Assembly: GCF_022808675.1 (NCBI RefSeq)
Contig: NZ_JAKZKV010000005.1
Coordinates: 62,001 to 126,000, forward strand
DNA length: 64,000 nt
Direction: 5' to 3'
Source of the DNA: Parabacteroides sp. FAFU027
GTDB taxonomy: Bacteria > Bacteroidota > Bacteroidia > Bacteroidales > UBA7332
In this document: piece by piece, positions 1 through 64,000 of the stretch
Layout: the number at the start of each line of letters is the position of its first letter
How positions within the stretch are numbered: the stretch's first letter is position 1
Made by a program: the position numbers and the translations under genes
The notes under the pieces: generated by a model
What the model was told of the DNA's origin: nothing
Seen by the model: only the letters and a program-made list of their open reading frames with translations
Database searches by the model: none

Positions 1-1138
1 GATATTTGACATTACTGGATAAAAATGACATCATCGGTCCTATTCCACCTGGAAATTCAGGCATCTCCTCTACGATAACAAAAGCCCCCGGATCATTTCT
101 TTTATGGTCAATCGAATCAAATGCAGATTTCATAAATGGATATTTCTTATTCAGGCTGAAACTAACCGACAGATTTACCCTGGCAGATACTCTCTTGCCC
201 TGGATCGTTGCAGGAGTCCATTTCGGCATTTTATTTACCATTTGTATAGCTGCATTATTCAGAGATTGTGTGATTCCTCTATAAACCGAAAGGTTCGTGA
301 TTGTTCCCATACTGTCAACGATAAATTTCAAATCCACGGCGTTTGCTGTCTCTCCTTTTTCCACGTCAGTCGGATAGACAAGACTTTTACTAATGAAGTC
401 CTTCATTTTTATGCTTCCTCCGGGAAATTCGGGTTTAAATTCTGTTTTTTCGTAGATATGCTTACGGTCAAGTCCGTTTGGGTTTGAAGAAACCGATTTT
501 TCTTCGTCCGTTCTTTGATAAAGATAACTTCTGACATTAAACCGTACCGGAACAAATGAATATATCGACACATAATGATTGCCTTGAAGCACTGGAATCA
601 CCCCTGGCATTGAGCGAACCAGACGAATAGCTTCCTGATCGAGAGACGGTGACAGAGAGGGCCGGACATAAAAACCGTACTTCTCACCATCGGCATTTAC
701 CTTGAAACGTACGTGTGCTACACCTGAAAGGCTATCTTTTAGTGCATCAGCAGGGTATTGAAGATTCAAATCGATAAAATTTTCCGGAGAAAACCGTTTA
801 TCCTGAAATCTAACTGAAGAGCTCTCATAGAGTTCTTCTCCGGTTTCCACCATTTGTGGTTTTACTCTGATCAAATGTAGCTTAGTGGTATCTGTCAATA
901 CCGTATCCTTCACGGTAATACCTTCCAGCTCAAACTTTAACGTATCACCTTTATTCACCTGAATGGCAAACCGGTTATCAGGGAATAGATTCGATTCGTT
1001 TTTTACTTTGATTGAAATCTCTTTCAGGAGAGCACCATACATATCGACCACCATTCCTTTAAAGAGTAGTTTATTTGCATAAAGTGTAGTGCATAAGCAG
1101 GTCGAAATTAATATGCCTGCAATCGTTGTTTTTCTCAT
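1..1138 (-). CDS. Energy transducer TonB-like protein with repeated TonB C-terminal domains (partial)
   Basis: The frame is open from an ATG at 1138 to the left window edge, about 379 codons, so the C-terminus is missing. Residues 1-21 form a signal peptide (MRKTTIAGIL... ending LYA). About 100 residues of beta-rich sequence resembling a carboxypeptidase regulatory fold follow. Then come TonB C-terminal (TonB_C) domains: one at about 120-205, a second at about 243-337 with the EFPGG opening and a KMPKWTPA motif, and a third that starts with PEFPGG at about 365 just before the edge. There is no N-terminal membrane anchor or proline-rich linker, so it does not look like a classic inner-membrane TonB. 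A periplasmic multi-TonB_C protein, common in Bacteroidetes, is more likely. Domain assignment is by motif; the role is inference. Confidence 0.85.
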   Translation of the reverse strand, partial: MRKTTIAGILISTCLCTTLYANKLLFKGMVVDMYGALLKEISIKVKNESNLFPDNRFAIQVNKGDTLKFELEGITVKDTVLTDTTKLHLIRVKPQMVETGEELYESSSVRFQDKRFSPENFIDLNLQYPADALKDSLSGVAHVRFKVNADGEKYGFYVRPSLSPSLDQEAIRLVRSMPGVIPVLQGNHYVSIYSFVPVRFNVRSYLYQRTDEEKSVSSNPNGLDRKHIYEKTEFKPEFPGGSIKMKDFISKSLVYPTDVEKGETANAVDLKFIVDSMGTITNLSVYRGITQSLNNAAIQMVNKMPKWTPATIQGKRVSARVNLSVSFSLNKKYPFMKSAFDSIDHKRNDPGAFVIVEEMPEFPGGIGPMMSFLSSNVKY

Positions 1139-1185
1139 TGTTACTATTGTTTGTGTGGACTTTTACTTACCTGGTGACTAGACTG

Positions 1186-1566
1186 TTATTTTAATACATA
1201 GTGAGCCAGTACCTTCTGCACATCATATACATTGACAGATTTATCAAATTGCTTGGTGATACTGGGCTGTTGTTCACTGGAGATCCAGATCTTCAGTTCG
1301 GCATCAAGGTCAAACGCCCCCGCTGTCTCTACGCTGAAACGGGTAATGCTTTTATAGGAAATGGATTTGTACTCTGTTTTGCTGCCTGTGATGCCTTGCC
1401 TGGCCACAAGGATAAGTCGCTTGTTGGTGAAGATGAAGGTATCACGGATTAGCTTAAAGCCAAGCTCAATTTCTTCTTCTTCACACAGTAGCAGACTGTA
1501 GTGTTTGTTAAGTTCTTCCAGGCTTACGGCTCCTGCGTTGCCGAGTAATGCTGAGAATAGTCCCAT
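1186..1566 (-). CDS. Bacterial PH-domain protein (bPH_1 / YvbH-like)
   Basis: 126 residues that make a single PH-like fold. Residues 25-120 carry the family pattern: an EEEIELGFKLIRDTFIFTNKRLIL strand pair, then KSISYKSITRFSVETAG, then a strand containing LKIWI. There is no signal peptide or membrane segment, so it is probably cytosolic. The family is widespread and its ligand is unknown. It lies downstream of the RDD membrane-protein gene with about 70 bp between them, and the two may be co-transcribed. The start ATG at 1566 gives MGLFSALLG, a normal start for this family. Confidence 0.85.
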   Translation of the reverse strand: MGLFSALLGNAGAVSLEELNKHYSLLLCEEEEIELGFKLIRDTFIFTNKRLILVARQGITGSKTEYKSISYKSITRFSVETAGAFDLDAELKIWISSEQQPSITKQFDKSVNVYDVQKVLAHYVLK

Positions 1567-1637
1567 AGTGTAAGATTTTAGTTGGGTTGATTGTTTAATC
1601 TGGGTTTTTTCTGCTTTATGAAGGTTTCCTCAAAAAA

Positions 1638-2114
1638 TCAAGACGCAGATTCCTGCCTCTCTGCGCGGTATTCATTGACGTCAACCACGCGGGTACGGGG
1701 AAACATATCATGCCAGCCTATCCGTTCGTGTATGAGCACGGAAATAGGCTCAAACGGGATAAAACGGCAGAGGGTTCTATAGAGGGTGGTCTTGAATGAG
1801 GGCAGATTGCCGTCTTCGTCAATGACCACTGAGCGGGTAATGAATTTCCCTGCAGTCCTGCCACACGATGCCTCCCAGATCAGATAGTAGAAAAACATGA
1901 TGAGTACATTTACAAGCTGGGATGAACGAATACCTACGACTCCATCTTCGGGATAAGTTTTAAAGAAGGTTTCAAGTAAAGTGTCTTTTGCAATGAAATA
2001 TATTGTACAGTAACAGATCGTATCAATGAGGCAATTGAGGACTCTTTTCCAGAAGCCTACCGGATGTAGCGCCAAATAAGAAGGGATTGTTTGACTATTT
2101 GCAATGGGTTCCAT
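1638..2114 (-). CDS. RDD family membrane protein
   Basis: I place the start at the ATG at 2114 (MEPIANSQ) rather than the in-frame ATG at 2138, giving 158 residues. The first hydrophobic segment opens with the RDD-type sequence FWKRVLNCLIDT, where the usual Arg and Asp are present. A second hydrophobic segment is followed by the typical GRTAGKFITRSVVIDEDG turn. RDD proteins are small integral membrane proteins of poorly known function, some linked to Na+/H+ exchange. It precedes the PH-domain gene on the same strand. Family call is firm; function is not. Confidence 0.85.
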   Translation of the reverse strand: MEPIANSQTIPSYLALHPVGFWKRVLNCLIDTICYCTIYFIAKDTLLETFFKTYPEDGVVGIRSSQLVNVLIMFFYYLIWEASCGRTAGKFITRSVVIDEDGNLPSFKTTLYRTLCRFIPFEPISVLIHERIGWHDMFPRTRVVDVNEYRAERQESAS

Positions 2115-2138
2115 AGTGGTTGATTTTATATATAACAA

Positions 2139-2164
2139 TAGAGACGCGGCAGGCCACGTCTCTA
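2139..2164 (-). terminator. Palindromic AGAGACG element, probable terminator
   Basis: A near-perfect inverted repeat with arms TAGAGACG and CGTCTCTA around GGC/GCC lies just downstream of the beta-barrel gene that ends at 2192. This type of AGAGACG palindrome recurs between genes in many bacterial genomes (from memory). Here it probably doubles as a terminator, since on the minus strand it is followed by a T/A-rich stretch. Confidence 0.5.
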
Positions 2165-2191
2165 CTGTTATCGTTGTTTTTTGGAGCTAAA

Positions 2192-2788
2192 TTACAGTTT
2201 TACGAAGAACCCAAAACTCCAGTTAGAAGGATTTAGGTCAAACTGGACCTTGTTGGAATAATAGTTTTCATCATTGTAATAGTGAGCGAAGCTAAATCCA
2301 TTGAAATTCGCTTTCATTCCGACTTTGGATGTAATAAAATAGTCTAACTCAGGTGAGATACTGCATCCCAGTACATTATATTCGTCTTTGCTACTATATG
2401 AGCTATTTTCGGTTTTACTTGTTGCCCATCCAAATCCCACTTCTGATTTTAGGGACAAATATAACTTTTGAGCTAACGGATAGTAGTTCTGGATAAATAA
2501 TGACGGAGATATAATGTTTGTCGTGTATTTGGTACCACTCGATGATTTCTGATAATTATTAGAAAGACTAAGTCCGACACCTAAAGCGGTATTGTTGTTT
2601 AGCATATAGCTTAATTCCGGAGTTAGATATATGCTGGTACTAGATGCAGAAGATGATGAATTCCCTCCTTGCTTTTGCGAAGTAAAATTGAAACTTCCTC
2701 CCAGAAATGTCGAGCCTTTGGTAAACTGGGCATTTGCTGCACTTTGCATTACGATGAATGCGAATAACGATACGAATAACTTTTTCAT
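2192..2788 (-). CDS. Small outer-membrane beta-barrel protein
   Basis: The start is the ATG at 2788 (MKKLFVSLFAFIVMQ), which gives a clean signal peptide cut after SAANA. An upstream in-frame ATG at 2890 would bury that signal peptide behind 34 residues and is rejected. The mature protein is about 178 residues and rich in Ser, Asn, Tyr and Gly. It shows alternating strands and ends in a C-terminal Phe-rich strand (WSFGFFVKL), typical of 8-stranded barrels. It belongs to the general porin-like/OmpW-like superfamily; no specific function can be assigned. Confidence 0.8.
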   Translation of the reverse strand: MKKLFVSLFAFIVMQSAANAQFTKGSTFLGGSFNFTSQKQGGNSSSSASSTSIYLTPELSYMLNNNTALGVGLSLSNNYQKSSSGTKYTTNIISPSLFIQNYYPLAQKLYLSLKSEVGFGWATSKTENSSYSSKDEYNVLGCSISPELDYFITSKVGMKANFNGFSFAHYYNDENYYSNKVQFDLNPSNWSFGFFVKL

Positions 2789-2982
2789 AATTGTAGGTAT
2801 TTGTGTTTGAGTGATTATCTGTTTGCTGAGGTTATCCCCTCTATACGTGATTTCTCTGTTTTTAATCAAATACAGGTGCACTGTATGCATACTCTAAATT
2901 AATTTCAGATTTATATGAATCCCAATAGATGACAACATTCCGATATTTACTGTCAAGAATAAATTCATCTGTTTTTCTCCAA

Positions 2983-3618
2983 TTAGAATGACATACCTAA
3001 CGACACTGTAATTATTGGGTCATGCGCAAATCCTTTCCGTGATAAGTCTTCAGGAACCTTTCCATTAAAATTAAAATATTCAACTCGTAAAGAGTACTGA
3101 TCATCAAATATTATACCCGCATTCAGTTTATAAGTAAATAGAGTATTAACATCAGATTTTATCTCGGTAAAACTTTGACCAATGGCTGTGTATGACACTT
3201 TCGGCACAAACATAAAATCAGGACCAATAGCACCTGATATAAACAAATGAACTTCATCGGATAACTCCTTAGGTAACGATATTCCAGCTAATAAAGGAAC
3301 ATTTGAAATTCTGATATATTTCGTTTCTGGTAATGTTCCCATTTCACCATTATATGAATAAAATGTCTTTATCGAATTCGGTAATAGATACTTATCATTC
3401 ATAAAATCAGCACTACATATCAGATTGATGACATCTTTTTGTATTGGCAGTTTGTATTCGACTCCTAAATCTACTCCAACCGATAGATTCTTGAATTTAT
3501 TATTGTTCAATACTGTAGATGGTCCTGCATGTATCGTGAAAGGTGTTTGTGACTTAGCTTTAAAACTAATAAACAGACAAAAGATGATGGCTAAAAAGAA
3601 TGTTCGGGTAAAATTCAT
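2983..3618 (-). CDS. Outer-membrane beta-barrel protein (PorT-like fold)
   Basis: The start is taken at MNFTRTFFLAIIFCLF (ATG 3618), which begins a standard signal peptide ending at FKAKSQ. In-frame ATGs at 3636 and 3645 are possible and would add up to nine residues. The mature chain is about 190 residues with alternating strands (VGVDLGVEYKL, YSLRVEYFNF) and the C-terminal strand PIITVSLGMSF ending in Phe. These are hallmarks of an outer-membrane barrel. It sits about 200 bp from the neighbouring barrel gene at 2192-2788 but is not obviously a duplicate of it. Function unknown. Confidence 0.78.
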   Translation of the reverse strand: MNFTRTFFLAIIFCLFISFKAKSQTPFTIHAGPSTVLNNNKFKNLSVGVDLGVEYKLPIQKDVINLICSADFMNDKYLLPNSIKTFYSYNGEMGTLPETKYIRISNVPLLAGISLPKELSDEVHLFISGAIGPDFMFVPKVSYTAIGQSFTEIKSDVNTLFTYKLNAGIIFDDQYSLRVEYFNFNGKVPEDLSRKGFAHDPIITVSLGMSF

Positions 3619-3657
3619 TGTGTAGTTATTTTTCATATTTCTCATTTTTCTTTCAAA

Positions 3658-3745
3658 CTTGCACTCAGCCCCTAGTTCTGAGCGCAGCGGGTCCCGATGA
3701 CTATCGGGATTGGACTCAAAACAGTTTCAGTTTATAAACTGACGC
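3658..3745 (+). repeat. REP-like inverted repeat, left copy flanking the RAYT gene
   Basis: It contains CACTCAGCCCCTAGTTC, then TGAGCGCAGCGGG, then GGACTCAAAACAGTTTCAG. The same blocks occur in inverse orientation at 4323-4390 beyond the transposase gene, and in the pair at 5801-5999. This copy is interrupted at 3692-3709 by a separate 18-bp palindrome (TCCCGATGACTATCGGGA) that is absent from the other copies. Confidence 0.75.
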
Positions 3746-3749
3746 TGTA

Positions 3750-4301
3750 TCACCAACAAGGAACAATATTGACCAGTTCCTTCCCTCCGGCAAAATCAAC
3801 AGCGCTACTGTACGGATAACTTTCAGCCTGCGAAACAAAGCCAGCGTTTACCGGATTCTCATGCACGTAATCAATTGCAGCGTCGATGCCATAAGCATGT
3901 CTGGTCAGTTCGATCGGTTGATTATGTTGCTGCCAAAACTGATATTTGCTATTGTTTGGATTCTTTTTTCCTGCCCGCTCAAACATCCAAAGCATCCATT
4001 CCCTTCGGCTTTCCTGCTGATTCTTTTTAATTGCATCCAAAATCTTATTGGCTGTATGCTTTTTCATATCCCGCAATACGTTTTCCAAAGCAACTTCTCG
4101 TCCTTCAATAACCAGATGAACATGATTGCTCATGATTACCCAGGCATACACTATCAGACCTTTTTCCCTGATGCAGTAATTCAGACTATCTACCACTATA
4201 TCTTTGTATTCACGTCGGGTAAAAACATCAATCCAGTTGACTGTGGCAAAACTCACAAAATAAACTGCTTCAGGATTGCGAAACTTATACTTTCGGCTCA
4301 T
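3750..4301 (-). CDS. REP-associated tyrosine transposase (RAYT, Y1_Tnp family)
   Basis: 183 residues from the ATG at 4301 (MSRKYKFRNPEAVYFVSFA). An in-frame ATG 45 bp upstream would encode residues from the flanking repeat itself and is less likely. The HUH metal-binding motif is visible as MSNHVHLVI near residue 75. The likely catalytic Tyr lies in IDYVHENPVNAG near residue 145. Family members nick and join single-stranded DNA at REP hairpins and are usually single-copy, domesticated relatives of IS200/IS605 transposases. The gene sits inside an inverted pair of REP-like sequences (3658-3745 and 4323-4390), and related sequences recur in the window, which supports the RAYT/REP assignment. 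The frame is intact. Confidence 0.92.
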   Translation of the reverse strand: MSRKYKFRNPEAVYFVSFATVNWIDVFTRREYKDIVVDSLNYCIREKGLIVYAWVIMSNHVHLVIEGREVALENVLRDMKKHTANKILDAIKKNQQESRREWMLWMFERAGKKNPNNSKYQFWQQHNQPIELTRHAYGIDAAIDYVHENPVNAGFVSQAESYPYSSAVDFAGGKELVNIVPCW

Positions 4302-4322
4302 GATATGCTCTTTTACAGTTAT

Positions 4323-4390
4323 AAACTGCTCTGGTTTTGAGTCCAAGTCCCCGCTGCGCTCAGACTTGAACTAGCCCCAGACTGCTTTTT
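4323..4390 (-). repeat. REP-like inverted repeat, right copy flanking the RAYT gene
   Basis: In reverse complement it reads GGGGCTAGTTCAAGTCTGAG, then CGCAGCGGGGACTTGGACTC, matching the left copy at 3658-3745 and the pair at 5801-5999. Within it CAAGTC and GACTTG can form a hairpin around CGCTGCG. It continues into ACTGCTTTTTATTTATACTTGCG, a tail also found beside other copies. The rest of the gap to 4605 shows no gene. Confidence 0.75.
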
Positions 4391-4605
4391 ATTTATACTT
4401 GCGCGATATGGGATGGGATGTTGAATATTAGATAATTATACGCTTAACTTAATGACATTGGACCCGCGCTAGCAGGGGACAGGGAAGGTGCTGCAATCCA
4501 AAGGCCAAGTCTATTTTCTGTTCTAAAAACATCAAATTCAGAAAATTGCACTATCTTTGAACTCGGAGCTGAGCCCATTTGGTTATTTATTGTGACCCTG
4601 CGTCG

Positions 4606-5691
4606 TTAATCGGGGCAGTTGGATTCAGCTCTCTTTTTATTTAATGGCAACTGTTTTATCTTTTCAAAGGTTCCCTTATCGAAATTTGCTTTTTCCCAAC
4701 TAGCATCTTTTGCTTTTGATATGCTCATGAGGTCAGTATTGTTGTATTTTATTTCTTTTAGAAAGGCATTGTTTAAATTTGCATGTTCAAATTTAGCACC
4801 ACAAATATCCGATCCATCCAGGTGAGCATCTTGTAGTTGCGCCTGCTGAAATTCTGCTCCTTTTAAATTCGTGTTTTTGAGTTTGGCTGAAACAAGATTC
4901 GTTTCATGAAATTGGGCATTTTCAAAATTCGCCTGATCGAAACGCCCTTCGGCCATATTTGTCCGTGAAAGCCTGGCACAACTTAAGTCAGTCTTAAAAC
5001 CTTTGGCTCTCTTCAAATTGCAACCGTCCAGATTAGCGCTCCGAAGGTTTGAGAATGCAAAATCAACATTTTCAAGGTTCAATCCATGAAGATCAATTCT
5101 GTATAAATTAGCTCTTGTTAAGTCAAGCTCAATGTTGTAACCGCCACCATCGTCAGATTTTTTCGAATGTAAGGCTTCAAGTTTAAGCCGGATTGCCTTT
5201 TCAAAAGTTTTTACCAGAAGTGCATTGACATTGTCAGGAAGCTCTGATTTTAAATTGGCAAGTAGGATCAAATACGCCTGGTGATGAAACTCTTTGTACT
5301 CCGGGTTCAAAAAAGTCAACAGGGAAACGGCGGCACTCGCCTGTATTGAATGACTTGATGAGCCTAAATTATTTATTACCGAATTGAACTTGGCTTCCAG
5401 ATGGATTTTGTTTTCGGTATGCTTTTCTTTCAGGTATTTCCAAAATGAGAAAAATGTGCCCAATACAGCAATCAAGGCTGTTACAATTCCGCCATATGTG
5501 GGAAGGGCCTGTACACCCGGGCTTATAGAATTCTCGGATTTTAGCTTCTGAATTTCCTGTTTTAGTTTCTGAATCTGATAAGTTTTTAAACTGTCAGTTT
5601 CAACTTTTTCGGTACCAGAACTGGTTTGTGATAACGCGTTCATCTCAAAAGCGAAGAGACAAAAGATGAACAATAAGATCTTGTATGTCAT
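4606..5691 (-). CDS. Membrane-anchored pentapeptide-repeat protein
   Basis: 361 residues. Residues 1-22 form a signal peptide ending ALSQ. Residues 36-55 are a short coiled coil (IQKLKQEIQKLKSEN), and a transmembrane helix lies at about 68-86 (IVTALIAVLGTFFSFW). An alpha-helical region of about 90 residues follows. From about 185 to 345 there are tandem A(N/D)LxX pentapeptide repeats (LTRANLYRIDLHGLNLENVDF and onward), which fold as a right-handed beta-helix. With a cleaved signal peptide and a later helix, the repeat domain would be cytosolic. It stands alone, with a promoter-like element just upstream and REP sequences on both sides. Function unknown. Confidence 0.82.
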   Translation of the reverse strand: MTYKILLFIFCLFAFEMNALSQTSSGTEKVETDSLKTYQIQKLKQEIQKLKSENSISPGVQALPTYGGIVTALIAVLGTFFSFWKYLKEKHTENKIHLEAKFNSVINNLGSSSHSIQASAAVSLLTFLNPEYKEFHHQAYLILLANLKSELPDNVNALLVKTFEKAIRLKLEALHSKKSDDGGGYNIELDLTRANLYRIDLHGLNLENVDFAFSNLRSANLDGCNLKRAKGFKTDLSCARLSRTNMAEGRFDQANFENAQFHETNLVSAKLKNTNLKGAEFQQAQLQDAHLDGSDICGAKFEHANLNNAFLKEIKYNNTDLMSISKAKDASWEKANFDKGTFEKIKQLPLNKKRAESNCPD

Positions 5692-5732
5692 AGCTTAAAG
5701 AATAAATTTCGGTCAATATCTTGTTCCTATAC

Positions 5733-5740
5733 CAAAGTTA
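5733..5740 (-). promoter_or_regulatory. Candidate -7 element (TAACTTTG) for the pentapeptide-repeat gene
   Basis: CAAAGTTA on the plus strand reads TAACTTTG on the minus strand. This matches the Bacteroidetes TAnnTTTG consensus, 42 bp upstream of the start at 5691. It lies in one arm of a small palindrome (CCAAAGTT...AACTTTGG). No clear TTTG -33 element is visible. Confidence 0.45.
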
Positions 5741-5800
5741 ATGATAAACTTTGGTAAATATGTTTGCGAAAGAAGAACTCATTTCTTCCAAGTCTAATAT

Positions 5801-5999
5801 CTTGCACTCAGCCCCTAGTTCAAGTCTGAGCGCAGCGGGGACTTGGACTCAAAACAGTTTCAGTTTTCAAACTGAAGCCTAGTTCAGATTTCTTATCTTA
5901 CCACTCCTTTTCAGTCAAAGACTGCTTTGATTTCCAACACAAGTCCCCGCTGCGCTCAGACTTGCGCTATGCACTGACTGCTTGTCTTTATACTTAAGC
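5801..5999. mobile_element. REP doublet / MITE-like element without transposase
   Basis: The left part (5801-5877) repeats the left flank of the RAYT gene: CACTCAGCCCCTAGTTCAAG, then TCTGAGCGCAGCGGGGACTT, then GGACTCAAAACAGTTTCAG. The right part (5939-5995) carries CAAGTCCCCGCTGCGCTCAG in the opposite orientation, followed by ACTGCTTGTCTTTATACTT. The two lie inverted about 60 bp apart with no coding capacity between them. That is the structure expected of a REPIN-type element mobilised in trans by the RAYT at 3750-4301. The remainder of the 5692-6172 gap holds only a promoter-like element and a terminator. Confidence 0.65.
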
Positions 6000-6123
6000 A
6001 AAAAACATGCGGTATCCCCTATTCCTTCCACTAAATTTATTATAAGGTACTTCATTTTATCAACCCGACAAGCGGCATGAAGCCGCTGTCCGGTATGGCT
6101 ACTAACGTTGAAGTTCTTATGAA

Positions 6124-6164
6124 CAAAAAAATCCCCAGCGAGCCCCAAAGCCAGCTGAGGATTT
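6124..6164 (-). terminator. Rho-independent terminator of the gene at 6173-7096
   Basis: On the minus strand AAATCCTCAGC pairs with GCTGGGGATTT (one G-U) and is followed by seven T residues. It sits directly after the stop codon at 6173. Confidence 0.75.
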
Positions 6165-6172
6165 CAATTTTA

Positions 6173-7096
6173 TCACACCGTCTCGAGTTTGAAAAACAGA
6201 TCGGGGTTGTCGCCATTGATGCTGATGATTTGCTCGGCGGCTTTGTAGCCGATTTTGGTCGCTGTGACGCGGTAACGCCCTTCTTCGATCGTTTTGACAT
6301 TAAATCTACCCTTGTCGGCTGTTGATTTGGTGATGACCGGTTCGCTGCTGACGAGCGTGTTGTTTTCATCCACCTCAAGGAAGGTAAGCAGCACTCCGGA
6401 GATAGAATTTTCTGACATATCAGTCACCATCCCTTTGAGGGTATATGAGCGAGAACCTGTAGGTTCTATTCTGCGAGCGGCTTTATAACGCTCATACAGG
6501 GTCGGATTGGTATAACGGATGATTTCGATTACGATATCAATCTGTTCAAGGGTATCATCAGCTTCTTTATATAAAGCATTCAGGTTATTCTTTGATAAGT
6601 TGTTATCCAGACGATTAATTGTTGGCTGGTTATAAGTTGCTTTATAAGCTTTGTAACTTTCATCTAAGGCATCCAGATCCTCCTGTTTCAAATCAAATCC
6701 TGTGGCTTTGGGTAATACCTCAGTTCCCCGGATATAAACTGACTGGGAAACATTAAGTAGTGAGACAGCCGATAATTTGCTTAATTTGGTTGCGGTATAA
6801 TCTATATCATTCAATAAGTTGTAATCCTTGTTATAACGGGCATAGGCTTTGACCTTTACAACAACAGATATAGTGTCATTCTCCAGATTATCCCGGTTAT
6901 CCTGATTAATTTGGGTAATTCCTGATCCATCAAACTCTGAACGGGCATTTGCCTCTTCAATCTGAGAAAAGCTATTTTTAAATTTTGCCACATTTTCAGT
7001 GCAGCCCGGCAATTTTGATAAAGCTACCTGTTCTGTATCCATAACATTATTCGTTGTATGGTACATTTTCGTTTTTGCTCGTTTCCTTTTGTCCAT
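6173..7096 (-). CDS. Helical protein with C-terminal carboxypeptidase-regulatory-like domain
   Basis: 307 residues with a basic start (MDKRKRAKTKMYHTTNNVMD) and no signal peptide or membrane helix, so probably cytosolic. Residues 20-215 look all-helical (for example NNLNALYKEADDTLEQIDIVIEIIRY, ending YERYKAARRI). Residues 220-305 form a beta-sandwich of the CarboxypepD_reg type (YTLKGMVTDMSENSISGVLLTF ... GRYRVTATKIGYKAAEQIISING). That domain is usually on exported proteins, so its presence on a leaderless protein is odd. A strong promoter lies 55 bp upstream, and a 16-unit 22-bp tandem array begins 371 bp upstream. Function unknown. The helical part may be related in style to DUF6261, but I cannot demonstrate homology. 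Confidence 0.75.
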   Translation of the reverse strand: MDKRKRAKTKMYHTTNNVMDTEQVALSKLPGCTENVAKFKNSFSQIEEANARSEFDGSGITQINQDNRDNLENDTISVVVKVKAYARYNKDYNLLNDIDYTATKLSKLSAVSLLNVSQSVYIRGTEVLPKATGFDLKQEDLDALDESYKAYKATYNQPTINRLDNNLSKNNLNALYKEADDTLEQIDIVIEIIRYTNPTLYERYKAARRIEPTGSRSYTLKGMVTDMSENSISGVLLTFLEVDENNTLVSSEPVITKSTADKGRFNVKTIEEGRYRVTATKIGYKAAEQIISINGDNPDLFFKLETV

Positions 7097-7150
7097 AATT
7101 TGTTTTTTATGTTAATGGTTTGTGATATTCAACAAACGTTTGATTGATGG

Positions 7151-7182
7151 CAAAGATATCTGAAGTGTTTTACATTTCCAAA
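7151..7182 (-). promoter_or_regulatory. Promoter TTTG-N20-TATCTTTG for the gene at 6173-7096
   Basis: On the minus strand TTTG (7182-7179), a 20-bp spacer and TATCTTTG (7158-7151) match the Bacteroidetes -33/-7 consensus exactly. The start codon is about 54 bp downstream. Confidence 0.75.
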
Positions 7183-7466
7183 CAATTTGATTATATTTTT
7201 TCACTCAAAATATTATGACAATACCACAAAGACATACAACAACCTGTAAATCAGCAAAACATTTATATTTACACAAAGCCTAATCTATCAGAATTGAGGT
7301 AAAAACAGATTGTTTACACAAACATTTTTACATTTTCAGAGACTATTCAGAGATATTATGTGGATATTTAAAGCAGAGATATAAGTTTATTTCTGCAATA
7401 AGTTATTAGTAGATTTGATATATAGTTAATACTATTTGAATTGTATTCTAACACCCTTTATATAGT

Positions 7467-7817
7467 GTGTCAGAGTTCTTTTCCTCAAATATCAAAGGTC
7501 TTTTCACCAGGTGTCAATACTCATTTCCTTATATGTCAATGGTACTTTCCTTACATGTTTGAGGTCTTTTCCTCGTATGTTTGAGGTCTTTTCATTACTT
7601 GCTTTCGGTCTTTTCCTTGCATGTTTGAGGTCTTTTCCTTGCATGTCAATCCATTCCGATTTAACGTCAGAGGTCTTTTCACCATATGTCAAACATCATT
7701 TCCACATATGTCAGTGGTCTTTTCACTATATGTCGGTACACATTTCACCTTATGTCGATGGTACTTTCATCGCATGTCGATGGTCCTTTCATCATATGTC
7801 AGAGGTCTTTTCATTTT
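7467..7817. repeat. Tandem array, 16 units of 22 bp
   Basis: Units start at 7467, 7489, 7511, 7533, 7555, 7577, 7599, 7621, 7643, 7665 (21 bp), 7686, 7708, 7730, 7752, 7774 and 7796. The consensus is close to ATGTCAGAGGTCTTTTCAC plus three variable bases. Positions 1-5 (ATGTC) and 13-17 (TTTTC) are best conserved and the middle varies. The period is not a multiple of three and no convincing long frame follows it, so it is not coding. It lies between the minus-strand promoter at 7151 and the terminator at 7864, upstream of the gene at 6173-7096. The remaining parts of the 7097-7946 gap are A/T-rich with no gene. Confidence 0.9.
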
Positions 7818-7863
7818 GTGACTTATAGTGGTTTATATAATAGTTCTTGCTACTAAAATAAAG

Positions 7864-7905
7864 AGAGCCACAAAAGATTTCATGTTTATGAATCTTTGTG
7901 GCTCT
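7864..7905 (-). terminator. Terminator of the DUF4249/TonB-receptor operon
   Basis: A long hairpin with arms AGAGCCACAAAAGATTTCAT and ATGAATCTTTGTGGCTCT is followed on the minus strand by CTTTATTTT. It lies 40 bp beyond the stop codon at 7947. Confidence 0.75.
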
Positions 7906-7946
7906 GATAACTATCTCTATATTTAGCTGGGAAAGGTTCGAACTTA

Positions 7947-8723
7947 TTATTTATACACCTTCAAATAAAGCGTGTCGGTGCTGTATGAGGTAAAGATGCC
8001 CAATCCATTGGTAACATTCGTGGGCGGTGAAGTCAGACTCTCCGCATTGGTTGAATAGTGCTGATAAAGCTTGGCATATTCATCCGGAATCTTAAACAAT
8101 ACAATCCGGTGGAGTCCGTAGTAAGAAAAGCTTTTATCCGAAAGGGAATAAGTGGTAGTCTTTATCGGCTCCAGGTAGCGGATGACTGACACACTGTTAT
8201 TGAGATTGATGGGACTGGTTTTTCCATCCAGACACTCGATGGAAAGGTAGTGATACAGGTCACTGGGATTATTCCAGGTGTATTTGGCATAATAGGTGGT
8301 ATCGACTACCGTCCATTTTACAACACCATGAATACTGTCTACCGCACCGGTAAAACCTTCGGGTTTAGTGGGGACGGTGGTCTGTGCGGTAACTTGCTTA
8401 TTATAGTAAGTAAATGACAGATAGTAGGTCTTACCCGCCTGTACGATTAGCGGAGAGCTGTACTTTCCTTCTCCGTTAAAGGACAACTGATGGGCAATAT
8501 TGTCGCATGTGACCTTGACGGCAACGTTATTTACCGGCTCGTAGGTAGAATCATCGGAGTCGATGATAAATTCACGGTTAAGTTTCAGGGAAATAGAATC
8601 TTCTGCTCTCAGGAAAGCGTTAACCACTACCCCATTGTAGTCGGCTGTCGCAATATTGCTTTTCTCGCACGATGCAAACAGCAAGGGCAAAAGCAGGGCA
8701 ATCAATATATGTTTTATCTTCAT
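7947..8723 (-). CDS. DUF4249 family lipoprotein, partner of the TonB receptor
   Basis: The start is set at the ATG at 8723 (MKIKHILIALLLPLLFASC), giving a lipoprotein signal with lipobox Cys at residue 19 and a 258-residue product. An alternative ATG at 8741 overlaps the receptor stop codon as TAATG and adds six residues; translational coupling through that overlap is possible. The mature chain has the DUF4249 pattern: an early VVVNAFL(R)AEDSISLKLNREF strand region, a YYLSFTYYNK segment and TTVPTKPEGF. These proteins regularly sit downstream of a SusC-like receptor and are thought to be its surface lipoprotein partner. Transport substrate unknown. Confidence 0.85.
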   Translation of the reverse strand: MKIKHILIALLLPLLFASCEKSNIATADYNGVVVNAFLRAEDSISLKLNREFIIDSDDSTYEPVNNVAVKVTCDNIAHQLSFNGEGKYSSPLIVQAGKTYYLSFTYYNKQVTAQTTVPTKPEGFTGAVDSIHGVVKWTVVDTTYYAKYTWNNPSDLYHYLSIECLDGKTSPINLNNSVSVIRYLEPIKTTTYSLSDKSFSYYGLHRIVLFKIPDEYAKLYQHYSTNAESLTSPPTNVTNGLGIFTSYSTDTLYLKVYK

Positions 8724-8740
8724 AACTTTCGGACTTTGCA

Positions 8741-11506
8741 TTAAAACTTGATGCTGAAATTGACATTCGGCAATATTCCAAGGTAATTGACATTCGTCTC
8801 CACCACTTCGCTATTTACGATCTGGAACTCTTTGTACCAGATGTTTGTACGGTTATAGAGGTTGAAGATGGAGAAGTTGACTGTACAGGGATATTTCTGC
8901 GATAACTTGAAATTGTAGGTTGCAGCCACATCCATGCGGTGGTAATCGGGCAGACGGCAACCGTTTTTTACTGTCGCATTGAAATACTCCTTGGTAGATC
9001 CATCGGGCAATGTCACTTCATAGACCCCTTCGGGACGAGTGTAAGGCTTGCCGGATGCAAAGATCCAGTTCAGGGCAAAGTCCCAGTTGTGCCACTTGTA
9101 GGTGTTGACGATTTTGAATTCGTGCGTCACATCATTAGAGGCATAGAAGTCATAATTGCCAAAGTCAGGGAAATGGTTGACCGTCTCACTGATGGTATAT
9201 CCCATCCAGCCGGTATAGTTGCCATATTTTTTCTGAAGCAGGAAGTCGATTCCTTTGGAATAGCCGGTACCGGTAAAGAACTTCGTTTCATAGTTGATAT
9301 CATCGCTCAGACTGGTAGTCGTTTCCGCATCGGGACCAAAGCCTCCCCCCTGTTGGTCAAAACGGATGGAGTATTCCGAAATATCTTTCAACTTCTTGTA
9401 ATAGGCTTCCACGTCGAAGAGGTAATTCTTTGTTTCATATGCAAATCCGGCAACAGCAAGATTCGATGAGCTGACCGGCATTTGTGTACCGTCGGCCATC
9501 ATCCAGAATTCACGGTCACCCTGCATCACATCTTCGCGGGTTACTTTTTTGGCAAACTGGTAATATCTACCCAAAGATCCCTTCAACTTCAACTGGTTAT
9601 TTACCTTATACGATCCGGAGAAACGCGGCTCAAAGTAGTTTTTACCTGTTACATCGTAGTTTGTATAACGCAAACCCGGATTCAGCTCCAGCCTATTTTT
9701 CAGCAAAGTAATTTTATCCTGAAGGTAACCACTGGTCAGGTTTGTCCGGTTCTTTTTGCTCAACACAGTTAATGTATCATTTTGCACATAGGAGTAGCGG
9801 ACATCGTTGGTCGTGTGATCAAAGCCGAATGATAGTAATTGCTTGTTGGACAACTTGTATTCGAAATCAATTTTCTGTGATAAGTCCCTGATGCCGTTAT
9901 GCTCCACATATCCTTTGGTAAACTCTACATAAGTACCACTGCTGGTGTAATAGCTACCCTCGTTGGTCCGGTCACGATCATTCACATAATCCGAATAACT
10001 GATTAAAGCATTTGAGTAGAGCCGGTTGCTCCAGTTACGCGACCATTTCAGGGAAATACCGGTGTTACCCCATTGTGTATTATCGGTATTGGTCATGCTC
10101 ATGCTGGTGATGCTGCTTTTTCCCGGAGGAGGCCCGCCCATTCCGCCCGGGCTAAAGGCATTATCCAGGTAGTCTTTTCCGTTATAAGTACTGAACGAGA
10201 GAATATCCTTCGACGATGGACGCCAGGTAATCTTAGAGTTTGTATCGTAGAAATAAGAGGTTGCGTTCGTTTCATTGGGTGCATGACCACCACCAGGTCC
10301 GCCTCCATCATGTTTCGGAGGAGCCATCGACCCGCTACTTGATGTGGTTGATTGCTTGTAGATCAGGTCATACAACGGACTTTGCCAGCTGTGACGACCG
10401 GCAAAGAGGAAGGTGAGGTTTTTACCCAACGGAAACTCCAGATAAGCATTTGCCGACATCAGACTAACATCCACCATTGCTCCAAACTTCTTCTGGTTAC
10501 CCTCTTTGCCTGTGATTTCCACCACACTTGAAAGGCGACCACCGTATTTGGCATCAAATCCGCCTTTATAGAGCTGGATGTCCTTGATGGCATTACTGTT
10601 AAAAGCACTGAAGAAGCCAAACAAGTGTTGTACGTTGTAAATGGGAATACCATCGTATAATACCAATGACTGGTCAGGCGTCCCACCGCGCACATAGAGT
10701 CCGGAAGAGTTTTCGTTAGCCGCACTGATCCCCGGCATCAACTGGAAAGTCCGGAAGATGTCCTTTTCTCCCAAACTGGGCAGGATGCTCATCTTCAGTG
10801 GGGTCATTTTGATCATCCCCACCTTCTCGTTGGTCTGTAACAGGTCCTGCTTATCTGCCATCACCACGACTTCGCTCAGCAGTTCGGTATTGGCCTCCAA
10901 CTCAAATACGGCATGATGCACAGGTGTATTCGGGGTCAGGTGAATCTCTTTGGGCTTGTAACCAATGTAGCTTACAACAAGAGTAGAGGTATCTGTCGGC
11001 ACTTTCAGCAGGGTAAAATAGCCGTCCACATTGGTTGTAGTCACGTTCTTGCTGTTTTTTACACGCACATTTACATAAGGAAGCGATTCGTGTGATTCCT
11101 TATCGACCACCGTACCGGAGAAGGCGAAGTTGGCTTTTTCTGCATTGCCATGATAGGCAACTTCCTTCTTCACCTCATTCGAAGCCAGTTTCTCCCACTG
11201 GTCAATGATGTAGATCACGCCGTCATCAGATATATAGTATTTGAGCTTATTGCCGTTACAGATCATGTTCTTGATAAAACTCTCCAGCGTGCGCTGAAAC
11301 GGCGGGCAGTCAATCTTAATCTTCTGCGCTTTCACCTTATCGTATTTGAATACGACACCTTTTTCCTTGGATATTTTCTCTAAAACCTGATCCATAGTTC
11401 CTATATACCAGCCATTGACTTCGATCTTGTCCAGTCTGACCTGGGCATCAATCCGCTGTAAGGCTGTAATCAGGAGAAATAAAAGTAAAATTTTCGTTTG
11501 TTTCAT
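8741..11506 (-). CDS. TonB-dependent receptor with STN and carboxypeptidase-regulatory domains
   Basis: 921 residues: signal peptide (1-21, ending RIDA), STN domain at about 24-105, CarboxypepD_reg-like domain at about 128-215, plug at about 225-345 (ends near VVEITGKEG), and a 22-strand barrel finishing in NVNFSIKF. An STN domain usually goes with signalling through an anti-sigma factor, but no sigma/anti-sigma pair lies nearby; a LytS/LytTR pair is next to the cluster instead. An extracellular loop contains a His/Gly/Pro-rich stretch (KHDGGGPGGGHAPNE) and a second GGMGGPPPG loop, similar in composition to the Gly-rich segments of the next two proteins. It is co-oriented and coupled with the DUF4249 gene. 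The imported substrate cannot be read from the sequence. Confidence 0.92.
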   Translation of the reverse strand: MKQTKILLLFLLITALQRIDAQVRLDKIEVNGWYIGTMDQVLEKISKEKGVVFKYDKVKAQKIKIDCPPFQRTLESFIKNMICNGNKLKYYISDDGVIYIIDQWEKLASNEVKKEVAYHGNAEKANFAFSGTVVDKESHESLPYVNVRVKNSKNVTTTNVDGYFTLLKVPTDTSTLVVSYIGYKPKEIHLTPNTPVHHAVFELEANTELLSEVVVMADKQDLLQTNEKVGMIKMTPLKMSILPSLGEKDIFRTFQLMPGISAANENSSGLYVRGGTPDQSLVLYDGIPIYNVQHLFGFFSAFNSNAIKDIQLYKGGFDAKYGGRLSSVVEITGKEGNQKKFGAMVDVSLMSANAYLEFPLGKNLTFLFAGRHSWQSPLYDLIYKQSTTSSSGSMAPPKHDGGGPGGGHAPNETNATSYFYDTNSKITWRPSSKDILSFSTYNGKDYLDNAFSPGGMGGPPPGKSSITSMSMTNTDNTQWGNTGISLKWSRNWSNRLYSNALISYSDYVNDRDRTNEGSYYTSSGTYVEFTKGYVEHNGIRDLSQKIDFEYKLSNKQLLSFGFDHTTNDVRYSYVQNDTLTVLSKKNRTNLTSGYLQDKITLLKNRLELNPGLRYTNYDVTGKNYFEPRFSGSYKVNNQLKLKGSLGRYYQFAKKVTREDVMQGDREFWMMADGTQMPVSSSNLAVAGFAYETKNYLFDVEAYYKKLKDISEYSIRFDQQGGGFGPDAETTTSLSDDINYETKFFTGTGYSKGIDFLLQKKYGNYTGWMGYTISETVNHFPDFGNYDFYASNDVTHEFKIVNTYKWHNWDFALNWIFASGKPYTRPEGVYEVTLPDGSTKEYFNATVKNGCRLPDYHRMDVAATYNFKLSQKYPCTVNFSIFNLYNRTNIWYKEFQIVNSEVVETNVNYLGILPNVNFSIKF

Positions 11507-11561
11507 AGGTTGTTTAGGGATTGAGGGAATGATGTATTGAGGGAATGAGGGGATTCTCTGT

Positions 11562-11569
11562 CAAATCTA
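11562..11569 (-). promoter_or_regulatory. Candidate -7 element (TAGATTTG) for the TonB-receptor operon
   Basis: CAAATCTA on the plus strand is TAGATTTG on the minus strand, matching TAnnTTTG 56 bp upstream of the receptor start at 11506. No -33 TTTG is seen at the normal spacing, so the call is tentative. Confidence 0.4.
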
Positions 11570-11667
11570 TAATGAAAACATAGGACAGGATTCTGTAAAT
11601 AAACTTCTCTGTGGCTCTCTGTGCATTTCTCTGTTGTCCTCTGTGATATATAATCATCATTAATCTC

Positions 11668-11710
11668 AAAAAAAGAGAGAGGCAGAAACGCTTTCCTGCT
11701 CTTCTCTCTT
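11668..11710 (-). terminator. Terminator of the gene at 11748-12653
   Basis: On the minus strand AAGAGAGAAGAGCAG pairs imperfectly with CTGCCTCTCTCTT and is followed by seven T residues. It separates the secreted-protein gene from the receptor operon. Confidence 0.7.
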
Positions 11711-11747
11711 CTGATAGTCAAAAGTTTATGAAAAAGTGATTAACGAA

Positions 11748-12653
11748 TTACTCGGGCTTCACAGCTAGAATAATACTATTTTTAATGCTTATCTTCTCAA
11801 ACATAGCTGAGCGGTTTTGTGACATTTCACCGCCACGGGAACCGCCCATTCCCCCTTCAGGACCTCCCCCACCGGGGCCACTATGTCCTCCGCCGGGCAT
11901 TCCACCACCTTGCGGGCCGCCTTCACCGCCGGGACCTCCCTGCATTTGCTCCTGTTGGGTCTGATTGATAATCAGTGCGATATCTTTTGCCGATATTTTA
12001 TCAATATCATACTTAGCTCCGAAAAGCTCTTTCAATGGGATGCGGCATTCGATATTCATCTGATTCTGCTCATTCCATCCTACCTGAAAAGCCATAGCTC
12101 CATTTTCACCCGCCACTATCATCTCATTGCTTTCGGCAAAACCTTCAGTCTCGATGGTCGGTTTGGTCAGCAGGTAAAGCTGTTTCATCATATCGGTATT
12201 CGGTCCGCGTTTTCCCTGGCCTTGCTGACCACCTTTCTGCTGATCCTGTTCGCTCGTCTGCGCAAATTCCTGCTGCTGTTGTTGCTGTTGCTTCGGTCTT
12301 TCACCCATCTGTTGCTCCATCATCTGGCGGTCAGGTTTCTGTCCGTTTAGCTTCAATGTTCCGATGTATTTCGGTTTTACTTTGGTTTTCAGGTAAATAT
12401 TGAGTCCCCCGCGCATAATCTTCATCTGCCCGTCCGGCTCAATCACCTGGAAAGCCAGATAGAGATATTTGTCATCATTGGCAAAACCGTATTTCATCTT
12501 TGCCGTCTTGTCGTAAAAGCGCATGGCGCCTTTCCACTCATCGACTTTACCGTCGATAGCGACACTTTGAATCCACGAAGGCTTGTTTTGTGCTTGTAAG
12601 CTGCAAAACCCGGCCATACAGCCCAGGGCTGCAATCAGAATTTGTTTCTTCAT
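11748..12653 (-). CDS. Secreted Gln/Gly-rich protein with CBM9-like N-terminal domain
   Basis: 301 residues with a signal peptide (MKKQILIAALGCMAGFCSLQA). Residues 28-75 (VAIDGKVDEWKGAMRFYD ... YLYLAFQVIEPDGQ) look like the start of a CBM9-like sugar-binding beta-sandwich, as in DUF5916 proteins. A low-complexity linker with a run of Gln follows at about 120-150. The sandwich resumes with NIECRIPLKELFG. The C-terminal part has a long Gly/Pro/Met/Gln-rich region (about 238-280) before a final strand. The Gly-rich composition matches loops in the two flanking outer-membrane proteins, suggesting a shared surface function. I do not recognise a specific family. Confidence 0.7.
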   Translation of the reverse strand: MKKQILIAALGCMAGFCSLQAQNKPSWIQSVAIDGKVDEWKGAMRFYDKTAKMKYGFANDDKYLYLAFQVIEPDGQMKIMRGGLNIYLKTKVKPKYIGTLKLNGQKPDRQMMEQQMGERPKQQQQQQQEFAQTSEQDQQKGGQQGQGKRGPNTDMMKQLYLLTKPTIETEGFAESNEMIVAGENGAMAFQVGWNEQNQMNIECRIPLKELFGAKYDIDKISAKDIALIINQTQQEQMQGGPGGEGGPQGGGMPGGGHSGPGGGGPEGGMGGSRGGEMSQNRSAMFEKISIKNSIILAVKPE

Positions 12654-12793
12654 TGATTTGAATTTTAAGTTTGTACGTTAGTTATTTCGTTTTCAATAAT
12701 GTAATCTGAATTGTGTCCGGCGAATATCACTATCCGCCGGCACCTAACCTAAACATCTAATTTACCTCTATTGAATGTCGTGTCGTTGAGAAG

Positions 12794-15544
12794 TTATGAT
12801 TTCGAATTGAATACCCTTAGGTCATATACAAACGAGAGCATGAAATAGGGTTTCAGTATATTAGTCGTTGCGTCTTCCGCGTAAGCAGTTGCGATTGTAT
12901 GGCTGATTGCTTTATTCTGGTGCAACAGGTCATACGCTTGGAACTTAACCTCTCCCCTCTGGTTTTTAAATATTTTCTTACCCAGGCTGGCATTCCACAG
13001 GTAATAAGGTTCTGTCGATCCGGTGTAATCCTGCCAGTTAAACTGACTACCAAGCGTCATTCCCAACCATGTGATCCAGTCGATTTTAAATCCGGCATTC
13101 TGTGTCAGGTATGAGGTATTTGACTTCGTACTGTTTGACAGCGTCCATGAAGCATTATACGAGAATGTAAAGTCAAGGTTTTCACTGATATTACTACTCA
13201 TCACCATCGTCGGAGCTACGTTATAGCTGTTTGTATTCAGTCTGGCTCCGTTATAAATGCCCGGCAGACGGCTGTAGCTCAGGTTTGTGCTCAGGTTAAG
13301 ATTACTGCGCAATGGATCAAACGGCATACCGTAGGTCAGCATTGAATTTACACTCCAATAGCCATCCATATTGACCGGTTTGGTAAACTGACTACCTTTT
13401 GAAAGAACAATTCCATCTTTCAATGTCTGATCCGAACCAGCCACATAGGTTGAGTCTCCAATATAGTTGAGTTTGTTTGATATACCCACCATCGCGATAA
13501 AGGTTTGCCCCGTAAGCGATGTATAAGTATATCGGGCATTCAGCATCGTGCTGATCTGCTCTTTCAGGTTTGAGTTACCACTTGTCAGAGCAAGTGAGTT
13601 GGTATTGTCAATCACGTCCTGCAACTGGGATACGGATGGTGCAGCCGATGAAGAGAACAGTCCCAGACGCAACGCTTTCCGACTGTTAAACTTGATGTCT
13701 GCCATCGCCATCGGTAAGATGGATGAGAAACTCTTCGATGTAGTACCAATAGTTGGGAATTGTTGAGTTCCGTCCAGATCAGCACGTTGATAATTCAGGC
13801 TAACCATCGTATTCACTTTTTTATTTGCAAAGCGAATGCCTGTTCCGAATCGTTGTGTCAGGTAATTGGTGTTATATACGTTTGACAATGCTGTATCCAA
13901 ATCCTGGTAAATATTGGTCAGACCATTGTAATTATAATTTTTGCGGTCTGCATCGCTGTAACTGTAGTTGATATTATAGTTGGTCATCAATTGCATATTC
14001 TTGCTCAATGGTTCGGTGTACATCACGTTTGCACCCCAGTTGTAACCGGAGCTGAGGTTGTCAATCTGCTGTTTCAACACCGGAGAAGTCGAAGTGTAAA
14101 GCGAAGTCCGATCATTATCCGAGAGACCACAGTTTAACCCTAATGAAATAGTACGTCCCGCTTTATCGAATTTATGACGGTAAAGCAACATTCCGCTCAT
14201 ATTGTAGCCATCACCGTTCCCCACAGAAGTTGTCGATGTTTGATTGGATAAAACACCATCAGTCGTAGTTGATGCATTCAATGTGCTGTTCGTATTTGTT
14301 TTTTGCAGACTCACCCGGGGTACGAATGTCAGCGAGTTTTTATCATCTATCGCGTAATCAAACTTCAGATTGAAGCGATGATTGTAGGTCTGCGTACTGG
14401 ATGTGCTGTTCTGCGTATAAACACGTTTGCCATTCGTTTCGTCAAAATAGGTCCTGGTCAGATCTTTTGTCGCATAATTATCCGATGCATTGAAGAAATA
14501 TCCACCCGTAACATCTACTTTAGTGCCGATTTTATCCGTATAGTTGAATCCCAACGCATTGACAGTAGATAGACCGCCCAACTGTCCGATGTTGTTATCA
14601 GATGATCCACCGCCACCGAAAGGTCCCCCTGCCCCCGGAGGAGGTCCGTCTGGGCCGCCACCTCCTCGGTTACGGCTACCGCTACCAATTGAACCAAGAA
14701 TATCTTCCTGTGTAAAGTTTTGCTGGTTGACATTGTTGCTTTGACCAGTAATGGTGATGCGACGGTCTCCTTTGAAGTAATTTACTGAACCTCCCAACTG
14801 ATATCTGTCTTCCGTACCGGCTGCTGCAGTCATTTTCCCGAAATATCCGGTTCGGGAATCTTCACGAGTCACAATATTTAATGTCTTCACCGATTGACCG
14901 TCATCAAAACCGGTAAACTGTGCCTGTTCGCTCTTTTTGTCAAATACCTGAATGGCTGAAACAATATCCGAAGGAATATTCCGTAATGCAGCCGTTACAT
15001 CGTTATCAAAGAAAGGCTTTCCATCGACCAATACCTTTTTCACTTCTTCGCCCTGGACTTTGACTGTACCGTTACTTACTATAATTCCGGGCATTTTAGC
15101 GATCAGGTCTTCCGAAGTGCTCCCTTTCAGCGTTTTAAATGCGGTGGCATTGTATTCCATCGTGTCGTTTTTCTGTATCGCACGGGTTGCGCATCCTTCA
15201 GCTTCAACGGCTTTGAGCGTAATTGAACTGGCTTTTAACGACATTTTCCCCAGATTCTGAACCGCGCGTTCTATTTTTATCGTTCTTACCAGCTTCTCGT
15301 AACCGATGAATGAAACCTGGAGTTCATATTGCCCTGCACCTGGAAGGTTTACGGTAAATTCCCCTGAAGAACTGGTTGTAGCAATGTACTTCTTATCATT
15401 CTTAAGAGAATTAAAGGTTAGATTGGCACCCGGCAATGAGAGATTCGAGGAGCCGTCGAATACCGAGCCTTTCACCTGCCATTGTTGGGCAAATGTACCC
15501 GCGACAGAGATTAATAAAAGCAATAATAGTTGAATACGTTTCAT
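12794..15544 (-). CDS. Outer-membrane beta-barrel (TonB-receptor-like, OMP_b-brl_3 type)
   Basis: 916 residues: signal peptide (1-19), CarboxypepD_reg-like domain at about 21-105, a plug-like domain at about 130-235 (PGIIVSNGTVKVQGEEVKKV, then VLVDGKPFFDND), then a long barrel. The first large extracellular loop carries a Gly/Pro-rich segment at about 280-315 (RNRGGGGPDGPPPGAGG). The C-terminus ends MLSFVYDLRVFNSKS rather than in a terminal Phe. Such proteins are related to TonB-dependent receptors, but many are thought to act in secretion or surface attachment. It is divergent from the LytS/LytTR pair, which is the obvious candidate regulator. Substrate unknown. Confidence 0.88.
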   Translation of the reverse strand: MKRIQLLLLLLISVAGTFAQQWQVKGSVFDGSSNLSLPGANLTFNSLKNDKKYIATTSSSGEFTVNLPGAGQYELQVSFIGYEKLVRTIKIERAVQNLGKMSLKASSITLKAVEAEGCATRAIQKNDTMEYNATAFKTLKGSTSEDLIAKMPGIIVSNGTVKVQGEEVKKVLVDGKPFFDNDVTAALRNIPSDIVSAIQVFDKKSEQAQFTGFDDGQSVKTLNIVTREDSRTGYFGKMTAAAGTEDRYQLGGSVNYFKGDRRITITGQSNNVNQQNFTQEDILGSIGSGSRNRGGGGPDGPPPGAGGPFGGGGSSDNNIGQLGGLSTVNALGFNYTDKIGTKVDVTGGYFFNASDNYATKDLTRTYFDETNGKRVYTQNSTSSTQTYNHRFNLKFDYAIDDKNSLTFVPRVSLQKTNTNSTLNASTTTDGVLSNQTSTTSVGNGDGYNMSGMLLYRHKFDKAGRTISLGLNCGLSDNDRTSLYTSTSPVLKQQIDNLSSGYNWGANVMYTEPLSKNMQLMTNYNINYSYSDADRKNYNYNGLTNIYQDLDTALSNVYNTNYLTQRFGTGIRFANKKVNTMVSLNYQRADLDGTQQFPTIGTTSKSFSSILPMAMADIKFNSRKALRLGLFSSSAAPSVSQLQDVIDNTNSLALTSGNSNLKEQISTMLNARYTYTSLTGQTFIAMVGISNKLNYIGDSTYVAGSDQTLKDGIVLSKGSQFTKPVNMDGYWSVNSMLTYGMPFDPLRSNLNLSTNLSYSRLPGIYNGARLNTNSYNVAPTMVMSSNISENLDFTFSYNASWTLSNSTKSNTSYLTQNAGFKIDWITWLGMTLGSQFNWQDYTGSTEPYYLWNASLGKKIFKNQRGEVKFQAYDLLHQNKAISHTIATAYAEDATTNILKPYFMLSFVYDLRVFNSKS

Positions 15545-15753
15545 ATGTTGATTTCGTTTTATTCGTGATAAGTTTGATGTGACAAATATCAGGCAGCTTT
15601 TCCCGGAATGAAAATTAATTCAGCCAAACGCCGGTTTTCATCAATCAACGCATTTACGAAAGGAATCAGGCAAAGATGAATTTCATCAAAAAAATCCGTC
15701 TCTTTGTCGATACGAATGAATCATTGGTTGAATAGATTAGATTATTAGCCTCT

Positions 15754-15761
15754 TATCTTTG
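15754..15761 (+). promoter_or_regulatory. -7 element TATCTTTG for the LytS/LytTR operon
   Basis: An exact TAnnTTTG match 26 bp upstream of the histidine kinase start at 15787. No TTTG at the standard -33 spacing is evident. The transcript leader would be only about 20 nt. The rest of the 15545-15786 gap shows nothing else I can name. Confidence 0.55.
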
Positions 15762-15786
15762 TACTTTTACGTAAAATCTCATTCGG

Positions 15787-16887
15787 ATGAAGAAAATCAG
15801 TTTTTCCCAACTGACTGAAAGTAAATTAGGTGAGTTCCTGCTCTGGCTTTCGGTTTTTATATTATTGACGGTAAATAATGCCCGTTTCAGTCTGACGGCC
15901 TCTCTGCTGCTGGCTTTTTTCAGCCTGCTCGGCATGGTTGGCATTTCATTTCTGAACCGTTTCGTATTGATTCCCCGTCTATTCAAATTTCATCGCAATT
16001 ACCTTTATGTGATCGCATCTATCGTTTGTATCCTGATTTTTATCCAGATATTTTCTGCTATTGACAGGGAACTCATTCACCGGTTTTTACCGCCTTTTTT
16101 ACATGAACATCGTCCTCGTCGAATGTTTTTTGACGGGCACAAGCCTCCTTTCGGGGCATTTGATATTATGCCGCTCCTAAAAACAGGATTTACCATTGTC
16201 GGCTCATTCCTTGTCACAACCCTCATTCATGTAATCTCCAAGGTAAAGCAAGAGGAAAAAAGAACACAGCAATTGATGACTGAAAAGGGATTGATGGAAC
16301 TGAAATTCCTGAAATCACAGATTAATCCTCATTTTATGTTCAATGCGCTAAACAACATCTATTCAATGATTTACACGGGGGATAAAAATGCGGGGAATTC
16401 CGTACTGAAGCTCTCGGAGATGTTGCGCTATGTGATGGATGAATGCCAGGCGGAACTGATTCCCATCGAACGTGAGATTCATTACATTGAGAATTACATT
16501 GATTTTCAGCAATTACGGGCCGAAAATATGATGAATGTGGTTTTCAATAAATCAATTCACAACACACAGATTCAGCTACCGCCCATGCTTTTCCAGCCCT
16601 TTGTGGAAAACTGTTTCAAGCATAGTCGCATAGACCAGAATCCTAATTCGAGTATAACTATTACGTTATCAGAGAATCACGACGGACTTTTATTTATTGC
16701 TGAAAATACGATTCCGTCTCAAAAACTAATAACCGAACTTACTAAACGCGACGGCATCGGAATCAATAATGTAAAGAAAAGGCTGGAGTTGCTCTTCCCG
16801 GATAATCATTCTCTGGAGATTAATAAAAGCGACAATCTGTTCCGGGTAAAGCTTTTGATTAATCTGAATTCACCTGAGAATATATAA
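15787..16887 (+). CDS. LytS-type sensor histidine kinase
   Basis: 366 residues with four predicted transmembrane helices at about 12-30, 38-60, 70-92 and 130-150. The His_kinase family motif is INPHFMFNALNNIYSM near residue 180, where the His after NP is the phospho-acceptor. The ATPase part has an N-box (FVENCFKHS) and GIGINNVKKRLELLF. The loop between helices 3 and 4 is unusually rich in His, Pro and Arg (HRFLPPFLHEHRPRRMFF, then DGHKPPFG) and could bind a metal or anionic ligand; that is inference. It is followed 29 bp later by the LytTR regulator and is divergent from the large outer-membrane cluster. Confidence 0.92.
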   Translation: MKKISFSQLTESKLGEFLLWLSVFILLTVNNARFSLTASLLLAFFSLLGMVGISFLNRFVLIPRLFKFHRNYLYVIASIVCILIFIQIFSAIDRELIHRFLPPFLHEHRPRRMFFDGHKPPFGAFDIMPLLKTGFTIVGSFLVTTLIHVISKVKQEEKRTQQLMTEKGLMELKFLKSQINPHFMFNALNNIYSMIYTGDKNAGNSVLKLSEMLRYVMDECQAELIPIEREIHYIENYIDFQQLRAENMMNVVFNKSIHNTQIQLPPMLFQPFVENCFKHSRIDQNPNSSITITLSENHDGLLFIAENTIPSQKLITELTKRDGIGINNVKKRLELLFPDNHSLEINKSDNLFRVKLLINLNSPENI

Positions 16888-16916
16888 TCTAAGAATAACA
16901 CTACATTTATTTAAAT

Positions 16917-17681
16917 ATGTCCCAACTAAGAACATTAATAATTGACGACGAGCACCTGGCTCGTAAACTGTTGAGTGATTATGTCCAAAAGATCCCTGAT
17001 CTGACACTTGTAGGAACCTGTGCCAATGCATTCGAGACGCTGGAATTCCTGAAGAAAGAGAGTGTTGATTTGATTTTCAGCGATATACATATGCCTGACC
17101 TGACAGGTTTGGAGCTAATTAGAATGCTAAAGAACCGTCCGGCAGTCATTTTTACTACGGCTTATTCTGAATTTGCACTGGAAAGTTATGAGCTGGAGGC
17201 TATAGATTATTTGCTTAAGCCGATTGCCTTCCCCCGTTTCTTCCAGGCTGCCAACAAAGCAATTGAACGACTCCGTATGAAGAATATAGAAAAGACTGAA
17301 ATTCAAGCAACTGCTTCTTCTGTTGCAGAATCATCTCTACATGCAGAAAAGGATTTCCTGATGGTGCGGGCAGATCACAAAATGTACCGAATCAATTTTT
17401 CAGAACTGATTTTTATCGAAGGACAAAGCGAATATGTGACCTTTCACCTGACAACAAGGAAAATAACAGCCTATTATTCTTTAAAGAAGCTGGAAGAGGA
17501 ACTACCGGCCAATCTTTTTTGCCGGGTGCATAAATCCTATATTATCGCATTGAAGTCGATTGAAGTGATAGAAGGGAACCTGATTTCCATTGCCGGAAGA
17601 AAGATCTCCATTGGCAAGATTTATAAGGATAATCTGATGCAGCAACTTTACCCGGAAGTTGAAGTCGGGAAGGAAGCATAA
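16917..17681 (+). CDS. LytTR-family response regulator
   Basis: 254 residues. The receiver domain spans 1-120 with acidic residues D10/D11 and the phospho-acceptor D56 in LIFSDIHMPDLTG; the conserved Lys lies in DYLLKPIAFPRF. The LytTR DNA-binding domain spans about 145-245 (FLMVRADHKMYRINFSELIF, FCRVHKSYIIAL). It is paired with the LytS kinase immediately upstream and ends at a strong terminator. It probably controls the divergent outer-membrane genes; I could not identify a LytTR direct-repeat binding site by eye. Confidence 0.93.
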   Translation: MSQLRTLIIDDEHLARKLLSDYVQKIPDLTLVGTCANAFETLEFLKKESVDLIFSDIHMPDLTGLELIRMLKNRPAVIFTTAYSEFALESYELEAIDYLLKPIAFPRFFQAANKAIERLRMKNIEKTEIQATASSVAESSLHAEKDFLMVRADHKMYRINFSELIFIEGQSEYVTFHLTTRKITAYYSLKKLEEELPANLFCRVHKSYIIALKSIEVIEGNLISIAGRKISIGKIYKDNLMQQLYPEVEVGKEA

Positions 17682-17730
17682 ACAAGAACAGCGCATTTTC
17701 AATTTTGAAGATGCGCTGTTCTTGTATTTT
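17682..17730. terminator. Bidirectional terminator between the LytTR and MBL genes
   Basis: Perfect 15-bp arms ACAAGAACAGCGCAT and ATGCGCTGTTCTTGT surround a 14-base loop and are followed by ATTTTTT on the plus strand. The minus-strand gene ends at 17731, so the hairpin serves both convergent transcripts. Confidence 0.85.
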
Positions 17731-18531
17731 TTAGAACTCATACAGTTCTGAAGGCGTTGTTCGCTTTAGGACGGTTAAATGGAGGTCTTTTCCGAGCTTA
17801 ATATTATTTTGGTTTAAACGATATTCCATCGTCTTGTAGGCCAATTCCGGATGGTTGTTATCCTGGCTCAGGTGGCAGAGAAAAACATATTTCAGTTTTT
17901 CATCATACACGGTTGCCAGAAAGTCAGCCGTATCACTATTTGACATGTGCCCGTTATTACTTGCTACCCGTTGTTTCAAGAAAGGCGAATAGCGGCCGTT
18001 TTTAAGCATCTCCGTGTCATAGTTGGCTTCGAGTACCAGATAGTTTGCCTGCGACAGATACATCGCCACATCATTGGGAATATGCCCCAAATCGGTTGCA
18101 AAGACAAAATTCTGGCCGTTATACTGGATAAAGTAGCCGACATTATCCGTTCCATCGTGAGGAACCTCAAATGGCGTTATCATGAAATCACGCAGCTCAA
18201 CGGCCTCATTTTTAGTAATCAGCCGTTTTGATTGATAAATCTTCTCCGTCATCGAGTAGTTCTTATTCATCCCTACATGAATTTCCTCTGTAGAATAAAC
18301 GGGAATATAGTATTTTTCACCCAGTACACCAGCCGATTTGATATGGTCGGCATGATCATGTGTGATGAACAATGCAACTATTGATTCAAACGGTATATCT
18401 TTATCCTTCAGTGCTTTTTTTATAGTCCTTACCCCTATTCCAGCGTCAATCAGAATGCCATAATCTTTATTTCCAAGGTAATAGCAATTCCCACTACTCC
18501 CGCTGGCAAGGCTTAAAAATCGTAATCCCAT
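17731..18531 (-). CDS. MBL-fold metallo-hydrolase (YycJ/WalJ-like)
   Basis: 266 residues. The metallo-beta-lactamase metal motif HDHADH is at about 58-63, followed by further metal ligands in PHDGTDNVGYF, FATDLGH and FLCHLSQDNNH. The N-terminus MGLRFLSLASGSSGNCYY is the signature of the YycJ/WalJ branch of cytosolic DNA/phosphodiester hydrolases. It lies downstream of the DUF4296 gene on the same strand (71 bp gap with a small hairpin). Confidence 0.88.
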   Translation of the reverse strand: MGLRFLSLASGSSGNCYYLGNKDYGILIDAGIGVRTIKKALKDKDIPFESIVALFITHDHADHIKSAGVLGEKYYIPVYSTEEIHVGMNKNYSMTEKIYQSKRLITKNEAVELRDFMITPFEVPHDGTDNVGYFIQYNGQNFVFATDLGHIPNDVAMYLSQANYLVLEANYDTEMLKNGRYSPFLKQRVASNNGHMSNSDTADFLATVYDEKLKYVFLCHLSQDNNHPELAYKTMEYRLNQNNIKLGKDLHLTVLKRTTPSELYEF

Positions 18532-18602
18532 ATCATGTGGTCATGTTACAGTTAGTGCTTATTTTCTTGGTTACTTCAGTCTTAATTCTGAGGACTGAAT
18601 AT

Positions 18603-19370
18603 TTAAGGTTTCTTCTTTTCGTGAATACGAAGCAATGATATATTTTCAATCATTACCATACCTGAACCGTTTTGTGTAAATCCGGCAATTACTTTATCAA
18701 CCTTGCGGCTTGATGATGTTTTCAGTTGCAACTCTACACGCGAACTGTTGTTGATGTTTCTGCTAACAGTCTGAGTAGAGTCATTGGTATAGCAAACAGT
18801 CAGCACCATTTTGGGTGAGAAGTTCCCTGAACTTCTAAGGTTACGGACATTGGCTGTAAACTTATACAGGTCATTCAACTGAAAACTCTCATTGGCACGA
18901 ATTTCGGCAAATGAGTGACTAAATGCGGGTAGTTCGTTTAACAAAGCCAGATTGCTTCTTGTCCAGATATTTACAGTATCTCCGGATGCAATATTCCCCT
19001 GCTGTTGAGCCGATTCTCCTTTTTCCAGTTGGATTTTCTTCTGTTCTTTTTTCAACCTGGCGATAACATGGTCGTAAACCTTCAAATAGACTTTAAGATT
19101 TTGCGCGTACCAGTTCAATGATGAATCATATTCAGCTTTAGATACTTCATATTTTTTCAGAACAGAAAACAGGTATTGTCTTTTAACCTGAGAAGGGTCA
19201 AGTCTCGGATCAATTGACTGGTTTTCAGTCATACTCGAACCGACATAGCAATCGTAAAGAATATTCTCCATTTTCTTCTCTGAAATAACCCCTTTAGGCG
19301 TTTTGGAACAGGCGATAATGCTTGCCAGCAGCAATATTATCCACAATATTCGGGAAATCTGCTTACGCAT
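18603..19370 (-). CDS. DUF4296 lipoprotein
   Basis: 255 residues from the ATG at 19370 (MRKQISRILWIILLLASIIAC), which gives a lipobox Cys at about residue 21. The longer frame from 19403 would run through the end of lspA and is rejected. The start overlaps the lspA stop as ATGCGTAA, so translation is probably coupled. The DUF4296 region covers about 25-110 (PKGVISEKKMENILYDCYVG ... YDSSLNWYAQNLKVYLKVYD), and a Ser/Thr-rich C-terminal part follows. The pairing with lspA is a recurrent Bacteroidetes arrangement. Role unknown; it sits at the periplasmic face of a membrane. Confidence 0.85.
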   Translation of the reverse strand: MRKQISRILWIILLLASIIACSKTPKGVISEKKMENILYDCYVGSSMTENQSIDPRLDPSQVKRQYLFSVLKKYEVSKAEYDSSLNWYAQNLKVYLKVYDHVIARLKKEQKKIQLEKGESAQQQGNIASGDTVNIWTRSNLALLNELPAFSHSFAEIRANESFQLNDLYKFTANVRNLRSSGNFSPKMVLTVCYTNDSTQTVSRNINNSSRVELQLKTSSSRKVDKVIAGFTQNGSGMVMIENISLLRIHEKKKP

Positions 19371-19992
19371 CTTCGTGTTTTTTCGGTTTTGAAGTCTCTT
19401 CATTTAATTGTTTATTATAAAAGAGAATCAAGATGACCACCCCCACAGATATCGCTGCATCTGCAATATTAAAAATCGGTCTGAAGAAAATAAAATCTTC
19501 CCCTCCCCAAATCGGAACCCAGTGAGGTAAAGTGGTATTTATCAGAGGAAAGTAAAGCATATCGACCACCTTTCCATAAAACATGGGGGCATACCCTCCT
19601 CCAACGGGAAAAAGTTCAGCCACCTGTCCCCAGCTATGGTCAAAAATCAGCCCGTAAAACAGACAATCAAAAATATTACCGGCAGCACCCGCCAGAATCA
19701 GAGAAATACAATAGATATATCCAGTATTGAGTTGACGCTTTATGATCTTATGCAAATAATACCCTATAAACCCCACGGCTACGATACGGAACAACGAAAG
19801 GAAAATCTTGCTGAAAAGCTCCATGCCAAAGGCCATTCCGTTGTTTTCCGTAAAATAGATATAAAACCATTTGGTCACCTCAATCGACTCGTGCAACTGC
19901 ATGTGCGTCTTAATCCAGATTTTCACAAATTGGTCAACAAATAATACAGCAAAGATGATTAAGATGGACTTATGGCCGGTTGTAAGTTTCAT
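19363..19992 (-). CDS. lspA: Lipoprotein signal peptidase (signal peptidase II)
   Basis: About 209 residues from the ATG at 19992 (MKLTTGHKSILIIFAVLF); an in-frame ATG at 20019 would add nine residues. There are four transmembrane helices. The two catalytic aspartates are in AGNIFDCLFYG and FNIADAAISVG, and the conserved NNGMAFG segment is present. It is longer than the E. coli enzyme because of an inserted loop around KVVDMLYFPL, typical of Bacteroidetes LspA. It cleaves prolipoprotein signal peptides before the lipid-modified Cys and would process the many lipoproteins in this window. Confidence 0.95.
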   Translation of the reverse strand: MKLTTGHKSILIIFAVLFVDQFVKIWIKTHMQLHESIEVTKWFYIYFTENNGMAFGMELFSKIFLSLFRIVAVGFIGYYLHKIIKRQLNTGYIYCISLILAGAAGNIFDCLFYGLIFDHSWGQVAELFPVGGGYAPMFYGKVVDMLYFPLINTTLPHWVPIWGGEDFIFFRPIFNIADAAISVGVVILILFYNKQLNEETSKPKKHEDA

Positions 19993-20085
19993 TTTTAGTG
20001 ACTTTATAGCAAAAAACAATTCGACAATTGAGGTTTTTATTCAGCCTTCATTGTCGAATTGCAAATTATAGAATAATTTAAATTC

Positions 20086-20463
20086 CTATTTCTGAGTGTC
20101 TTTGGCTTCAATGCTTAATGTTGCATGAGGCACTGCACGCAGACGTTCCTTCGGAATAAGTTTACCGGTTTCACGGCAAATACCGTAGGTTTTATTTTCA
20201 ATACGTACCAACGCAGCCTGAAGGTGTTGGATGAATTTCATTTGACGTTGAGCCAATCTGCCGGCTTCCTCTTTTGAAAGCGTGGCAGCTCCCTCTTCCA
20301 ATACTTTAAAGGTTGGTGATGTATCGCTGATGTCATTACCATCCGTGTTTGTGATGGATGATTTAAGCAAATCGTAATCACGCTGTGCTTTTTCAAGTTT
20401 ATCCAGAATAATTTCTTTGAATTCTGATAACTCTTCGTCTGAATATCTGGTTTTTTCTGACAT
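20086..20463 (-). CDS. TraR/DksA-type protein with degenerate zinc finger
   Basis: 125 residues: an N-terminal helical hairpin (about 10-90) and a C-terminal region YGICRETGKLIPKERLRAVP where DksA has its C4 zinc finger. Only one Cys is left, so no normal four-Cys zinc site can form. The PKERLRAVPHA segment matches the conserved family C-terminus. It likely acts on RNA polymerase as a DksA/TraR relative, possibly without zinc. It lies between ileS and lspA in a block conserved across the phylum. Confidence 0.85.
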   Translation of the reverse strand: MSEKTRYSDEELSEFKEIILDKLEKAQRDYDLLKSSITNTDGNDISDTSPTFKVLEEGAATLSKEEAGRLAQRQMKFIQHLQAALVRIENKTYGICRETGKLIPKERLRAVPHATLSIEAKDTQK

Positions 20464-20543
20464 AATACTAAGTTTTTAAGGTTCTACAAACGGTTCTCTA
20501 ATACTGCGAAATTATACAAATATTTGAGATATACCAATACCGG

Positions 20544-23500
20544 TTACGCTTTTATTACATTAACAAACAAGATAAATTCATCAAAGTTCAACTCCGTACC
20601 ATCTTTTACTTCGTCAACCAGTTCAATGTCAGTTGCCAACACCTGATTAGCGATGTAATCAGCATATTCTTTGACCGCATCATTTATTTGTTCGTGACTG
20701 GATAATTTGATCTTAATTTTATCTGTAATCTCAAATCCGCTTGATTTACGAATGTTCTGGATACGATTTACCAGCTCACGGGCAAGCCCTTCTTTACGCA
20801 AATCGTCGGTGATAGTGATGTCAAGTGCTACGGTTAGTTTGCCTTCATTTGCCACCAACCAGCCCGGGATATCTTCCGAGATAAATTCCACGTCGGTCAG
20901 GTCAACCACAATCTCCTGATTGTCGATTTTCAGTACATAATTTCCGTCTTCTTCAAATGCCACAATCTGAGGTTGTGTAAGCTCTTGAAGCATTACTGCC
21001 ACCTGCTTCATATTTTTACCGCATTTTGGACCTAACTTCTTGAAGTCCGGTTTGATCTTGCGGACAATAAATCCTTCTGAAGCTGGAATAAAGCCGATTC
21101 CTTTTACATTTAATTCATTACGGATAATATCGCTTACACAAAGTATATTCTCTTTTAATGATGCATCCGAATACGGGATTTTGATCTCATGCAGCGGTTG
21201 ACGGACTTTGATATTTACCTTCTTGCGCAATGCCAATGCCATAGATGAAATATCCTGTGCCAGTTGCATACGCTCCTCTAATGTTTTGTCCACTACTTCT
21301 GCATGACAAACCGGGAAATCAGACAAGTGAACCGACTTAAAATTATCCTCGTCTGAAATTAATTTATTATAAAGGCTATCTGCGAAAAATGGAGCAATAG
21401 GAGCCATTAACTGTGCAACAGTTACCAAACATGCATGTAATGTCTGATATGCCGCTTTTTTATCGTCATCCAACACCCCACCCCAGAAACGTTTACGGTT
21501 CAGGCGAACGTACCAGTTACTCAGATTGTCGTTTACGAAGTCGGAGATAGCACGTCCGGCTTTGGTAGGCTCGTAAGATGCATAATATTCATCCACATCT
21601 TTTACCAATGTATTCAGCAATGAAATGATCCAGCGGTCAATCTCCGGACGCTCGTTGTACGGAATTTCAGCCTCAGCAAACGCGAAACTGTCCACATTGG
21701 CATAAAGGGCAAAGAATGAATAGGTATTGTATAGCGTACCGAAGAATTTACGGCGAACTTCTTCGATACCTTCGATGTCAAATTTGAGGTTATCCCACGG
21801 TGACGCATTAGTAATCATATACCAGCGCAGCGGATCAGAACCATATTTATCAATTGTTGAGAATGGATCCACAGCATTACCGAGACGTTTAGACATCTTG
21901 TTCCCGTTTTTATCCAGAACCAAACCGTTAGAAACTACAGTTTTGAATGCTTTTGAATCAAAACACATCGTTGCAATAGCATGCAATGTAAAGAACCAGC
22001 CACGAGTCTGGTCAACACCTTCCGCGATGAAGTCTGCCGGATAAATATCTTTGCTATCAAATGCCTCTTTATTTTCAAACGGATAATGAATCTGAGCATA
22101 TGGCATGGCTCCTGAATCAAACCAAACGTCAATCAGGTCAAGCTCACGCTTCATCGGTTTTCCACTTCCGGAAATCAACGTGATATCATCCACAAACGGA
22201 CGGTGTAGATCTATTTTATCATAATTTTCAGTGGTATAAACACCCGGTTGGAATGATTTGATCGGATTTTCGTCCATCAACCCTGCGGCAACGGCTTTTT
22301 CGATTTCATTGTAAAGCTCTTCTACCGAACCCACACATAGCTCTTCCAGGCCATCCTCAGTACGCCAGATTGGCAGCGGAGTACCCCAGTAACGGCTGCG
22401 TGACAGGTTCCAGTCTTGCAGGTTTTCCAACCATTTACCGAAACGGCCTGTACCGGTTGATTGCGGTTTCCAGTTGATTGTATTGTTGAGTTCGATCAGG
22501 CGGTCACGGCAAGCTGTAGTGCGGATAAACCAGCTATCCAACGGATAGTAAAGGACCGGTTTGTCGGTACGCCAGCAATGTGGGTAGTTGTGGGTATGTT
22601 TTTCGATCTTGAACGCCAGATTTTGCTGTTTCAGCATCACACAGATGTCCACATCAAGCGTTGCATCATCCTCTTTCAGGTTCGCATCGTAAGCGTTTTT
22701 CACGAAGCGTCCTGCAAATTCATTATATAGCTCTGTGTTTACAGATTCTTTTACGAATTCAACATCCAGATCAGCCAGATTGAAGTATTTACCACTCAGG
22801 TCAACCATAGGACGACGGTTGCCGTCTTTATCAATCAGCATCAACGGCGGCACGCCATGTGCTTTAGCCACACGGTCGTCATCAGCACCAAAGGTAGGTG
22901 CAATGTGTACGATACCTGTACCGTCTTCGGTAGTTACAAACTCTCCGGTAATCACGCGAAAAGCACCATCTCCCGGATTAATCCATGGAATTAACTGCTC
23001 GTACTCAAGCCCCTCAAGGTCAAAACCTTTACATTCCGAAATAATATTGAAAGGAATCAGCTTATCACCTGATTTGTAATCTTCCAGCTTCAAGGCATTG
23101 GCTTTAGCGCTGAAGAGCGTTCCTACCAATGGTTTTGCCATGATCACCGTTTCAGGCACATGAGTATATGGATTGTAGGTTTGAATAGCAACATACTCGA
23201 TATTCGGGCCTACACAAAGTGCAGTATTGGAAGGTAACGTCCATGGAGTGGTCGTCCAGGCAAGGAAATATGTTTCACCCCATTCTGGCAGATTCAGTTT
23301 TTCCAAAGCAGAAGCTTTTACCTTAAACTGAGCCACACAGGTAGTATCTTTGACATCCTTATAACATCCCGGCTGATTCAACTCGTGTGTACTCAGACCG
23401 GTACCTGCAGCAGGAGAATATGGCTGAATGGTGTAACCTTTATAAAGGAAGTCTTTTTTGTAAAGCTCTTTGAGCAAATACCAAAGCGTCTCAATATAGC

Positions 23501-23963
23501 GGTTGTCATAAGTGATGTATGGATCGTTCATATCCACCCAATAACCCATTTTATGGGTCAGGTCTTCCCATTCTTTGGTATATTTCATCACATCTTTACG
23601 GCAGGCAGCGTTATACTCTGCCACAGTGATTTTTCTACCGATATCTTCCTTGGTAATACCGAGCGCTTTTTCCACGCCCAACTCTACAGGAAGACCGTGC
23701 GTATCCCATCCGGCTTTACGTTTTACGTGGAAGCCCTTCATTGTTTTATACCGGCAGAAAATGTCTTTAATTGAACGGGCCATCACGTGGTGAATACCGG
23801 GCATACCGTTTGCGGATGGAGGCCCTTCGTAAAATACGAATGACGGTTTTCCTTCGCGGGTAGCTAAACTCTTGTGAAAGACATCGTTTTCATCCCATTT
23901 CTTCAACATCTCTTTATTGATTTCAGATAAATCAAAACGGGAATACTCATTAAATTTTTTCAT
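20544..23963 (-). CDS. ileS: Isoleucyl-tRNA synthetase (type 2 / eukaryote-like)
   Basis: 1139 residues. The HIGH-type motif is GPPSANGMPGIHH (about 48-60), and KMSKRLGN lies near residue 691. The editing (CP1) domain and an anticodon-binding domain follow, with a long C-terminal extension lacking the zinc-binding Cys cluster of type 1 bacterial enzymes. The length and the sequence around the HIGH motif fit the eukaryote-like IleRS2 branch, which is generally insensitive to mupirocin; that is family knowledge, not tested here. Upstream (about 24017) CGAAATTA is a near-match to a -7 element. The downstream neighbour is the DksA-like gene. Confidence 0.96.
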   Translation of the reverse strand: MKKFNEYSRFDLSEINKEMLKKWDENDVFHKSLATREGKPSFVFYEGPPSANGMPGIHHVMARSIKDIFCRYKTMKGFHVKRKAGWDTHGLPVELGVEKALGITKEDIGRKITVAEYNAACRKDVMKYTKEWEDLTHKMGYWVDMNDPYITYDNRYIETLWYLLKELYKKDFLYKGYTIQPYSPAAGTGLSTHELNQPGCYKDVKDTTCVAQFKVKASALEKLNLPEWGETYFLAWTTTPWTLPSNTALCVGPNIEYVAIQTYNPYTHVPETVIMAKPLVGTLFSAKANALKLEDYKSGDKLIPFNIISECKGFDLEGLEYEQLIPWINPGDGAFRVITGEFVTTEDGTGIVHIAPTFGADDDRVAKAHGVPPLMLIDKDGNRRPMVDLSGKYFNLADLDVEFVKESVNTELYNEFAGRFVKNAYDANLKEDDATLDVDICVMLKQQNLAFKIEKHTHNYPHCWRTDKPVLYYPLDSWFIRTTACRDRLIELNNTINWKPQSTGTGRFGKWLENLQDWNLSRSRYWGTPLPIWRTEDGLEELCVGSVEELYNEIEKAVAAGLMDENPIKSFQPGVYTTENYDKIDLHRPFVDDITLISGSGKPMKRELDLIDVWFDSGAMPYAQIHYPFENKEAFDSKDIYPADFIAEGVDQTRGWFFTLHAIATMCFDSKAFKTVVSNGLVLDKNGNKMSKRLGNAVDPFSTIDKYGSDPLRWYMITNASPWDNLKFDIEGIEEVRRKFFGTLYNTYSFFALYANVDSFAFAEAEIPYNERPEIDRWIISLLNTLVKDVDEYYASYEPTKAGRAISDFVNDNLSNWYVRLNRKRFWGGVLDDDKKAAYQTLHACLVTVAQLMAPIAPFFADSLYNKLISDEDNFKSVHLSDFPVCHAEVVDKTLEERMQLAQDISSMALALRKKVNIKVRQPLHEIKIPYSDASLKENILCVSDIIRNELNVKGIGFIPASEGFIVRKIKPDFKKLGPKCGKNMKQVAVMLQELTQPQIVAFEEDGNYVLKIDNQEIVVDLTDVEFISEDIPGWLVANEGKLTVALDITITDDLRKEGLARELVNRIQNIRKSSGFEITDKIKIKLSSHEQINDAVKEYADYIANQVLATDIELVDEVKDGTELNFDEFILFVNVIKA

Positions 23964-24086
23964 ATCGGTAATATATGCTTGGTATGTCTGATAAATGCTT
24001 GTTAAAATGAACGCGCGAAATTAATCATTTTTCCGTGAAAGTCGAAAGGGTTTATCGGGTTTAAGCGCGAAGGAGAAGAAAAGCCC

Positions 24087-24094
24087 TATCTTTG
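24087..24094 (+). promoter_or_regulatory. -7 element TATCTTTG for truC
   Basis: An exact TAnnTTTG match 19 bp upstream of the truC ATG at 24113. A TTG triplet within it could be mistaken for a start codon. The leader would be very short. Confidence 0.6.
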
Positions 24095-24112
24095 CGCTCC
24101 AAATTTCAATGT

Positions 24113-24808
24113 ATGCTGGAAATACTTTATCAAGATGAGTGTTTAATCGCTATTAATAAACCCTGCGGATTACTGGTTCACCGCACTTCTATTGCAGAGG
24201 AGAACGAAAAATTTGCATTGCAGATGCTTCGTGACCAGATTGGACGGAAACTATATCCTGTGCATCGCATAGACCGTCCTACTTCAGGAGTGCTACTCTT
24301 TGCTTTCTCTTCAGACTGCGCAAAAAAGCTCAACGAACAACTGACTAATGGCGAATTACACAAACAATATTCGGCATTAGTTCGCGGCTGGATCCATCAG
24401 GAAGTTATATGTGAACGCCAGGTAAAAAATGACCGGGGCAATCTTCAGGATGCTTCTACTCGATTTATTCCGGTAAAGCAATTCGAACTACCGCTGGCTA
24501 CTGACCGCTACCCTACTGCACGATTCTCTATTATCGATGCTTATCCGCTCACAGGACGCTGGCACCAAATCCGCCAACATCTGGCTCAACTTCGACATTA
24601 CATCATCAACGACCGGGTACATGGCGATGGTAAGCAAAACCGCATTTTCACCGAAAAGATGGAAATAAGCGAAATGTTTCTGCACGCTCGCTCGATTCGG
24701 ATTTATCATCCGGAAACCAACCACAAGCTTTTTATAGAAGCTCCATTCCCATCTCATTGGCAGATTATTACGAACAGCCGGTTTATTGTACAAATTGGCT
24801 ATCTCTAA
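24113..24808 (+). CDS. truC: tRNA pseudouridine(65) synthase TruC (RluA family)
   Basis: 231 residues from the ATG at 24113 (MLEILYQDECLIAINKPCGL). A TTG 21 bp upstream is part of the promoter and is rejected. The catalytic motif is HRIDRPTSGVLLF near residue 68, where the Asp is the nucleophile; Ile replaces the more common Leu of HRLDR. The C-terminal part has TGRWHQIRQHLAQLRHYIIND and MFLHA, as in TruC. It isomerises U65 in certain tRNAs. It is transcribed divergently from ileS. Confidence 0.92.
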   Translation: MLEILYQDECLIAINKPCGLLVHRTSIAEENEKFALQMLRDQIGRKLYPVHRIDRPTSGVLLFAFSSDCAKKLNEQLTNGELHKQYSALVRGWIHQEVICERQVKNDRGNLQDASTRFIPVKQFELPLATDRYPTARFSIIDAYPLTGRWHQIRQHLAQLRHYIINDRVHGDGKQNRIFTEKMEISEMFLHARSIRIYHPETNHKLFIEAPFPSHWQIITNSRFIVQIGYL

Positions 24809-24863
24809 GTTGAAATTTAGCATTATTATGACCAAATGAAGTACAACCGCTCCAATTCAACAC

Positions 24864-25080
24864 TATATTTGTGCTGTTTCGCAGATAAAACTGCCTTATT
24901 TGTCACAAAACTGAAACATCTTTGCAAAACATGCTGTACAATATGTTTTTTTATTTGGAGACGAACCGAAAAAGGTAGATATTTGCAGGACAATAACCTA
25001 AACAATCTTTTTTTACCTTAAAAAACTAATACCTATTGAAAACCTATTGAAGAAGGGACATTGAGAAATGTCCCTTTTTT
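24864..25080 (+). ncRNA. Candidate small RNA with promoter-like and terminator-like ends
   Basis: In the 508-bp gap between truC and alaS, TATATTTG at 24864-24871 matches the -7 consensus. A clear rho-independent terminator lies at 25054-25080. No convincing coding frame lies between, and no start codon has a good ribosome site. A direct repeat CTATTGAAAACCTATTGAA precedes the terminator. The transcript would be about 200 nt. I cannot fit it to 6S, SRP or RNase P RNA by eye. It could also be only the truC 3' end. Confidence 0.3.
25054..25080 (+). terminator. Rho-independent terminator
   Basis: AGGGACATT, a GAGA loop and AATGTCCCT, followed by a run of T residues. It ends either the truC transcript or the candidate small RNA. 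Confidence 0.8.
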
Positions 25081-25184
25081 ATTTCCCATCACTTTCATTC
25101 ACAGCAAACAGTAAATCAGTTATTTACAACCATCCAAGAGACAACAACTCATACTATATGTTAAGGAAAAGCTGTGCAAGAAAT

Positions 25185-25232
25185 AACAAACAAAAGAGGC
25201 GGAGTAAATTTACACCGCCTCTTTTGTTTGTT
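25185..25232. terminator. Perfect 18-bp bidirectional terminator next to alaS
   Basis: The arms AACAAACAAAAGAGGCGG and CCGCCTCTTTTGTTTGTT are perfectly complementary around a 12-base loop, with T-rich flanks in both directions. It lies 85 bp beyond the alaS stop codon. Confidence 0.85.
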
Positions 25233-25316
25233 AAATTAACAATCAATCGTTAATCGCAAGAATCCACGACAAATTGTCATACAATAAATTGAAATCCTTT
25301 ACGTACACAGCCTCAG

Positions 25317-27935
25317 TTAGATTCCGGCCAAAGCCACAATCTTATCAAGCGCAGCATCGAGCCCTTCGCTGTTTTTTCCACCGGCAGTTGCAAAGTGAGG
25401 CTGACCACCGCCGCCACCCTGGATGAGCTTAGCAGCCTCCCGAACCATTACTGAAGCATTCATGCCTTTAGCCACCAGATCATCGCTTAAGATCACTGTC
25501 AGAAGCGGCTTACCGTCGGCCAATGTACCAGCTACGAAAAGCAAGTTTTCAGCCACCTGGCCTCTCAATTGGAAGGCGATATTCTTTACAGCATCAGCTG
25601 GTAATTCATCAGCCAAACGAATCAACTTCACGCCACCACGCTCTTGAGCATTCTTTAGCAATTCATCTTTAACTGCAGCGACTCGCTGATTCATGAACTC
25701 TTCGATCTGTTTTTTCAGTTCGCTATTTTCTTCAAGCGCTTTTTTGACTGCACCGATGAGGTTTGGCACATTATTAAGCAATGCTCGCAGTTCTTTAAGG
25801 ATATCTTGTTGCTGATTAAAGAGCTCTTCGGTCTTCACACCTGTTACAGCCTCGACACGACGGACACCGGCTGCAATAGAACTTTCAGAAACAACTTTAA
25901 TCAAGCCAATATTACCGGTAGCTAACACGTGAGTACCCCCACACAGCTCAACAGAAGAACCAAAACGGATTACACGCACGTCATCACCATATTTTTCGCC
26001 AAACAAAGCCATAGCTCCCAGCTCTTTTGCCTGAGCAATAGGCATTTGACGATGCTCTTCAAGGGCAATATTCTGACGCACTTTTTCATTTGCCATACGC
26101 TCAACTTCACGCAACTCTTCATCTGTTACTTTCTGGAAATGCGAAAAGTCAAAGCGAAGGCTATCCGGAGTGACCAACGAACCTTTTTGCTCAACATGAG
26201 GACCTAATACTTCGCGCAATGCTTCGTGCAGCAAGTGAGTAGCTGAGTGATTAGCTGCAGTTGCTCTGCGTTTTTCCTCATCAATTGCCGCTTTGAAAGC
26301 CTGCGTAGGATCAGCCGGCAATTTTGCGCTAAAGTGGACAGAGAGGTTATTCTCTTTTTTAGTATTAATGATTTCGATAACTTCACCTTCAAAAACTAAC
26401 TTACCACAGTCGCCTACCTGACCACCACTTTCAGCATAGAAAGGCGTTTTATCCAATACCAATTGGTAAAGCTCCTGGTTTTTCTGTTTAATCTTGCGGT
26501 AACGAAGAATTTCTGCATCACATTCTGTAAAGTCGTAACCGACAAAAACAGGATCTCCCTCCTTGACAACTACCCAGTCACCAGTTTCAGTAGCAGCAGC
26601 ATTACGGGCACGCTCTTTTTGTTTTTGCATTTCGGCGCTGAATTCTTCTAAATCGACGGTAAGTCCGTTTTCTTTCAGGATTAGCTCGGTAAGATCGAGC
26701 GGGAATCCGTAAGTATCGTATAATGTAAAGGCGACCTTTCCACTGATACCGGTTGTGCCGGCAGCTTTAGCTTCGCCCATTACCTTTTCAAGCAGACGAA
26801 TACCAGTCTCCAGAGTACGAAGGAATGACTCCTCTTCCTCTTTGATTACCTTCTGAATCAAATCTTGCTGCGCAATCAACTCTGGATATGCGTCACCCAT
26901 CGTATCAATTAACGCCGGCAACAATTTATGCATAAACGGCTGGTGCTGGCCAAGGAAAGTATATCCGTAACGAACAGCACGGCGCAAAATACGGCGGATT
27001 ACGTAGCCCGCTTTTGCATTAGACGGCAATTGTCCGTCAGTAATAGAAAATGCAATGGTGCGGATATGGTCAGCAATTACACGCATTGCAATATCGGTCT
27101 GCTCGCTGTCACCATAACTTTTTCCCGCCAAAGCACCAATTGCACGAATAATAGGTTGGAACACATCGGTATCGTAGTTGGAAGTTTTCCCCTGAATAGC
27201 CATACAAAGGCGTTCAAATCCCATACCGGTATCAATCACCTTAGCCGGCAGTGCTTCAAGCGAACCATCAGCTTTGCGGTTGAACTGCATAAATACGTGA
27301 TTCCAGATTTCAATCACCTGCGGGTGGCTTTCATTTACAAGCGAACGACCATCTACCTGGGCGCGCTCCTCGTCACTACGGAGGTCTATGTGAATTTCAG
27401 AGCAAGGGCCGCAAGGACCGGTATCACCCATTTCCCAGAAGTTATCTTTACGATTTCCATTGATAATACGCTCCTCGGGAAGGAATTTCCCCCAATATCC
27501 TGCGGCTTCATCATCGCGCTCCAAGCCTTCAGGCGCATAACCTTCAAAAACGGTTGCATAGAGACGATTAGGATCTAGCTTCAGCACTTCAACGAGATAC
27601 TCCCACGCCCATTCGATAGACTCTTTCTTGAAATAATCACCAAATGACCAGTTTCCCAACATCTCAAACATCGTGTGGTGATAGGTATCAATCCCCACCT
27701 CTTCAAGGTCATTATGCTTACCACTTACACGGAGGCATTTCTGTGAGTCCGCTACACGCTTACTCTTGGCTGGCGCATTCCCCAGAATGATATCTTTAAA
27801 CTGATTCATCCCCGCATTGGTAAACATCAACGTGGGGTCGTCTTTAATAACCATTGGCGCAGAAGGCACAATGAGGTGTTCTTTCGAGGCAAAGAAAGTT
27901 TTGAATGATTCGCGGATCTCTTTCGCAGTCAACAT
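25317..27935 (-). CDS. alaS: Alanyl-tRNA synthetase
   Basis: 872 residues from the ATG at 27935 ([20 protein letters not shown]); the upstream ATG at 27980 is rejected. The catalytic domain carries [16 protein letters not shown] and [23 protein letters not shown]. The editing domain has the zinc ligands NHSATHLLH and [10 protein letters not shown]-terminal coiled coil (about 700-760) and a Gly-rich end ([14 protein letters not shown]) complete the normal architecture. It is divergent from the M23 peptidase gene, an arrangement common in Bacteroidetes. Confidence 0.97.
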
Positions 27936-28087
27936 ATAATTTAATTTGTTAGTTACGGAAAAATGGGTGTCAGTCAGCATCAGGGTAAATACATTCTACG
28001 CACCGCTTTCTTCGATATTTATTTGTCTGATAATCAGCGATGTTGAAAATAAAATCTCAACCTACGGGTTAATTATCTCAAAAACAG

Positions 28088-28118
28088 TTTGCAAAAATAG
28101 CTTAAATTCCTATTTTTG
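28088..28118 (+). promoter_or_regulatory. Promoter TTTG-N19-TATTTTTG for the M23 peptidase gene
   Basis: TTTG at 28088-28091, a 19-bp spacer and TATTTTTG at 28111-28118 match the Bacteroidetes consensus exactly. The start codon is 45 bp downstream. Confidence 0.75.
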
Positions 28119-28163
28119 CCATATTCTCGCACATAAAACTTACTAAACAGCTTCATTTTTTCG

Positions 28164-29132
28164 ATGAGAAAGAAAACCTTTTACCGATATAACCCGGCCA
28201 CTCTTACTTACGAACGCGTTTATCCGACGGCAAAAGAGCGCTTCTGGGGGGCAGTTCGTCACTCTATCAGTGGCATCACGGTGGGAATTATCGCCTATGC
28301 GCTTTATACCTTCTACTTTGACACCCCTTCGGATAAAAAAATGAAAAGGGAACTAGATGTACTCACTTCGCAAAACAAATTATTATCCAAAAGGCTGGAC
28401 AAGGCACTGGATGTAATGGGAAATATCGAAGAGCGTGACGACAACCTTTACCGCGTTATTCTGCAGTCAAATCCGACACAAGACAAACAGCAAATCACCA
28501 TTCTAAACGAAAGCCGATACGATGAAATCAACGGGCTTTCAAATGAAAAGCTGATTAAATCAACTGCTGTAAAAATGGATCTGTTGGCCAAACAAATCTA
28601 TCTGCGCTCACGGTCATTTGACGATGTAGTAAGTTTATTAGGCAAGCGTGAGGAACGTTTACTTTGTACACCTGCTATCCAACCCATCCTGAATCGGGAC
28701 CTAAAACTACTCTCCTCAGGATTTGGTGTTCGCGTGGACCCCATCTATCACACAGCCAAAATGCACTCTGGAATGGACTTTACCGCACGTGTGGGTACGC
28801 CAATCTATGCCACCGGGAACGGGCGAGTACAACAAGCAGGCTGGGATTCCGGTTACGGAAATTGCGTCTTGATCAATCACGGCTTCGGCTACCAGACAAA
28901 ATATGCACACATGAGCAAACTCAAGGCTCGTGCCGGGCAAACTGTAAAACGCGGTGAGGTTATCGGCTACGTGGGTAGTACGGGCAAATCAACCGCCCCT
29001 CACCTTCACTACGAGGTGCATGTAAATGGTCGCCCGGTAAATCCGGCCCTCTATTACTTCCTCGACCTTTCACCAAGGGATTACGACCGCATGATTCAAT
29101 TAGCTGAAACCCGCGGACAAATATTTGACTAA
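28164..29132 (+). CDS. M23 family peptidoglycan endopeptidase
   Basis: 322 residues. One transmembrane helix lies at about 34-50 (ISGITVGIIAYALYTFYF), then a coiled coil (about 60-90), a linker, and a LytM/M23 domain from about 195. Zinc ligands are visible in HSGMDFTA (H and D) and in APHLHYEVHVNG (HxH). The active-site region YAHMSKL is present. Intact ligands indicate a working endopeptidase that cuts peptide cross-links in the periplasm. Its 3' end overlaps the longest frame of the MerR gene by 8 bp. Confidence 0.92.
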   Translation: MRKKTFYRYNPATLTYERVYPTAKERFWGAVRHSISGITVGIIAYALYTFYFDTPSDKKMKRELDVLTSQNKLLSKRLDKALDVMGNIEERDDNLYRVILQSNPTQDKQQITILNESRYDEINGLSNEKLIKSTAVKMDLLAKQIYLRSRSFDDVVSLLGKREERLLCTPAIQPILNRDLKLLSSGFGVRVDPIYHTAKMHSGMDFTARVGTPIYATGNGRVQQAGWDSGYGNCVLINHGFGYQTKYAHMSKLKARAGQTVKRGEVIGYVGSTGKSTAPHLHYEVHVNGRPVNPALYYFLDLSPRDYDRMIQLAETRGQIFD

Positions 29133-29523
29133 TTACAAATTAGCAAACATGCTAATTCAAAATATTGAAAGAAATATGACACTTATCGAGAATAAAAATC
29201 AGAAACTATACTACTCAATCGGTGAAGTAGCAGAAATGTTTGGCGTAAATGAATCATTATTACGTTACTGGGAGAGAGAGTTTGACATTATCCGTCCGCG
29301 CAAAAACACTAAAGGGACACGTTCATACCGCAAAGAAGACATTGATAATATAAAGCTGATATACCATTTGGTTAAAGAAAAAGGACTTACTCTGGATGGG
29401 GCCAAAAAGAAAATCAAAGACAACAAAGATGGCGTCACCAAAAATCACGAAATCATTACCCGTCTGCAAACCCTGAAAGAAGAGCTTTTGGCCATGAAGG
29501 CCGAACTGGATGCAATAGAATAA
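29125..29523 (+). CDS. MerR family transcriptional regulator
   Basis: 132 residues if the start at 29125 overlapping the peptidase stop is used; an ATG at 29176 (MTLIENKNQKLYY) is equally plausible. The winged-helix DNA-binding domain is YSIGEVAEMFGVNESLLRYWEREFDII, then the wing RPRKNTKGTRSYRKEDI. A short helical tail follows with no sensor domain or Cys cluster. The short MerR form beside an M23 peptidase and alaS is a common Bacteroidetes context. Targets unknown. Confidence 0.88.
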   Translation: MTNYKLANMLIQNIERNMTLIENKNQKLYYSIGEVAEMFGVNESLLRYWEREFDIIRPRKNTKGTRSYRKEDIDNIKLIYHLVKEKGLTLDGAKKKIKDNKDGVTKNHEIITRLQTLKEELLAMKAELDAIE

Positions 29524-29548
29524 TACCCCCCTTGCGTCATCCAAGACA

Positions 29549-29600
29549 AAAACGGAGTAAAGCATTCTATAAAGATTGTTGCTTTTCTCCGTTTTGTTCT
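29549..29600 (+). terminator. Terminator after the MerR gene
   Basis: AAAACGGAGTAAAGC pairs with GCTTTTCTCCGTTTT (one mismatch) around a 17-base loop, followed by GTTCT. It ends the M23-MerR transcript. Confidence 0.7.
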
Positions 29601-29627
29601 GCAAATATTTTTGCACGGCCAGTTCGG

Positions 29628-29670
29628 TAAAAAAAGACGCACCGAAATCACTTTGATGCGTCTTTTGTAG
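29628..29670. terminator. Second hairpin, likely bidirectional terminator
   Basis: AAAAGACGCA and TGCGTCTTTT form a perfect 10-bp stem with A/T runs on both sides. It lies between the MerR gene and the convergent mrp gene and can serve both. Confidence 0.7.
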
Positions 29671-29769
29671 AGAAAGTATGTATTGTTTTTCTTTGCTTAT
29701 ACAAAGATAAGCCTTTACACTCGACAAAGCCTTAAAAATCACATTAAAATCGCCTTAAAGTTGACGGAG

Positions 29770-30873
29770 TTATTTAACTTCCACTCTTTTTGTTGGAGCT
29801 TGTTTTTCGTTTCGAAGATGCACCTGCTCCACCACCGATTCTGCTAAGTGTATGAATGCCTGACCCGTCATTGAGTTTTCATCCAAAGCAACTGGAGCAC
29901 CCTTGTCTCCTCCTTCACAGATACTTTGTACGATTGGAATTTGTCCGAGCAATGGAACCTTCATCTCTTCAGACAAGCGCTTAGCACCTTCTTTTCCAAA
30001 GATGTAGTATTTATTTTGCGGAAGTTCTGCCGGTGTAAACCAAGCCATATTCTCCACCAAACCTAAAACAGGCACGTTTACCTTTTCACCAACAAACATA
30101 TCAATACCCTTGCGTGCATCGGCCAACGCCACTTCCTGCGGTGTAGAAACCACGATTGCGCCGGTAATGGCAAGCGTTTGCACCAAGGTAAGGTGAATAT
30201 CACTGGTACCGGGGGGCAAATCCAGCAAGAAGTAATCAAGCTCACCCCAGTGGGCATCTGCAATCAGCTGTTTTAAAGCGTTGCTGGCCATTCCGCCACG
30301 CCAGAGTACTGCATTATCTTTATCAACAAAGAAGCCGATAGAGAGCAATTTAACGCCGTATTTCTCAGCCGGGATAATCAGGTCACGCCCATCGATGTTT
30401 TCGAGAAAAGGACGAACCTCTTCCACGTCAAACATCTTAGGAACCGATGGACCGAAAATATCGGCATCGAGCAGGCCTACTTTGTAACCCATCTTTGCCA
30501 ATGCAACGGCAAGATTAGCCGAAACAGTGGATTTACCCACACCACCTTTACCGGAGGAAATGGCGATAATATTCTTTACCTGAGGTAAAAGCTTCGCTGG
30601 CTCAGGACGTGCTAATTGTTTAGCTTTCACTGAAATATTCCCCTTTATCTCAACTTCTTCTCCCACATAGGTAAGAATAGCGGTTTCGGCAGCTTTTACC
30701 ACTGATTTGATAAATGGGTCATTCGGTTTCTCGAAGACAAGTGAAAAGGTCACTTTATTGCCGTCGATGCGCAAGTCATCTTCGACCATACCGGCAGAAA
30801 CAATGTCTTTTCCGGTACCTGGATAACGCACGTTTTTTAGTGCGTCAAGAATTAAATTAGGATATAATGCCAT
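29770..30873 (-). CDS. mrp: Mrp/NBP35-type Fe-S cluster carrier ATPase
   Basis: 367 residues from the ATG at 30873 ([20 protein letters not shown]), overlapping the trmB stop by 17 bp. The N-terminal MIP18-like domain covers about 1-85. The deviant Walker A is [17 protein letters not shown] near 108, and Walker B lies in [14 protein letters not shown]. The Cys pair that binds Fe-S in many relatives is replaced around [18 protein letters not shown], so cluster binding must differ or be absent. It is thought to load Fe-S clusters onto apoproteins. Confidence 0.93.
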
Positions 30874-31636
30874 CTTCCTGTTTCTTTTTGGAGGTATCAC
30901 TTCTACGGCCACGGTTGAAACTGCGATAATCATCGTATTCGATTTCAACATCCGGCTCGATTAAATTTTCTCTGGGTTCACAAACAAACTGAATGTATTT
31001 AATGTTCAGTCCGCGCTCCAGCCATTGCTGCTCGTAGAATGTGCGGATAGAAAGTATCGGGTCGACAATATCCGAATGATACAAATCATCCGTGCAACGA
31101 ATCACCGGATAGCTGTTGGCTTCCACCATATATTTGGTATAGGTAAACATAAAGTTGCTGTCTGATTTTAAATGTACAATACCGTTCGGAGTAAGAATCT
31201 GACGGTACAATTCCATGAAACGGGTCGATGTCAGACGTTTGCGCACCTTTTTCATCTGTGGATCCGGGAACGTAATCCAAATCTCAGAGACTTCATTTGC
31301 AGCAAAGAAGTAATGAATCAGCTCAATATCCGTGCGGAGAAACGCAACATTGGTCATACCCTCCTGAAGCGATTGTTTGGCTCCGGACCACATACGGGCA
31401 CCTTTTACATCTACACCGATAAAGTTTTTTTCCGGATATAATTTAGCCAGTCCTACGGTGTATTCCCCTTTTCCACAACCCAATTCAAGCACAATCGGAT
31501 TGTCATTTTTGAAAAACTGCTTACCCCAGTTGCCTTTCAGGTCAAATCCGTTCTCCTGCAAAGCGGCGAAAGGAAATTGAAAGACATGAGGATAAGTATC
31601 CATATCACTGAATTTCTTGAGTTTGTTCTTTCCCAT
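30857..31636 (-). CDS. trmB: tRNA (guanine-N7)-methyltransferase
   Basis: 259 residues from the ATG at 31636 ([20 protein letters not shown]); the longer frame to 31726 runs across the promoter and is rejected. The SAM-binding motif is [16 protein letters not shown], then [13 protein letters not shown]. The family motif [17 protein letters not shown] follows. It makes m7G46 in the variable loop of tRNAs. It is coupled to mrp by overlap. Confidence 0.95.
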
Positions 31637-31660
31637 ATAGAATGTTAAGTTTTGCGAGTG

Positions 31661-31668
31661 CAAAAATA
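31661..31668 (-). promoter_or_regulatory. -7 element TATTTTTG for trmB-mrp
   Basis: CAAAAATA on the plus strand matches TAnnTTTG in reverse, 24 bp upstream of the trmB start. No clear -33 element is visible. Confidence 0.5.
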
Positions 31669-31809
31669 CATGTAAAAAACGGGTGGTAAAAGCCGTCAGA
31701 TAATAAAAATAGACTCTGCCGGCCACAAATCAACTCCTATTGAGCAGAATCGGAGAAATGGCTGTTGAATTTTCATACATTTGTACCAACTTATCTTGAA
31801 CTGAAACCC

Positions 31810-32427
31810 ATGATTCAATTCGAAAATATCACCATTTCCTACAACGGTAAGACCGTAATCAATAACTTCTCGACAGACATCAAAGCAGGTGAAAAAATCT
31901 GTTTTGTCGGCGAATCCGGTTCCGGTAAATCAACGCTGCTACATGCCATTCTGGGCTTTGTGCAACCAGAAAGCGGTGAAATCCGGATAGATAGTGAAGC
32001 CATCTCTGCACATTCTATCCATACAATTCGCGCGAAAACGGCGTTTCTGCCACAAGATATTTCATTTCCTTATCCAACGGTGAAAGAGCTGCTCCTCTCC
32101 CCTTTCAGCTTCAAGGCAAACCGAAAGAAAACTGTTTCGGATGAACGGATTCTGTCTGTTTTTACCACTCTCAATCTGGAAAAAGAGATTTTGCATAAAA
32201 AGCTGAATGAAATCTCCGGCGGACAGAAGCAGCGTGTATTACTTGCTCTGATTGCGTTGTTAGACAAGCCGATTGTACTGCTGGATGAACCAACCTCTGC
32301 ACTGGATGCCGGAAGTGTTGATCTGGTGATACGCTTTTTGAAGGAGATGAAAAATACTACCGTAGTAATAGTTACGCATGACCGGCGCTTTGCAGAGGCT
32401 TTTGACCGAATCATTCCGATAAATTAA
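31810..32427 (+). CDS. ABC transporter ATP-binding protein (FetA/YbbL-like)
   Basis: 205 residues from the ATG at 31810 (MIQFENITISYNGKTVINNF); the in-frame ATG at 31765 is rejected. Walker A GESGSGKSTLLH, Q-loop FLPQDI, signature EISGGQKQRVLLAL, Walker B IVLLDEPTSALD and a switch His in VIVTHDRRF are all intact. The next gene encodes a UPF0014/FetB permease, so this is the ATPase of a FetAB-type exporter, implicated in iron homeostasis in E. coli. Confidence 0.88.
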   Translation: MIQFENITISYNGKTVINNFSTDIKAGEKICFVGESGSGKSTLLHAILGFVQPESGEIRIDSEAISAHSIHTIRAKTAFLPQDISFPYPTVKELLLSPFSFKANRKKTVSDERILSVFTTLNLEKEILHKKLNEISGGQKQRVLLALIALLDKPIVLLDEPTSALDAGSVDLVIRFLKEMKNTTVVIVTHDRRFAEAFDRIIPIN

Positions 32428-32432
32428 GAAAT

Positions 32433-32462
32433 TTACCACTAAGCCACTAAGTTCACGAAGCT
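32433..32462. repeat. Low-complexity CCACTAAG-type intergenic repeat
   Basis: ACCACTAAGCCACTAAG, then TTCACGAAG: short degenerate units of a kind that I recall recurring between genes in many bacterial genomes. It lies between the two ABC transporter genes. Function unknown. Confidence 0.5.
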
Positions 32463-32507
32463 TCACTCAGTTTTTACCTGTTAGTGGTTATAAAACTATT
32501 TTCAAAT

Positions 32508-33272
32508 ATGGACATATCATACACCCGCCTGTTATTGGGCTACCTATTGTTGCTAATACCGGTATATTACCTGCAATATTATAAAACCGGATTGGTCAAA
32601 GACACTTTACTGGCAGCCGTCCGCATGAGCATTCAGCTTTTCCTCATTGGGATTTATCTGGAGTTTTTGTTTAAGCTGAATAATCCGTGGGTAAATATGC
32701 TCTGGGTAATCGTTATGATCCTGACAGCCGGATACACAGTGGTAAAACGGAGCAAACAGCGCATCGGATTACTCTGGATGCCTGTCTCGGTGGCCATCCT
32801 GATTTCGGTGGTCATCTGTGCCGGATTCTTTCTGGGGATCGTATTGAATCTGCCATCGGCATTTGAAGCGAGATACTTTATACCCATTTGCGGAATGGTG
32901 CTGGGGAATATTCTAAACACGAACGTGATTTCACTCAATACGTTCTACTCGGGCATTGAGCGCGAAAGGACTCTCTACCTATTTTCTCTGGCCAATGGCG
33001 CACATCCGGCAGAGGCGCAACGCTACTTTATGCGGGAGGCGCTGATTAAATCGCTCAATCCGGCCATTGCCACGATGGCGGTAATGGGGCTGATTTCGCT
33101 ACCGGGCATTATGACGGGACAGATTCTTGGAGGAAGTTCGCCCTCGGTTGCTATCAAATACCAGATTATGATTATGATCGTAATTTTTTCCTCTTCGCTG
33201 ATTTCCGTATTGGTGACGCTTTGGCTCTCGACCAAACGGGCATTTGACAAATTCGGAATTCCTCTTAAATAA
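32508..33272 (+). CDS. ABC transporter permease (FetB / UPF0014 family)
   Basis: 254 residues from the ATG at 32508 (MDISYTRLLLGYLLLL); a GTG/ATG eight codons upstream is possible. About seven transmembrane helices. The family motifs PICGMVLGNILNTNVISLN and ISLPGIMTGQILGGSSP are present. It pairs with the ATPase encoded 80 bp upstream to form a half-size exporter related to E. coli FetAB. Confidence 0.9.
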   Translation: MDISYTRLLLGYLLLLIPVYYLQYYKTGLVKDTLLAAVRMSIQLFLIGIYLEFLFKLNNPWVNMLWVIVMILTAGYTVVKRSKQRIGLLWMPVSVAILISVVICAGFFLGIVLNLPSAFEARYFIPICGMVLGNILNTNVISLNTFYSGIERERTLYLFSLANGAHPAEAQRYFMREALIKSLNPAIATMAVMGLISLPGIMTGQILGGSSPSVAIKYQIMIMIVIFSSSLISVLVTLWLSTKRAFDKFGIPLK

Positions 33273-33302
33273 CATATATTTTCTACTTTGGCTGGTTTTG
33301 TG

Positions 33303-33310
33303 TACCTTTG
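33303..33310 (+). promoter_or_regulatory. Candidate -7 element TACCTTTG for the DEAD-box helicase gene
   Basis: An exact TAnnTTTG match 83 bp upstream of the start codon at 33393. No TTTG at standard -33 spacing. The long leader is typical for cold-responsive RNA helicase genes, but that link is inference. Confidence 0.4.
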
Positions 33311-33392
33311 AGACGTTTATCGGTTGACATTTCTGAAATTCTTTCATTCTATCCTTTAAACGTCAACCCTTAACAATTCAACATTTCTAAAT

Positions 33393-34691
33393 ATGACATT
33401 CGAAGAACTTAAATTAAACGACAACATACTTGAAGCCATTTCGCACATGGGTTTTGTCAATGCAACCCCCATCCAGGAGATGGCCATTCCTAAAATACTG
33501 GATAACAAAGACCTGATTGCCTGTGCCCAAACCGGTACCGGTAAGACAGCTGCCTTTGTACTTCCTATTCTGCACAAAATCGTAGAGCATCCTACGTCAA
33601 CCACCAGCACCCTGATTATTGTCCCCACCCGCGAACTGGCCATTCAGATCGATCAGGAGATACAGGGACTCTCCTACTTCCTGTCGGTTTCATCGACGGC
33701 GATATACGGGGGTGGCGACGGCAAGGAATTTGCAATCCAGGAGCAGGCGATTAAAAACGGTGCAGACATTGTGGTGGCTACTCCGGGACGCTTGCTGGCA
33801 TTCCTCAAGATGGGAAATATCAAGCTATCCCGTATCAAGCACCTGATCCTTGACGAAGCAGATAAAATGCTCGACATGGGATTCCTCGACGATATTGAGA
33901 AAATCATCCAGCACATTCCTCACCAGCGCCAGACGTTGATGTTTAGTGCAACGATGCCTCCGAAGATTCGCTCGCTTGCAAAGAAGATCCTTGTAAATCC
34001 GGAGGAAATTTCTTTGTCAATCTCAAAACCGGCGGAAGGTGTTTCCCAAAATCTGTATCTGACTCATGATACACAAAAGAATGGAGTTCTCTCCCATATC
34101 ATCAAAGAGCGCCCCGACTACAACAGTATCATTATCTTTACCTCGGCAAAAAGCAAAATCAACGATATCGTCACTTCGTTGCGACGTAATGGTTATGCCT
34201 CTCAGGGTATCTCCTCCGACCTCGACCAGCACGACCGTGAAGAGGTATTGCGCGGATTCCGTTCGAAACGTACTCGTATACTGGTAGCGACGGATGTGAT
34301 GAGCCGCGGTATCGACATCAAGGAGATCAATATGGTGATCAATTACGATGTGCCTCACGATGCAGAGGATTACGTGCACCGCATTGGACGTACCGCACGT
34401 GCCAATACCAAAGGGGAAGCCTTTACGCTGGTGAATGAAAAGGATATGCACAAGATGCAACGTATCGAGAAACTGATCGACATGTCTGTCCCGAAACTGG
34501 CATTGCCGGAAGGACTTGGACAGGGGCCGGAATGGCAGATTGCCGCTAAGCCAAAAGGTCGCCGCGGTTCATCCCGTCCGAATCCCAATCGTCCACGAAA
34601 AACGCCGCCACAGCATCAAAATAAGCAGGGAAACAGACCCAATAGACCAAACAGACCTAATAAGCCGAACAAGCCTGCTAATGGAGAATAA
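33393..34691 (+). CDS. DEAD-box RNA helicase (RhlE-like)
   Basis: 432 residues with all helicase motifs: Q motif (about 20-25), I AQTGTGKTAAF, Ia PTRELAIQI, II LDEADKML, III SATMP, and VI HRIGRTAR. The C-terminal tail after about 375 is basic and made of Arg/Pro/Asn/Lys-rich repeats (PNRPNRPNKPNKP), a typical RNA-binding tail. It unwinds short RNA duplexes in ribosome assembly or RNA decay. Single gene with its own terminator. Confidence 0.94.
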   Translation: MTFEELKLNDNILEAISHMGFVNATPIQEMAIPKILDNKDLIACAQTGTGKTAAFVLPILHKIVEHPTSTTSTLIIVPTRELAIQIDQEIQGLSYFLSVSSTAIYGGGDGKEFAIQEQAIKNGADIVVATPGRLLAFLKMGNIKLSRIKHLILDEADKMLDMGFLDDIEKIIQHIPHQRQTLMFSATMPPKIRSLAKKILVNPEEISLSISKPAEGVSQNLYLTHDTQKNGVLSHIIKERPDYNSIIIFTSAKSKINDIVTSLRRNGYASQGISSDLDQHDREEVLRGFRSKRTRILVATDVMSRGIDIKEINMVINYDVPHDAEDYVHRIGRTARANTKGEAFTLVNEKDMHKMQRIEKLIDMSVPKLALPEGLGQGPEWQIAAKPKGRRGSSRPNPNRPRKTPPQHQNKQGNRPNRPNRPNKPNKPANGE

Positions 34692-34696
34692 TATAA

Positions 34697-34735
34697 AAGC
34701 CGAATCATTCAATTGCGATGATTCGGCTTTTTTTC
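34697..34735 (+). terminator. Terminator of the helicase gene
   Basis: A perfect 12-bp stem, AAGCCGAATCAT and ATGATTCGGCTT, followed by T residues. Confidence 0.85.
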
Positions 34736-34754
34736 TATTTCTTAGAATCGCAGT

Positions 34755-34840
34755 TACAAACTGCTCTTGTTTTAGGTCCAAGTTTTGTAAACTTGAACCA
34801 GAAGTTACCTCTTATTCTTACGATAAAGAGAGATACTCCA
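34755..34840. repeat. Decayed REP-family sequence
   Basis: AAACTGCTCTTGTTTTAGGTC, then CAAG and CTTGAAC, resembles the right flank of the RAYT gene (4323-4372) with the GC-rich core replaced by TTTTGTAAA. It is followed by GAAGTTACCTCTTATTCTTACGATAA. That tail recurs at about 42154 and, more loosely, after the copies at 4390 and 5980. Probably a remnant. Confidence 0.45.
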
Positions 34841-34841
34841 C

Positions 34842-35591
34842 CTACTTCTTTGCACCAATCAAATAAGTAACCTTTACTTGTTCCGAAAATTCCTGCTCGT
34901 TTATGCTAAAGTAGTTAGTCGGCATTGAAGAATCTTCTTCACTTGCCAGGGCGTCAGCTTTGAGGACTGGTGGGACAAACTTGATTGAATTTCTAGTAGG
35001 TGGAGGGACATCAAATGTACGATTATCAGAAAAGTATTTGTAGCCAATATTTGACACAGAGAATATATCACAATCTGATTCAGCAGCAATAATTCCCGCT
35101 TTACGTTTAGCGTCTTTCAGGGCGAGGGTTATTAATTCTTCCTGAATTTTTCTGGTCAGTTCTTCAGAACATTCAGTCTGCATATAAATTTCTACGCCCT
35201 GAACGCTATCTTTCATTAGCTTTGAATAGATATTGAAGATGCGCTGTTTATCCAACGGGAATTTTACGATCATGGATTGAGCAGCCTCATATTGTACTTT
35301 TTTATTTTTGCCGACCGGTAACGTTGACATCGAGAAATCGGCAAGTTTTATCTGATCATCGCTAAAACCGTCTGCTTTTAATCTTTTAAGGACCAATCCC
35401 GACATATCATTTAGTTTCGTATATGCCTCTGATTCGCTATTCTTTATCGTTTTGATTTCTAAATTCATTATCCCCTTATCCGGTAAAACCATTTTACTTG
35501 CTTCACCCACCACATCAAGTGATGCAACCCTCTGAGAAAATGAACTCAGGCATAGTAGCCCGCCAATGATAATGCAATAAACTCGTTTCAT
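34842..35591 (-). CDS. SIMPL domain (DUF541) periplasmic protein
   Basis: 249 residues with a signal peptide (1-19, ending SSFS). The SIMPL/DUF541 fold covers about 22-245: VASLDVVGEASKMVLPDKGI, the Leu-rich helix VLKRLKADGFSDDQIKLADF, and ALKDAKRKAGIIAAESDCDI. The family is secreted and resembles E. coli YggE and mammalian SIMPL; its biochemical role is unclear. It is a single gene next to the DUF6261 gene. Confidence 0.85.
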   Translation of the reverse strand: MKRVYCIIIGGLLCLSSFSQRVASLDVVGEASKMVLPDKGIMNLEIKTIKNSESEAYTKLNDMSGLVLKRLKADGFSDDQIKLADFSMSTLPVGKNKKVQYEAAQSMIVKFPLDKQRIFNIYSKLMKDSVQGVEIYMQTECSEELTRKIQEELITLALKDAKRKAGIIAAESDCDIFSVSNIGYKYFSDNRTFDVPPPTRNSIKFVPPVLKADALASEEDSSMPTNYFSINEQEFSEQVKVTYLIGAKK

Positions 35592-35625
35592 AATTCAATG
35601 TGTATTAGCTATGTTCTATTTCAAA

Positions 35626-35658
35626 AATCCGGAGCACGTCCACTACGCACCCCGGATT
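35626..35658 (-). terminator. Terminator of the DUF6261 gene
   Basis: On the minus strand AATCCGG pairs with CCGGATT across a 19-base partly paired loop, followed by TTTTG. It lies just past the stop at 35670. Confidence 0.65.
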
Positions 35659-35669
35659 CCTTTCTCTTT

Positions 35670-36407
35670 TTAATTATCTGCCTTAGCATCGCCACTTGCA
35701 TCTCCCTTTTTCCCTTCCAATGCATGATACTTCTTGCGAAGCTCATCCATTTTATTGAAAACGGCGGTGAGGGTATCGCTTGGCGTATAATGATGCGCCT
35801 GCTCTATGGCGGTACAGAACTGCATATAAGCAGCTATGACAGCCGGCTTGACATCTGTCGCGGATGTATCATGTGCGGCATAATCAGCGTTGCGATTGTG
35901 ATAAACGTCATTCAGCTCGTTGTTTTTCGTTTCCAGATTTACGAACTGGGTACTAACACCGAGCGTGGTTGCCGCGGCAACAAGTTCCGGATTACTTTTG
36001 TATTTATCCACCATTTCGGAGATAGAGCCGGTCTCGATATTTATCGGCAGGGAAGCTACACCTTTGTAGGGAGTCAGGAAGAGATGGAGCGTGGAGGCGG
36101 CAGACTTTTTCGTCTCATCCGAACTACGGATATAAGTGCGGACTATACCTTTGATTTCACCTAACTCGCCATCGCGGGACTTATCCAATCCTTTGATCAG
36201 GGATGAAAGCGCGCTTTTCTGCGCCTGGTTCATACTAAGACCGAGTGTTTGTTGAGTAGATTCGAGCAAGGAAAGGGCTGCCGCAGCTATCGGCCCTATT
36301 ACTGCTGAAACCGGTTTTGCAAGTTCAATCGTCGATTTGTTCAACGAATAGATTCCTTCAATCGTCAGATGATTTACATGAAGGGGAGAAAATGAAATGT
36401 AATCCAT
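35670..36407 (-). CDS. DUF6261 family protein
   Basis: 245 residues, no signal peptide or membrane helix, predicted almost wholly helical. The pattern fits DUF6261: an LDKSRDGELGEIKGIVRTYI helix, a helix beginning KKSAASTLHLFLTPY, an ET-containing turn, the L..N..F/L...R block NLETKNNELNDVYHNRNADY, and a C-terminal helix. The tail GKKGDASGDAKADN is low complexity. DUF6261 proteins are known only from Bacteroidetes and have no assigned function. A seven-unit 41-bp palindrome array begins only 84 bp upstream of this start codon. Confidence 0.72.
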   Translation of the reverse strand: MDYISFSPLHVNHLTIEGIYSLNKSTIELAKPVSAVIGPIAAAALSLLESTQQTLGLSMNQAQKSALSSLIKGLDKSRDGELGEIKGIVRTYIRSSDETKKSAASTLHLFLTPYKGVASLPINIETGSISEMVDKYKSNPELVAAATTLGVSTQFVNLETKNNELNDVYHNRNADYAAHDTSATDVKPAVIAAYMQFCTAIEQAHHYTPSDTLTAVFNKMDELRKKYHALEGKKGDASGDAKADN

Positions 36408-36490
36408 GATAATTTACTTTTACTGTTAAAAAATAGAATAAGGACATACAAACAAAGATTCTCAACATACGATTGGACTATTTTAATGTA

Positions 36491-36749
36491 CTGCATTTTG
36501 CAGTAGTCTGACTGAGATGTCATTCTTGCCACTGCATTTTGCAGTCGGTCGAACGAGATGTCATTCAAGGGCCTGCATTTTGCCGTAGGTTAAATGAGAA
36601 CTCAACCAAGCTCGTGCATTTTGCAGGAGACGAAATGAAATCCCAATCAAGGTCGTGCATTTTGCAGGAAACTGAAAAAGAACTCGTTCAAGGTCCTGCG
36701 TTTTGCAGCGGTTTGAATCAGGGGCTTTTCGGGGTTCTGCATTTTGCAG
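36491..36749. repeat. Phased palindrome array A: seven cores at 41-bp period
   Basis: 13-bp cores start at 36491, 36532, 36573, 36614, 36655, 36696 and 36737, exactly 41 bp apart. The consensus is CTGCATTTTGCAG (5-bp arms, TTT centre). Variants are CTGCATTTTGCCG once, GTGCATTTTGCAG twice and CTGCGTTTTGCAG once. The 28-bp spacers are semi-conserved (for example GAACGAGATGTCATTC). It lies in the 561-bp gap upstream of the DUF6261 gene. The rest of that gap is A/T-rich with no gene; TACTTTTG on the minus strand at 36802-36795 could be a -7 element upstream of the array. Confidence 0.95.
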
Positions 36750-36968
36750 CATCAAATTGAATAACAAGAAGCTCTGATTCACAATCGTGTTTTCCAAAAG
36801 TATAAATTTATTTTCACAAAACAACACATACAATACAGACTTATTGCAAATAAGCAGATGATCAACATTAGTTTATACTAAAATCCAGGGATGCAATCTT
36901 TAAAAATCACAAGCAAATAAATATTTCCCGGATTCAACTTTCCAATGATTTTTTGAAAATGACGATAC

Positions 36969-39380
36969 TCAATCCTTCTTCTTTCTCAGATTATTATAAT
37001 CCAGATAATAGAGCACACGTACCGATAGGCTATTTGCCGGAGATTTCCAATATCGGGTAAGATTATTCCAGTAATTGGTGATGACTTTATCCTGATTTTC
37101 GAGGGCTGCACTTTTCCATCCCAGGGAAAGCTCAGATCCCGGAGCAAAAATCCATCGGAAGATCATATCTACTGTGAAAGCGTTGTAGTTCTGATCCTCA
37201 TTCTCCTGATAATCGTTTGCTGAAAGCAGATTGCCATCCCTTTGCAGATAATAAAAGTTCTTGTTGGCATTGCCTGACCAGTAATGGCGCACACGAAGCG
37301 TAAGTCCCGAACGGTTGTTGAGCATATAGGAAGCACTCAAGATATTTTCCAACACCTTGACATTACGTTTAGCGAAAACGATTGTACTATCGTTATCCGT
37401 TTTATCCGTAAAGCCGATGTTGTTGTAGGCATTGTTGAAGCTCACCCCGTAATTGAGTTGCGTGTGCTGGCCGATACGCAATGTGGCAGAACCATCCCCA
37501 AGTATGGAATAAGCATCAGTATGAGGTTGAGCATTCATCCCGATGTGGAAATAAAAACTGAGAGACTTACGGGTATCAGTATTCAGGTTAAGATTGTGCC
37601 AGTAATAGTGCGGAGTAAAGAAAAAACGGCCTTTCACCCGTGGTTCGAAGTAATCCTTCTTATCGGTGCCGATACCTCCATTGGCATAGAAACTGTAGTT
37701 GTTTTTGAAGAGCATATTCAGGTTGTATCCCATCTCGTGATTAAACACGGTCGAAGGGTTAAACACCCGGTAATAATCCCACCAAAGATTTCCATTGACC
37801 TCTCTGAAAATGGAAAACGGCTCCACCTTCTGGTAATAAATCCAGCCTTCGGAGAGGATGATATTGTTTCGTTGCAAATACCCTAAATCGTTGGGATTGT
37901 ATTTATCCGAATAAAGCCATTCATTCAAGCCAAATTGCAGTTTGCCCCGGTTCTTTTCCAGCGAAAACTGCCCGTAATATCCCGTTTCACGTGAAGAATC
38001 ACCACGTGTGCTTATTGCGCCTTTTGCCTTCAATGCATATTTGAGGCTCTTATCCCGAAACTGAAAATCAGTCGCGGTTACATTGGCCATAAATGAATTA
38101 TTAGCCATCATCATATTGGTATTTATCAGGCTGAAATAGGAGTTGTGAGGCAAAGACTTATCCACCACCGCAACATTATAATTGGTCAGCGGCTGAATAT
38201 TAACCCTGCGGTGGTTTCCTGTAATGGTATCGCGAAGCTTTGCATAAGAATCCACTGAAACGGCATTGAGAAAGCCAATCCCCCACCCGTCTGCCGTACG
38301 TCCCGATATTTTCGTGGCATTTGCCAGCTGGGTTTCGGTAGGTCTGTAGTAGATTTCTTCATTATCCCGCAGGGCATCGTCTGCTTTCCCTCCAAATTTA
38401 GGATAAGCTCCTATTCTCCGGGAGTAGAAGATATTTCCCCGTTGGAAAAGCTCTGTTCCTTCGGTAAAAAACTGCCGTTTTTCGCTGTAATAAAGTTCGT
38501 AAGGAGTCAGATTGAGCTTCTTATCATCAGACTGTATTTGCCCGAAATCAGGAATCAGCATCATATCCAGAGTAAAGCTCTCGTTGATGCCGTATTTCAT
38601 GTCCATTCCGGCTTTGTAGAGGAAATCGGCTTTCTCGCCGGCCTTTGTTTCGGCGTAAGTAGCCAGATAAGGACTGAAAGAGAGTCTGACGGGCGGTTTA
38701 ATATCTTTGAGACCGGTCATCTCGCCTTCCTGATGGATAAATCCCGAAACATTGCGGTCAACCATACTCCAGGAATTATTGGAATTATACCGGCGGATAT
38801 TGCGAAACATATTCATGCCCCAGGTATTACCTGTCTTTCCGGAAAAACGCAATGCAGAAAAAGGAATGCGCATCTCCGCAATCCAACCGTCAGAAGTAAG
38901 GCGTGTCTTGCTCTCCCAGACTGCATTCCAACTGGCATCTTCATTATCTCCATCGCTTTTTACAGCTTTGAGGTCAATCTGTACCCCGGCAGTTGTAACA
39001 AAAAAGCCAAATGCAAGCTGCCCCTGATTATATGGGTCAATGTAAATGCCGAAATAGTCAGACATTCCCGTATCATCACGGGTGGTCAGAAAGTTAAAGA
39101 TACTGTCAGGAGCGCTGTCATATAAATGCGCCCCGACGTAAATAGCGGTCTGGTCGTAGAAAAGAAATACTTCGGAAGGCTGGAAAGAGGGTTTTCCGTT
39201 TAAAGGTTGCAATTGCACAAAGTCTTTTGCCGGTTTAGCCTGTGAATAAACCGGTTCATCAAGCACGGCATCTATGGTCAGCGGTTTGGATATAGGTAAG
39301 ACTTCCACGCTCTTCTTCTGTACGGCAAAAACATGACCAAAGCAAACAATCGGGATTAGCAGGAGACTCAAATATCTCAT
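36969..39380 (-). CDS. DUF5916 outer-membrane protein with CBM9-like N-terminal domain
   Basis: 803 residues with a signal peptide (1-19). A CBM9-like domain spans about 25-230 (LTIDAVLDEPVYSQAKPAKDF, FFVTTAGVQIDLKAV, GWIAEMRIPFSALRF). From about 235 to the end it is a beta-barrel with alternating strands, including the DUF5916 motif YYSEKRQFFTEGTELFQ. The two-domain layout and length are normal for the family. It may bind or move glycans or peptides at the outer membrane, but no substrate is known. The barrel gene at 39414 lies just upstream on the same strand with a 33-bp gap, so they are probably co-transcribed. Confidence 0.87.
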   Translation of the reverse strand: MRYLSLLLIPIVCFGHVFAVQKKSVEVLPISKPLTIDAVLDEPVYSQAKPAKDFVQLQPLNGKPSFQPSEVFLFYDQTAIYVGAHLYDSAPDSIFNFLTTRDDTGMSDYFGIYIDPYNQGQLAFGFFVTTAGVQIDLKAVKSDGDNEDASWNAVWESKTRLTSDGWIAEMRIPFSALRFSGKTGNTWGMNMFRNIRRYNSNNSWSMVDRNVSGFIHQEGEMTGLKDIKPPVRLSFSPYLATYAETKAGEKADFLYKAGMDMKYGINESFTLDMMLIPDFGQIQSDDKKLNLTPYELYYSEKRQFFTEGTELFQRGNIFYSRRIGAYPKFGGKADDALRDNEEIYYRPTETQLANATKISGRTADGWGIGFLNAVSVDSYAKLRDTITGNHRRVNIQPLTNYNVAVVDKSLPHNSYFSLINTNMMMANNSFMANVTATDFQFRDKSLKYALKAKGAISTRGDSSRETGYYGQFSLEKNRGKLQFGLNEWLYSDKYNPNDLGYLQRNNIILSEGWIYYQKVEPFSIFREVNGNLWWDYYRVFNPSTVFNHEMGYNLNMLFKNNYSFYANGGIGTDKKDYFEPRVKGRFFFTPHYYWHNLNLNTDTRKSLSFYFHIGMNAQPHTDAYSILGDGSATLRIGQHTQLNYGVSFNNAYNNIGFTDKTDNDSTIVFAKRNVKVLENILSASYMLNNRSGLTLRVRHYWSGNANKNFYYLQRDGNLLSANDYQENEDQNYNAFTVDMIFRWIFAPGSELSLGWKSAALENQDKVITNYWNNLTRYWKSPANSLSVRVLYYLDYNNLRKKKD

Positions 39381-39413
39381 GGGTAAATTCTTTACGATGC
39401 ATTAATCCCTTTA

Positions 39414-40082
39414 TCAGAAATGGAAATAGACCCCGGCTACAACATTGATCGCATTACCTCCGGGTTCTCTGAATTCATTCTTTAGATAACTAAGGTTTGT
39501 ACCCGAATTAAATTTATAGGCAATACCTGTCCATTTCAAGCCTAGATCAGCAGACCAGGATTCAGACCAAAAGTATTCATACATCGCATTTACATGATAC
39601 CCGGCTGCATTTTCGTAATTCCAGGTTGCATCAAAGCCATTCTGTACTCTTTGCCCTCTGATCGTCAACCGGGGCGAAAAGTTATAATCGGCTCCGGCTC
39701 CAAATTTCAGCCTCTTGGTAAAGTCTTTCCCTAACATCAACACATAATTTGCCGTCAATGTTACACTGCCGTAACCCACGCGTGCTTTTACATTGGTTAC
39801 CGGGTTCGTCAGAGTGCTTCCCTCAAAATTAATATCCCCATCCATTTCAAAACTACGGGTCAATTCGTATCCGTATCTGACACCGAATGCGTAATTCTTC
39901 CCCAGGGAAATGTTTGCGTTCTTAAAATCAGGCGTAACGAACAAGGTGTGATTTTCGGTTCCCCTACCCAAATCAGCTGTCAATCCAATTCTGCTCCTGC
40001 CATAAACGGGGTCAGCAGCGCCTTCTCCAAATGTACTGAAGCTTATCAATGCCAGACAGGCAATAATGAATACTCTTTTCAT
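39414..40082 (-). CDS. Porin-family outer-membrane beta-barrel protein
   Basis: 222 residues with a signal peptide (1-19). The mature part has eight or so amphipathic strands (RIGLTADLG, YAFGVRYGYEL, GYGSVTLTANYVLML, KFGAGADYNF) and ends in VVAGVYFHF, the classic C-terminal Phe strand. It is upstream of, and probably co-transcribed with, the DUF5916 gene. No specific function. Confidence 0.8.
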   Translation of the reverse strand: MKRVFIIACLALISFSTFGEGAADPVYGRSRIGLTADLGRGTENHTLFVTPDFKNANISLGKNYAFGVRYGYELTRSFEMDGDINFEGSTLTNPVTNVKARVGYGSVTLTANYVLMLGKDFTKRLKFGAGADYNFSPRLTIRGQRVQNGFDATWNYENAAGYHVNAMYEYFWSESWSADLGLKWTGIAYKFNSGTNLSYLKNEFREPGGNAINVVAGVYFHF

Positions 40083-40206
40083 GGCTAAATATATTTAGGT
40101 GAATGACTCAACTCCGTCTATATTATAACACTCCGACACCGGAAATTGTCTTTAAATCACGGAGTAATAAAAAATGAAGACTATAAAATAAAACACTGGG
40201 AATTTC

Positions 40207-40214
40207 TATCTTTG
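40207..40214 (+). promoter_or_regulatory. -7 element TATCTTTG for the lipoprotein gene at 40252
   Basis: An exact TAnnTTTG match 37 bp upstream of the start codon. No clear -33 element. Confidence 0.5.
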
Positions 40215-40251
40215 CTTTGACAGTAAAAAATCATTTAAATAAGAGCTCCAC

Positions 40252-40764
40252 ATGCGCATTTCAGTATTCGTTATTCTATTATTTACATTCCTATCTTTCA
40301 GCTGCGTCAATAGAAAAGATAATTTTCCGATTTCATTACATTGCAGCTTAATACGCTCCTATGATAGCTTACTTGATGATTCTGTTACTCACAAATGTCA
40401 TGATCTGCATATTGCTGTTATCAACAAATCAAATAAACCAAGAGGTTACTGGACGTGGACTTGTAACTTCTACACAAATCTTATTCTTAATAATACTTAT
40501 ATGTATGCTCTATTCAACGGTTGTGACAAAAATTATCCAGATACATTTATGATCCCACCTCATGATAGTATTTGCTATTCTATTAAATTGGCAGAACAAC
40601 AATATTCCACGCTATTTAAAATCACATCCACAAAAGTTGGATTAATTTATGTTGACCCTAATACATATAGAACTGAAGACGATTATCGACGGTTTATGGG
40701 TGACAAAAGTCAATGGGATAGAATAATATGGAGCAATCCTTTATATTTAACAACACCTGAATAA
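40252..40764 (+). CDS. Small lipoprotein of unknown function
   Basis: 170 residues. The signal peptide MRISVFVILLFTFLSFSC has a lipobox Cys at 18. The mature protein is rich in Tyr, Asn, Cys and Asp (four further Cys) with a possible beta-sandwich (LHIAVINKSNKPRGYWTW, then DTFMIPPHDSICYSIKL). Its base composition is noticeably more A/T-rich than the surrounding genes, suggesting recent acquisition or weak selection. I do not recognise a family. It has its own promoter-like and terminator elements and is convergent with galK. Confidence 0.65.
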   Translation: MRISVFVILLFTFLSFSCVNRKDNFPISLHCSLIRSYDSLLDDSVTHKCHDLHIAVINKSNKPRGYWTWTCNFYTNLILNNTYMYALFNGCDKNYPDTFMIPPHDSICYSIKLAEQQYSTLFKITSTKVGLIYVDPNTYRTEDDYRRFMGDKSQWDRIIWSNPLYLTTPE

Positions 40765-40771
40765 AAACAAA

Positions 40772-40809
40772 AGAACCACAGAAGCCAGTTTCCAGGCCTC
40801 TGTGGTTCT
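40772..40809. terminator. Bidirectional terminator between the lipoprotein gene and galK
   Basis: AGAACCACAGAAGCC and GGCCTCTGTGGTTCT form a 15-bp stem with one G-U. T residues follow on the minus strand and a T-rich stretch on the plus strand. Confidence 0.75.
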
Positions 40810-40820
40810 CTGTTTAATTA

Positions 40821-40851
40821 ATCGGAGTGCGACTTAACGTCGCGCTCCGAT
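40821..40851. repeat. Palindromic hairpin downstream of galK copy 1
   Basis: ATCGGAGTGCGAC and GTCGCGCTCCGAT (one G-U) around TTAAC. It has the same layout as the hairpins at 42765-42795 and 44021-44051, each placed after a gene of the gal block. Confidence 0.7.
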
Positions 40852-40863
40852 TGGGGAAAATTA

Positions 40864-42015
40864 TCAGCAAATCTTGCGCGAACCGTCGCCAATCACCACA
40901 TCATATACTTTCGGTGATACGCCGAATTTATCCATAAAGTCTTTGGTTGCTTTTTCGATAAAGGCATCGTGGAGCTCTTCTTTCACTAAGTTAATGGTGC
41001 AACCACCAAAACCTCCACCCATCACGCGCGATCCTGTCACGCCACATTCTTTGGCTATATCATTGAGGAAATCAAGCTCTTCGCAACTCACTTCGTAGAG
41101 CTTACTCATACCGTAGTGGGTACCAAACATCTTCTTGCCTACTGTCTCGTAATCGCCTTTTTTCAAAGCTTCACAGGCATCAAGCAAGCGTTGCACTTCT
41201 TCGATTACATATTCAGCACGCATATAATCTTCATCATTCAGCTCAAACTTAACTTCTTTGAGCATGTCCAACGTTGCATCACGGAGAAATTCCACCTGCG
41301 GATGATTCTTACGAATGGTTGCAGCCGCACGTTCACACGATTCGCGACGGCGGTTATAGGGAGAGCCTACCAGCTCGTGTTTCACAACGGAATCGAGTAA
41401 TACCAGTTTGTATCCTTTGGGATCAAACGGGACATATTCATATTCAAGCGAGCGACAATCGAGTTTAATCAAATGGCCTGCTTTTCCAAAGATGGAAGCA
41501 AACTGGTCCATGATACCGCACTTCACTCCCACGTAGTTGTGCTCAGTTGCCTGACCAATCTTTGCCTGTTCGAATTTCTCTATCCCAAGACCAAACATAT
41601 CATTCAGCGCAAAAGCATAGGTGCTTTCGAGCGCAGCCGAAGAGGACATCCCCGCTCCCAGCGGCACATCGCCGGTAAATACGGTATCAAATCCTTCGAC
41701 CTTACCACCGCGTTTGCTGATTTCGCGTACCACGCCGAAGATGTATCTCGCCCAGCTTGCAGCAGGCAGGTCTTCTTCATTCAGGCCAAATTCAGCCGAT
41801 TCATTCAGGTCTATGGAGAAAGCGCGGATTTTGGCAAGGCCATTGGGCTTGATTTCGGCTAACATGCCTTTATCCACAGCTCCCGGGAGCACAAAACCAC
41901 CATTGTAATCGGTGTGCTCGCCAATCAGGTTGATACGTCCGGGTGAAAAATATACGGAGCCTTCGGCTTCAAATTTCGCTTTAAAAGTAGAGCGAACAAT
42001 TTCTAGGTTTTTCAT
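40864..42015 (-). CDS. galK: Galactokinase, copy 1
   Basis: 383 residues. GHMP-kinase motifs are intact: GRINLIGEHTDYNGGFVLP (sugar site, about 26-44), GDVPLGAGMSSSAALE (ATP loop, about 115-130) and GGGFGGC (about 340-346). It phosphorylates galactose at C1 in the Leloir pathway. It is the same length as, and highly similar to, the copy at 42816-43967, so it is a tandem duplicate. Codon use is more mixed here (GGC/GGA, GAT, AAT) than in copy 2, suggesting lower expression. It has its own promoter and terminator and a 41-bp palindrome array 269 bp upstream. Confidence 0.95.
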   Translation of the reverse strand: MKNLEIVRSTFKAKFEAEGSVYFSPGRINLIGEHTDYNGGFVLPGAVDKGMLAEIKPNGLAKIRAFSIDLNESAEFGLNEEDLPAASWARYIFGVVREISKRGGKVEGFDTVFTGDVPLGAGMSSSAALESTYAFALNDMFGLGIEKFEQAKIGQATEHNYVGVKCGIMDQFASIFGKAGHLIKLDCRSLEYEYVPFDPKGYKLVLLDSVVKHELVGSPYNRRRESCERAAATIRKNHPQVEFLRDATLDMLKEVKFELNDEDYMRAEYVIEEVQRLLDACEALKKGDYETVGKKMFGTHYGMSKLYEVSCEELDFLNDIAKECGVTGSRVMGGGFGGCTINLVKEELHDAFIEKATKDFMDKFGVSPKVYDVVIGDGSRKIC

Positions 42016-42052
42016 AATTCTAAGGTTTTAAATTATCGTGTAGCTTTAAATG

Positions 42053-42086
42053 CAAAGTTAGAAGGATTACTGAAAAATAAAACAAA
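42053..42086 (-). promoter_or_regulatory. Promoter TTTG-N22-TAACTTTG for galK copy 1
   Basis: On the minus strand TTTG (42086-42083), a 22-bp spacer and TAACTTTG (42060-42053) lie 37 bp upstream of the start codon. This shows copy 1 can be transcribed separately from the rest of the gal operon. Confidence 0.65.
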
Positions 42087-42283
42087 TGAGGAGTAAATAT
42101 GGCGTTCGGGGGATAGAAATTTCACGAGTGGAACGATTGGTTTATTATGAAAGAAGGTATCTCCTATTCTTGCGATAAGATGAGATCCAAATTCCATGAT
42201 CATTCAATTTTTTATGGTTCAACAATGAGTTGTTAGAAAATATCATTTCAGAAATAGCAATCATTTGATAATCATTTAAGCCA

Positions 42284-42542
42284 CTACAAAATGTAGAAGT
42301 TTGAACAGATAGGCAATCAAGTTACTACATTTTGTAGAAGGTTGATTGAGGATTTAATCGGGTTTCTACAAAATGTAGAGGCCTGATTAGGTGTTTATTT
42401 TGGAATCTACATTTTGTAGAAGCTTGAACGAAGACTCTTTCGACCTTCTACAAAATGTAGGAGGTTGAACAGGATATCATTCCGGTTTCTACAAAATGTA
42501 GAGGCTTGAATCGGATACTTTTCTGATTTCTACATTTTGTAG
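42284..42542. repeat. Phased palindrome array B: seven cores at 41-bp period
   Basis: 13-bp cores start at 42284, 42325, 42366, 42407, 42448, 42489 and 42530, exactly 41 bp apart. All seven have perfect 5-bp arms, CTACA and TGTAG. The 3-bp centre is AAA in units 1, 3, 5 and 6 and TTT in units 2, 4 and 7. The 28-bp spacers resemble AGGTTGAACAGGATATCATT. The array lies in the 800-bp gap between the two galK genes. Other parts of the gap hold the galK copy 1 promoter, fragments of the REP family near 42154-42190 and 42610-42635, and the galK copy 2 terminator. Confidence 0.95.
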
Positions 42543-42609
42543 AAACTGTTTTTAGATTTATATACCTCAAATTATCCATTAAAACAGGTTGCCGCTTTTT
42601 CCTCCAAGT

Positions 42610-42635
42610 TTAATTATCGCAGTCAGCCCCTAGAA
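42610..42635. repeat. REP-family fragment
   Basis: GCAGTCAGCCCCTAGAAC resembles the outer end of the RAYT-flanking repeats (GCACTCAGCCCCTAGTTC at 3661 and 5803). Only the end is recognisable. Confidence 0.4.
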
Positions 42636-42724
42636 CTATACACAGACTACTCATCTCTGGCGCAGATTTAGCAAATGCATATTTCATTCTCAAAATCAAG
42701 ATCGCTTATAGCTGAGGGGATATG

Positions 42725-42753
42725 AAAAAAGCTGCCCCCAATGGAAGCAGCTT
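42725..42753 (-). terminator. Terminator of the galM-MFS-galK copy 2 operon
   Basis: On the minus strand AAGCTGC and GCAGCTT form a stem with an 11-base loop, followed by a run of T residues. Confidence 0.75.
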
Positions 42754-42764
42754 CTTATTTTGTA

Positions 42765-42795
42765 GTGAGAGGATGACTTGGAGTCACCCTCTCAC
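42765..42795. repeat. Palindromic hairpin downstream of galK copy 2
   Basis: GTGAGAGGATGACT and AGTCACCCTCTCAC around a 3-base loop. It is clearly related to the hairpin at 44021-44051. Confidence 0.75.
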
Positions 42796-42815
42796 TGTGG
42801 AATTGCGGAAAAAAC

Positions 42816-43967
42816 TTAGCAGATTTTACGAGAACCTTCGCCGATAACTACATCGTACACTTTAGGTTCGTGACCGTATTTAGCTGAATATTCTTTTTTC
42901 GCTTTAGCGATAAAACCGTCGTAAAGATCTTCTTTTACTACGTTGATGGTACATCCGCCGAAGCCACCACCCATGATACGGCTACCGGTTACACCAGCTT
43001 CTTCAGCTACAGTAGCTAAGAAGTCAAGCTCTTCGCAGCTCACTTCGTAAAGTTTGCTCATACCCCAGTGAGTTCCGTACATCATTTTACCTACTGTTTC
43101 GAAATCACCTTTGGTCATCGCGTCGCAAGCCGTTCTCAGGCGCTCAGCTTCACCTACCGCGTATTCTGCACGCATGAAGTCCTCAGCGCTTACCAACTCT
43201 TTCACAGCGTTCAGTTGGTCGAAGTTAGCCTGGCACATGTGCTCTACTTCAGGATATTTTTTGTTTACCTCTTTAGCTACGCGCTCGCAAGAAAGACGAC
43301 GCTCGTTGTAAGGAGAACCTACCAACGCGTGTTTTACTACAGAGTCAAGCAATACTACTTTGTAACCTTTAGGCTCGAATGGAACGTACTCAAACTCCAT
43401 GTTGCTGCAATCCAGTTTAATCAAATGGCCTTCTTTTCCGAAGATAGAAGCAAACTGGTCCATGATACCGCAGTTTACACCTACATAGTTGTGCTCGGTC
43501 ATCTGACCTACTTTCACCAACTGTTTTTTGTCGATATTCATTTTGAAAATATCGTTCAAAGCATACGCATAAGCGCTTTCCAAAGCAGCTGATGAAGACA
43601 TACCAGCGCCGAGAGGCACATCACCGGTAAATACTGTATCGAAACCTTCAGCTTTGCCGTCACGTTTTGCCAACTCACGAACAACGCCGAAGATATATCT
43701 TGCCCATCCTTCTGCCGGACGGTCTTCTTCGTTCATTCCGAATTCTGAAGATTCTTTCAGGTCAATAGAGTATGCACGGATTTTATCTGTTCCGTTAGGT
43801 TTCAATTCGATCAACATACCTTTGTCCACTGCACCCGGAAGTACAAAACCACCGTTATAGTCAGTGTGCTCACCAATCAGGTTGATACGACCCGGTGAAA
43901 AATATACTGAACCGTCAGTACCGAATTTTTCTTTGAATGTAGAGCGAACGATTTCTAGGTTTTTCAT
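42816..43967 (-). CDS. galK: Galactokinase, copy 2
   Basis: 383 residues with the same intact GHMP motifs as copy 1 (NLIGEHTDYNGGFVLP, PLGAGMSSSAALES, GGGFGGC). Codon use favours GGT, AAC, TTC, GAC and CGT, the pattern of highly expressed genes, unlike copy 1. It is the last gene of a galM-MFS-galK operon, 99 bp after the permease gene, with a hairpin in that gap that could stabilise the mRNA or trim transcription. Both copies begin with nearly identical codons (MKNLEIVRSTFK), consistent with a duplication followed by divergence. Confidence 0.95.
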   Translation of the reverse strand: MKNLEIVRSTFKEKFGTDGSVYFSPGRINLIGEHTDYNGGFVLPGAVDKGMLIELKPNGTDKIRAYSIDLKESSEFGMNEEDRPAEGWARYIFGVVRELAKRDGKAEGFDTVFTGDVPLGAGMSSSAALESAYAYALNDIFKMNIDKKQLVKVGQMTEHNYVGVNCGIMDQFASIFGKEGHLIKLDCSNMEFEYVPFEPKGYKVVLLDSVVKHALVGSPYNERRLSCERVAKEVNKKYPEVEHMCQANFDQLNAVKELVSAEDFMRAEYAVGEAERLRTACDAMTKGDFETVGKMMYGTHWGMSKLYEVSCEELDFLATVAEEAGVTGSRIMGGGFGGCTINVVKEDLYDGFIAKAKKEYSAKYGHEPKVYDVVIGEGSRKIC

Positions 43968-44020
43968 AATCTTGAATGATAAATAATTTGAATGGTTAGT
44001 GTGTGTATTATTTTTTGTTA

Positions 44021-44051
44021 GTGAGGGGGTGACTCAAAGTCACCCCCTCAC
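44021..44051. repeat. Perfect palindromic hairpin between the MFS gene and galK copy 2
   Basis: GTGAGGGGGTGACT and AGTCACCCCCTCAC form a perfect 14-bp stem with a CAA loop. There is no T-run, so it is more likely an mRNA-processing or stabilising element than a terminator. Confidence 0.75.
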
Positions 44052-44066
44052 TGGAAAGGTTGAAAT

Positions 44067-45335
44067 TTATTCTACAGGAATATCTTTGTTTACGTTTTTG
44101 CAGCCAATCAATGCATAGAACAACATGTAAGCCAAACATGCAAACATTACCCAGTAGCTGTTCAGGTAACCAAAGTGGTCAGATACCCATCCCTGGAGCA
44201 ATGGCACGATACCACCACCGCAAACCATTACCATGAAGATACCGGCACCGGCAGCAGTATATTTACCCAAACCTTCTACAGCCAAGTTAAATGTTCCACC
44301 CCACATGATTGATGTACACAATCCGCAAAGTACAAGGAACATAACGCTAACAGGAACCTGAGCACCAATAACTGGAAGAGTTACGGCTAAAGATTGCGGG
44401 CTAACAATAGCCAGAGTTACCAAAACAAGTCCTAAGCTTGATACAAACGTCATCATCGCTTTACTTGACACTTTCGAACCGATTGAAGCTCCTACCAGAC
44501 GGCCAACAAGCATCAACAACCAATAAATTCCTACAATACTTCCTGCAATTGTAGCATCAATACCAAGACCGGGATTGGAAGCATCCTTTCCAGCTGTCAT
44601 GAACAAGTTAGCTGTACTTGGAATACCGATTTCAATACCCACATAGATAAAGATAGCGATAGCTCCGAAGATGAAGTGACGGAAAGAAAGCGGGCTGTGG
44701 TGGTGAACCTCTTTTTTAGACTCAGCTGTTTCAAGGTGAGGCTCAGGGATATTTACAAAGTACAATACTACAAATGCCAACGCAAAGATACCCATAGCCA
44801 GGAACAAGGCAGGGTTAGCTTTTTCGATGGTACGACCGGCTGCTGCTCCCATAAGGAAACCAACCAACATCGGAGTGATTGTAGCACCGATAGAGTTGAT
44901 AGAACCTCCGAATTGCAGCAACTTGTTTCCTTTGTTACCGCCACCGCCAAGGGTATTCAACATCGGGTTAACTACGGTATTCAACATACACATAGAGAAA
45001 CCTGAGATAAATGCACCTACCAGATATACGGTAAAGCTACCGACCTGACCTGAAAGAAACTGTACGCCAACTCCGGTGAAACCTACTACAATTGCAGCCA
45101 AAGCTGTTTTTTTGTAACCGATTTTTTTCAGCATTAAACCGGCAGGAATACCCATGAAAGCATAAGCGAGGAAGTTACCGAGGAATCCCAGCTGAGACTC
45201 AAAGTTGGTAGCTCCGAATTGTTTAGCAACGATCACCCCCATCGGACTTGGCAAACCGGTCACGAAGGCAATCATAAAGAACAGCGCAAACATCATTGCG
45301 ATTGGCAATGCATAGTTTTTTTGTTGTGTTGTCAT
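44067..45335 (-). CDS. Sugar MFS transporter (FucP/GluP family)
   Basis: 422 residues with 12 transmembrane helices and a cytosolic loop in the middle (about 205-220, ETAESKKEVHHHSPLSF) containing three His. The family features GLPSPMGVIVAKQFG near the N-terminus and MLNTVVNPMLNTLGGGGNKG are present. It lies between galM and galK in one operon, so galactose or glucose by proton symport is the likely substrate; that is inferred from context. Confidence 0.92.
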   Translation of the reverse strand: MTTQQKNYALPIAMMFALFFMIAFVTGLPSPMGVIVAKQFGATNFESQLGFLGNFLAYAFMGIPAGLMLKKIGYKKTALAAIVVGFTGVGVQFLSGQVGSFTVYLVGAFISGFSMCMLNTVVNPMLNTLGGGGNKGNKLLQFGGSINSIGATITPMLVGFLMGAAAGRTIEKANPALFLAMGIFALAFVVLYFVNIPEPHLETAESKKEVHHHSPLSFRHFIFGAIAIFIYVGIEIGIPSTANLFMTAGKDASNPGLGIDATIAGSIVGIYWLLMLVGRLVGASIGSKVSSKAMMTFVSSLGLVLVTLAIVSPQSLAVTLPVIGAQVPVSVMFLVLCGLCTSIMWGGTFNLAVEGLGKYTAAGAGIFMVMVCGGGIVPLLQGWVSDHFGYLNSYWVMFACLAYMLFYALIGCKNVNKDIPVE

Positions 45336-45381
45336 TGAAATTTAAGTTAGTTAAGTGTTAGTGATTAGTATTTAGTAGTGA

Positions 45382-46458
45382 TTATTTCTCTACAGAAAAT
45401 TTGTATTCGCAGATGCTGCCATACACTTCTCCCGGACGAAGAACAGTAGATGGGAAGTGTGGTTTATTCGGTGAATCGGGGAAGTGTTGTGTTTCGAGGC
45501 AGAATGCACTGCGTTTTGGGTATTTTTTACCGGCTTTACCTTCGAAATCACCCAACCAGTTACCGGTATAAAGCTGAACACCCGGTTCGTTAGTGATAGT
45601 TTCAAGCACGATACCGGTTTTCGGAGAAACTGTTCTCGCACAAACAACCAGTTCGCCCGGATATTTCTTGTCAATTACATAATTGTGGTCATAACCATTA
45701 CCCCAAACCAGTTGATTGAAGTCTTCATCGATACGTGAGCCAATCGTCTGTGGAGTAGTAAAGTCCATTGGTGTACCTTCCACTTTTACGATTTCTCCGA
45801 ATGGGATAGAAACATCATCAGCAGGAGTATAAAGAGAGGCATTGATTTGCATGATATGGTCACCTACATACTCGTCACCGGCACCTGAAAGGTTGAAGAA
45901 TGAGTGGTTGGTCAGGTTGCAAAGGGTCGGTTTATCAGTAGTAGCTTCGTAAGAGATGTGGAAAACATTTTCGTCAGTCAGCTTGTAAATCATTTTTACG
46001 GTTAATGTGCCGGGGAAACCTTCTTCCATATCGGGAGAAACCAGAGTCATTTCGAGCGTTTGTGCATCGGTCTGTTTTGCATCCCACACTTTTGAGTCAA
46101 AGCCGACTTTTCCTCCGTGAAGGTTATTCGGGCCATTATTTGTAGCCAATGAATATTCTTTGCCGTCTAATGTAAATTTACCTTTAGCAATACGGTTTCC
46201 GTAACGACCGATTACCGCACCAAGATATGTAGGTTGATTATCAGTATAACCTTTAATAGTCTGGTAGCCCAAAACCACATCGGTCATTTTGCCGTTTTTA
46301 TCCGGCACCATTAACGAAACGGGAAAGCAACCCAGGTTGGTTACGCACATTTCGCAACCGTTCTTGTTGGTTAATACGAAAAGGTCTGTTTTTTTGCCAT
46401 TGATTTCGGTTTGAAAGTCTGTTCTTTTCAAGCCGGAAAGTGTGTGTTGTGTTTCCAT
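45382..46458 (-). CDS. galM: Aldose 1-epimerase (mutarotase)
   Basis: 358 residues. Conserved mutarotase residues are visible: GRYGNRIAKGKF (substrate Arg), NNGPNNLHGG (His), LTNHSFFNLSGAG (catalytic His) and a C-terminal CLETQHFPDSPN (catalytic Glu). It interconverts beta- and alpha-D-galactose so that galactokinase receives the alpha form. There is no signal peptide, so it is cytosolic. It is the first gene of the gal operon. Confidence 0.95.
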   Translation of the reverse strand: METQHTLSGLKRTDFQTEINGKKTDLFVLTNKNGCEMCVTNLGCFPVSLMVPDKNGKMTDVVLGYQTIKGYTDNQPTYLGAVIGRYGNRIAKGKFTLDGKEYSLATNNGPNNLHGGKVGFDSKVWDAKQTDAQTLEMTLVSPDMEEGFPGTLTVKMIYKLTDENVFHISYEATTDKPTLCNLTNHSFFNLSGAGDEYVGDHIMQINASLYTPADDVSIPFGEIVKVEGTPMDFTTPQTIGSRIDEDFNQLVWGNGYDHNYVIDKKYPGELVVCARTVSPKTGIVLETITNEPGVQLYTGNWLGDFEGKAGKKYPKRSAFCLETQHFPDSPNKPHFPSTVLRPGEVYGSICEYKFSVEK

Positions 46459-46627
46459 TGTATATTATTTTGCATCTGCATTTTTAGCAGATATTTTCTT
46501 AAAATCGGGTGGTAAAATTAGAAAGGATTATTTGCATAAGTCGAAATGCAAATATGTTTTACAGCACAAACTGGCACATAATATGCTGTTTGAACTTATT
46601 GTTTTCATCTTTGAAAGAATTTTATCC

Positions 46628-47704
46628 TTACCGGGGAGCTTTAGAATACAAATAAAGCGCCAGTCCGGAAAAAATAACGTTCGGAATCCATACTGCAACA
46701 GCCGCAGAAGTAAGTCCGCTTACAGCAAACGAAGACGATATAGTCATAAATAAGATGTACGCAAAACTTAAACCAAGACCGATTCCAATATTTACCCCCA
46801 TACCTCCTTTCACCTTACGGGAAGAGATAGAAATCCCAATGGTGGTAAGAATAAATGAGGCAAATGCCATAGCAAAACGACGATGGTACTCGATTTCAAA
46901 TGCCTTGATATTGGCAAATCCACGTTTGACCTGTTTCGAAATATATTTGTGCAGTGAAGGAGTATTCATTTTTTCCTGGTCCCCCAACGAAATTAGGAAG
47001 TCTGTTGGTTCAATCGCAATGGTAGTATCCAGGGAACTTCCGCGTTTTATTTGCTCTTGTTTTCCTGCCAGATTACGAATAAGATAGTCTTTTACAACCC
47101 AATGATGAAGAGTATCGTATTTTATAGAAGTTGCGGTAAGTCTCGATTTCAGCGTTTTCCCATCAAAGCGTTCCAGGGAAAAACTAGAACCGGTCTTTGT
47201 GGGTTTATCGTAACTATCAAAATGGGCTATGACATTACTATCCACTTTTAGCTGAATATTGTGAGCAAAATCTACTCCTTTATTCTTTATATAAGTATTT
47301 TGAAATTTAATCCGTTTAACATTGGCCGGAGGGATAATAAAAGAACTGAGCAGCAAATTGGCCACCGCAATCACCAACGCAGAAAACATATACGGTCGCA
47401 TCAGTCGGTTAAGACTCATTCCACTCGACAACATAGCAATAACCTCTGAATTATCAGCCAGTTTGGAGGTAAAAAAGATTACCGCAATGAAGGTAAACAG
47501 CGGACTAAAGAGATTAGAGAAATAGGGAATAAAATTGAGGTAATAGTCAAAAATGATTGCTTTTGCCGGAGCTTCATTTTCAATCAGCTTATCAATCTTC
47601 TCATTCAGGTCAAATACAACTGCTAACACAACTATCAAACCAATGGAAAACACATAAGTCCCCAAAAACTTCTTGATAATGTAAATATCTATTCTCTTAA
47701 ACAT
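46628..47704 (-). CDS. LptF/LptG family permease
   Basis: 358 residues with the family layout: transmembrane helices at about 12-35, 55-80 and 97-120, a periplasmic beta-jellyroll domain (about 130-255), and three C-terminal helices at about 270-355. The N-terminus MFKRIDIYIIKKFLGTYVFS is typical. It is a subunit of the ABC system that pulls LPS from the inner membrane. It follows tgt by 11 bp, a frequent Bacteroidetes pairing. Whether it is LptF or LptG cannot be settled by eye. Confidence 0.9.
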   Translation of the reverse strand: MFKRIDIYIIKKFLGTYVFSIGLIVVLAVVFDLNEKIDKLIENEAPAKAIIFDYYLNFIPYFSNLFSPLFTFIAVIFFTSKLADNSEVIAMLSSGMSLNRLMRPYMFSALVIAVANLLLSSFIIPPANVKRIKFQNTYIKNKGVDFAHNIQLKVDSNVIAHFDSYDKPTKTGSSFSLERFDGKTLKSRLTATSIKYDTLHHWVVKDYLIRNLAGKQEQIKRGSSLDTTIAIEPTDFLISLGDQEKMNTPSLHKYISKQVKRGFANIKAFEIEYHRRFAMAFASFILTTIGISISSRKVKGGMGVNIGIGLGLSFAYILFMTISSSFAVSGLTSAAVAVWIPNVIFSGLALYLYSKAPR

Positions 47705-47715
47705 CCTTACTCAGT

Positions 47716-48846
47716 TTACAGACGTGTGGACACTCTTTTTACCATTTCTCTTTTCCATTCGGCAAAATCCCCGGCTAATATATGACGACGGGCTTCCTGT
47801 GTCAACCACACATAAAATGCCAGGTTGTGGATTGATGCAATTTGCAGGGCCAACAATTCATCACTGACAAACAGGTGACGCAAATAGGCTTTCGAATAGA
47901 GACGGTCCACTTCCGAAGCACCATCAATCTCAATTGGAGAAAAATCATCCGCCCATTTCTTATTCTTCATATTCATGATGCCATCTTTAGTAAATAGCAT
48001 ACCATTACGACCATTACGGGTAGGCATCACACAATCAAACATATCCACGCCACGTTCAATCGCTTCCAGGATATTTGCCGGTGTACCCACTCCCATCAGA
48101 TAACGGGGTTTATCGGTTGGCAGAATTTCATTCACTACTTCGATCATCTCGTACATTTTCTCAGTAGGCTCTCCTACCGCAAGGCCGCCGATGGCATTTC
48201 CATCACATCCTTTTTCTGCAATATACTCAGCTGCACGACGGCGAAGATCTGGATATACACACCCCTGTACAATCGGGAAGAAAGTCTGGCTATATCCGTA
48301 TTTACCTTCCGTTTCGCTAAAGCGCTTCAAACCGCGGTCCAACCAACGCTGAGTCAGTTCCAAGGACTTTTTGGCATAGTTGTAGTCGGAATCCCCCGGG
48401 GGACATTCGTCAAATGCCATGGTAATATCGGCACCGATAATACGTTGGATATCCACCACATTTTCAGGTGTAAAGAAATGCTTCGAACCGTCAATGTGCG
48501 AACGAAACTCTGCTCCTTCTTCTTTCAGTTTACGTATTGCCGAAAGCGAAAATACCTGAAAGCCACCACTATCGGTCAGGATAGGACGATCCCATCCGTT
48601 GAATTTGTGCAATCCACCAGCTTTTTCGAGTATATCGAGACCCGGACGAAGATAAAGGTGATAGGTATTTCCCAAAATAATCTGGGCATTGATATCGTTT
48701 TTCAACTCCTGAATATGAACCGCTTTCACTGAGGCAACGGTTCCCACCGGCATAAAAATCGGGGTAAGAATGGTACCGTGATCAGTCGTAATCTCGCCTG
48801 CACGGGCATTGGTTTTGGAGTCGGTGTGGTGTAGTTTGAAATCCAT
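47716..48846 (-). CDS. tgt: Queuine tRNA-ribosyltransferase
   Basis: 376 residues. Active-site Asp residues are in LTDSGGFQVFSL and in the later FDCVMPTRNGRNG. GGLAVGEPTEKMYEM and the PRYLMGVGTP segment are also typical. The C-terminal zinc site common to bacterial Tgt (CxCxxC) is not apparent; the region reads LYSKAYLRHLFVSDELLALQ, as in other Bacteroidetes enzymes. It exchanges G34 for queuine precursors in GUN-anticodon tRNAs. Confidence 0.95.
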   Translation of the reverse strand: MDFKLHHTDSKTNARAGEITTDHGTILTPIFMPVGTVASVKAVHIQELKNDINAQIILGNTYHLYLRPGLDILEKAGGLHKFNGWDRPILTDSGGFQVFSLSAIRKLKEEGAEFRSHIDGSKHFFTPENVVDIQRIIGADITMAFDECPPGDSDYNYAKKSLELTQRWLDRGLKRFSETEGKYGYSQTFFPIVQGCVYPDLRRRAAEYIAEKGCDGNAIGGLAVGEPTEKMYEMIEVVNEILPTDKPRYLMGVGTPANILEAIERGVDMFDCVMPTRNGRNGMLFTKDGIMNMKNKKWADDFSPIEIDGASEVDRLYSKAYLRHLFVSDELLALQIASIHNLAFYVWLTQEARRHILAGDFAEWKREMVKRVSTRL

Positions 48847-48861
48847 AAATAGAGAGACCCC

Positions 48862-48890
48862 ACCCTAACCCTCCCTAAAGGGGGAGGGAA
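48862..48890. repeat. CCCTCCC-type dispersed intergenic palindrome
   Basis: CCCTCCCTAAAGGGGGAGGG in an A/C-rich context. Sequences of this kind recur between genes in many Bacteroidetes genomes (from memory). It lies between tgt and ettA, next to a second small hairpin (CTCCGTCCGTCGGAG) at about 48943-48957 that may terminate ettA. Confidence 0.5.
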
Positions 48891-48965
48891 ATGGAGCTGA
48901 AATGATTTATATTGTTTGTGGTAGCTGGTTCAGAGGCTTTATCTCCGTCCGTCGGAGGTAATCTC

Positions 48966-50651
48966 CTACTCCATTAACTTACGGTAACGCACCCGTTTAG
49001 GCTCAACATTACCCAAGCGCATTTTCTTGTTTTCTTCGTATTCGGTATAGCTTCCTTCGAAATAGAATACTTCCGAATTGCCTTCAAAAGCCAGAATGTG
49101 TGTACAGATACGGTCGAGAAACCAACGGTCGTGCGAAATCACTACTGCGCAACCGGCAAAGTTATCCAAACCTTCCTCCAATGCACGAAGTGTATTTACG
49201 TCAATATCATTGGTCGGCTCATCCAGAAGTAAAACGTTACCTTCCTCTTTCAGGGCAATGGCTAAGTGCAAACGGTTACGCTCACCACCGGAAAGTACGT
49301 TACAGAGTTTCTCCTGATCAGCACCGGTGAAGTTGAAACGCGACAAATATGCTCGTGCATTCAGTTCGCGCCCACCCAGTTTAATCGTTTCCTGCCCACC
49401 GGAAATTACCTGATAGACGGTTTTCTGCGGATCAATATCTTTGTGCGACTGGTCAACATATGAAATTTTCACAGTCTCACCTACATCAAAAGTTCCTTTA
49501 TCTGCTTTTTCCAACTCCATAATCAGTCGAAACAATGTGGTTTTACCGGCACCATTCGGTCCGATAATACCCACAATACCATTCGGAGGTAACATGAAGT
49601 TCAGGTTGTCAAACAGCAACTTCTCACCAAAAGCTTTGGAAACATCAGTTGCTTCAATTACCTTGTTTCCCAGACGAGGGCCGTTAGGAATATATATTTC
49701 GAGCTTCTCTTCGTGCTCTTTCTGATCTTCGTTAAGCAGTTTATCATATGCGTTCAGACGGGCCTTACCTTTGGCATGACGGGCTTTGGGAGACATGCGC
49801 ACCCATTCCAGCTCGTGTTCAAGAGTTTTACGACGCTTGCTGGCTGTCTTTTCCTCCTGTTCCATGCGTTTGGTCTTTTGTTCCAACCAGGAAGTATAGT
49901 TTCCTTTCCAGGGAATTCCTTCACCACGATCCAGCTCCAGAATCCATCCTGCCACATGGTCAAGGAAGTAGCGGTCGTGCGTAATTGCAATAACCGTTCC
50001 CTGATATTGTTGCAAGTGCTGCTCCAACCAGTCGATAGACTCAGCATCAAGGTGGTTGGTAGGCTCATCAAGCAACAGAATATCTGGTTGTTGAAGCAAT
50101 AGTCGACACAGAGCCACACGACGTCGCTCTCCACCAGACAGGAATTTCACCTGCTGATCTTCGGGCGGACAACGCAATGCATCCATCGCACGCTCCAGCT
50201 TGTTATCAAGGTTCCACGCATCGGTTGCATCGATTTTATCCTGCAATTCAGCCTGACGGGCAAACAAAGCATCCATTTTATCGGCATCTTCGTAATACTC
50301 CGGCAATCCGAATTTTTCATTGATTTCTTCGTATTCTTTCAGGGTATCCACAATTTCCTGAACCCCCTCCTGAACAATCTCTTTTACGGTCTTTTCATCA
50401 TCCAAATGAGGCTCCTGCTCCAGGTAACCCACTGAGTAACCGGGTGAAAATACCACTTCACCCTGATATGATTTTTCAATTCCAGCGATAATTTTCAGCA
50501 GAGTCGATTTACCGGAACCATTTAAACCGATGATACCGATTTTGGCACCATAGAAAAAGGATAGGTAAATATTCTTCAATACCTGTTTCTGGGGAGGAAA
50601 AGTCTTGCTCACCCCTACCATCGAAAAAATGACTTTCTTATCGTCTGACAT
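48966..50651 (-). CDS. ettA: ABC-F protein EttA (energy-dependent translational throttle)
   Basis: 561 residues with two ABC domains and no membrane part. Walker A motifs are GLNGSGKSTLL and GPNGAGKTTLF; signatures are LSGGERRRVALCR and LSGGERNRLHLA. The arm insertion that contacts the ribosomal L1 stalk lies in the first domain at about 95-140, and the linker (about 240-310) is highly charged. This size and arm match EttA rather than Uup or resistance ABC-F proteins. It gates the ribosome's first elongation step according to ATP/ADP. Confidence 0.93.
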   Translation of the reverse strand: MSDDKKVIFSMVGVSKTFPPQKQVLKNIYLSFFYGAKIGIIGLNGSGKSTLLKIIAGIEKSYQGEVVFSPGYSVGYLEQEPHLDDEKTVKEIVQEGVQEIVDTLKEYEEINEKFGLPEYYEDADKMDALFARQAELQDKIDATDAWNLDNKLERAMDALRCPPEDQQVKFLSGGERRRVALCRLLLQQPDILLLDEPTNHLDAESIDWLEQHLQQYQGTVIAITHDRYFLDHVAGWILELDRGEGIPWKGNYTSWLEQKTKRMEQEEKTASKRRKTLEHELEWVRMSPKARHAKGKARLNAYDKLLNEDQKEHEEKLEIYIPNGPRLGNKVIEATDVSKAFGEKLLFDNLNFMLPPNGIVGIIGPNGAGKTTLFRLIMELEKADKGTFDVGETVKISYVDQSHKDIDPQKTVYQVISGGQETIKLGGRELNARAYLSRFNFTGADQEKLCNVLSGGERNRLHLAIALKEEGNVLLLDEPTNDIDVNTLRALEEGLDNFAGCAVVISHDRWFLDRICTHILAFEGNSEVFYFEGSYTEYEENKKMRLGNVEPKRVRYRKLME

Positions 50652-50707
50652 ATAATGAATTAGATTTAGTTATTTCTAAATAGGATATTGTCGTAAAAAA
50701 TGAATCG

Positions 50708-50715
50708 CAAAGATA
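50708..50715 (-). promoter_or_regulatory. -7 element TATCTTTG for ettA
   Basis: CAAAGATA on the plus strand matches TAnnTTTG in reverse, 56 bp upstream of the ettA start. Confidence 0.5.
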
Positions 50716-50770
50716 GGGATTTTCCCCGAATTTAACTATCCTCAAAAGCCTTCCCATGCGGATAAAACAA

Positions 50771-50808
50771 CTCCCGGAATCTTAATCTTCAAATCAAATT
50801 CCGGGAGC
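50771..50808 (-). terminator. Terminator of the GT39-GtrA operon
   Basis: CTCCCGGAAT and ATTCCGGGAG form a perfect 10-bp stem with a 17-base loop, followed by GTTGTTTT on the minus strand. It lies 25 bp past the GtrA stop. Confidence 0.75.
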
Positions 50809-50832
50809 TATAAATGTCAAATTAAATAAGGC

Positions 50833-51219
50833 TTATCTGAACGTAAAAAGATAATTCATCACAAAGTTCCAGACAGTCACTACCCCTACTGCAATCAGCT
50901 TGGACAGATAAAAATTAAGTCTCAATTTATCTGTGAGCAGATAGATAATCAGGTTATTAATCCCCAATCCGGCAATTGAAATGGAGAAAAACGAAAAATA
51001 TTCCGTGACAATATGGCTGTTTTGGCTGTGAAAAGTCCAGAAACGGTTGAAGAAGTAATTGGAGGTTGCCGCCAAAACAAACCCCGTTGAATTAGCAACA
51101 TACTTATTCAGGTGAACTTTTTCCTTCAGCAACCAGGTAGTTCCGAAATCGACAAAGAGTCCTGAGAACCCGACCACACAGAACTTTACAAATTTATATA
51201 TCAGCAGTTTATCTATCAT
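50833..51219 (-). CDS. GtrA family membrane protein
   Basis: 128 residues with four transmembrane helices filling the protein. It shows the GtrA pattern: FVKFCVVGFSGLFVDFGTTW at the start, then YFFNRFWTF near the middle and a final VVTVWNFVMNYLFTF. GtrA proteins are thought to help flip lipid-linked sugars across the membrane for glycosyltransferases of the partner operon. Its start is 3 bp from the GT39 stop codon, a tight operon. Confidence 0.9.
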   Translation of the reverse strand: MIDKLLIYKFVKFCVVGFSGLFVDFGTTWLLKEKVHLNKYVANSTGFVLAATSNYFFNRFWTFHSQNSHIVTEYFSFFSISIAGLGINNLIIYLLTDKLRLNFYLSKLIAVGVVTVWNFVMNYLFTFR

Positions 51220-51222
51220 CGG

Positions 51223-52890
51223 TTAAATATTTACCTTATAAAAGCGACCGTTAAGCGGAGAACCCAGAGAAGTCGTTAATGTTACCCCCAGATTATATTC
51301 ACCATGAGGAACATTCGGAACCCTAACCAGCATATAGCGATGAATGGTCTCACCGGAGCGAATCTTTTTGATTGGAGCCAACAATTTCACTGGTGTCAGA
51401 ATAACGTTCTTCTTTTGAATCAAAGCCATTTGCACTTTCACCGGGAATTGATGATGGCGAAAGTTAATATCGTAGTTATACATATTGGCAAACGTGCAAT
51501 CCAAAATCAGTAACCGCCCCATTTGAACATCACTTTTCTTCAGCGCAAAATCAATTTTCACGCGATTCACTGTCTGTAAGCTATCAGTCCTGAATCCGTC
51601 AAACTCTACACCATTAATATTGTAGTGCTGGGATTTGCCGGGAACATTGGCACAAATGAAAGCCGGCTTATTATTCCACTCTTTTTCAAATTGGTAAATA
51701 TCAAACTGCGACTGGCGCGAATCCAGCGAACTGATAACGGTTGCAGGTTTGTGCGTATAGAAAATATATTCCGAAGGATTCTGGAATGAACCGGTAAAAA
51801 CAACCGGTAAATCACCGGCAACGGATTCGATGGCTTTTGCCTTTTTCTCTTTGTTTCCAAATCCGGTCTTAGGTGGTAAAAGGTCGGTCGCCAAGGCCAC
51901 CCTTGCAATAAATAGCAATGCAAGTGAAGGCAAAATCACCTTATAGATATACTTATTCAAACCGGCACTTTCCTGACATTTTCTGTAAAGCAAAATAATC
52001 ATCGGAATCACACAGGCAATAGTCCAGTGCGGTTCCACATGCCCCCGCATTCCCATTATCCAAAAGAATGCAATAAAGCCGACTATCATGAAAAAGAGAG
52101 CACGCTCAAACAAATCGGCAGGACGGAATTTTATCAAAACAAAGACAACCGCACCCAATACAAAAGGATTGAAAACAGCCAGCTGATTAGGCAAATATTC
52201 CAATAAAAATCGCCATTGGAAGCCACCCGCACGACCAATCAAATGATATTGGAAGCTGGGAAAATGATTATCAATTTGCCAGTAAATATGAGGGAAAACT
52301 AAAAGCAAAGCAACTCCAATTGAGGCCCATGCTTTTCCTCTCCAAAGCAGCTTAAGGTTTGATAACAAAACCAAACCTACGACCAATGAAGCCTGATATT
52401 TGCTATACACCAATCCGGCAATAGCGATACCCAGGAAAATAACCAGTTTCCACGACTTATCATTCAGGAATTGCTTATAGAGATACAAAAATAAGGCAGT
52501 GAAAAAGAGCAGTGGTGCATCCGGAGTGGTAATAAAGCCGTAAGCTGCAAACATAAAAGGTGCTGCTGACAGGATAAAAAACAGTGTAACCTTCTTATTA
52601 TCTGCTTTTTCATCATCTATCAAGCGCCAGGTCAGCATCAGGGTAAATAATTGTAAAACCACCGTCATAAACCGGACACCCAGATTCCCATTGAATAGCA
52701 ACGAACTTATCTTTATCAACACGGCGACCATCGGTGGATGGTCAAAATAGCCCCACGCCATGTGTTGCGCGTAAAGTGCATAATAAGCTTCGTCACTATG
52801 CAGATTGGTAAATATCGACTGCAGGAGGTTTATCACAAACCACGCGCCTAAAAAATAGTAGAATCTCTTTGAAAATACTGTTACTTGCAT
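51223..52890 (-). CDS. GT39/ArnT-like membrane glycosyltransferase
   Basis: 555 residues. About 11 transmembrane helices occupy residues 8-340 and a soluble C-terminal part of about 200 residues follows. The first loop has HSDEAYYALYAQHMAWGYFD, the acidic DE motif plus HPPM of PMT/ArnT-type transferases that use polyprenyl-linked sugars. Together with GtrA it probably adds a sugar to a cell-envelope component. The acceptor is unknown. Confidence 0.9.
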   Translation of the reverse strand: MQVTVFSKRFYYFLGAWFVINLLQSIFTNLHSDEAYYALYAQHMAWGYFDHPPMVAVLIKISSLLFNGNLGVRFMTVVLQLFTLMLTWRLIDDEKADNKKVTLFFILSAAPFMFAAYGFITTPDAPLLFFTALFLYLYKQFLNDKSWKLVIFLGIAIAGLVYSKYQASLVVGLVLLSNLKLLWRGKAWASIGVALLLVFPHIYWQIDNHFPSFQYHLIGRAGGFQWRFLLEYLPNQLAVFNPFVLGAVVFVLIKFRPADLFERALFFMIVGFIAFFWIMGMRGHVEPHWTIACVIPMIILLYRKCQESAGLNKYIYKVILPSLALLFIARVALATDLLPPKTGFGNKEKKAKAIESVAGDLPVVFTGSFQNPSEYIFYTHKPATVISSLDSRQSQFDIYQFEKEWNNKPAFICANVPGKSQHYNINGVEFDGFRTDSLQTVNRVKIDFALKKSDVQMGRLLILDCTFANMYNYDINFRHHQFPVKVQMALIQKKNVILTPVKLLAPIKKIRSGETIHRYMLVRVPNVPHGEYNLGVTLTTSLGSPLNGRFYKVNI

Positions 52891-52903
52891 AAGTTAAGGA
52901 CAT

Positions 52904-53986
52904 TTATCTGAACCAGCCGGCCCAGAGGTAACGATATTTCTTTTCAGGTGTTTTTTTAATGTTGCCCAGCGTATAATTTACGCTTAATCCCTGCTCATGA
53001 TACATTGTGTGCTCGGCAAAATGCAACGAATAGGTAAAACGAACTTTTACCACATCGGTATGCAGGAAATTGATATAACCATCCAATCGGTCGTAGCTCT
53101 TTGCCTGATAAATCGGATCACCCCAATAGAGCAGATTACCGGTAGCACTTACATACTGATTGTGATAATACATTTGTCCATGACCGGCATAGAAGGTATT
53201 GAATATCCCAAGACCTCGGTATTCTACTCGAGCTTCCGATAAAAATCCTTTTTGTTTGTGCCAACCGTCATTGTCTGCACGGGCACGCTCAAGTCCGACT
53301 GCATAACCCGCATTTAGTTCGAGTTTCTCAAAGTCTGCTTTTTCAGCTAAATCCACGCCCAACGAAGTCAGCATCATGCCATTGTCGTGTAGGGCTTCCG
53401 GCTCAGTCGGATGAATAACTCCGGCATAGTGATACATATACCCAAAATGCTGACCGTAGAATATTCCGGAAGCAAGCTTACCTGACCAACCCATGATAAA
53501 GGCCTCGTGACGTTTCGTTGTCTGACGGCTGGTCCAATCGAGCCACACATTGGCATAACTATTCTTTTTGGAAAATTCCCAAAAGAGGCCGGTAATTGTC
53601 GGACGATAGAAAGTTATCGAATCCTGGAAGAAAATGCGCGGATATCTGTCAACCGCCATTTTACGGGGAAATGCCCCCATGTAAAAGCGGAAAGGTTTGT
53701 ATTCGAAAGCATAATAGGCAATCGGATTGCTGTAATCCACGACTTTGTCGCTGCCAAATTCATGTAACAAATCGGCACCGACTCGCACATGATGGACGGA
53801 ATCCCATCCGAGTCCTATCTCTGGAGCCACATGGACACCCGACATGGTTTGTGGCATTTGGTATTTAGAAAAACCAAACTCCGTATTATCAAAGAAATCA
53901 TATAGATTGACTTGCCATTCAGCTTTTTGGGCGAAAGCACCAGCTGAAATCAGCCAAATCAGAAGGAGCGGAAATAATCGTTTCAT
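52904..53986 (-). CDS. Putative outer-membrane protein of unknown function
   Basis: 360 residues with a signal peptide (1-19, ending GAFA). The mature protein is rich in aromatic residues and alternating strands (AYYAFEYKPFRFYMGAFPRK, KVRFTYSLHFAEHTMYHEQG), consistent with a barrel of about 14-16 strands. It lies 13 bp upstream of the GT39 gene and is probably the first gene of that operon, suggesting a link to envelope glycosylation. I do not recognise a named family. Confidence 0.7.
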   Translation of the reverse strand: MKRLFPLLLIWLISAGAFAQKAEWQVNLYDFFDNTEFGFSKYQMPQTMSGVHVAPEIGLGWDSVHHVRVGADLLHEFGSDKVVDYSNPIAYYAFEYKPFRFYMGAFPRKMAVDRYPRIFFQDSITFYRPTITGLFWEFSKKNSYANVWLDWTSRQTTKRHEAFIMGWSGKLASGIFYGQHFGYMYHYAGVIHPTEPEALHDNGMMLTSLGVDLAEKADFEKLELNAGYAVGLERARADNDGWHKQKGFLSEARVEYRGLGIFNTFYAGHGQMYYHNQYVSATGNLLYWGDPIYQAKSYDRLDGYINFLHTDVVKVRFTYSLHFAEHTMYHEQGLSVNYTLGNIKKTPEKKYRYLWAGWFR

Positions 53987-54090
53987 AGTGGGTGATCATT
54001 GTTTGAGGAGGAGTAAATCCACGTAAAAATACGAACAAATGCCTGAACATGTGCAGACTAATATCATTTTAGAAGAACGTCATTCAGCAA

Positions 54091-54123
54091 AAAGAGGCAA
54101 CCTGTCTGTCCAGATTACCTCTT
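54091..54123 (-). terminator. Terminator of the glnS-TPR-DedA operon
   Basis: On the minus strand AAGAGG and CCTCTT pair around a 20-base loop with further partial pairing, followed by TTTG. It lies 20 bp past the DedA stop codon. Confidence 0.6.
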
Positions 54124-54142
54124 ATGCAATTCAGGAAAGGAA

Positions 54143-54778
54143 TCAGGCTTTCGCCTTGTTCTTTCCGTTTTTCTTTATGCCGTTGTAAACGAGATATATT
54201 ATAAAAATAGCACCCAATACTACCAACCCTAATGTCAGCTGATGGTAATATTGCTCCAGTTTGTCTTTTTGGCCAAAAGCCAACCAACCTAAAGCTGCCA
54301 GGCAAACATTCCACAATCCGGCTCCCAATGTGGTGTAGAAGATAAATTTCTTGACGTTCATTTTGGCCAGACCGGCAGGAATAGAAATCAGGTGGCGAAT
54401 ACCCGGTATCAAACGCCCGATAAAGGTTGAGCTGTTTCCGTTTTTGATGAAATATTGTTCGGCATGCTCCACTTTCTTCTGATTCACCAGAAAGAGATGC
54501 CCCAAATGAGAGTTGGCAAACCGGTAAACGATAATGCGTCCCACATAACGGGATACAAAGTAGTTAATCGAAGCCCCCAGCAACGCACCAAACGTACCGC
54601 AAAGAATGATGCCGGCAATGTGCATCTGTCCGGAATCCAACGCCTTATATACCGCCGGTGGAATAACAAGTTCCGAAGGCAAAGGGATTACGGTACTCTC
54701 AATCATCATAAGCAGGGTAATGGTAAAATAGTTGATATTTTCCATGTACCAGTGGATTATCTGGTCGTAGAAGTGCAT
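54143..54778 (-). CDS. DedA family membrane protein
   Basis: 211 residues. The conserved acidic and Pro residues of DedA/VTT proteins are visible in IESTVIPLPSELVIPPA near the N-terminus and in the amphipathic motif FIGRLIPGIRHLISIPAGLA near 125-145. The C-terminus is lysine-rich (KKNGKNKAKA). DedA proteins move or flip undecaprenyl phosphate and other lipids across the inner membrane. It is the last gene of the operon with the TPR gene and glnS (5-bp gap upstream). Confidence 0.93.
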   Translation of the reverse strand: MHFYDQIIHWYMENINYFTITLLMMIESTVIPLPSELVIPPAVYKALDSGQMHIAGIILCGTFGALLGASINYFVSRYVGRIIVYRFANSHLGHLFLVNQKKVEHAEQYFIKNGNSSTFIGRLIPGIRHLISIPAGLAKMNVKKFIFYTTLGAGLWNVCLAALGWLAFGQKDKLEQYYHQLTLGLVVLGAIFIIYLVYNGIKKNGKNKAKA

Positions 54779-54783
54779 GGTTA

Positions 54784-56175
54784 TCAGTTGTTATTTAATA
54801 AGTTATCAATATTCTTTATATACTCGTCTGTCAATTGATACTCCTGTAGCAGGTATTCATTTGACAGCATTTCAGCATTTGAAGGATCATCTATTGCTGC
54901 ATCGAGCAGCAACTTGTACTCTACCGTCGATTTATAATCGTGGGTCAGGTAAAAAAGCTTCACCATTTTCAGCAATGAAACAGCATCAGTCGTATTTTGC
55001 TCATAGCTTTTACGATAGAATTCCAGCGACTTCGTCCAGTTTTCCTCCTGCTCATAAATATAGCCAAGGGGGAAATAGAGCTTGTAGAAATCAGGCTCAC
55101 GTTCGTAAAGATCCAGCAGGATTTGTTTGGCTTCGGTATAATCGTTACGTTCGGTCAACAAATCAGCCTTTACTACCAGAAAATCCGGATTAGAGGGGTC
55201 TATATTCAGCGCCTCATTGATGCTGTCATACGCTTTGGCGACATCCTTAAGTCCGATGAAGCAAATTGATTGTTGATAGTATCCGTCAGCACTATCCGGA
55301 TGATCACGAATGATTCGTTCTGCCACTTTCAGGGCATTTTCATAGCGTTTCAGTTCAAGGAAACACTGAATCACTACAATCAGGAAGGCTGAATTGGCCG
55401 ATTCAAAATTCACGCATTCATCAAACGCTTCTGCCGCTGCTTCCGAATTGCCATTTTCATACAGACAAACGGCGCGCATCATCTTCACCTCTTCGTTATT
55501 ATCGTCAATCGCCAGGGCAAAATCACAAGCTTCGACGGCTTTGTCCAATTGGTTCATTGAACCATAAGCGCGAATCAGGCTAATCCAGTCGGAAATCTCA
55601 TACGGATTGGCATCCAGAAGTTGATTAAGCGCTTCCACCATCAACTCAAACTGCTCGCTGTCGCCATAGGTAAAAGCTAATTCGCGGATCAGGTCACTGT
55701 TGTCGGGGAATACCTCCAGGCCTTTCTTCAGATATGAAATAGCTAGGTCAAAATATTCGTTATTGGCAAATACATCCGATACGTCGAGATAGAGCGTGAA
55801 ATCAGGGTTACCCTCAAGGATTACCTGATCCACGATGGCTAACGATTCATCCAGCTTTTTATTAGCCAGATAAATATCGGCTTTGATCAGTAATGCCTGC
55901 GGACTTGTGATGTGCAAACTCTCTATTAATTGCATCGCTTCCTCCGGCTTTTCAATACACAAAAGATAAAGCGCTTTTTTGACCAAAAGCTCATTACTAC
56001 CAGGATGGATGGCCAGGCCGTTGCACACGGCTTCGTAAGCCAGCTGATACTGCTCCTCCAGTTCGTAGTAGAAGGCAATATCCTCAAACTCGTCCGTATC
56101 AAAGTAAATGCTGGCTCCTTTGGCCAGCATTTCCTCATATCGTTTTACTAATTCCGGTGTTTTACTATTACTCAT
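54784..56175 (-). CDS. Tetratricopeptide repeat protein
   Basis: 463 residues with about 11-12 TPR units from residue 28 to 445 (for example YYELEEQYQLAYEAVCNGLA and ISYLKKGLEVFPDNSDLIRE). There is no signal peptide, so it is probably cytosolic and a protein-interaction scaffold. It lies between glnS (6-bp gap) and dedA and is probably co-transcribed with both. A highly acidic composition sets it apart from periplasmic TPR proteins. Partner unknown. Confidence 0.88.
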   Translation of the reverse strand: MSNSKTPELVKRYEEMLAKGASIYFDTDEFEDIAFYYELEEQYQLAYEAVCNGLAIHPGSNELLVKKALYLLCIEKPEEAMQLIESLHITSPQALLIKADIYLANKKLDESLAIVDQVILEGNPDFTLYLDVSDVFANNEYFDLAISYLKKGLEVFPDNSDLIRELAFTYGDSEQFELMVEALNQLLDANPYEISDWISLIRAYGSMNQLDKAVEACDFALAIDDNNEEVKMMRAVCLYENGNSEAAAEAFDECVNFESANSAFLIVVIQCFLELKRYENALKVAERIIRDHPDSADGYYQQSICFIGLKDVAKAYDSINEALNIDPSNPDFLVVKADLLTERNDYTEAKQILLDLYEREPDFYKLYFPLGYIYEQEENWTKSLEFYRKSYEQNTTDAVSLLKMVKLFYLTHDYKSTVEYKLLLDAAIDDPSNAEMLSNEYLLQEYQLTDEYIKNIDNLLNNN

Positions 56176-56181
56176 CCGGTG

Positions 56182-57891
56182 TTATTCTTTTCCTTTTACT
56201 TTACCCCAGGTATCTTTCAACGAAACAGTACGGTTAAATACCAGTTTGCCGGGCTGAGAATCTTTGTCCACATTAAAATAGCCGATGCGCTGAAACTGGA
56301 AGCGGTCACCGGGTTGCGCTTTTTCAGCGTACGGTTCGATGCGACAATTGGTCAGCACTTTCAGTGAATCGGGATTCAGCAGTTCACGGAAATCTTTCTC
56401 CGTCTCTTCCGCCGGATTTTCCACATTGAAAAGGCGATCATAGATGCGCACTTCTGCAGGAATACTCTTCACGGCTGACACCCAGTGAAGCGTGCCTTTA
56501 ACCTTACGGTCAGCTTCGGGCATACCGCTACGGGTTTGCGGATCGTATTCGCAGTAGATCTCTTCGACTTCTCCGGTCTCTTCGTTTTTCTTGCATCCGG
56601 TACACTTCACGATGTAAGCGCTTTTCAGGCGAACCTCATTGCCCGGTGTCATGCGGAAATATTTCTTCGGAGGATTCTCCATAAAGTCATCGCGCTCAAT
56701 GTAAAGTTCGCGGGTAAACGGAATTTCGTGTACCGGGCTCTCTTCGTGCAATTCCGGATTATCAATCGCTTCCATCATTTCCACTTTATCTTCCGGATAA
56801 TTGGTAATGATCAGTTTCACCGGATCTATTACAGCAGAGATACGGGTAGCAATCTGGTTCAGATGCTCGCGAACGCTGTGCTCCAGTAACGAAACATCTA
56901 TCATACCGTCCACTTTGGTGTATCCGATTTTCTTAATGAAGTTTTTGATAGATTCCGGTGTATATCCACGGCGACGAAGACCGCAAAGCGTCGGCATACG
57001 GGGGTCATCCCAACCTTTTACCAAACCTTCCTGTACCAGTTGGAGCAATTTGCGCTTACTCATCACGGTGTAAGTCAGGTTCAGTCGGTTAAACTCGATC
57101 TGACGCGGGCGGTAATCGTTATCTTCATCTTTCAGTTGAGTGACAAACCAGTCGTAGAGCGGACGGTGTACTTCAAATTCGAGCGTACACAATGAGTGAG
57201 TGATTCCTTCGAAGAAGTCACACTGACCGTGTGCGAAGTCGTACATCGGATATACTTTCCACGCCTCTCCGGTGCGGTGGTGTGGGTATTTGATAATGCG
57301 GTAAATGATCGGGTCGCGGAAGTGCATATTCGGCGAACTCATATCGATTTTCGCACGAAGCACACGGCTACCTTCTTCAAATTCGCCCTGGTTCATACGG
57401 GCAAAAAGATCAAGGTTCTCCTCTACAGAACGGCTGCGGAATGGACTGTCAGTACCCGGCTGTGTAGGGGTACCTTTCTGCTTGCTGATTTCCTCGGCCG
57501 GTTGGTCATCCACATAAGCCAGACCCGATTTTATCAGTTGATTGGCAAAATCAAAAAGTTTGCCAAAATAATCCGAGGCATAGAAGAGGCGATCTTCCCA
57601 GTCAAATCCCAACCAGTGAATGTCCTCCATAATAGAGTCAACGTATTCTACATCCTCTTTAGTCGGGTTGGTATCGTCAAAGCGGAGGTTGCATTTACCT
57701 CCGTATTGCTGGGCAATGCCAAAATCAAGACAGATTGCTTTTGCGTGGCCGATATGCAGATAGCCATTTGGCTCGGGCGGGAAACGTGTATGTACCCTGT
57801 TACCGTTCTTTCCTTCTTTTAAATCACTTTCTACGAAAGCTTCAATAAAGTTCAGACTTCGTTTGCCTGTTTCGTCTTCAATAATTGACAT
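56182..57891 (-). CDS. glnS: Glutaminyl-tRNA synthetase
   Basis: 569 residues. The class I HIGH motif is [14 protein letters not shown] (about 42-55) and the KMSKS-type motif is [11 protein letters not shown] (about 277-287). [16 protein letters not shown] is typical of GlnRS rather than GluRS. It charges tRNA-Gln directly, so a GatCAB route for Gln is not needed. The length is normal. First gene of the glnS-TPR-dedA operon. Confidence 0.96.
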
Positions 57892-57931
57892 GCCTGTTAT
57901 ATTTAATATTTCCTTAATGCGAATAGAATCG

Positions 57932-57939
57932 CAAAAATA
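57932..57939 (-). promoter_or_regulatory. -7 element TATTTTTG for the glnS operon
   Basis: CAAAAATA on the plus strand matches TAnnTTTG in reverse, 40 bp upstream of the glnS start. Confidence 0.5.
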
Positions 57940-58351
57940 GTGATTTTTTACGGCCGACAGTAATCAAAAGTCATTATGAAGTAAAAATTACCGTCTGAAA
58001 GAGCGATATTGATAATAATACGTAGTCAAATCACTAAGGATTATAACAACCCGAATATAGACACTTTTAATATCAGGTTGATATGCATCCTATACATGTT
58101 ATTATAGCACTTGCCCCAAAATGGGATGCTGAGATTCCGGAGGTAAGATTCAGATAGGTTTGTATATAGGTTTGCTTTAAGTTGTATTTAACCTGCATTA
58201 TCCATAAACAATCGTTTTCGGTCGATTGCCATAAATTCTCTGACTCCGGTCGAGCCAGAGAATAGCATAAAGACCTTCTTCTTAAATTCTGCAAGACAGC
58301 CCGGTTGTTCCCCATACCTATCTCCTGCCTGAGTGGTAGTACATGAAAACA

Positions 58352-58417
58352 TATAACAGGCATAAAGCAGGGATATAACAGAGATAAGACAGGAATATAA
58401 CAGATATTATTGGTGTA
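58352..58417. repeat. Short 22-bp tandem repeat, three units, with adjoining inverted sequence
   Basis: Units start at 58352, 58374 and 58396; each opens TATAACAG and the first two end CAGG(G/A)A. The 19 bases AGAGATAAGACAGGAATAT can pair with ATATCCTTGTTTTATCTCT at about 58418-58436, giving a long imperfect hairpin. Confidence 0.55.
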
Positions 58418-58536
58418 ATATCCTTGTTTTATCTCTCTTTGATCTCTTATTAGTATCTCGTTTTTATCTTCTTTAAATAGTCTTAGTGTATCATTAGCAT
58501 GCGGTTTACCTAGAGGTAATAACGAATGAAACCCTC

Positions 58537-60480
58537 TTATCTCTTACCACCCTTCCGTTCTCGTGAAAATATTTTTGAAGTTCCTTTTGTTTTAATATTT
58601 TCGTTAGTGCCGGGCTTATTTTCCCCTTTATTATTAAGCGGTGCAGCAATATTCTGTCCGTAGAGTGTATTAATCAAATCAGGTCTATCTATTTTCCGTA
58701 ACGAACGGATAATCTGTTGGCGATACTCCGGTTGATACCAAAAGAAATATTGGCGTTGAGCCAGTTTTTCCTCTTTGCTATGAGCAGCAAAAACCTTCTC
58801 TAAAGTATAAGGGTGATAACCGGTGTAAAACATCTCCGTGGCAAGCGTCATCGGCGTAGGGGTAAAATCCTGCACCTGTTCAAGGTGAAAATTCAGCTTG
58901 CGGGTATGTGCTGCAAGTTCTGCCATATCTGCTTCGCCACACCCGGGATGGCTGGAAATGAAGTAGGGAATCAACTGCTGACGAAGCATTTTCTCATCAT
59001 TGATCCGGTCAAACAGGCGCTTGAACTCCTCAAACAGTTTAAACGATGGTTTTCGCATCATTTTCAGCACATTATCTGATGTATGCTCAGGTGCTACTTT
59101 AAGTCGACCTGAGACGTGATTGGCAATCAACTCCTCCGTATATTGACGGGCTGCATTGTTAATCGCCTCGTCTTTGTCCCGGTGTAGCAACAGGTCATAG
59201 CGCACTCCGCTGCCGATAAATGACTTTTTCATCCCGGGCAAAGCATCCACCGCTTTGTAAATCTCCATCAATGGGCGGTGATCCATATTCAGATTTTTAC
59301 AAATAACGGGTGAAATACAAGATGGCTTCCGGCACTTCCTGCAAATTTTCAGGTCCTTTCCCTGCATTCGATACATATTGGCAGATGGACCACCCAGGTC
59401 GCTGAGGTAACCTTTGAAGTCCTCCATTTGGGAGATCTTTTTCACCTCATTTAGAATAGACTCTTTCGAACGTGAGGCAATTGCCTTGCCCTGATGCGCC
59501 GAGATGGTGCAAAAAGCACATCCGCCAAAACACCCCCGATGCAGATTAACGGAAAATTTAATCATCTCGTAGGCAGGTATCGTCTTACCCTTGTATTTCG
59601 GATGAGGCAATCGTGTATAAGGCAAATCAAATGAGGCATCAATCTCCGTAGATGTCATTGTCGGGTAAGGAGGATTGACTACTACGGTCTGTTTGCCAAT
59701 GCGTTGCAATATGCGCTTGGGTTCGCCCGCATTGGACTCTTCTTCGATATGACGGAAGTTCTTTGCCTGTTTGAGCTTGTCTTTCAGGCATTCTTCATGG
59801 GGAAACAGCTCGATATCTTCATCATTCTTAATTCTTAATTCTTCATTATTGACCAGATAAGCCGTTTGCTGAAGATCCCTGATTTGGGCAAATGACTCTC
59901 CGTTGTGAAGCCGCTTCACCAGCTCCCGTAGCGGCTGTTCCCCCATCCCGTACACCAGCAAATCGGCCTTGCAATCCGCCAGTATAGAGGGGCGCAACCT
60001 GTCTTCCCAATAATCATAATGAGACAAGCGGCGTAATGAAGCCTCTATTCCTCCGACCATAATCGGCACGTCAGGATAAAGTTCCTTCAATATATTGCTG
60101 TAAACAATGGTCGGCATATCCGGACGCATACCGTGCTTTCCATCGGGTGTATAGGCATCGTCTGAACGCAGGCGCTTGTTGGCGGTGTAATGATTAACCA
60201 TCGAATCCATACATCCGGCAGAGATGCCGAAGAAAAGATTAGGGCGCCCCAGCTTTTTGAAGTCGCGCAAGTCATCGCGCCAGTTGGGTTGCGGTACAAT
60301 GGCCACGCGCAAGCCTTCCGACTCCAAAATACGGCCTACCACGGCAATGCCAAAAGAGGGATGATCCACGTAAGCATCACCCGAAAACAGGATGACATCC
60401 ACCGAATCCCATCCTCTCAGTTCCATCTCTTTTTTCGTTGTCGGAAGCCATTGCTTCAGGTCGTATGTGCGCATTTGCAA
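58537..60480 (-). CDS. YgiQ family radical SAM protein
   Basis: 647 residues. A B12-binding-like N-terminal region (about 20-200) contains the family motif DVILFSGDAYVDHPSFG. The radical SAM Cys cluster is GCFGGCAFCTI near 330, and the domain continues to about 590. A C-terminal basic tail (KTKGTSKIFSRERKGGKR) follows. At about 210-222 an in-frame segment NNEELRIKNDED is encoded by an A/T heptamer repeat normally seen between genes (59820-59855), apparently a tolerated insertion. An alternative start two codons downstream (MRTYDLKQW) is possible. The reaction catalysed is unknown. Confidence 0.93.
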   Translation of the reverse strand: MQMRTYDLKQWLPTTKKEMELRGWDSVDVILFSGDAYVDHPSFGIAVVGRILESEGLRVAIVPQPNWRDDLRDFKKLGRPNLFFGISAGCMDSMVNHYTANKRLRSDDAYTPDGKHGMRPDMPTIVYSNILKELYPDVPIMVGGIEASLRRLSHYDYWEDRLRPSILADCKADLLVYGMGEQPLRELVKRLHNGESFAQIRDLQQTAYLVNNEELRIKNDEDIELFPHEECLKDKLKQAKNFRHIEEESNAGEPKRILQRIGKQTVVVNPPYPTMTSTEIDASFDLPYTRLPHPKYKGKTIPAYEMIKFSVNLHRGCFGGCAFCTISAHQGKAIASRSKESILNEVKKISQMEDFKGYLSDLGGPSANMYRMQGKDLKICRKCRKPSCISPVICKNLNMDHRPLMEIYKAVDALPGMKKSFIGSGVRYDLLLHRDKDEAINNAARQYTEELIANHVSGRLKVAPEHTSDNVLKMMRKPSFKLFEEFKRLFDRINDEKMLRQQLIPYFISSHPGCGEADMAELAAHTRKLNFHLEQVQDFTPTPMTLATEMFYTGYHPYTLEKVFAAHSKEEKLAQRQYFFWYQPEYRQQIIRSLRKIDRPDLINTLYGQNIAAPLNNKGENKPGTNENIKTKGTSKIFSRERKGGKR

Positions 60481-60537
60481 TCTATTTTTCAGAATTATCG
60501 TATCTTAGAAGATAGCTTTTGTCTATCAAAAAGATAA

Positions 60538-60568
60538 CAAAATTACGCCAAAAGTACGGATAATCAAA
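60538..60568 (-). promoter_or_regulatory. Promoter TTTG-N19-TAATTTTG for the YgiQ gene
   Basis: On the minus strand TTTG (60568-60565), a 19-bp spacer and TAATTTTG (60545-60538) fit the Bacteroidetes consensus, 57 bp upstream of the start. Confidence 0.7.
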
Positions 60569-60620
60569 AGGATGGGGTTCTGACGGATAAATAAGACCGG
60601 GTAAATACCATGAAAATGAT

Positions 60621-60628
60621 TAACTTTG
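60621..60628 (+). promoter_or_regulatory. Candidate -7 element TAACTTTG for the DUF3124 gene
   Basis: An exact TAnnTTTG match but 130 bp upstream of the start codon at 60759, with no clear -33 element. The long leader has no recognised structure. Confidence 0.35.
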
Positions 60629-60758
60629 AGATACTTCTAAAATCACCGAATAACAGGAAATAGCCAACACAACAAATCAGACATATTTGCAGTTATAACA
60701 ATGGGCAAAAGCCCAATATCAATATTACTTTTAGCAAAACACAGGAATACAATAGATT

Positions 60759-61301
60759 ATGAAATATCCAGCGATAATTTTTATCCTTACACTTAGCCTG
60801 CTCGGAGTCATGTCATGCACAAATAAGGATGAGCACCAACCCGAAAAAAAGCAAAGAAACCTCCCATTTGATCCAAAATCACTGATTATCAAAGAAAACA
60901 GTGACGCGAAAAAGCTTCGGGGACAAGTGCTCTATATTCCGGTTTACTCCAATGTTCCCTACCACAAGCAATCAAAGCAATTTGATCTGAGCGCCTTTGT
61001 GGCTATTCACAATACGGACCTGAATCATCCGATCCGGATTACTAAAGTCTTGTTTTTCAACAATGACGGAAAACTGGTGGCAAACTATTTACCTAAACCG
61101 GTCAATGTACAACCATTAGGTTCTACAAATTATTTTATACCGGAAAAGGATCAGAGCGGCACCGGCGCTAACTTCCTTGTTGAATGGATGTCTGATATTC
61201 CGGTAAATGAACCTCTTATTGAGTCTGTTATGCTTGGTCTCACACATGGGCAGGGGGTATCATTTTCGAGCACAGGCAAAGTAATACGGGAGATGAAATA
61301 A
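60759..61301 (+). CDS. DUF3124 lipoprotein
   Basis: 180 residues. The signal peptide MKYPAIIFILTLSLLGVMSC has a lipobox Cys at 20. The DUF3124 domain covers about 52-175: LRGQVLYIPVYSNVPYHKQ, then FDLSAFVAIHNTDLNHPIRI, then NYFIPEKDQSGTGANFLVEW. The fold is a beta-sandwich of unknown role, anchored in a membrane facing the periplasm or outside. Single gene with its own terminator. Confidence 0.88.
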   Translation: MKYPAIIFILTLSLLGVMSCTNKDEHQPEKKQRNLPFDPKSLIIKENSDAKKLRGQVLYIPVYSNVPYHKQSKQFDLSAFVAIHNTDLNHPIRITKVLFFNNDGKLVANYLPKPVNVQPLGSTNYFIPEKDQSGTGANFLVEWMSDIPVNEPLIESVMLGLTHGQGVSFSSTGKVIREMK

Positions 61302-61319
61302 CATCATTAATTCTATGTC

Positions 61320-61352
61320 AAGCCACAGAGACTTTATCGTCTGTGGCTTTTT
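61320..61352 (+). terminator. Terminator of the DUF3124 gene
   Basis: AAGCCACAGA and TCTGTGGCTT form a perfect 10-bp stem followed by T residues. Confidence 0.8.
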
Positions 61353-61528
61353 TGTTATCCGAAAATCCATCATTGCACTGATTGATGCAACGAAAACATA
61401 TCCATTTTGACAGACTTCACTTCAATCTACGCAAAAATGTCATACTTCTCCCCCATGGCACTCTATTTGATAAATAGTAACCGGTTTTCGAACCTGACAT
61501 TTAATCAAATCATAAAAAGATAAAGACA

Positions 61529-63586
61529 ATGGCTACACAAAAAGGAAACATTGGGGTAACTACCGACAACATTTTCCCCGTCATCAAGAAATTTTTGTAC
61601 AGTGATCACGAGATTTTCCTCCGCGAGTTGGTTTCAAATGCTGTGGATGCTTCTCAGAAACTGAAAACGCTCTCCTCTGTAGGCGAATTCAAAGGAGAAC
61701 TTGGGGAACTAAAAGTCAGCGTCAGCATTGACAAAGACAAAGGCACGCTGACCGTTTCTGACCGCGGTATCGGTATGACTGAAGAAGAAATCAACAAATA
61801 CATCAATCAGATTGCTTTCTCCGGTGCTGAAGAGTTTCTGGATAAATACAAAAACGATGCGGCTGCCATCATCGGACACTTCGGTCTCGGTTTCTACTCC
61901 TCATTTATGGTGGCTAAAAAGGTGGAAATCGTTACCCGGTCACACAAAGAGGGTGCTCAGGCCATGAAATGGAGCTGTGAAGGCAATCCTGAATATGTAC
62001 TTGAAGCGACTACCCGCAACGACCGCGGAACCGATATCATCCTCTACATCGACGATGAAAACAAAGAGTTCCTCGAAGAGTCCCGCATCGAAGGACTGTT
62101 AAAGAAATATTGTAAGTTCCTGCCTGTTGCCGTTATATTCGGTAAAGAGCAAGAGTGGAAAGACGGCAAATACGTTGACACTGAAAAAGAAAAACAGATC
62201 AACGATGTTGCTCCGGCATGGACTAAAAAGCCAAGCGAACTGAAAGAAGAGGATTACAAGAAATTCTACCGCGATCTTTATCCGATGTCTGAAGAACCGC
62301 TGTTCTGGATTCACCTGAACGTGGATTATCCGTTCAACCTGACCGGTATTCTCTATTTCCCGAAAATCAAGGCAAACATAGAGCCTACCCGCAATAAAAT
62401 CCAGCTTTACTGCAACCAGGTTTTTGTCACCGACTCTGTAGAAGGTATTGTGCCGGAATTCCTGACATTGCTGCACGGTGTGATCGACTCACCGGATATT
62501 CCATTAAACGTGTCCCGCTCTTACCTGCAGAGTGATGCAAATGTCAAGAAGATCTCAAACCACATCACCAAGAAGGTTTCTGACCGCATGCAGGAGATTT
62601 TCAAAGAAGACCGCAAGCAGTACGAAGAGAAGTGGGACAGCCTGAAAGTATTCGTGGAATACGGAATGCTCACCGAAGAGAAATTCTATGAGCGTGCCGA
62701 GAAATTCGCATTGTTGAAGAATACGGAAGGCCAATGCTTCACCTTCGAAGAATATAAAACGTTGATTGGTGAAAGCCAGAAAGATAAAGACGATCAGTTG
62801 ATCTACCTCTACACCACCGACAAAGAACATCAGTATAGTTATATCGATGCAGCACGTACCAAAGGGTATGATGTATTGCTGATGGACGGTCCGCTGGATG
62901 TGCACTTCCTGGGAAAACTTGAGCAGAAGTTTGAGAAGAGCCAATTCGTGCGTGTTGACTCTGACGTAGTGGACAACCTGATCAAAAAAGAGAACAAGAA
63001 CAAAGTTACGATCTCTGAAAATGAGCGCGAAGCGATGCAGCAGGTATTCAGCTCGCAACTGCCGAAAGACGAAAAAAGAGACTTCATCGTAGCATTCGAA
63101 GCATTGGGTGCAGATAACCAACCGGTAATCATTACCCAAAGCGAGTATCTGCGCCGTATGAAAGAGATGTCGGCTATGCAGGGTGGTATGAGCTTCTATG
63201 GCGAACTGCCTGATAGCTACAACCTGGTGCTGAACACGGATCATGCTCTCTTCAAACGCGTAATCAGTGAGCAACACAGCTCATGCAGCGATACGCTTTC
63301 TCCGGTTATTACAGAACTTGAAAGCGCTAAAAGCAAAAAGGCGGAGCTAAAAAAGAAACACGAAAAACTGAAAGCTGACGAGATTCCTTCAGCTGAAAAA
63401 GAAGAGATTGAAGCAGTTGAAAAACAGGTAAGCGATTTGGAAGCTCAACGTAACAATATACTGGCAAAATACGCAAGTGATAATAAGCTTGTTCGCCAGA
63501 TGATCGACATCGCTCTTCTTTCAAATGGTATGCTGAAAGGCGAATCGCTCAGCAACTTCATCAAGCGTAGCGTGGAATTGCTTTAA
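61529..63586 (+). CDS. htpG: Molecular chaperone HtpG (Hsp90)
   Basis: 685 residues. The N-terminal ATPase has RELVSNAVDASQKLKTL (catalytic Glu and Asn), the lid and DRGIGMTEEE, then IGHFGLGFYSSFMVA. The middle domain carries NVSRSYLQSD. The C-terminal dimerisation domain includes a charged coiled coil (about 600-650, KKAELKKKHEKLKADEIPS) that is longer than in E. coli and typical of Bacteroidetes HtpG. ATP-dependent chaperone for client proteins. No CIRCE element is visible upstream; a small palindrome CTATTTGATAAATAG lies at about 61466. Confidence 0.96.
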   Translation: MATQKGNIGVTTDNIFPVIKKFLYSDHEIFLRELVSNAVDASQKLKTLSSVGEFKGELGELKVSVSIDKDKGTLTVSDRGIGMTEEEINKYINQIAFSGAEEFLDKYKNDAAAIIGHFGLGFYSSFMVAKKVEIVTRSHKEGAQAMKWSCEGNPEYVLEATTRNDRGTDIILYIDDENKEFLEESRIEGLLKKYCKFLPVAVIFGKEQEWKDGKYVDTEKEKQINDVAPAWTKKPSELKEEDYKKFYRDLYPMSEEPLFWIHLNVDYPFNLTGILYFPKIKANIEPTRNKIQLYCNQVFVTDSVEGIVPEFLTLLHGVIDSPDIPLNVSRSYLQSDANVKKISNHITKKVSDRMQEIFKEDRKQYEEKWDSLKVFVEYGMLTEEKFYERAEKFALLKNTEGQCFTFEEYKTLIGESQKDKDDQLIYLYTTDKEHQYSYIDAARTKGYDVLLMDGPLDVHFLGKLEQKFEKSQFVRVDSDVVDNLIKKENKNKVTISENEREAMQQVFSSQLPKDEKRDFIVAFEALGADNQPVIITQSEYLRRMKEMSAMQGGMSFYGELPDSYNLVLNTDHALFKRVISEQHSSCSDTLSPVITELESAKSKKAELKKKHEKLKADEIPSAEKEEIEAVEKQVSDLEAQRNNILAKYASDNKLVRQMIDIALLSNGMLKGESLSNFIKRSVELL

Positions 63587-63615
63587 TTATCACAGCATTA
63601 AATCACAACATAATG

Positions 63616-63650
63616 GCAGCAGGTCTTCATTGATCTGCTGCTTTTTTTTT
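63616..63650 (+). terminator. Terminator of htpG
   Basis: GCAGCAGGTC and GATCTGCTGC (one mismatch) around a short loop, followed by nine T residues. Confidence 0.85.
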
Positions 63651-63735
63651 ACTTTTCATTTAACCTTTTCCGTTTTCCAGCATCAAAAGAACAGTGATTT
63701 ATTCCAAACTATTCATTCATTTAATTTACACGAAT

Positions 63736-64000
63736 ATGAAAACAAGACTATTATCCGTGCTCATGATGGTAATGATTGCCCTCGGAGCAGTAGCACAACC
63801 GCCCAGGGACAAAATGTTATCCCCGGAACAACGAGCATCAAAACAGGCTGAAATGATGCAAAAAAGACTCAAGCTGACAGATGATCAAATGAAGAAAGTG
63901 ACTGATATCAATATGCGTTTCGCGCAGAAGATGGAGGAACTTAGGAAGGAAATGATGAAGGCCGGCGAATACAAGTATAAAAAAGATCAGGAAATGGAAA
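63736..64000 (+). CDS. Spy/DUF4890-like periplasmic protein (partial)
   Basis: An open frame from the ATG at 63736 runs off the right edge after 88 codons. The signal peptide is MKTRLLSVLMMVMIALGAVA, then QPPRDKMLSPEQRASKQAEM. The mature part is a Met/Lys/Glu-rich helix with the LTDDQM (LTxxQ) motif, as in Spy, CpxP and Bacteroidetes DUF4890 proteins. These act as periplasmic chaperones or metal-stress sensors in other species. The missing C-terminus prevents a firm family call. Confidence 0.72.
   Translation, partial: MKTRLLSVLMMVMIALGAVAQPPRDKMLSPEQRASKQAEMMQKRLKLTDDQMKKVTDINMRFAQKMEELRKEMMKAGEYKYKKDQEME

Follow-up and report, generated by a model that had tools for sequence, protein, structure and literature searches.

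Two short arrays of evenly spaced palindromes lie within a 64,000-nucleotide stretch of the genome of Parabacteroides sp. FAFU027 (the whole stretch analysed, here termed the window), and they raise the question of whether they are related and what might read them. A preliminary description regarded the two as a single family whose palindrome arms had changed together, and proposed either a binding partner of altered specificity or selection for a hairpin. Here we describe the arrays, their relatives in this and other genomes of Bacteroidota, and the gene family with which they are associated.

Two arrays of one palindromic family

Array A (36491..36749) comprises seven cores of type CTGCAWWWTGCAG, and array B (42284..42542) seven cores CTACAWWWTGTAG, each with a period of exactly 41 bp and neither assigned to a strand. 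Array A lies 83 bp 5' (upstream) of the start codon of a DUF6261 gene; array B has no such gene in cis. As had been proposed, the palindrome is kept with different arms in each: the CTACA/TGTAG arm pairs of B are perfect in all seven units, and the CTGCA-type pairs of A are perfect in three of seven, with a single arm mismatch in the other four. Both are real arrays of one family, which extends beyond them: the core CTRCAWWWTGYAG is present at 42 sites on each strand of the genome vs 4 for a reversed-pattern control, and a profile search of the genome retrieved seven arrays, A and B included. Two of these seven are mixed, with five CTACA and seven CTGCA-type cores in one and three and seven in the other, some cores being imperfect. 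Units on both strands are matched by the A/B-type profile. No Rfam family matched at gathering scores within the window, and a protein-coding reading of the array was rejected, the 41-bp unit not being a multiple of three.

The spacers of the two arrays are likewise related above chance. Over 36 pairings of an A spacer with a B spacer, the mean was 13.2 identities in 28 positions vs 7.2 (sd 0.63) when the A spacers were shuffled, and none of 5000 shuffles reached 13.2; the 17 of 28 identities first noted between the second spacer of A and the fifth of B were recovered. Sliding the register by one lowered the mean to 9.4 and 8.6, so that the alignment in register holds; the orientation asserted with it is uninformative because the array unit is dyad-symmetric, reverse-complemented B spacers scoring 13.0 of 28. 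Homogenisation inside each array, also proposed, applies to the arms; likeness of the spacers is little higher within an array (15.0 of 28 in A, 14.9 in B) than across the two (13.2). These within-array scores, against about 7.2 after shuffling, also speak against a CRISPR array, whose near-identical repeats are separated by unrelated spacers.

An upstream array at most DUF6261 loci

The gene adjoining array A (35670..36407, minus strand) encodes a protein of 245 residues that is presumed to be the cognate of the array and belongs to DUF6261 (Pfam PF19775.4, E = 1.3e-25), scoring 90.6 bits vs a gathering score of 27; 50 of 50 members of our set A2 match DUF6261 at E <= 0.01. Gene and array occur together at most loci, as seen in 30 Bacteroidota genomes, in which 99 DUF6261 loci could be evaluated and were scanned for repeats at lags of 30-129. 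An array lies within 800 bp upstream at 82 of the 99 (71 of 83 clusters when proteins are grouped at 70% identity); a downstream repeat was found at one, with another period (lag 49). By lag scan, 81 of the 82 upstream repeats fold to a 40-43 bp unit, the fitted unit being 41 bp in 43 arrays, 42 bp in 36, 43 bp in two and 40 bp in one, and 62 display whole-unit dyad symmetry (z > 2), the other 20 having no clear whole-unit dyad. Three of the 82 are weak members (L098, with best lag 62, L104 and L150). With 46 loci from a galactokinase query used as background, a repeat was found in 8 of 1719 background windows, at four places, of which one (L012) is the orthologue of array B and another (L016) precedes an ORF start matching the DUF6261 profile. 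No array reached threshold at 17 of the 99 loci, one of which (L153) is a below-cutoff Pfam match; in eight of the 17 the strongest lag is 42, 84 or 126, several of these not exceeding their own shuffles.

Conserved across arrays are position, a period of 41 or 42 bp and, in 62 of 82, dyad symmetry, while the sequence itself is mostly private to the locus. The two follow-ups proposed with the preliminary description, a search for more family members and one for a gene linked to a private arm sequence, were thus both positive. Array similarity was 0.55 (sd 0.05) between loci of unrelated proteins and 0.85-0.99 in six pairs with at least 93% protein identity. Exceptions to privacy include two paralogues of one genome (L154 and L158 of G504) that share an array (0.95) at 75% protein identity, a third array (L146) that is near theirs (0.75-0.76), and a few pairs of loci whose proteins are not close but whose arrays reach 0.72-0.77. 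At 100 loci examined out to about 1.5 kb, no neighbouring ORF family occurred in more than three genomes (blastp, E 1e-6). Just beyond array A lies TTG-N19-TAnnTTTG (36795..36824, minus strand), which we take to be a promoter-like motif, and identical elements at equal spacing also lie beyond the paralogous array at locus L061 (L005). Enrichment of the full motif is weak, with five sense and two antisense occurrences within 200 bp upstream of arrays vs 0.8 in shuffled sequence.

No DNA-binding domain was recognised in DUF6261 among the Pfam families listed for 50 members, and net charge has a median of -2 over 82 proteins. A single-sequence AlphaFold model of the window protein had a pLDDT of 37, its fold being unusable, and no credible match emerged when the PDB was searched with a profile (best E 0.021). 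Matches in PADLOC were weak, the commonest being ZorA, in 4 of 50 members (best E 5.8e-5; 0.0017 for the window protein), and those in NCBIfam and PHROGs were confined to single members (best 1.8e-4 and 1.2e-5, respectively); we regard them all as noise from helical proteins. In the literature searched no function was found for DUF6261: the name occurs in a single paper, within a mutation table, and the accession PF19775 nowhere.

Array copies and replacement of blocks

Around array B, a block comprising distal flank, array and leader (42184..42591, minus strand) shares 91% identity with the region upstream of a DUF6261 paralogue, L061 (C1:47397), and runs into a remnant of the gene start (ATGGAATTTGGA...; 42180..42197, minus strand), homology ending near 42184. 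Judged from this similarity, array B is a copy of a DUF6261 upstream region, truncated four or five codons into the gene. In a comparison of B with the L061 array, the arms differ at 0 of 70 positions and the spacers at 20 of 168 (P 0.001); for B and its orthologue L012 the corresponding figures are 0 of 70 and 6 of 168, an arm/spacer contrast that is not significant (P 0.18).

A close relative (G002) has, in surroundings resembling the L061 locus, nearly a whole array with CTGCA arms and about 16 first codons that resemble the A locus, the first array unit being a mosaic. Most of the array and the gene start were replaced there as one block, which may be an ordinary conversion tract. The arm switch at this locus came about largely by this block replacement and not through 14 separate compensatory changes. 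The binding partner of changed specificity that the preliminary description envisaged fits these data as an association, with DUF6261 as candidate partner: array and gene start are A-like together, and residues 2, 3, 4 and 13 of DUF6261 track the arm type. Counting against this, five more residues along the protein also track the A type.

Private palindromes of some DUF6261 loci recur as arrays with no DUF6261 gene found alongside. CTRCA arrays of this kind number five (three on C2, one on C3, and B of the window), and GAAACTSAGTTTC arrays two (C1:585655 and C12:16762). Copies of the L058 type have a common irregular last spacing of 36. An exact pattern search for the L060 palindrome gave no further array, and for that of L064, 12 of 14 pattern matches fall in the array beside the gene or in the duplicate of that array, the other two being single sites elsewhere. 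In a single-contig genome (G196) there are copies at 18 scored positions between 3.9 kb and 3.82 Mb, and one array in trans lies between biotin-type genes.

Probable duplex sites and a candidate nucleoprotein module

Whether the repeats act as DNA or as RNA bears on the hairpin proposed earlier and on a reading in which transcribed repeats bind and restrain the DUF6261 protein, as in type III toxin-antitoxin systems, among them ToxIN, CptIN and TenpIN. The layout is alike, with a tandem of roughly 40-nt repeats directly upstream of one gene at 82 of 99 loci and a promoter-like box beyond array A and the L061 array; the repeat is particular to the locus, as ToxI repeats differ between clusters (PMC8860590). 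Mismatched arm pairs on the sense strand, however, comprise 107 G:T vs 133 A:C (44 vs 54 in another count); a 2:1 excess is rejected, although the cells are not independent, and this lack of a wobble excess argues for duplex-DNA sites over RNA hairpins, so that selection for a hairpin at the RNA level is not borne out. Unlike ToxIN, moreover, terminator-like hairpins are rare between array and start codon (3 of 82 loci vs 0.2 in shuffled sequence) and follow the stop codon of the gene at 28 of 82 (0.75 in shuffled sequence), and no ToxN/AbiQ-type endoribonuclease is among the nine Pfam and 11 PADLOC families listed for 50 members, one of which has a weak HEPN_AbiU2 match (E 0.0045). A period of 41-42 bp maintained over unrelated sequences fits DNA geometry better than array RNA. 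We consider the type III-like reading unlikely; that the sites act as duplex DNA is supported by the pair counts and by a period near four turns of B-DNA.

REPs are thought to be spread by RAYT transposases, and the DUF6261 product might similarly mobilise its palindromes. The arrays resemble REP/BIME-RAYT in a palindrome that adjoins one gene and has copies elsewhere (PMC3733652), and the gene-less CTRCA, GAAACTSAGTTTC and G196 arrays and the common last spacing of the L058-type copies are in keeping with movement. They differ in being regular 41-42 bp tandems on one side only, with few copies per palindrome (five and two trans arrays for CTRCA and GAAACTSAGTTTC, none for L060 by exact pattern); no His column exceeds 30% in 97 DUF6261 proteins, hence no HUH motif, albeit with several Tyr columns at 30-61%. 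DUF6261 was also unmatched in phages (one query), plasmids (one protein and one DNA query) and viral contigs (four queries), searches that the diversity of the family makes non-exhaustive. We judge mobilisation quite unlikely. Functionless satellite DNA, maintained through slippage during replication and through gene conversion, would account for tandem copies alike within an array and for block replacement, but hardly for a location upstream of one gene family and a near-constant period and dyad while the sequence turns over, and is very improbable. The array could instead be a chromosome-organising or partition-like (parS-like) site, with DUF6261 as its spreading protein and self-regulation secondary. 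The F-plasmid centromere sopC, of the type Ia partition system sopC/SopB, is made up of twelve repeats of 43 bp, which contain 16-bp inverted repeats to which a protein dimer binds (PMC6238139, PMC9178275); the tandem 41-42 bp units match this anatomy, and the 18 places in G196 are spread along its single contig. Unlike sopC, the arrays are chromosomal and upstream of a single gene with up to 18 scored paralogues per genome, no ParA-like or other recurrent neighbour was found within about 1.5 kb, and DUF6261 has no recognised DNA-binding family; a primary partition-like role seems rather unlikely.

We tentatively favour a reading in which each DUF6261 gene and its upstream array form a stand-alone chromosomal nucleoprotein module, with sopC as the closest counterpart in anatomy. 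A homodimeric protein would occupy the dyads along one face of the helix and assemble a cooperative complex. We infer that DUF6261 binds its array, the palindrome being read at least partly by the N-terminus, and the complex would control its own DUF6261 gene. Copies elsewhere might extend control in trans, as with B: the ORF at 40864..42015 (minus strand), which we take to be galactokinase-like, lies downstream of block B, points the same way and is given as context only. Within one cell the palindromes of paralogues are mostly distinct, which would let each protein bind its own array.

DUF6261 with its evenly spaced palindromes looks like an undescribed system of protein and address label. 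On a broader and more doubtful view, DUF6261 may be a large family of proteins that read DNA and diversify fast, each having as its private address about seven dyads four helical turns apart, its geometry fixed and its letters free; array and N-terminus could be exchanged as a cassette, and the whole may constitute a bacterial code of orthogonal protein-DNA pairs marking and controlling chromosomal sites in cis and in trans. A family with no assigned function and up to 18 scored copies per genome is tied to a very regular DNA architecture, so that its function can be tested directly. Should the protein read its own array, the family would offer many protein-DNA pairs alike in geometry and different in letters, from which the evolution of DNA specificity could be studied and which could serve as tools to label or control chromosomal sites in Bacteroidota.

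Arrays A and B and their relatives in the genome

Arrays A (window 36491-36749, arms CTGCA) and B (42284-42542, arms CTACA; jointly CTRCA) each comprise seven cores of 13 bp at an exact 41-bp period, with perfect arm pairs in 7/7 cores of B and 3/7 of A, the other four bearing one arm mismatch. The preliminary description took them for one family whose spacers align in register and orientation. Spacer identity between the arrays averages 13.2 of 28 positions, versus 7.2 in shuffles, and is register-dependent, which upholds the family and the register; orientation drops out, as reverse-complemented B spacers still score 13.0/28 because the unit is dyad-symmetric. The only DUF6261 gene found in the window (Pfam PF19775; 35670-36407, minus strand) lies 83 bp from array A. 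A promoter-like box occurs beyond array A and beyond the array of its paralogue L061 (C1:48143, CTACA-type); a general scan of loci gave a weak signal for the motif. Array B lies between tandem paralogues (40864-42015 and 42816-43967), presumably galactokinase-like. Elsewhere in the window, a tandem array whose 22-bp unit spans about two turns of the helix separates two minus-strand ORFs (7467-7813), and an 11/22-bp short tandem repeat occupies 58351-58404.

The further members for which a profile search had been proposed were recovered. Interrogation of the 4.91-Mb genome with a profile of 50 units (150 of 1966 first-look candidates scored) returned at least 105 matches (E<=1), with hits to either strand. 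Except for three weak hits at C1:261148, these lie within or adjoin seven arrays: A, B, C1:48143, C2:57231, 65994 and 69123, and C3:295668. The C1:48143 array is a paralogue of array B, and its adjoining gene also encodes DUF6261. Two of the seven are mixed, with five or three CTACA-type cores followed by seven of CTGCA type.

The genome holds 11 DUF6261 matches, or nine once two pairs on a stretch shared by two contigs are each counted as one; eight of the nine genes carry an upstream array (L062 has none), with palindromes varying from gene to gene, e.g. GGAAACTSAGTTTCC, CTTCGCACTTGCGAAG and CCGACCCGTTGGTCGG. DUF6261 is a linked gene of the kind suggested, accompanied by a mostly private arm sequence. 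Two DUF6261 loci of this assembly (G000) are repeated with similar spacing at C1:659397-772884 and C7:4601-117979; a segment of about 113 kb may occur in two copies, perhaps reflecting strain mixture or a real duplication.

Upstream arrays at DUF6261 loci of Bacteroidota

DUF6261 was found in 3/31 genomes of relatives, 20/198 of the order and 12/395 of the phylum, sets that overlap and in which the genome of the window is counted; since at most 18 candidates per genome were scored in the order set, copy numbers are minimum values. We examined 100 of about 153 listed matches, 99 being evaluable upstream and 99 downstream. Calling arrays by a self-match of at least 0.5 over 164 positions at lags of 30-129 within 800 bp, we found them upstream of 82/99 loci, and downstream of one (lag 49). 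They occur in 71 of 83 protein clusters formed at 70% identity, and one or more were present in 25/30 genomes. Shuffled upstream sequences mostly stayed below 0.45; those of a few AT-rich loci reached 0.47-0.53, so the three weakest array matches (L098, L104, L150) are uncertain. The background rate at galactokinase loci was 8/1719 windows, at four places, one being the array B orthologue in L012 and another, in L016, preceding an ORF truncated by the contig end, the start of which matches a DUF6261 profile built here, with E 6.2e-7 in an unfiltered search of that single sequence. Among the 17 loci below threshold the best lag was 42, 84 or 126 in eight, including L153, a below-cutoff DUF6261 match; several of the eight did not exceed their own shuffles. 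In locus L006, a further palindromic repeat of about 41 bp (4026-4240), consisting of CTGCAAATTGCAG and AAGTTCTGAG-like spacers, has no known gene.

The lags of the 82 upstream arrays fall at 40-43 (63), 82-85 (14), 123 (4) and 62 (1), and the best unit among 40-43 bp is 41 in 43 arrays, 42 in 36, 43 in two and 40 in one; with 10.4 bp to a turn, B-DNA completes four turns in about 41.6 bp. Whole-unit dyad symmetry (z>2) marks 62/82 arrays; in 50/82 the best local palindrome lies above the 95% null, as does a second palindrome in 5/82. Terminator-like hairpins follow the stop codon at 28/82 loci (shuffled 0.75) and occupy the array-to-start-codon interval at 3/82 (shuffled 0.2), which suggests that the gene stands as one unit and has an end of its own. 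No neighbouring ORF family recurred at these loci in more than three genomes.

Mostly private sequence, detached copies and a block exchange

Array sequence is mostly private to its gene. In six pairs whose proteins are at least 93% identical, array similarity is 0.85-0.99, pairs below 65% lie mostly near a baseline of 0.55 (sd 0.05, maximum 0.71, 185 pairs), and arrays within genomes average 0.57 (260 pairs). The paralogues L154 and L158 of G504, 75% identical in protein, are an exception, with nearly the same array (0.95) and 81% DNA identity over array and gene, perhaps through recent duplication; the L146 array scores 0.75-0.76 against both. Similarity despite low protein identity was also seen in L121/L133 (47%; 0.77) and L089/L114 (54%; 0.72), and a few other pairs without close proteins reach 0.72-0.77; conversely, L160/L161 share 92% of protein sequence with an array similarity of just 0.70.

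Copies also occur apart from the gene. Array B is a block that matches the region upstream of L061 at 91% identity and ends just past the gene start; the array itself differs from that of L061 at 0/70 arm and 20/168 spacer positions (P 0.001), and from that of L012 at 0/70 and 6/168 (P 0.18). The 10-19 kb surrounding the C2 and C3 arrays yielded no DUF6261 gene. The L058 palindrome recurs in two more arrays without a nearby DUF6261 gene, and the L124 palindrome of G196 in one (L165 2427-2640, 42-bp unit), between genes, all in one direction, that we take to be biotin-type; for the L060 palindrome a second array was not found. All these copies were located through intact cores, a route biased towards conserved ones.

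The G002 orthologue of L061 (96% protein identity, same neighbours) has arms CTGCA instead of CTACA. Its sequence upstream of about -300 matches the L061 locus at 92-100% identity; from there to about +50 it is nearer to the A locus, the first unit (-342 to -301) being mixed, with a CTGCA core and a spacer nearer L061. Its protein is mosaic, agreeing with A at nine positions (2, 3, 4, 13, 153, 171, 207, 209 and 239) and with L061 at 16. Array type and N-terminus were thus exchanged in one piece, a result that an ordinary conversion tract would produce as well.

Probable DNA sites and a possible binding partner

The hairpin selection raised in the preliminary description gains no support where RNA is concerned. 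Hairpins on the gene's strand should tolerate G:T more than A:C; with arms chosen regardless of wobble, mismatches numbered 44 G:T and 54 A:C (69 arrays), and conserved stacked pairs gave 107 and 133 (in 67/82 arrays, cells within an array not being independent). Action at the DNA level is supported. The anatomy of the F-plasmid centromere sopC matches these arrays, and type III toxin-antitoxin loci are alike in layout, but defining features of that class fail here. The comparison with REP palindromes and RAYT transposases (PMC3733652) breaks down at the protein motif. Literature searches, with most subscription journals outside their reach, returned DUF6261 in one paper, where it stands in a mutation table, no occurrence of the accession PF19775 and, among the titles listed, none relevant to such arrays.

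The arrays may be sites of dimeric binding, for which DUF6261 itself would be the candidate binder. The protein may thereby regulate its own gene and, through the detached copies, could exert control in trans.
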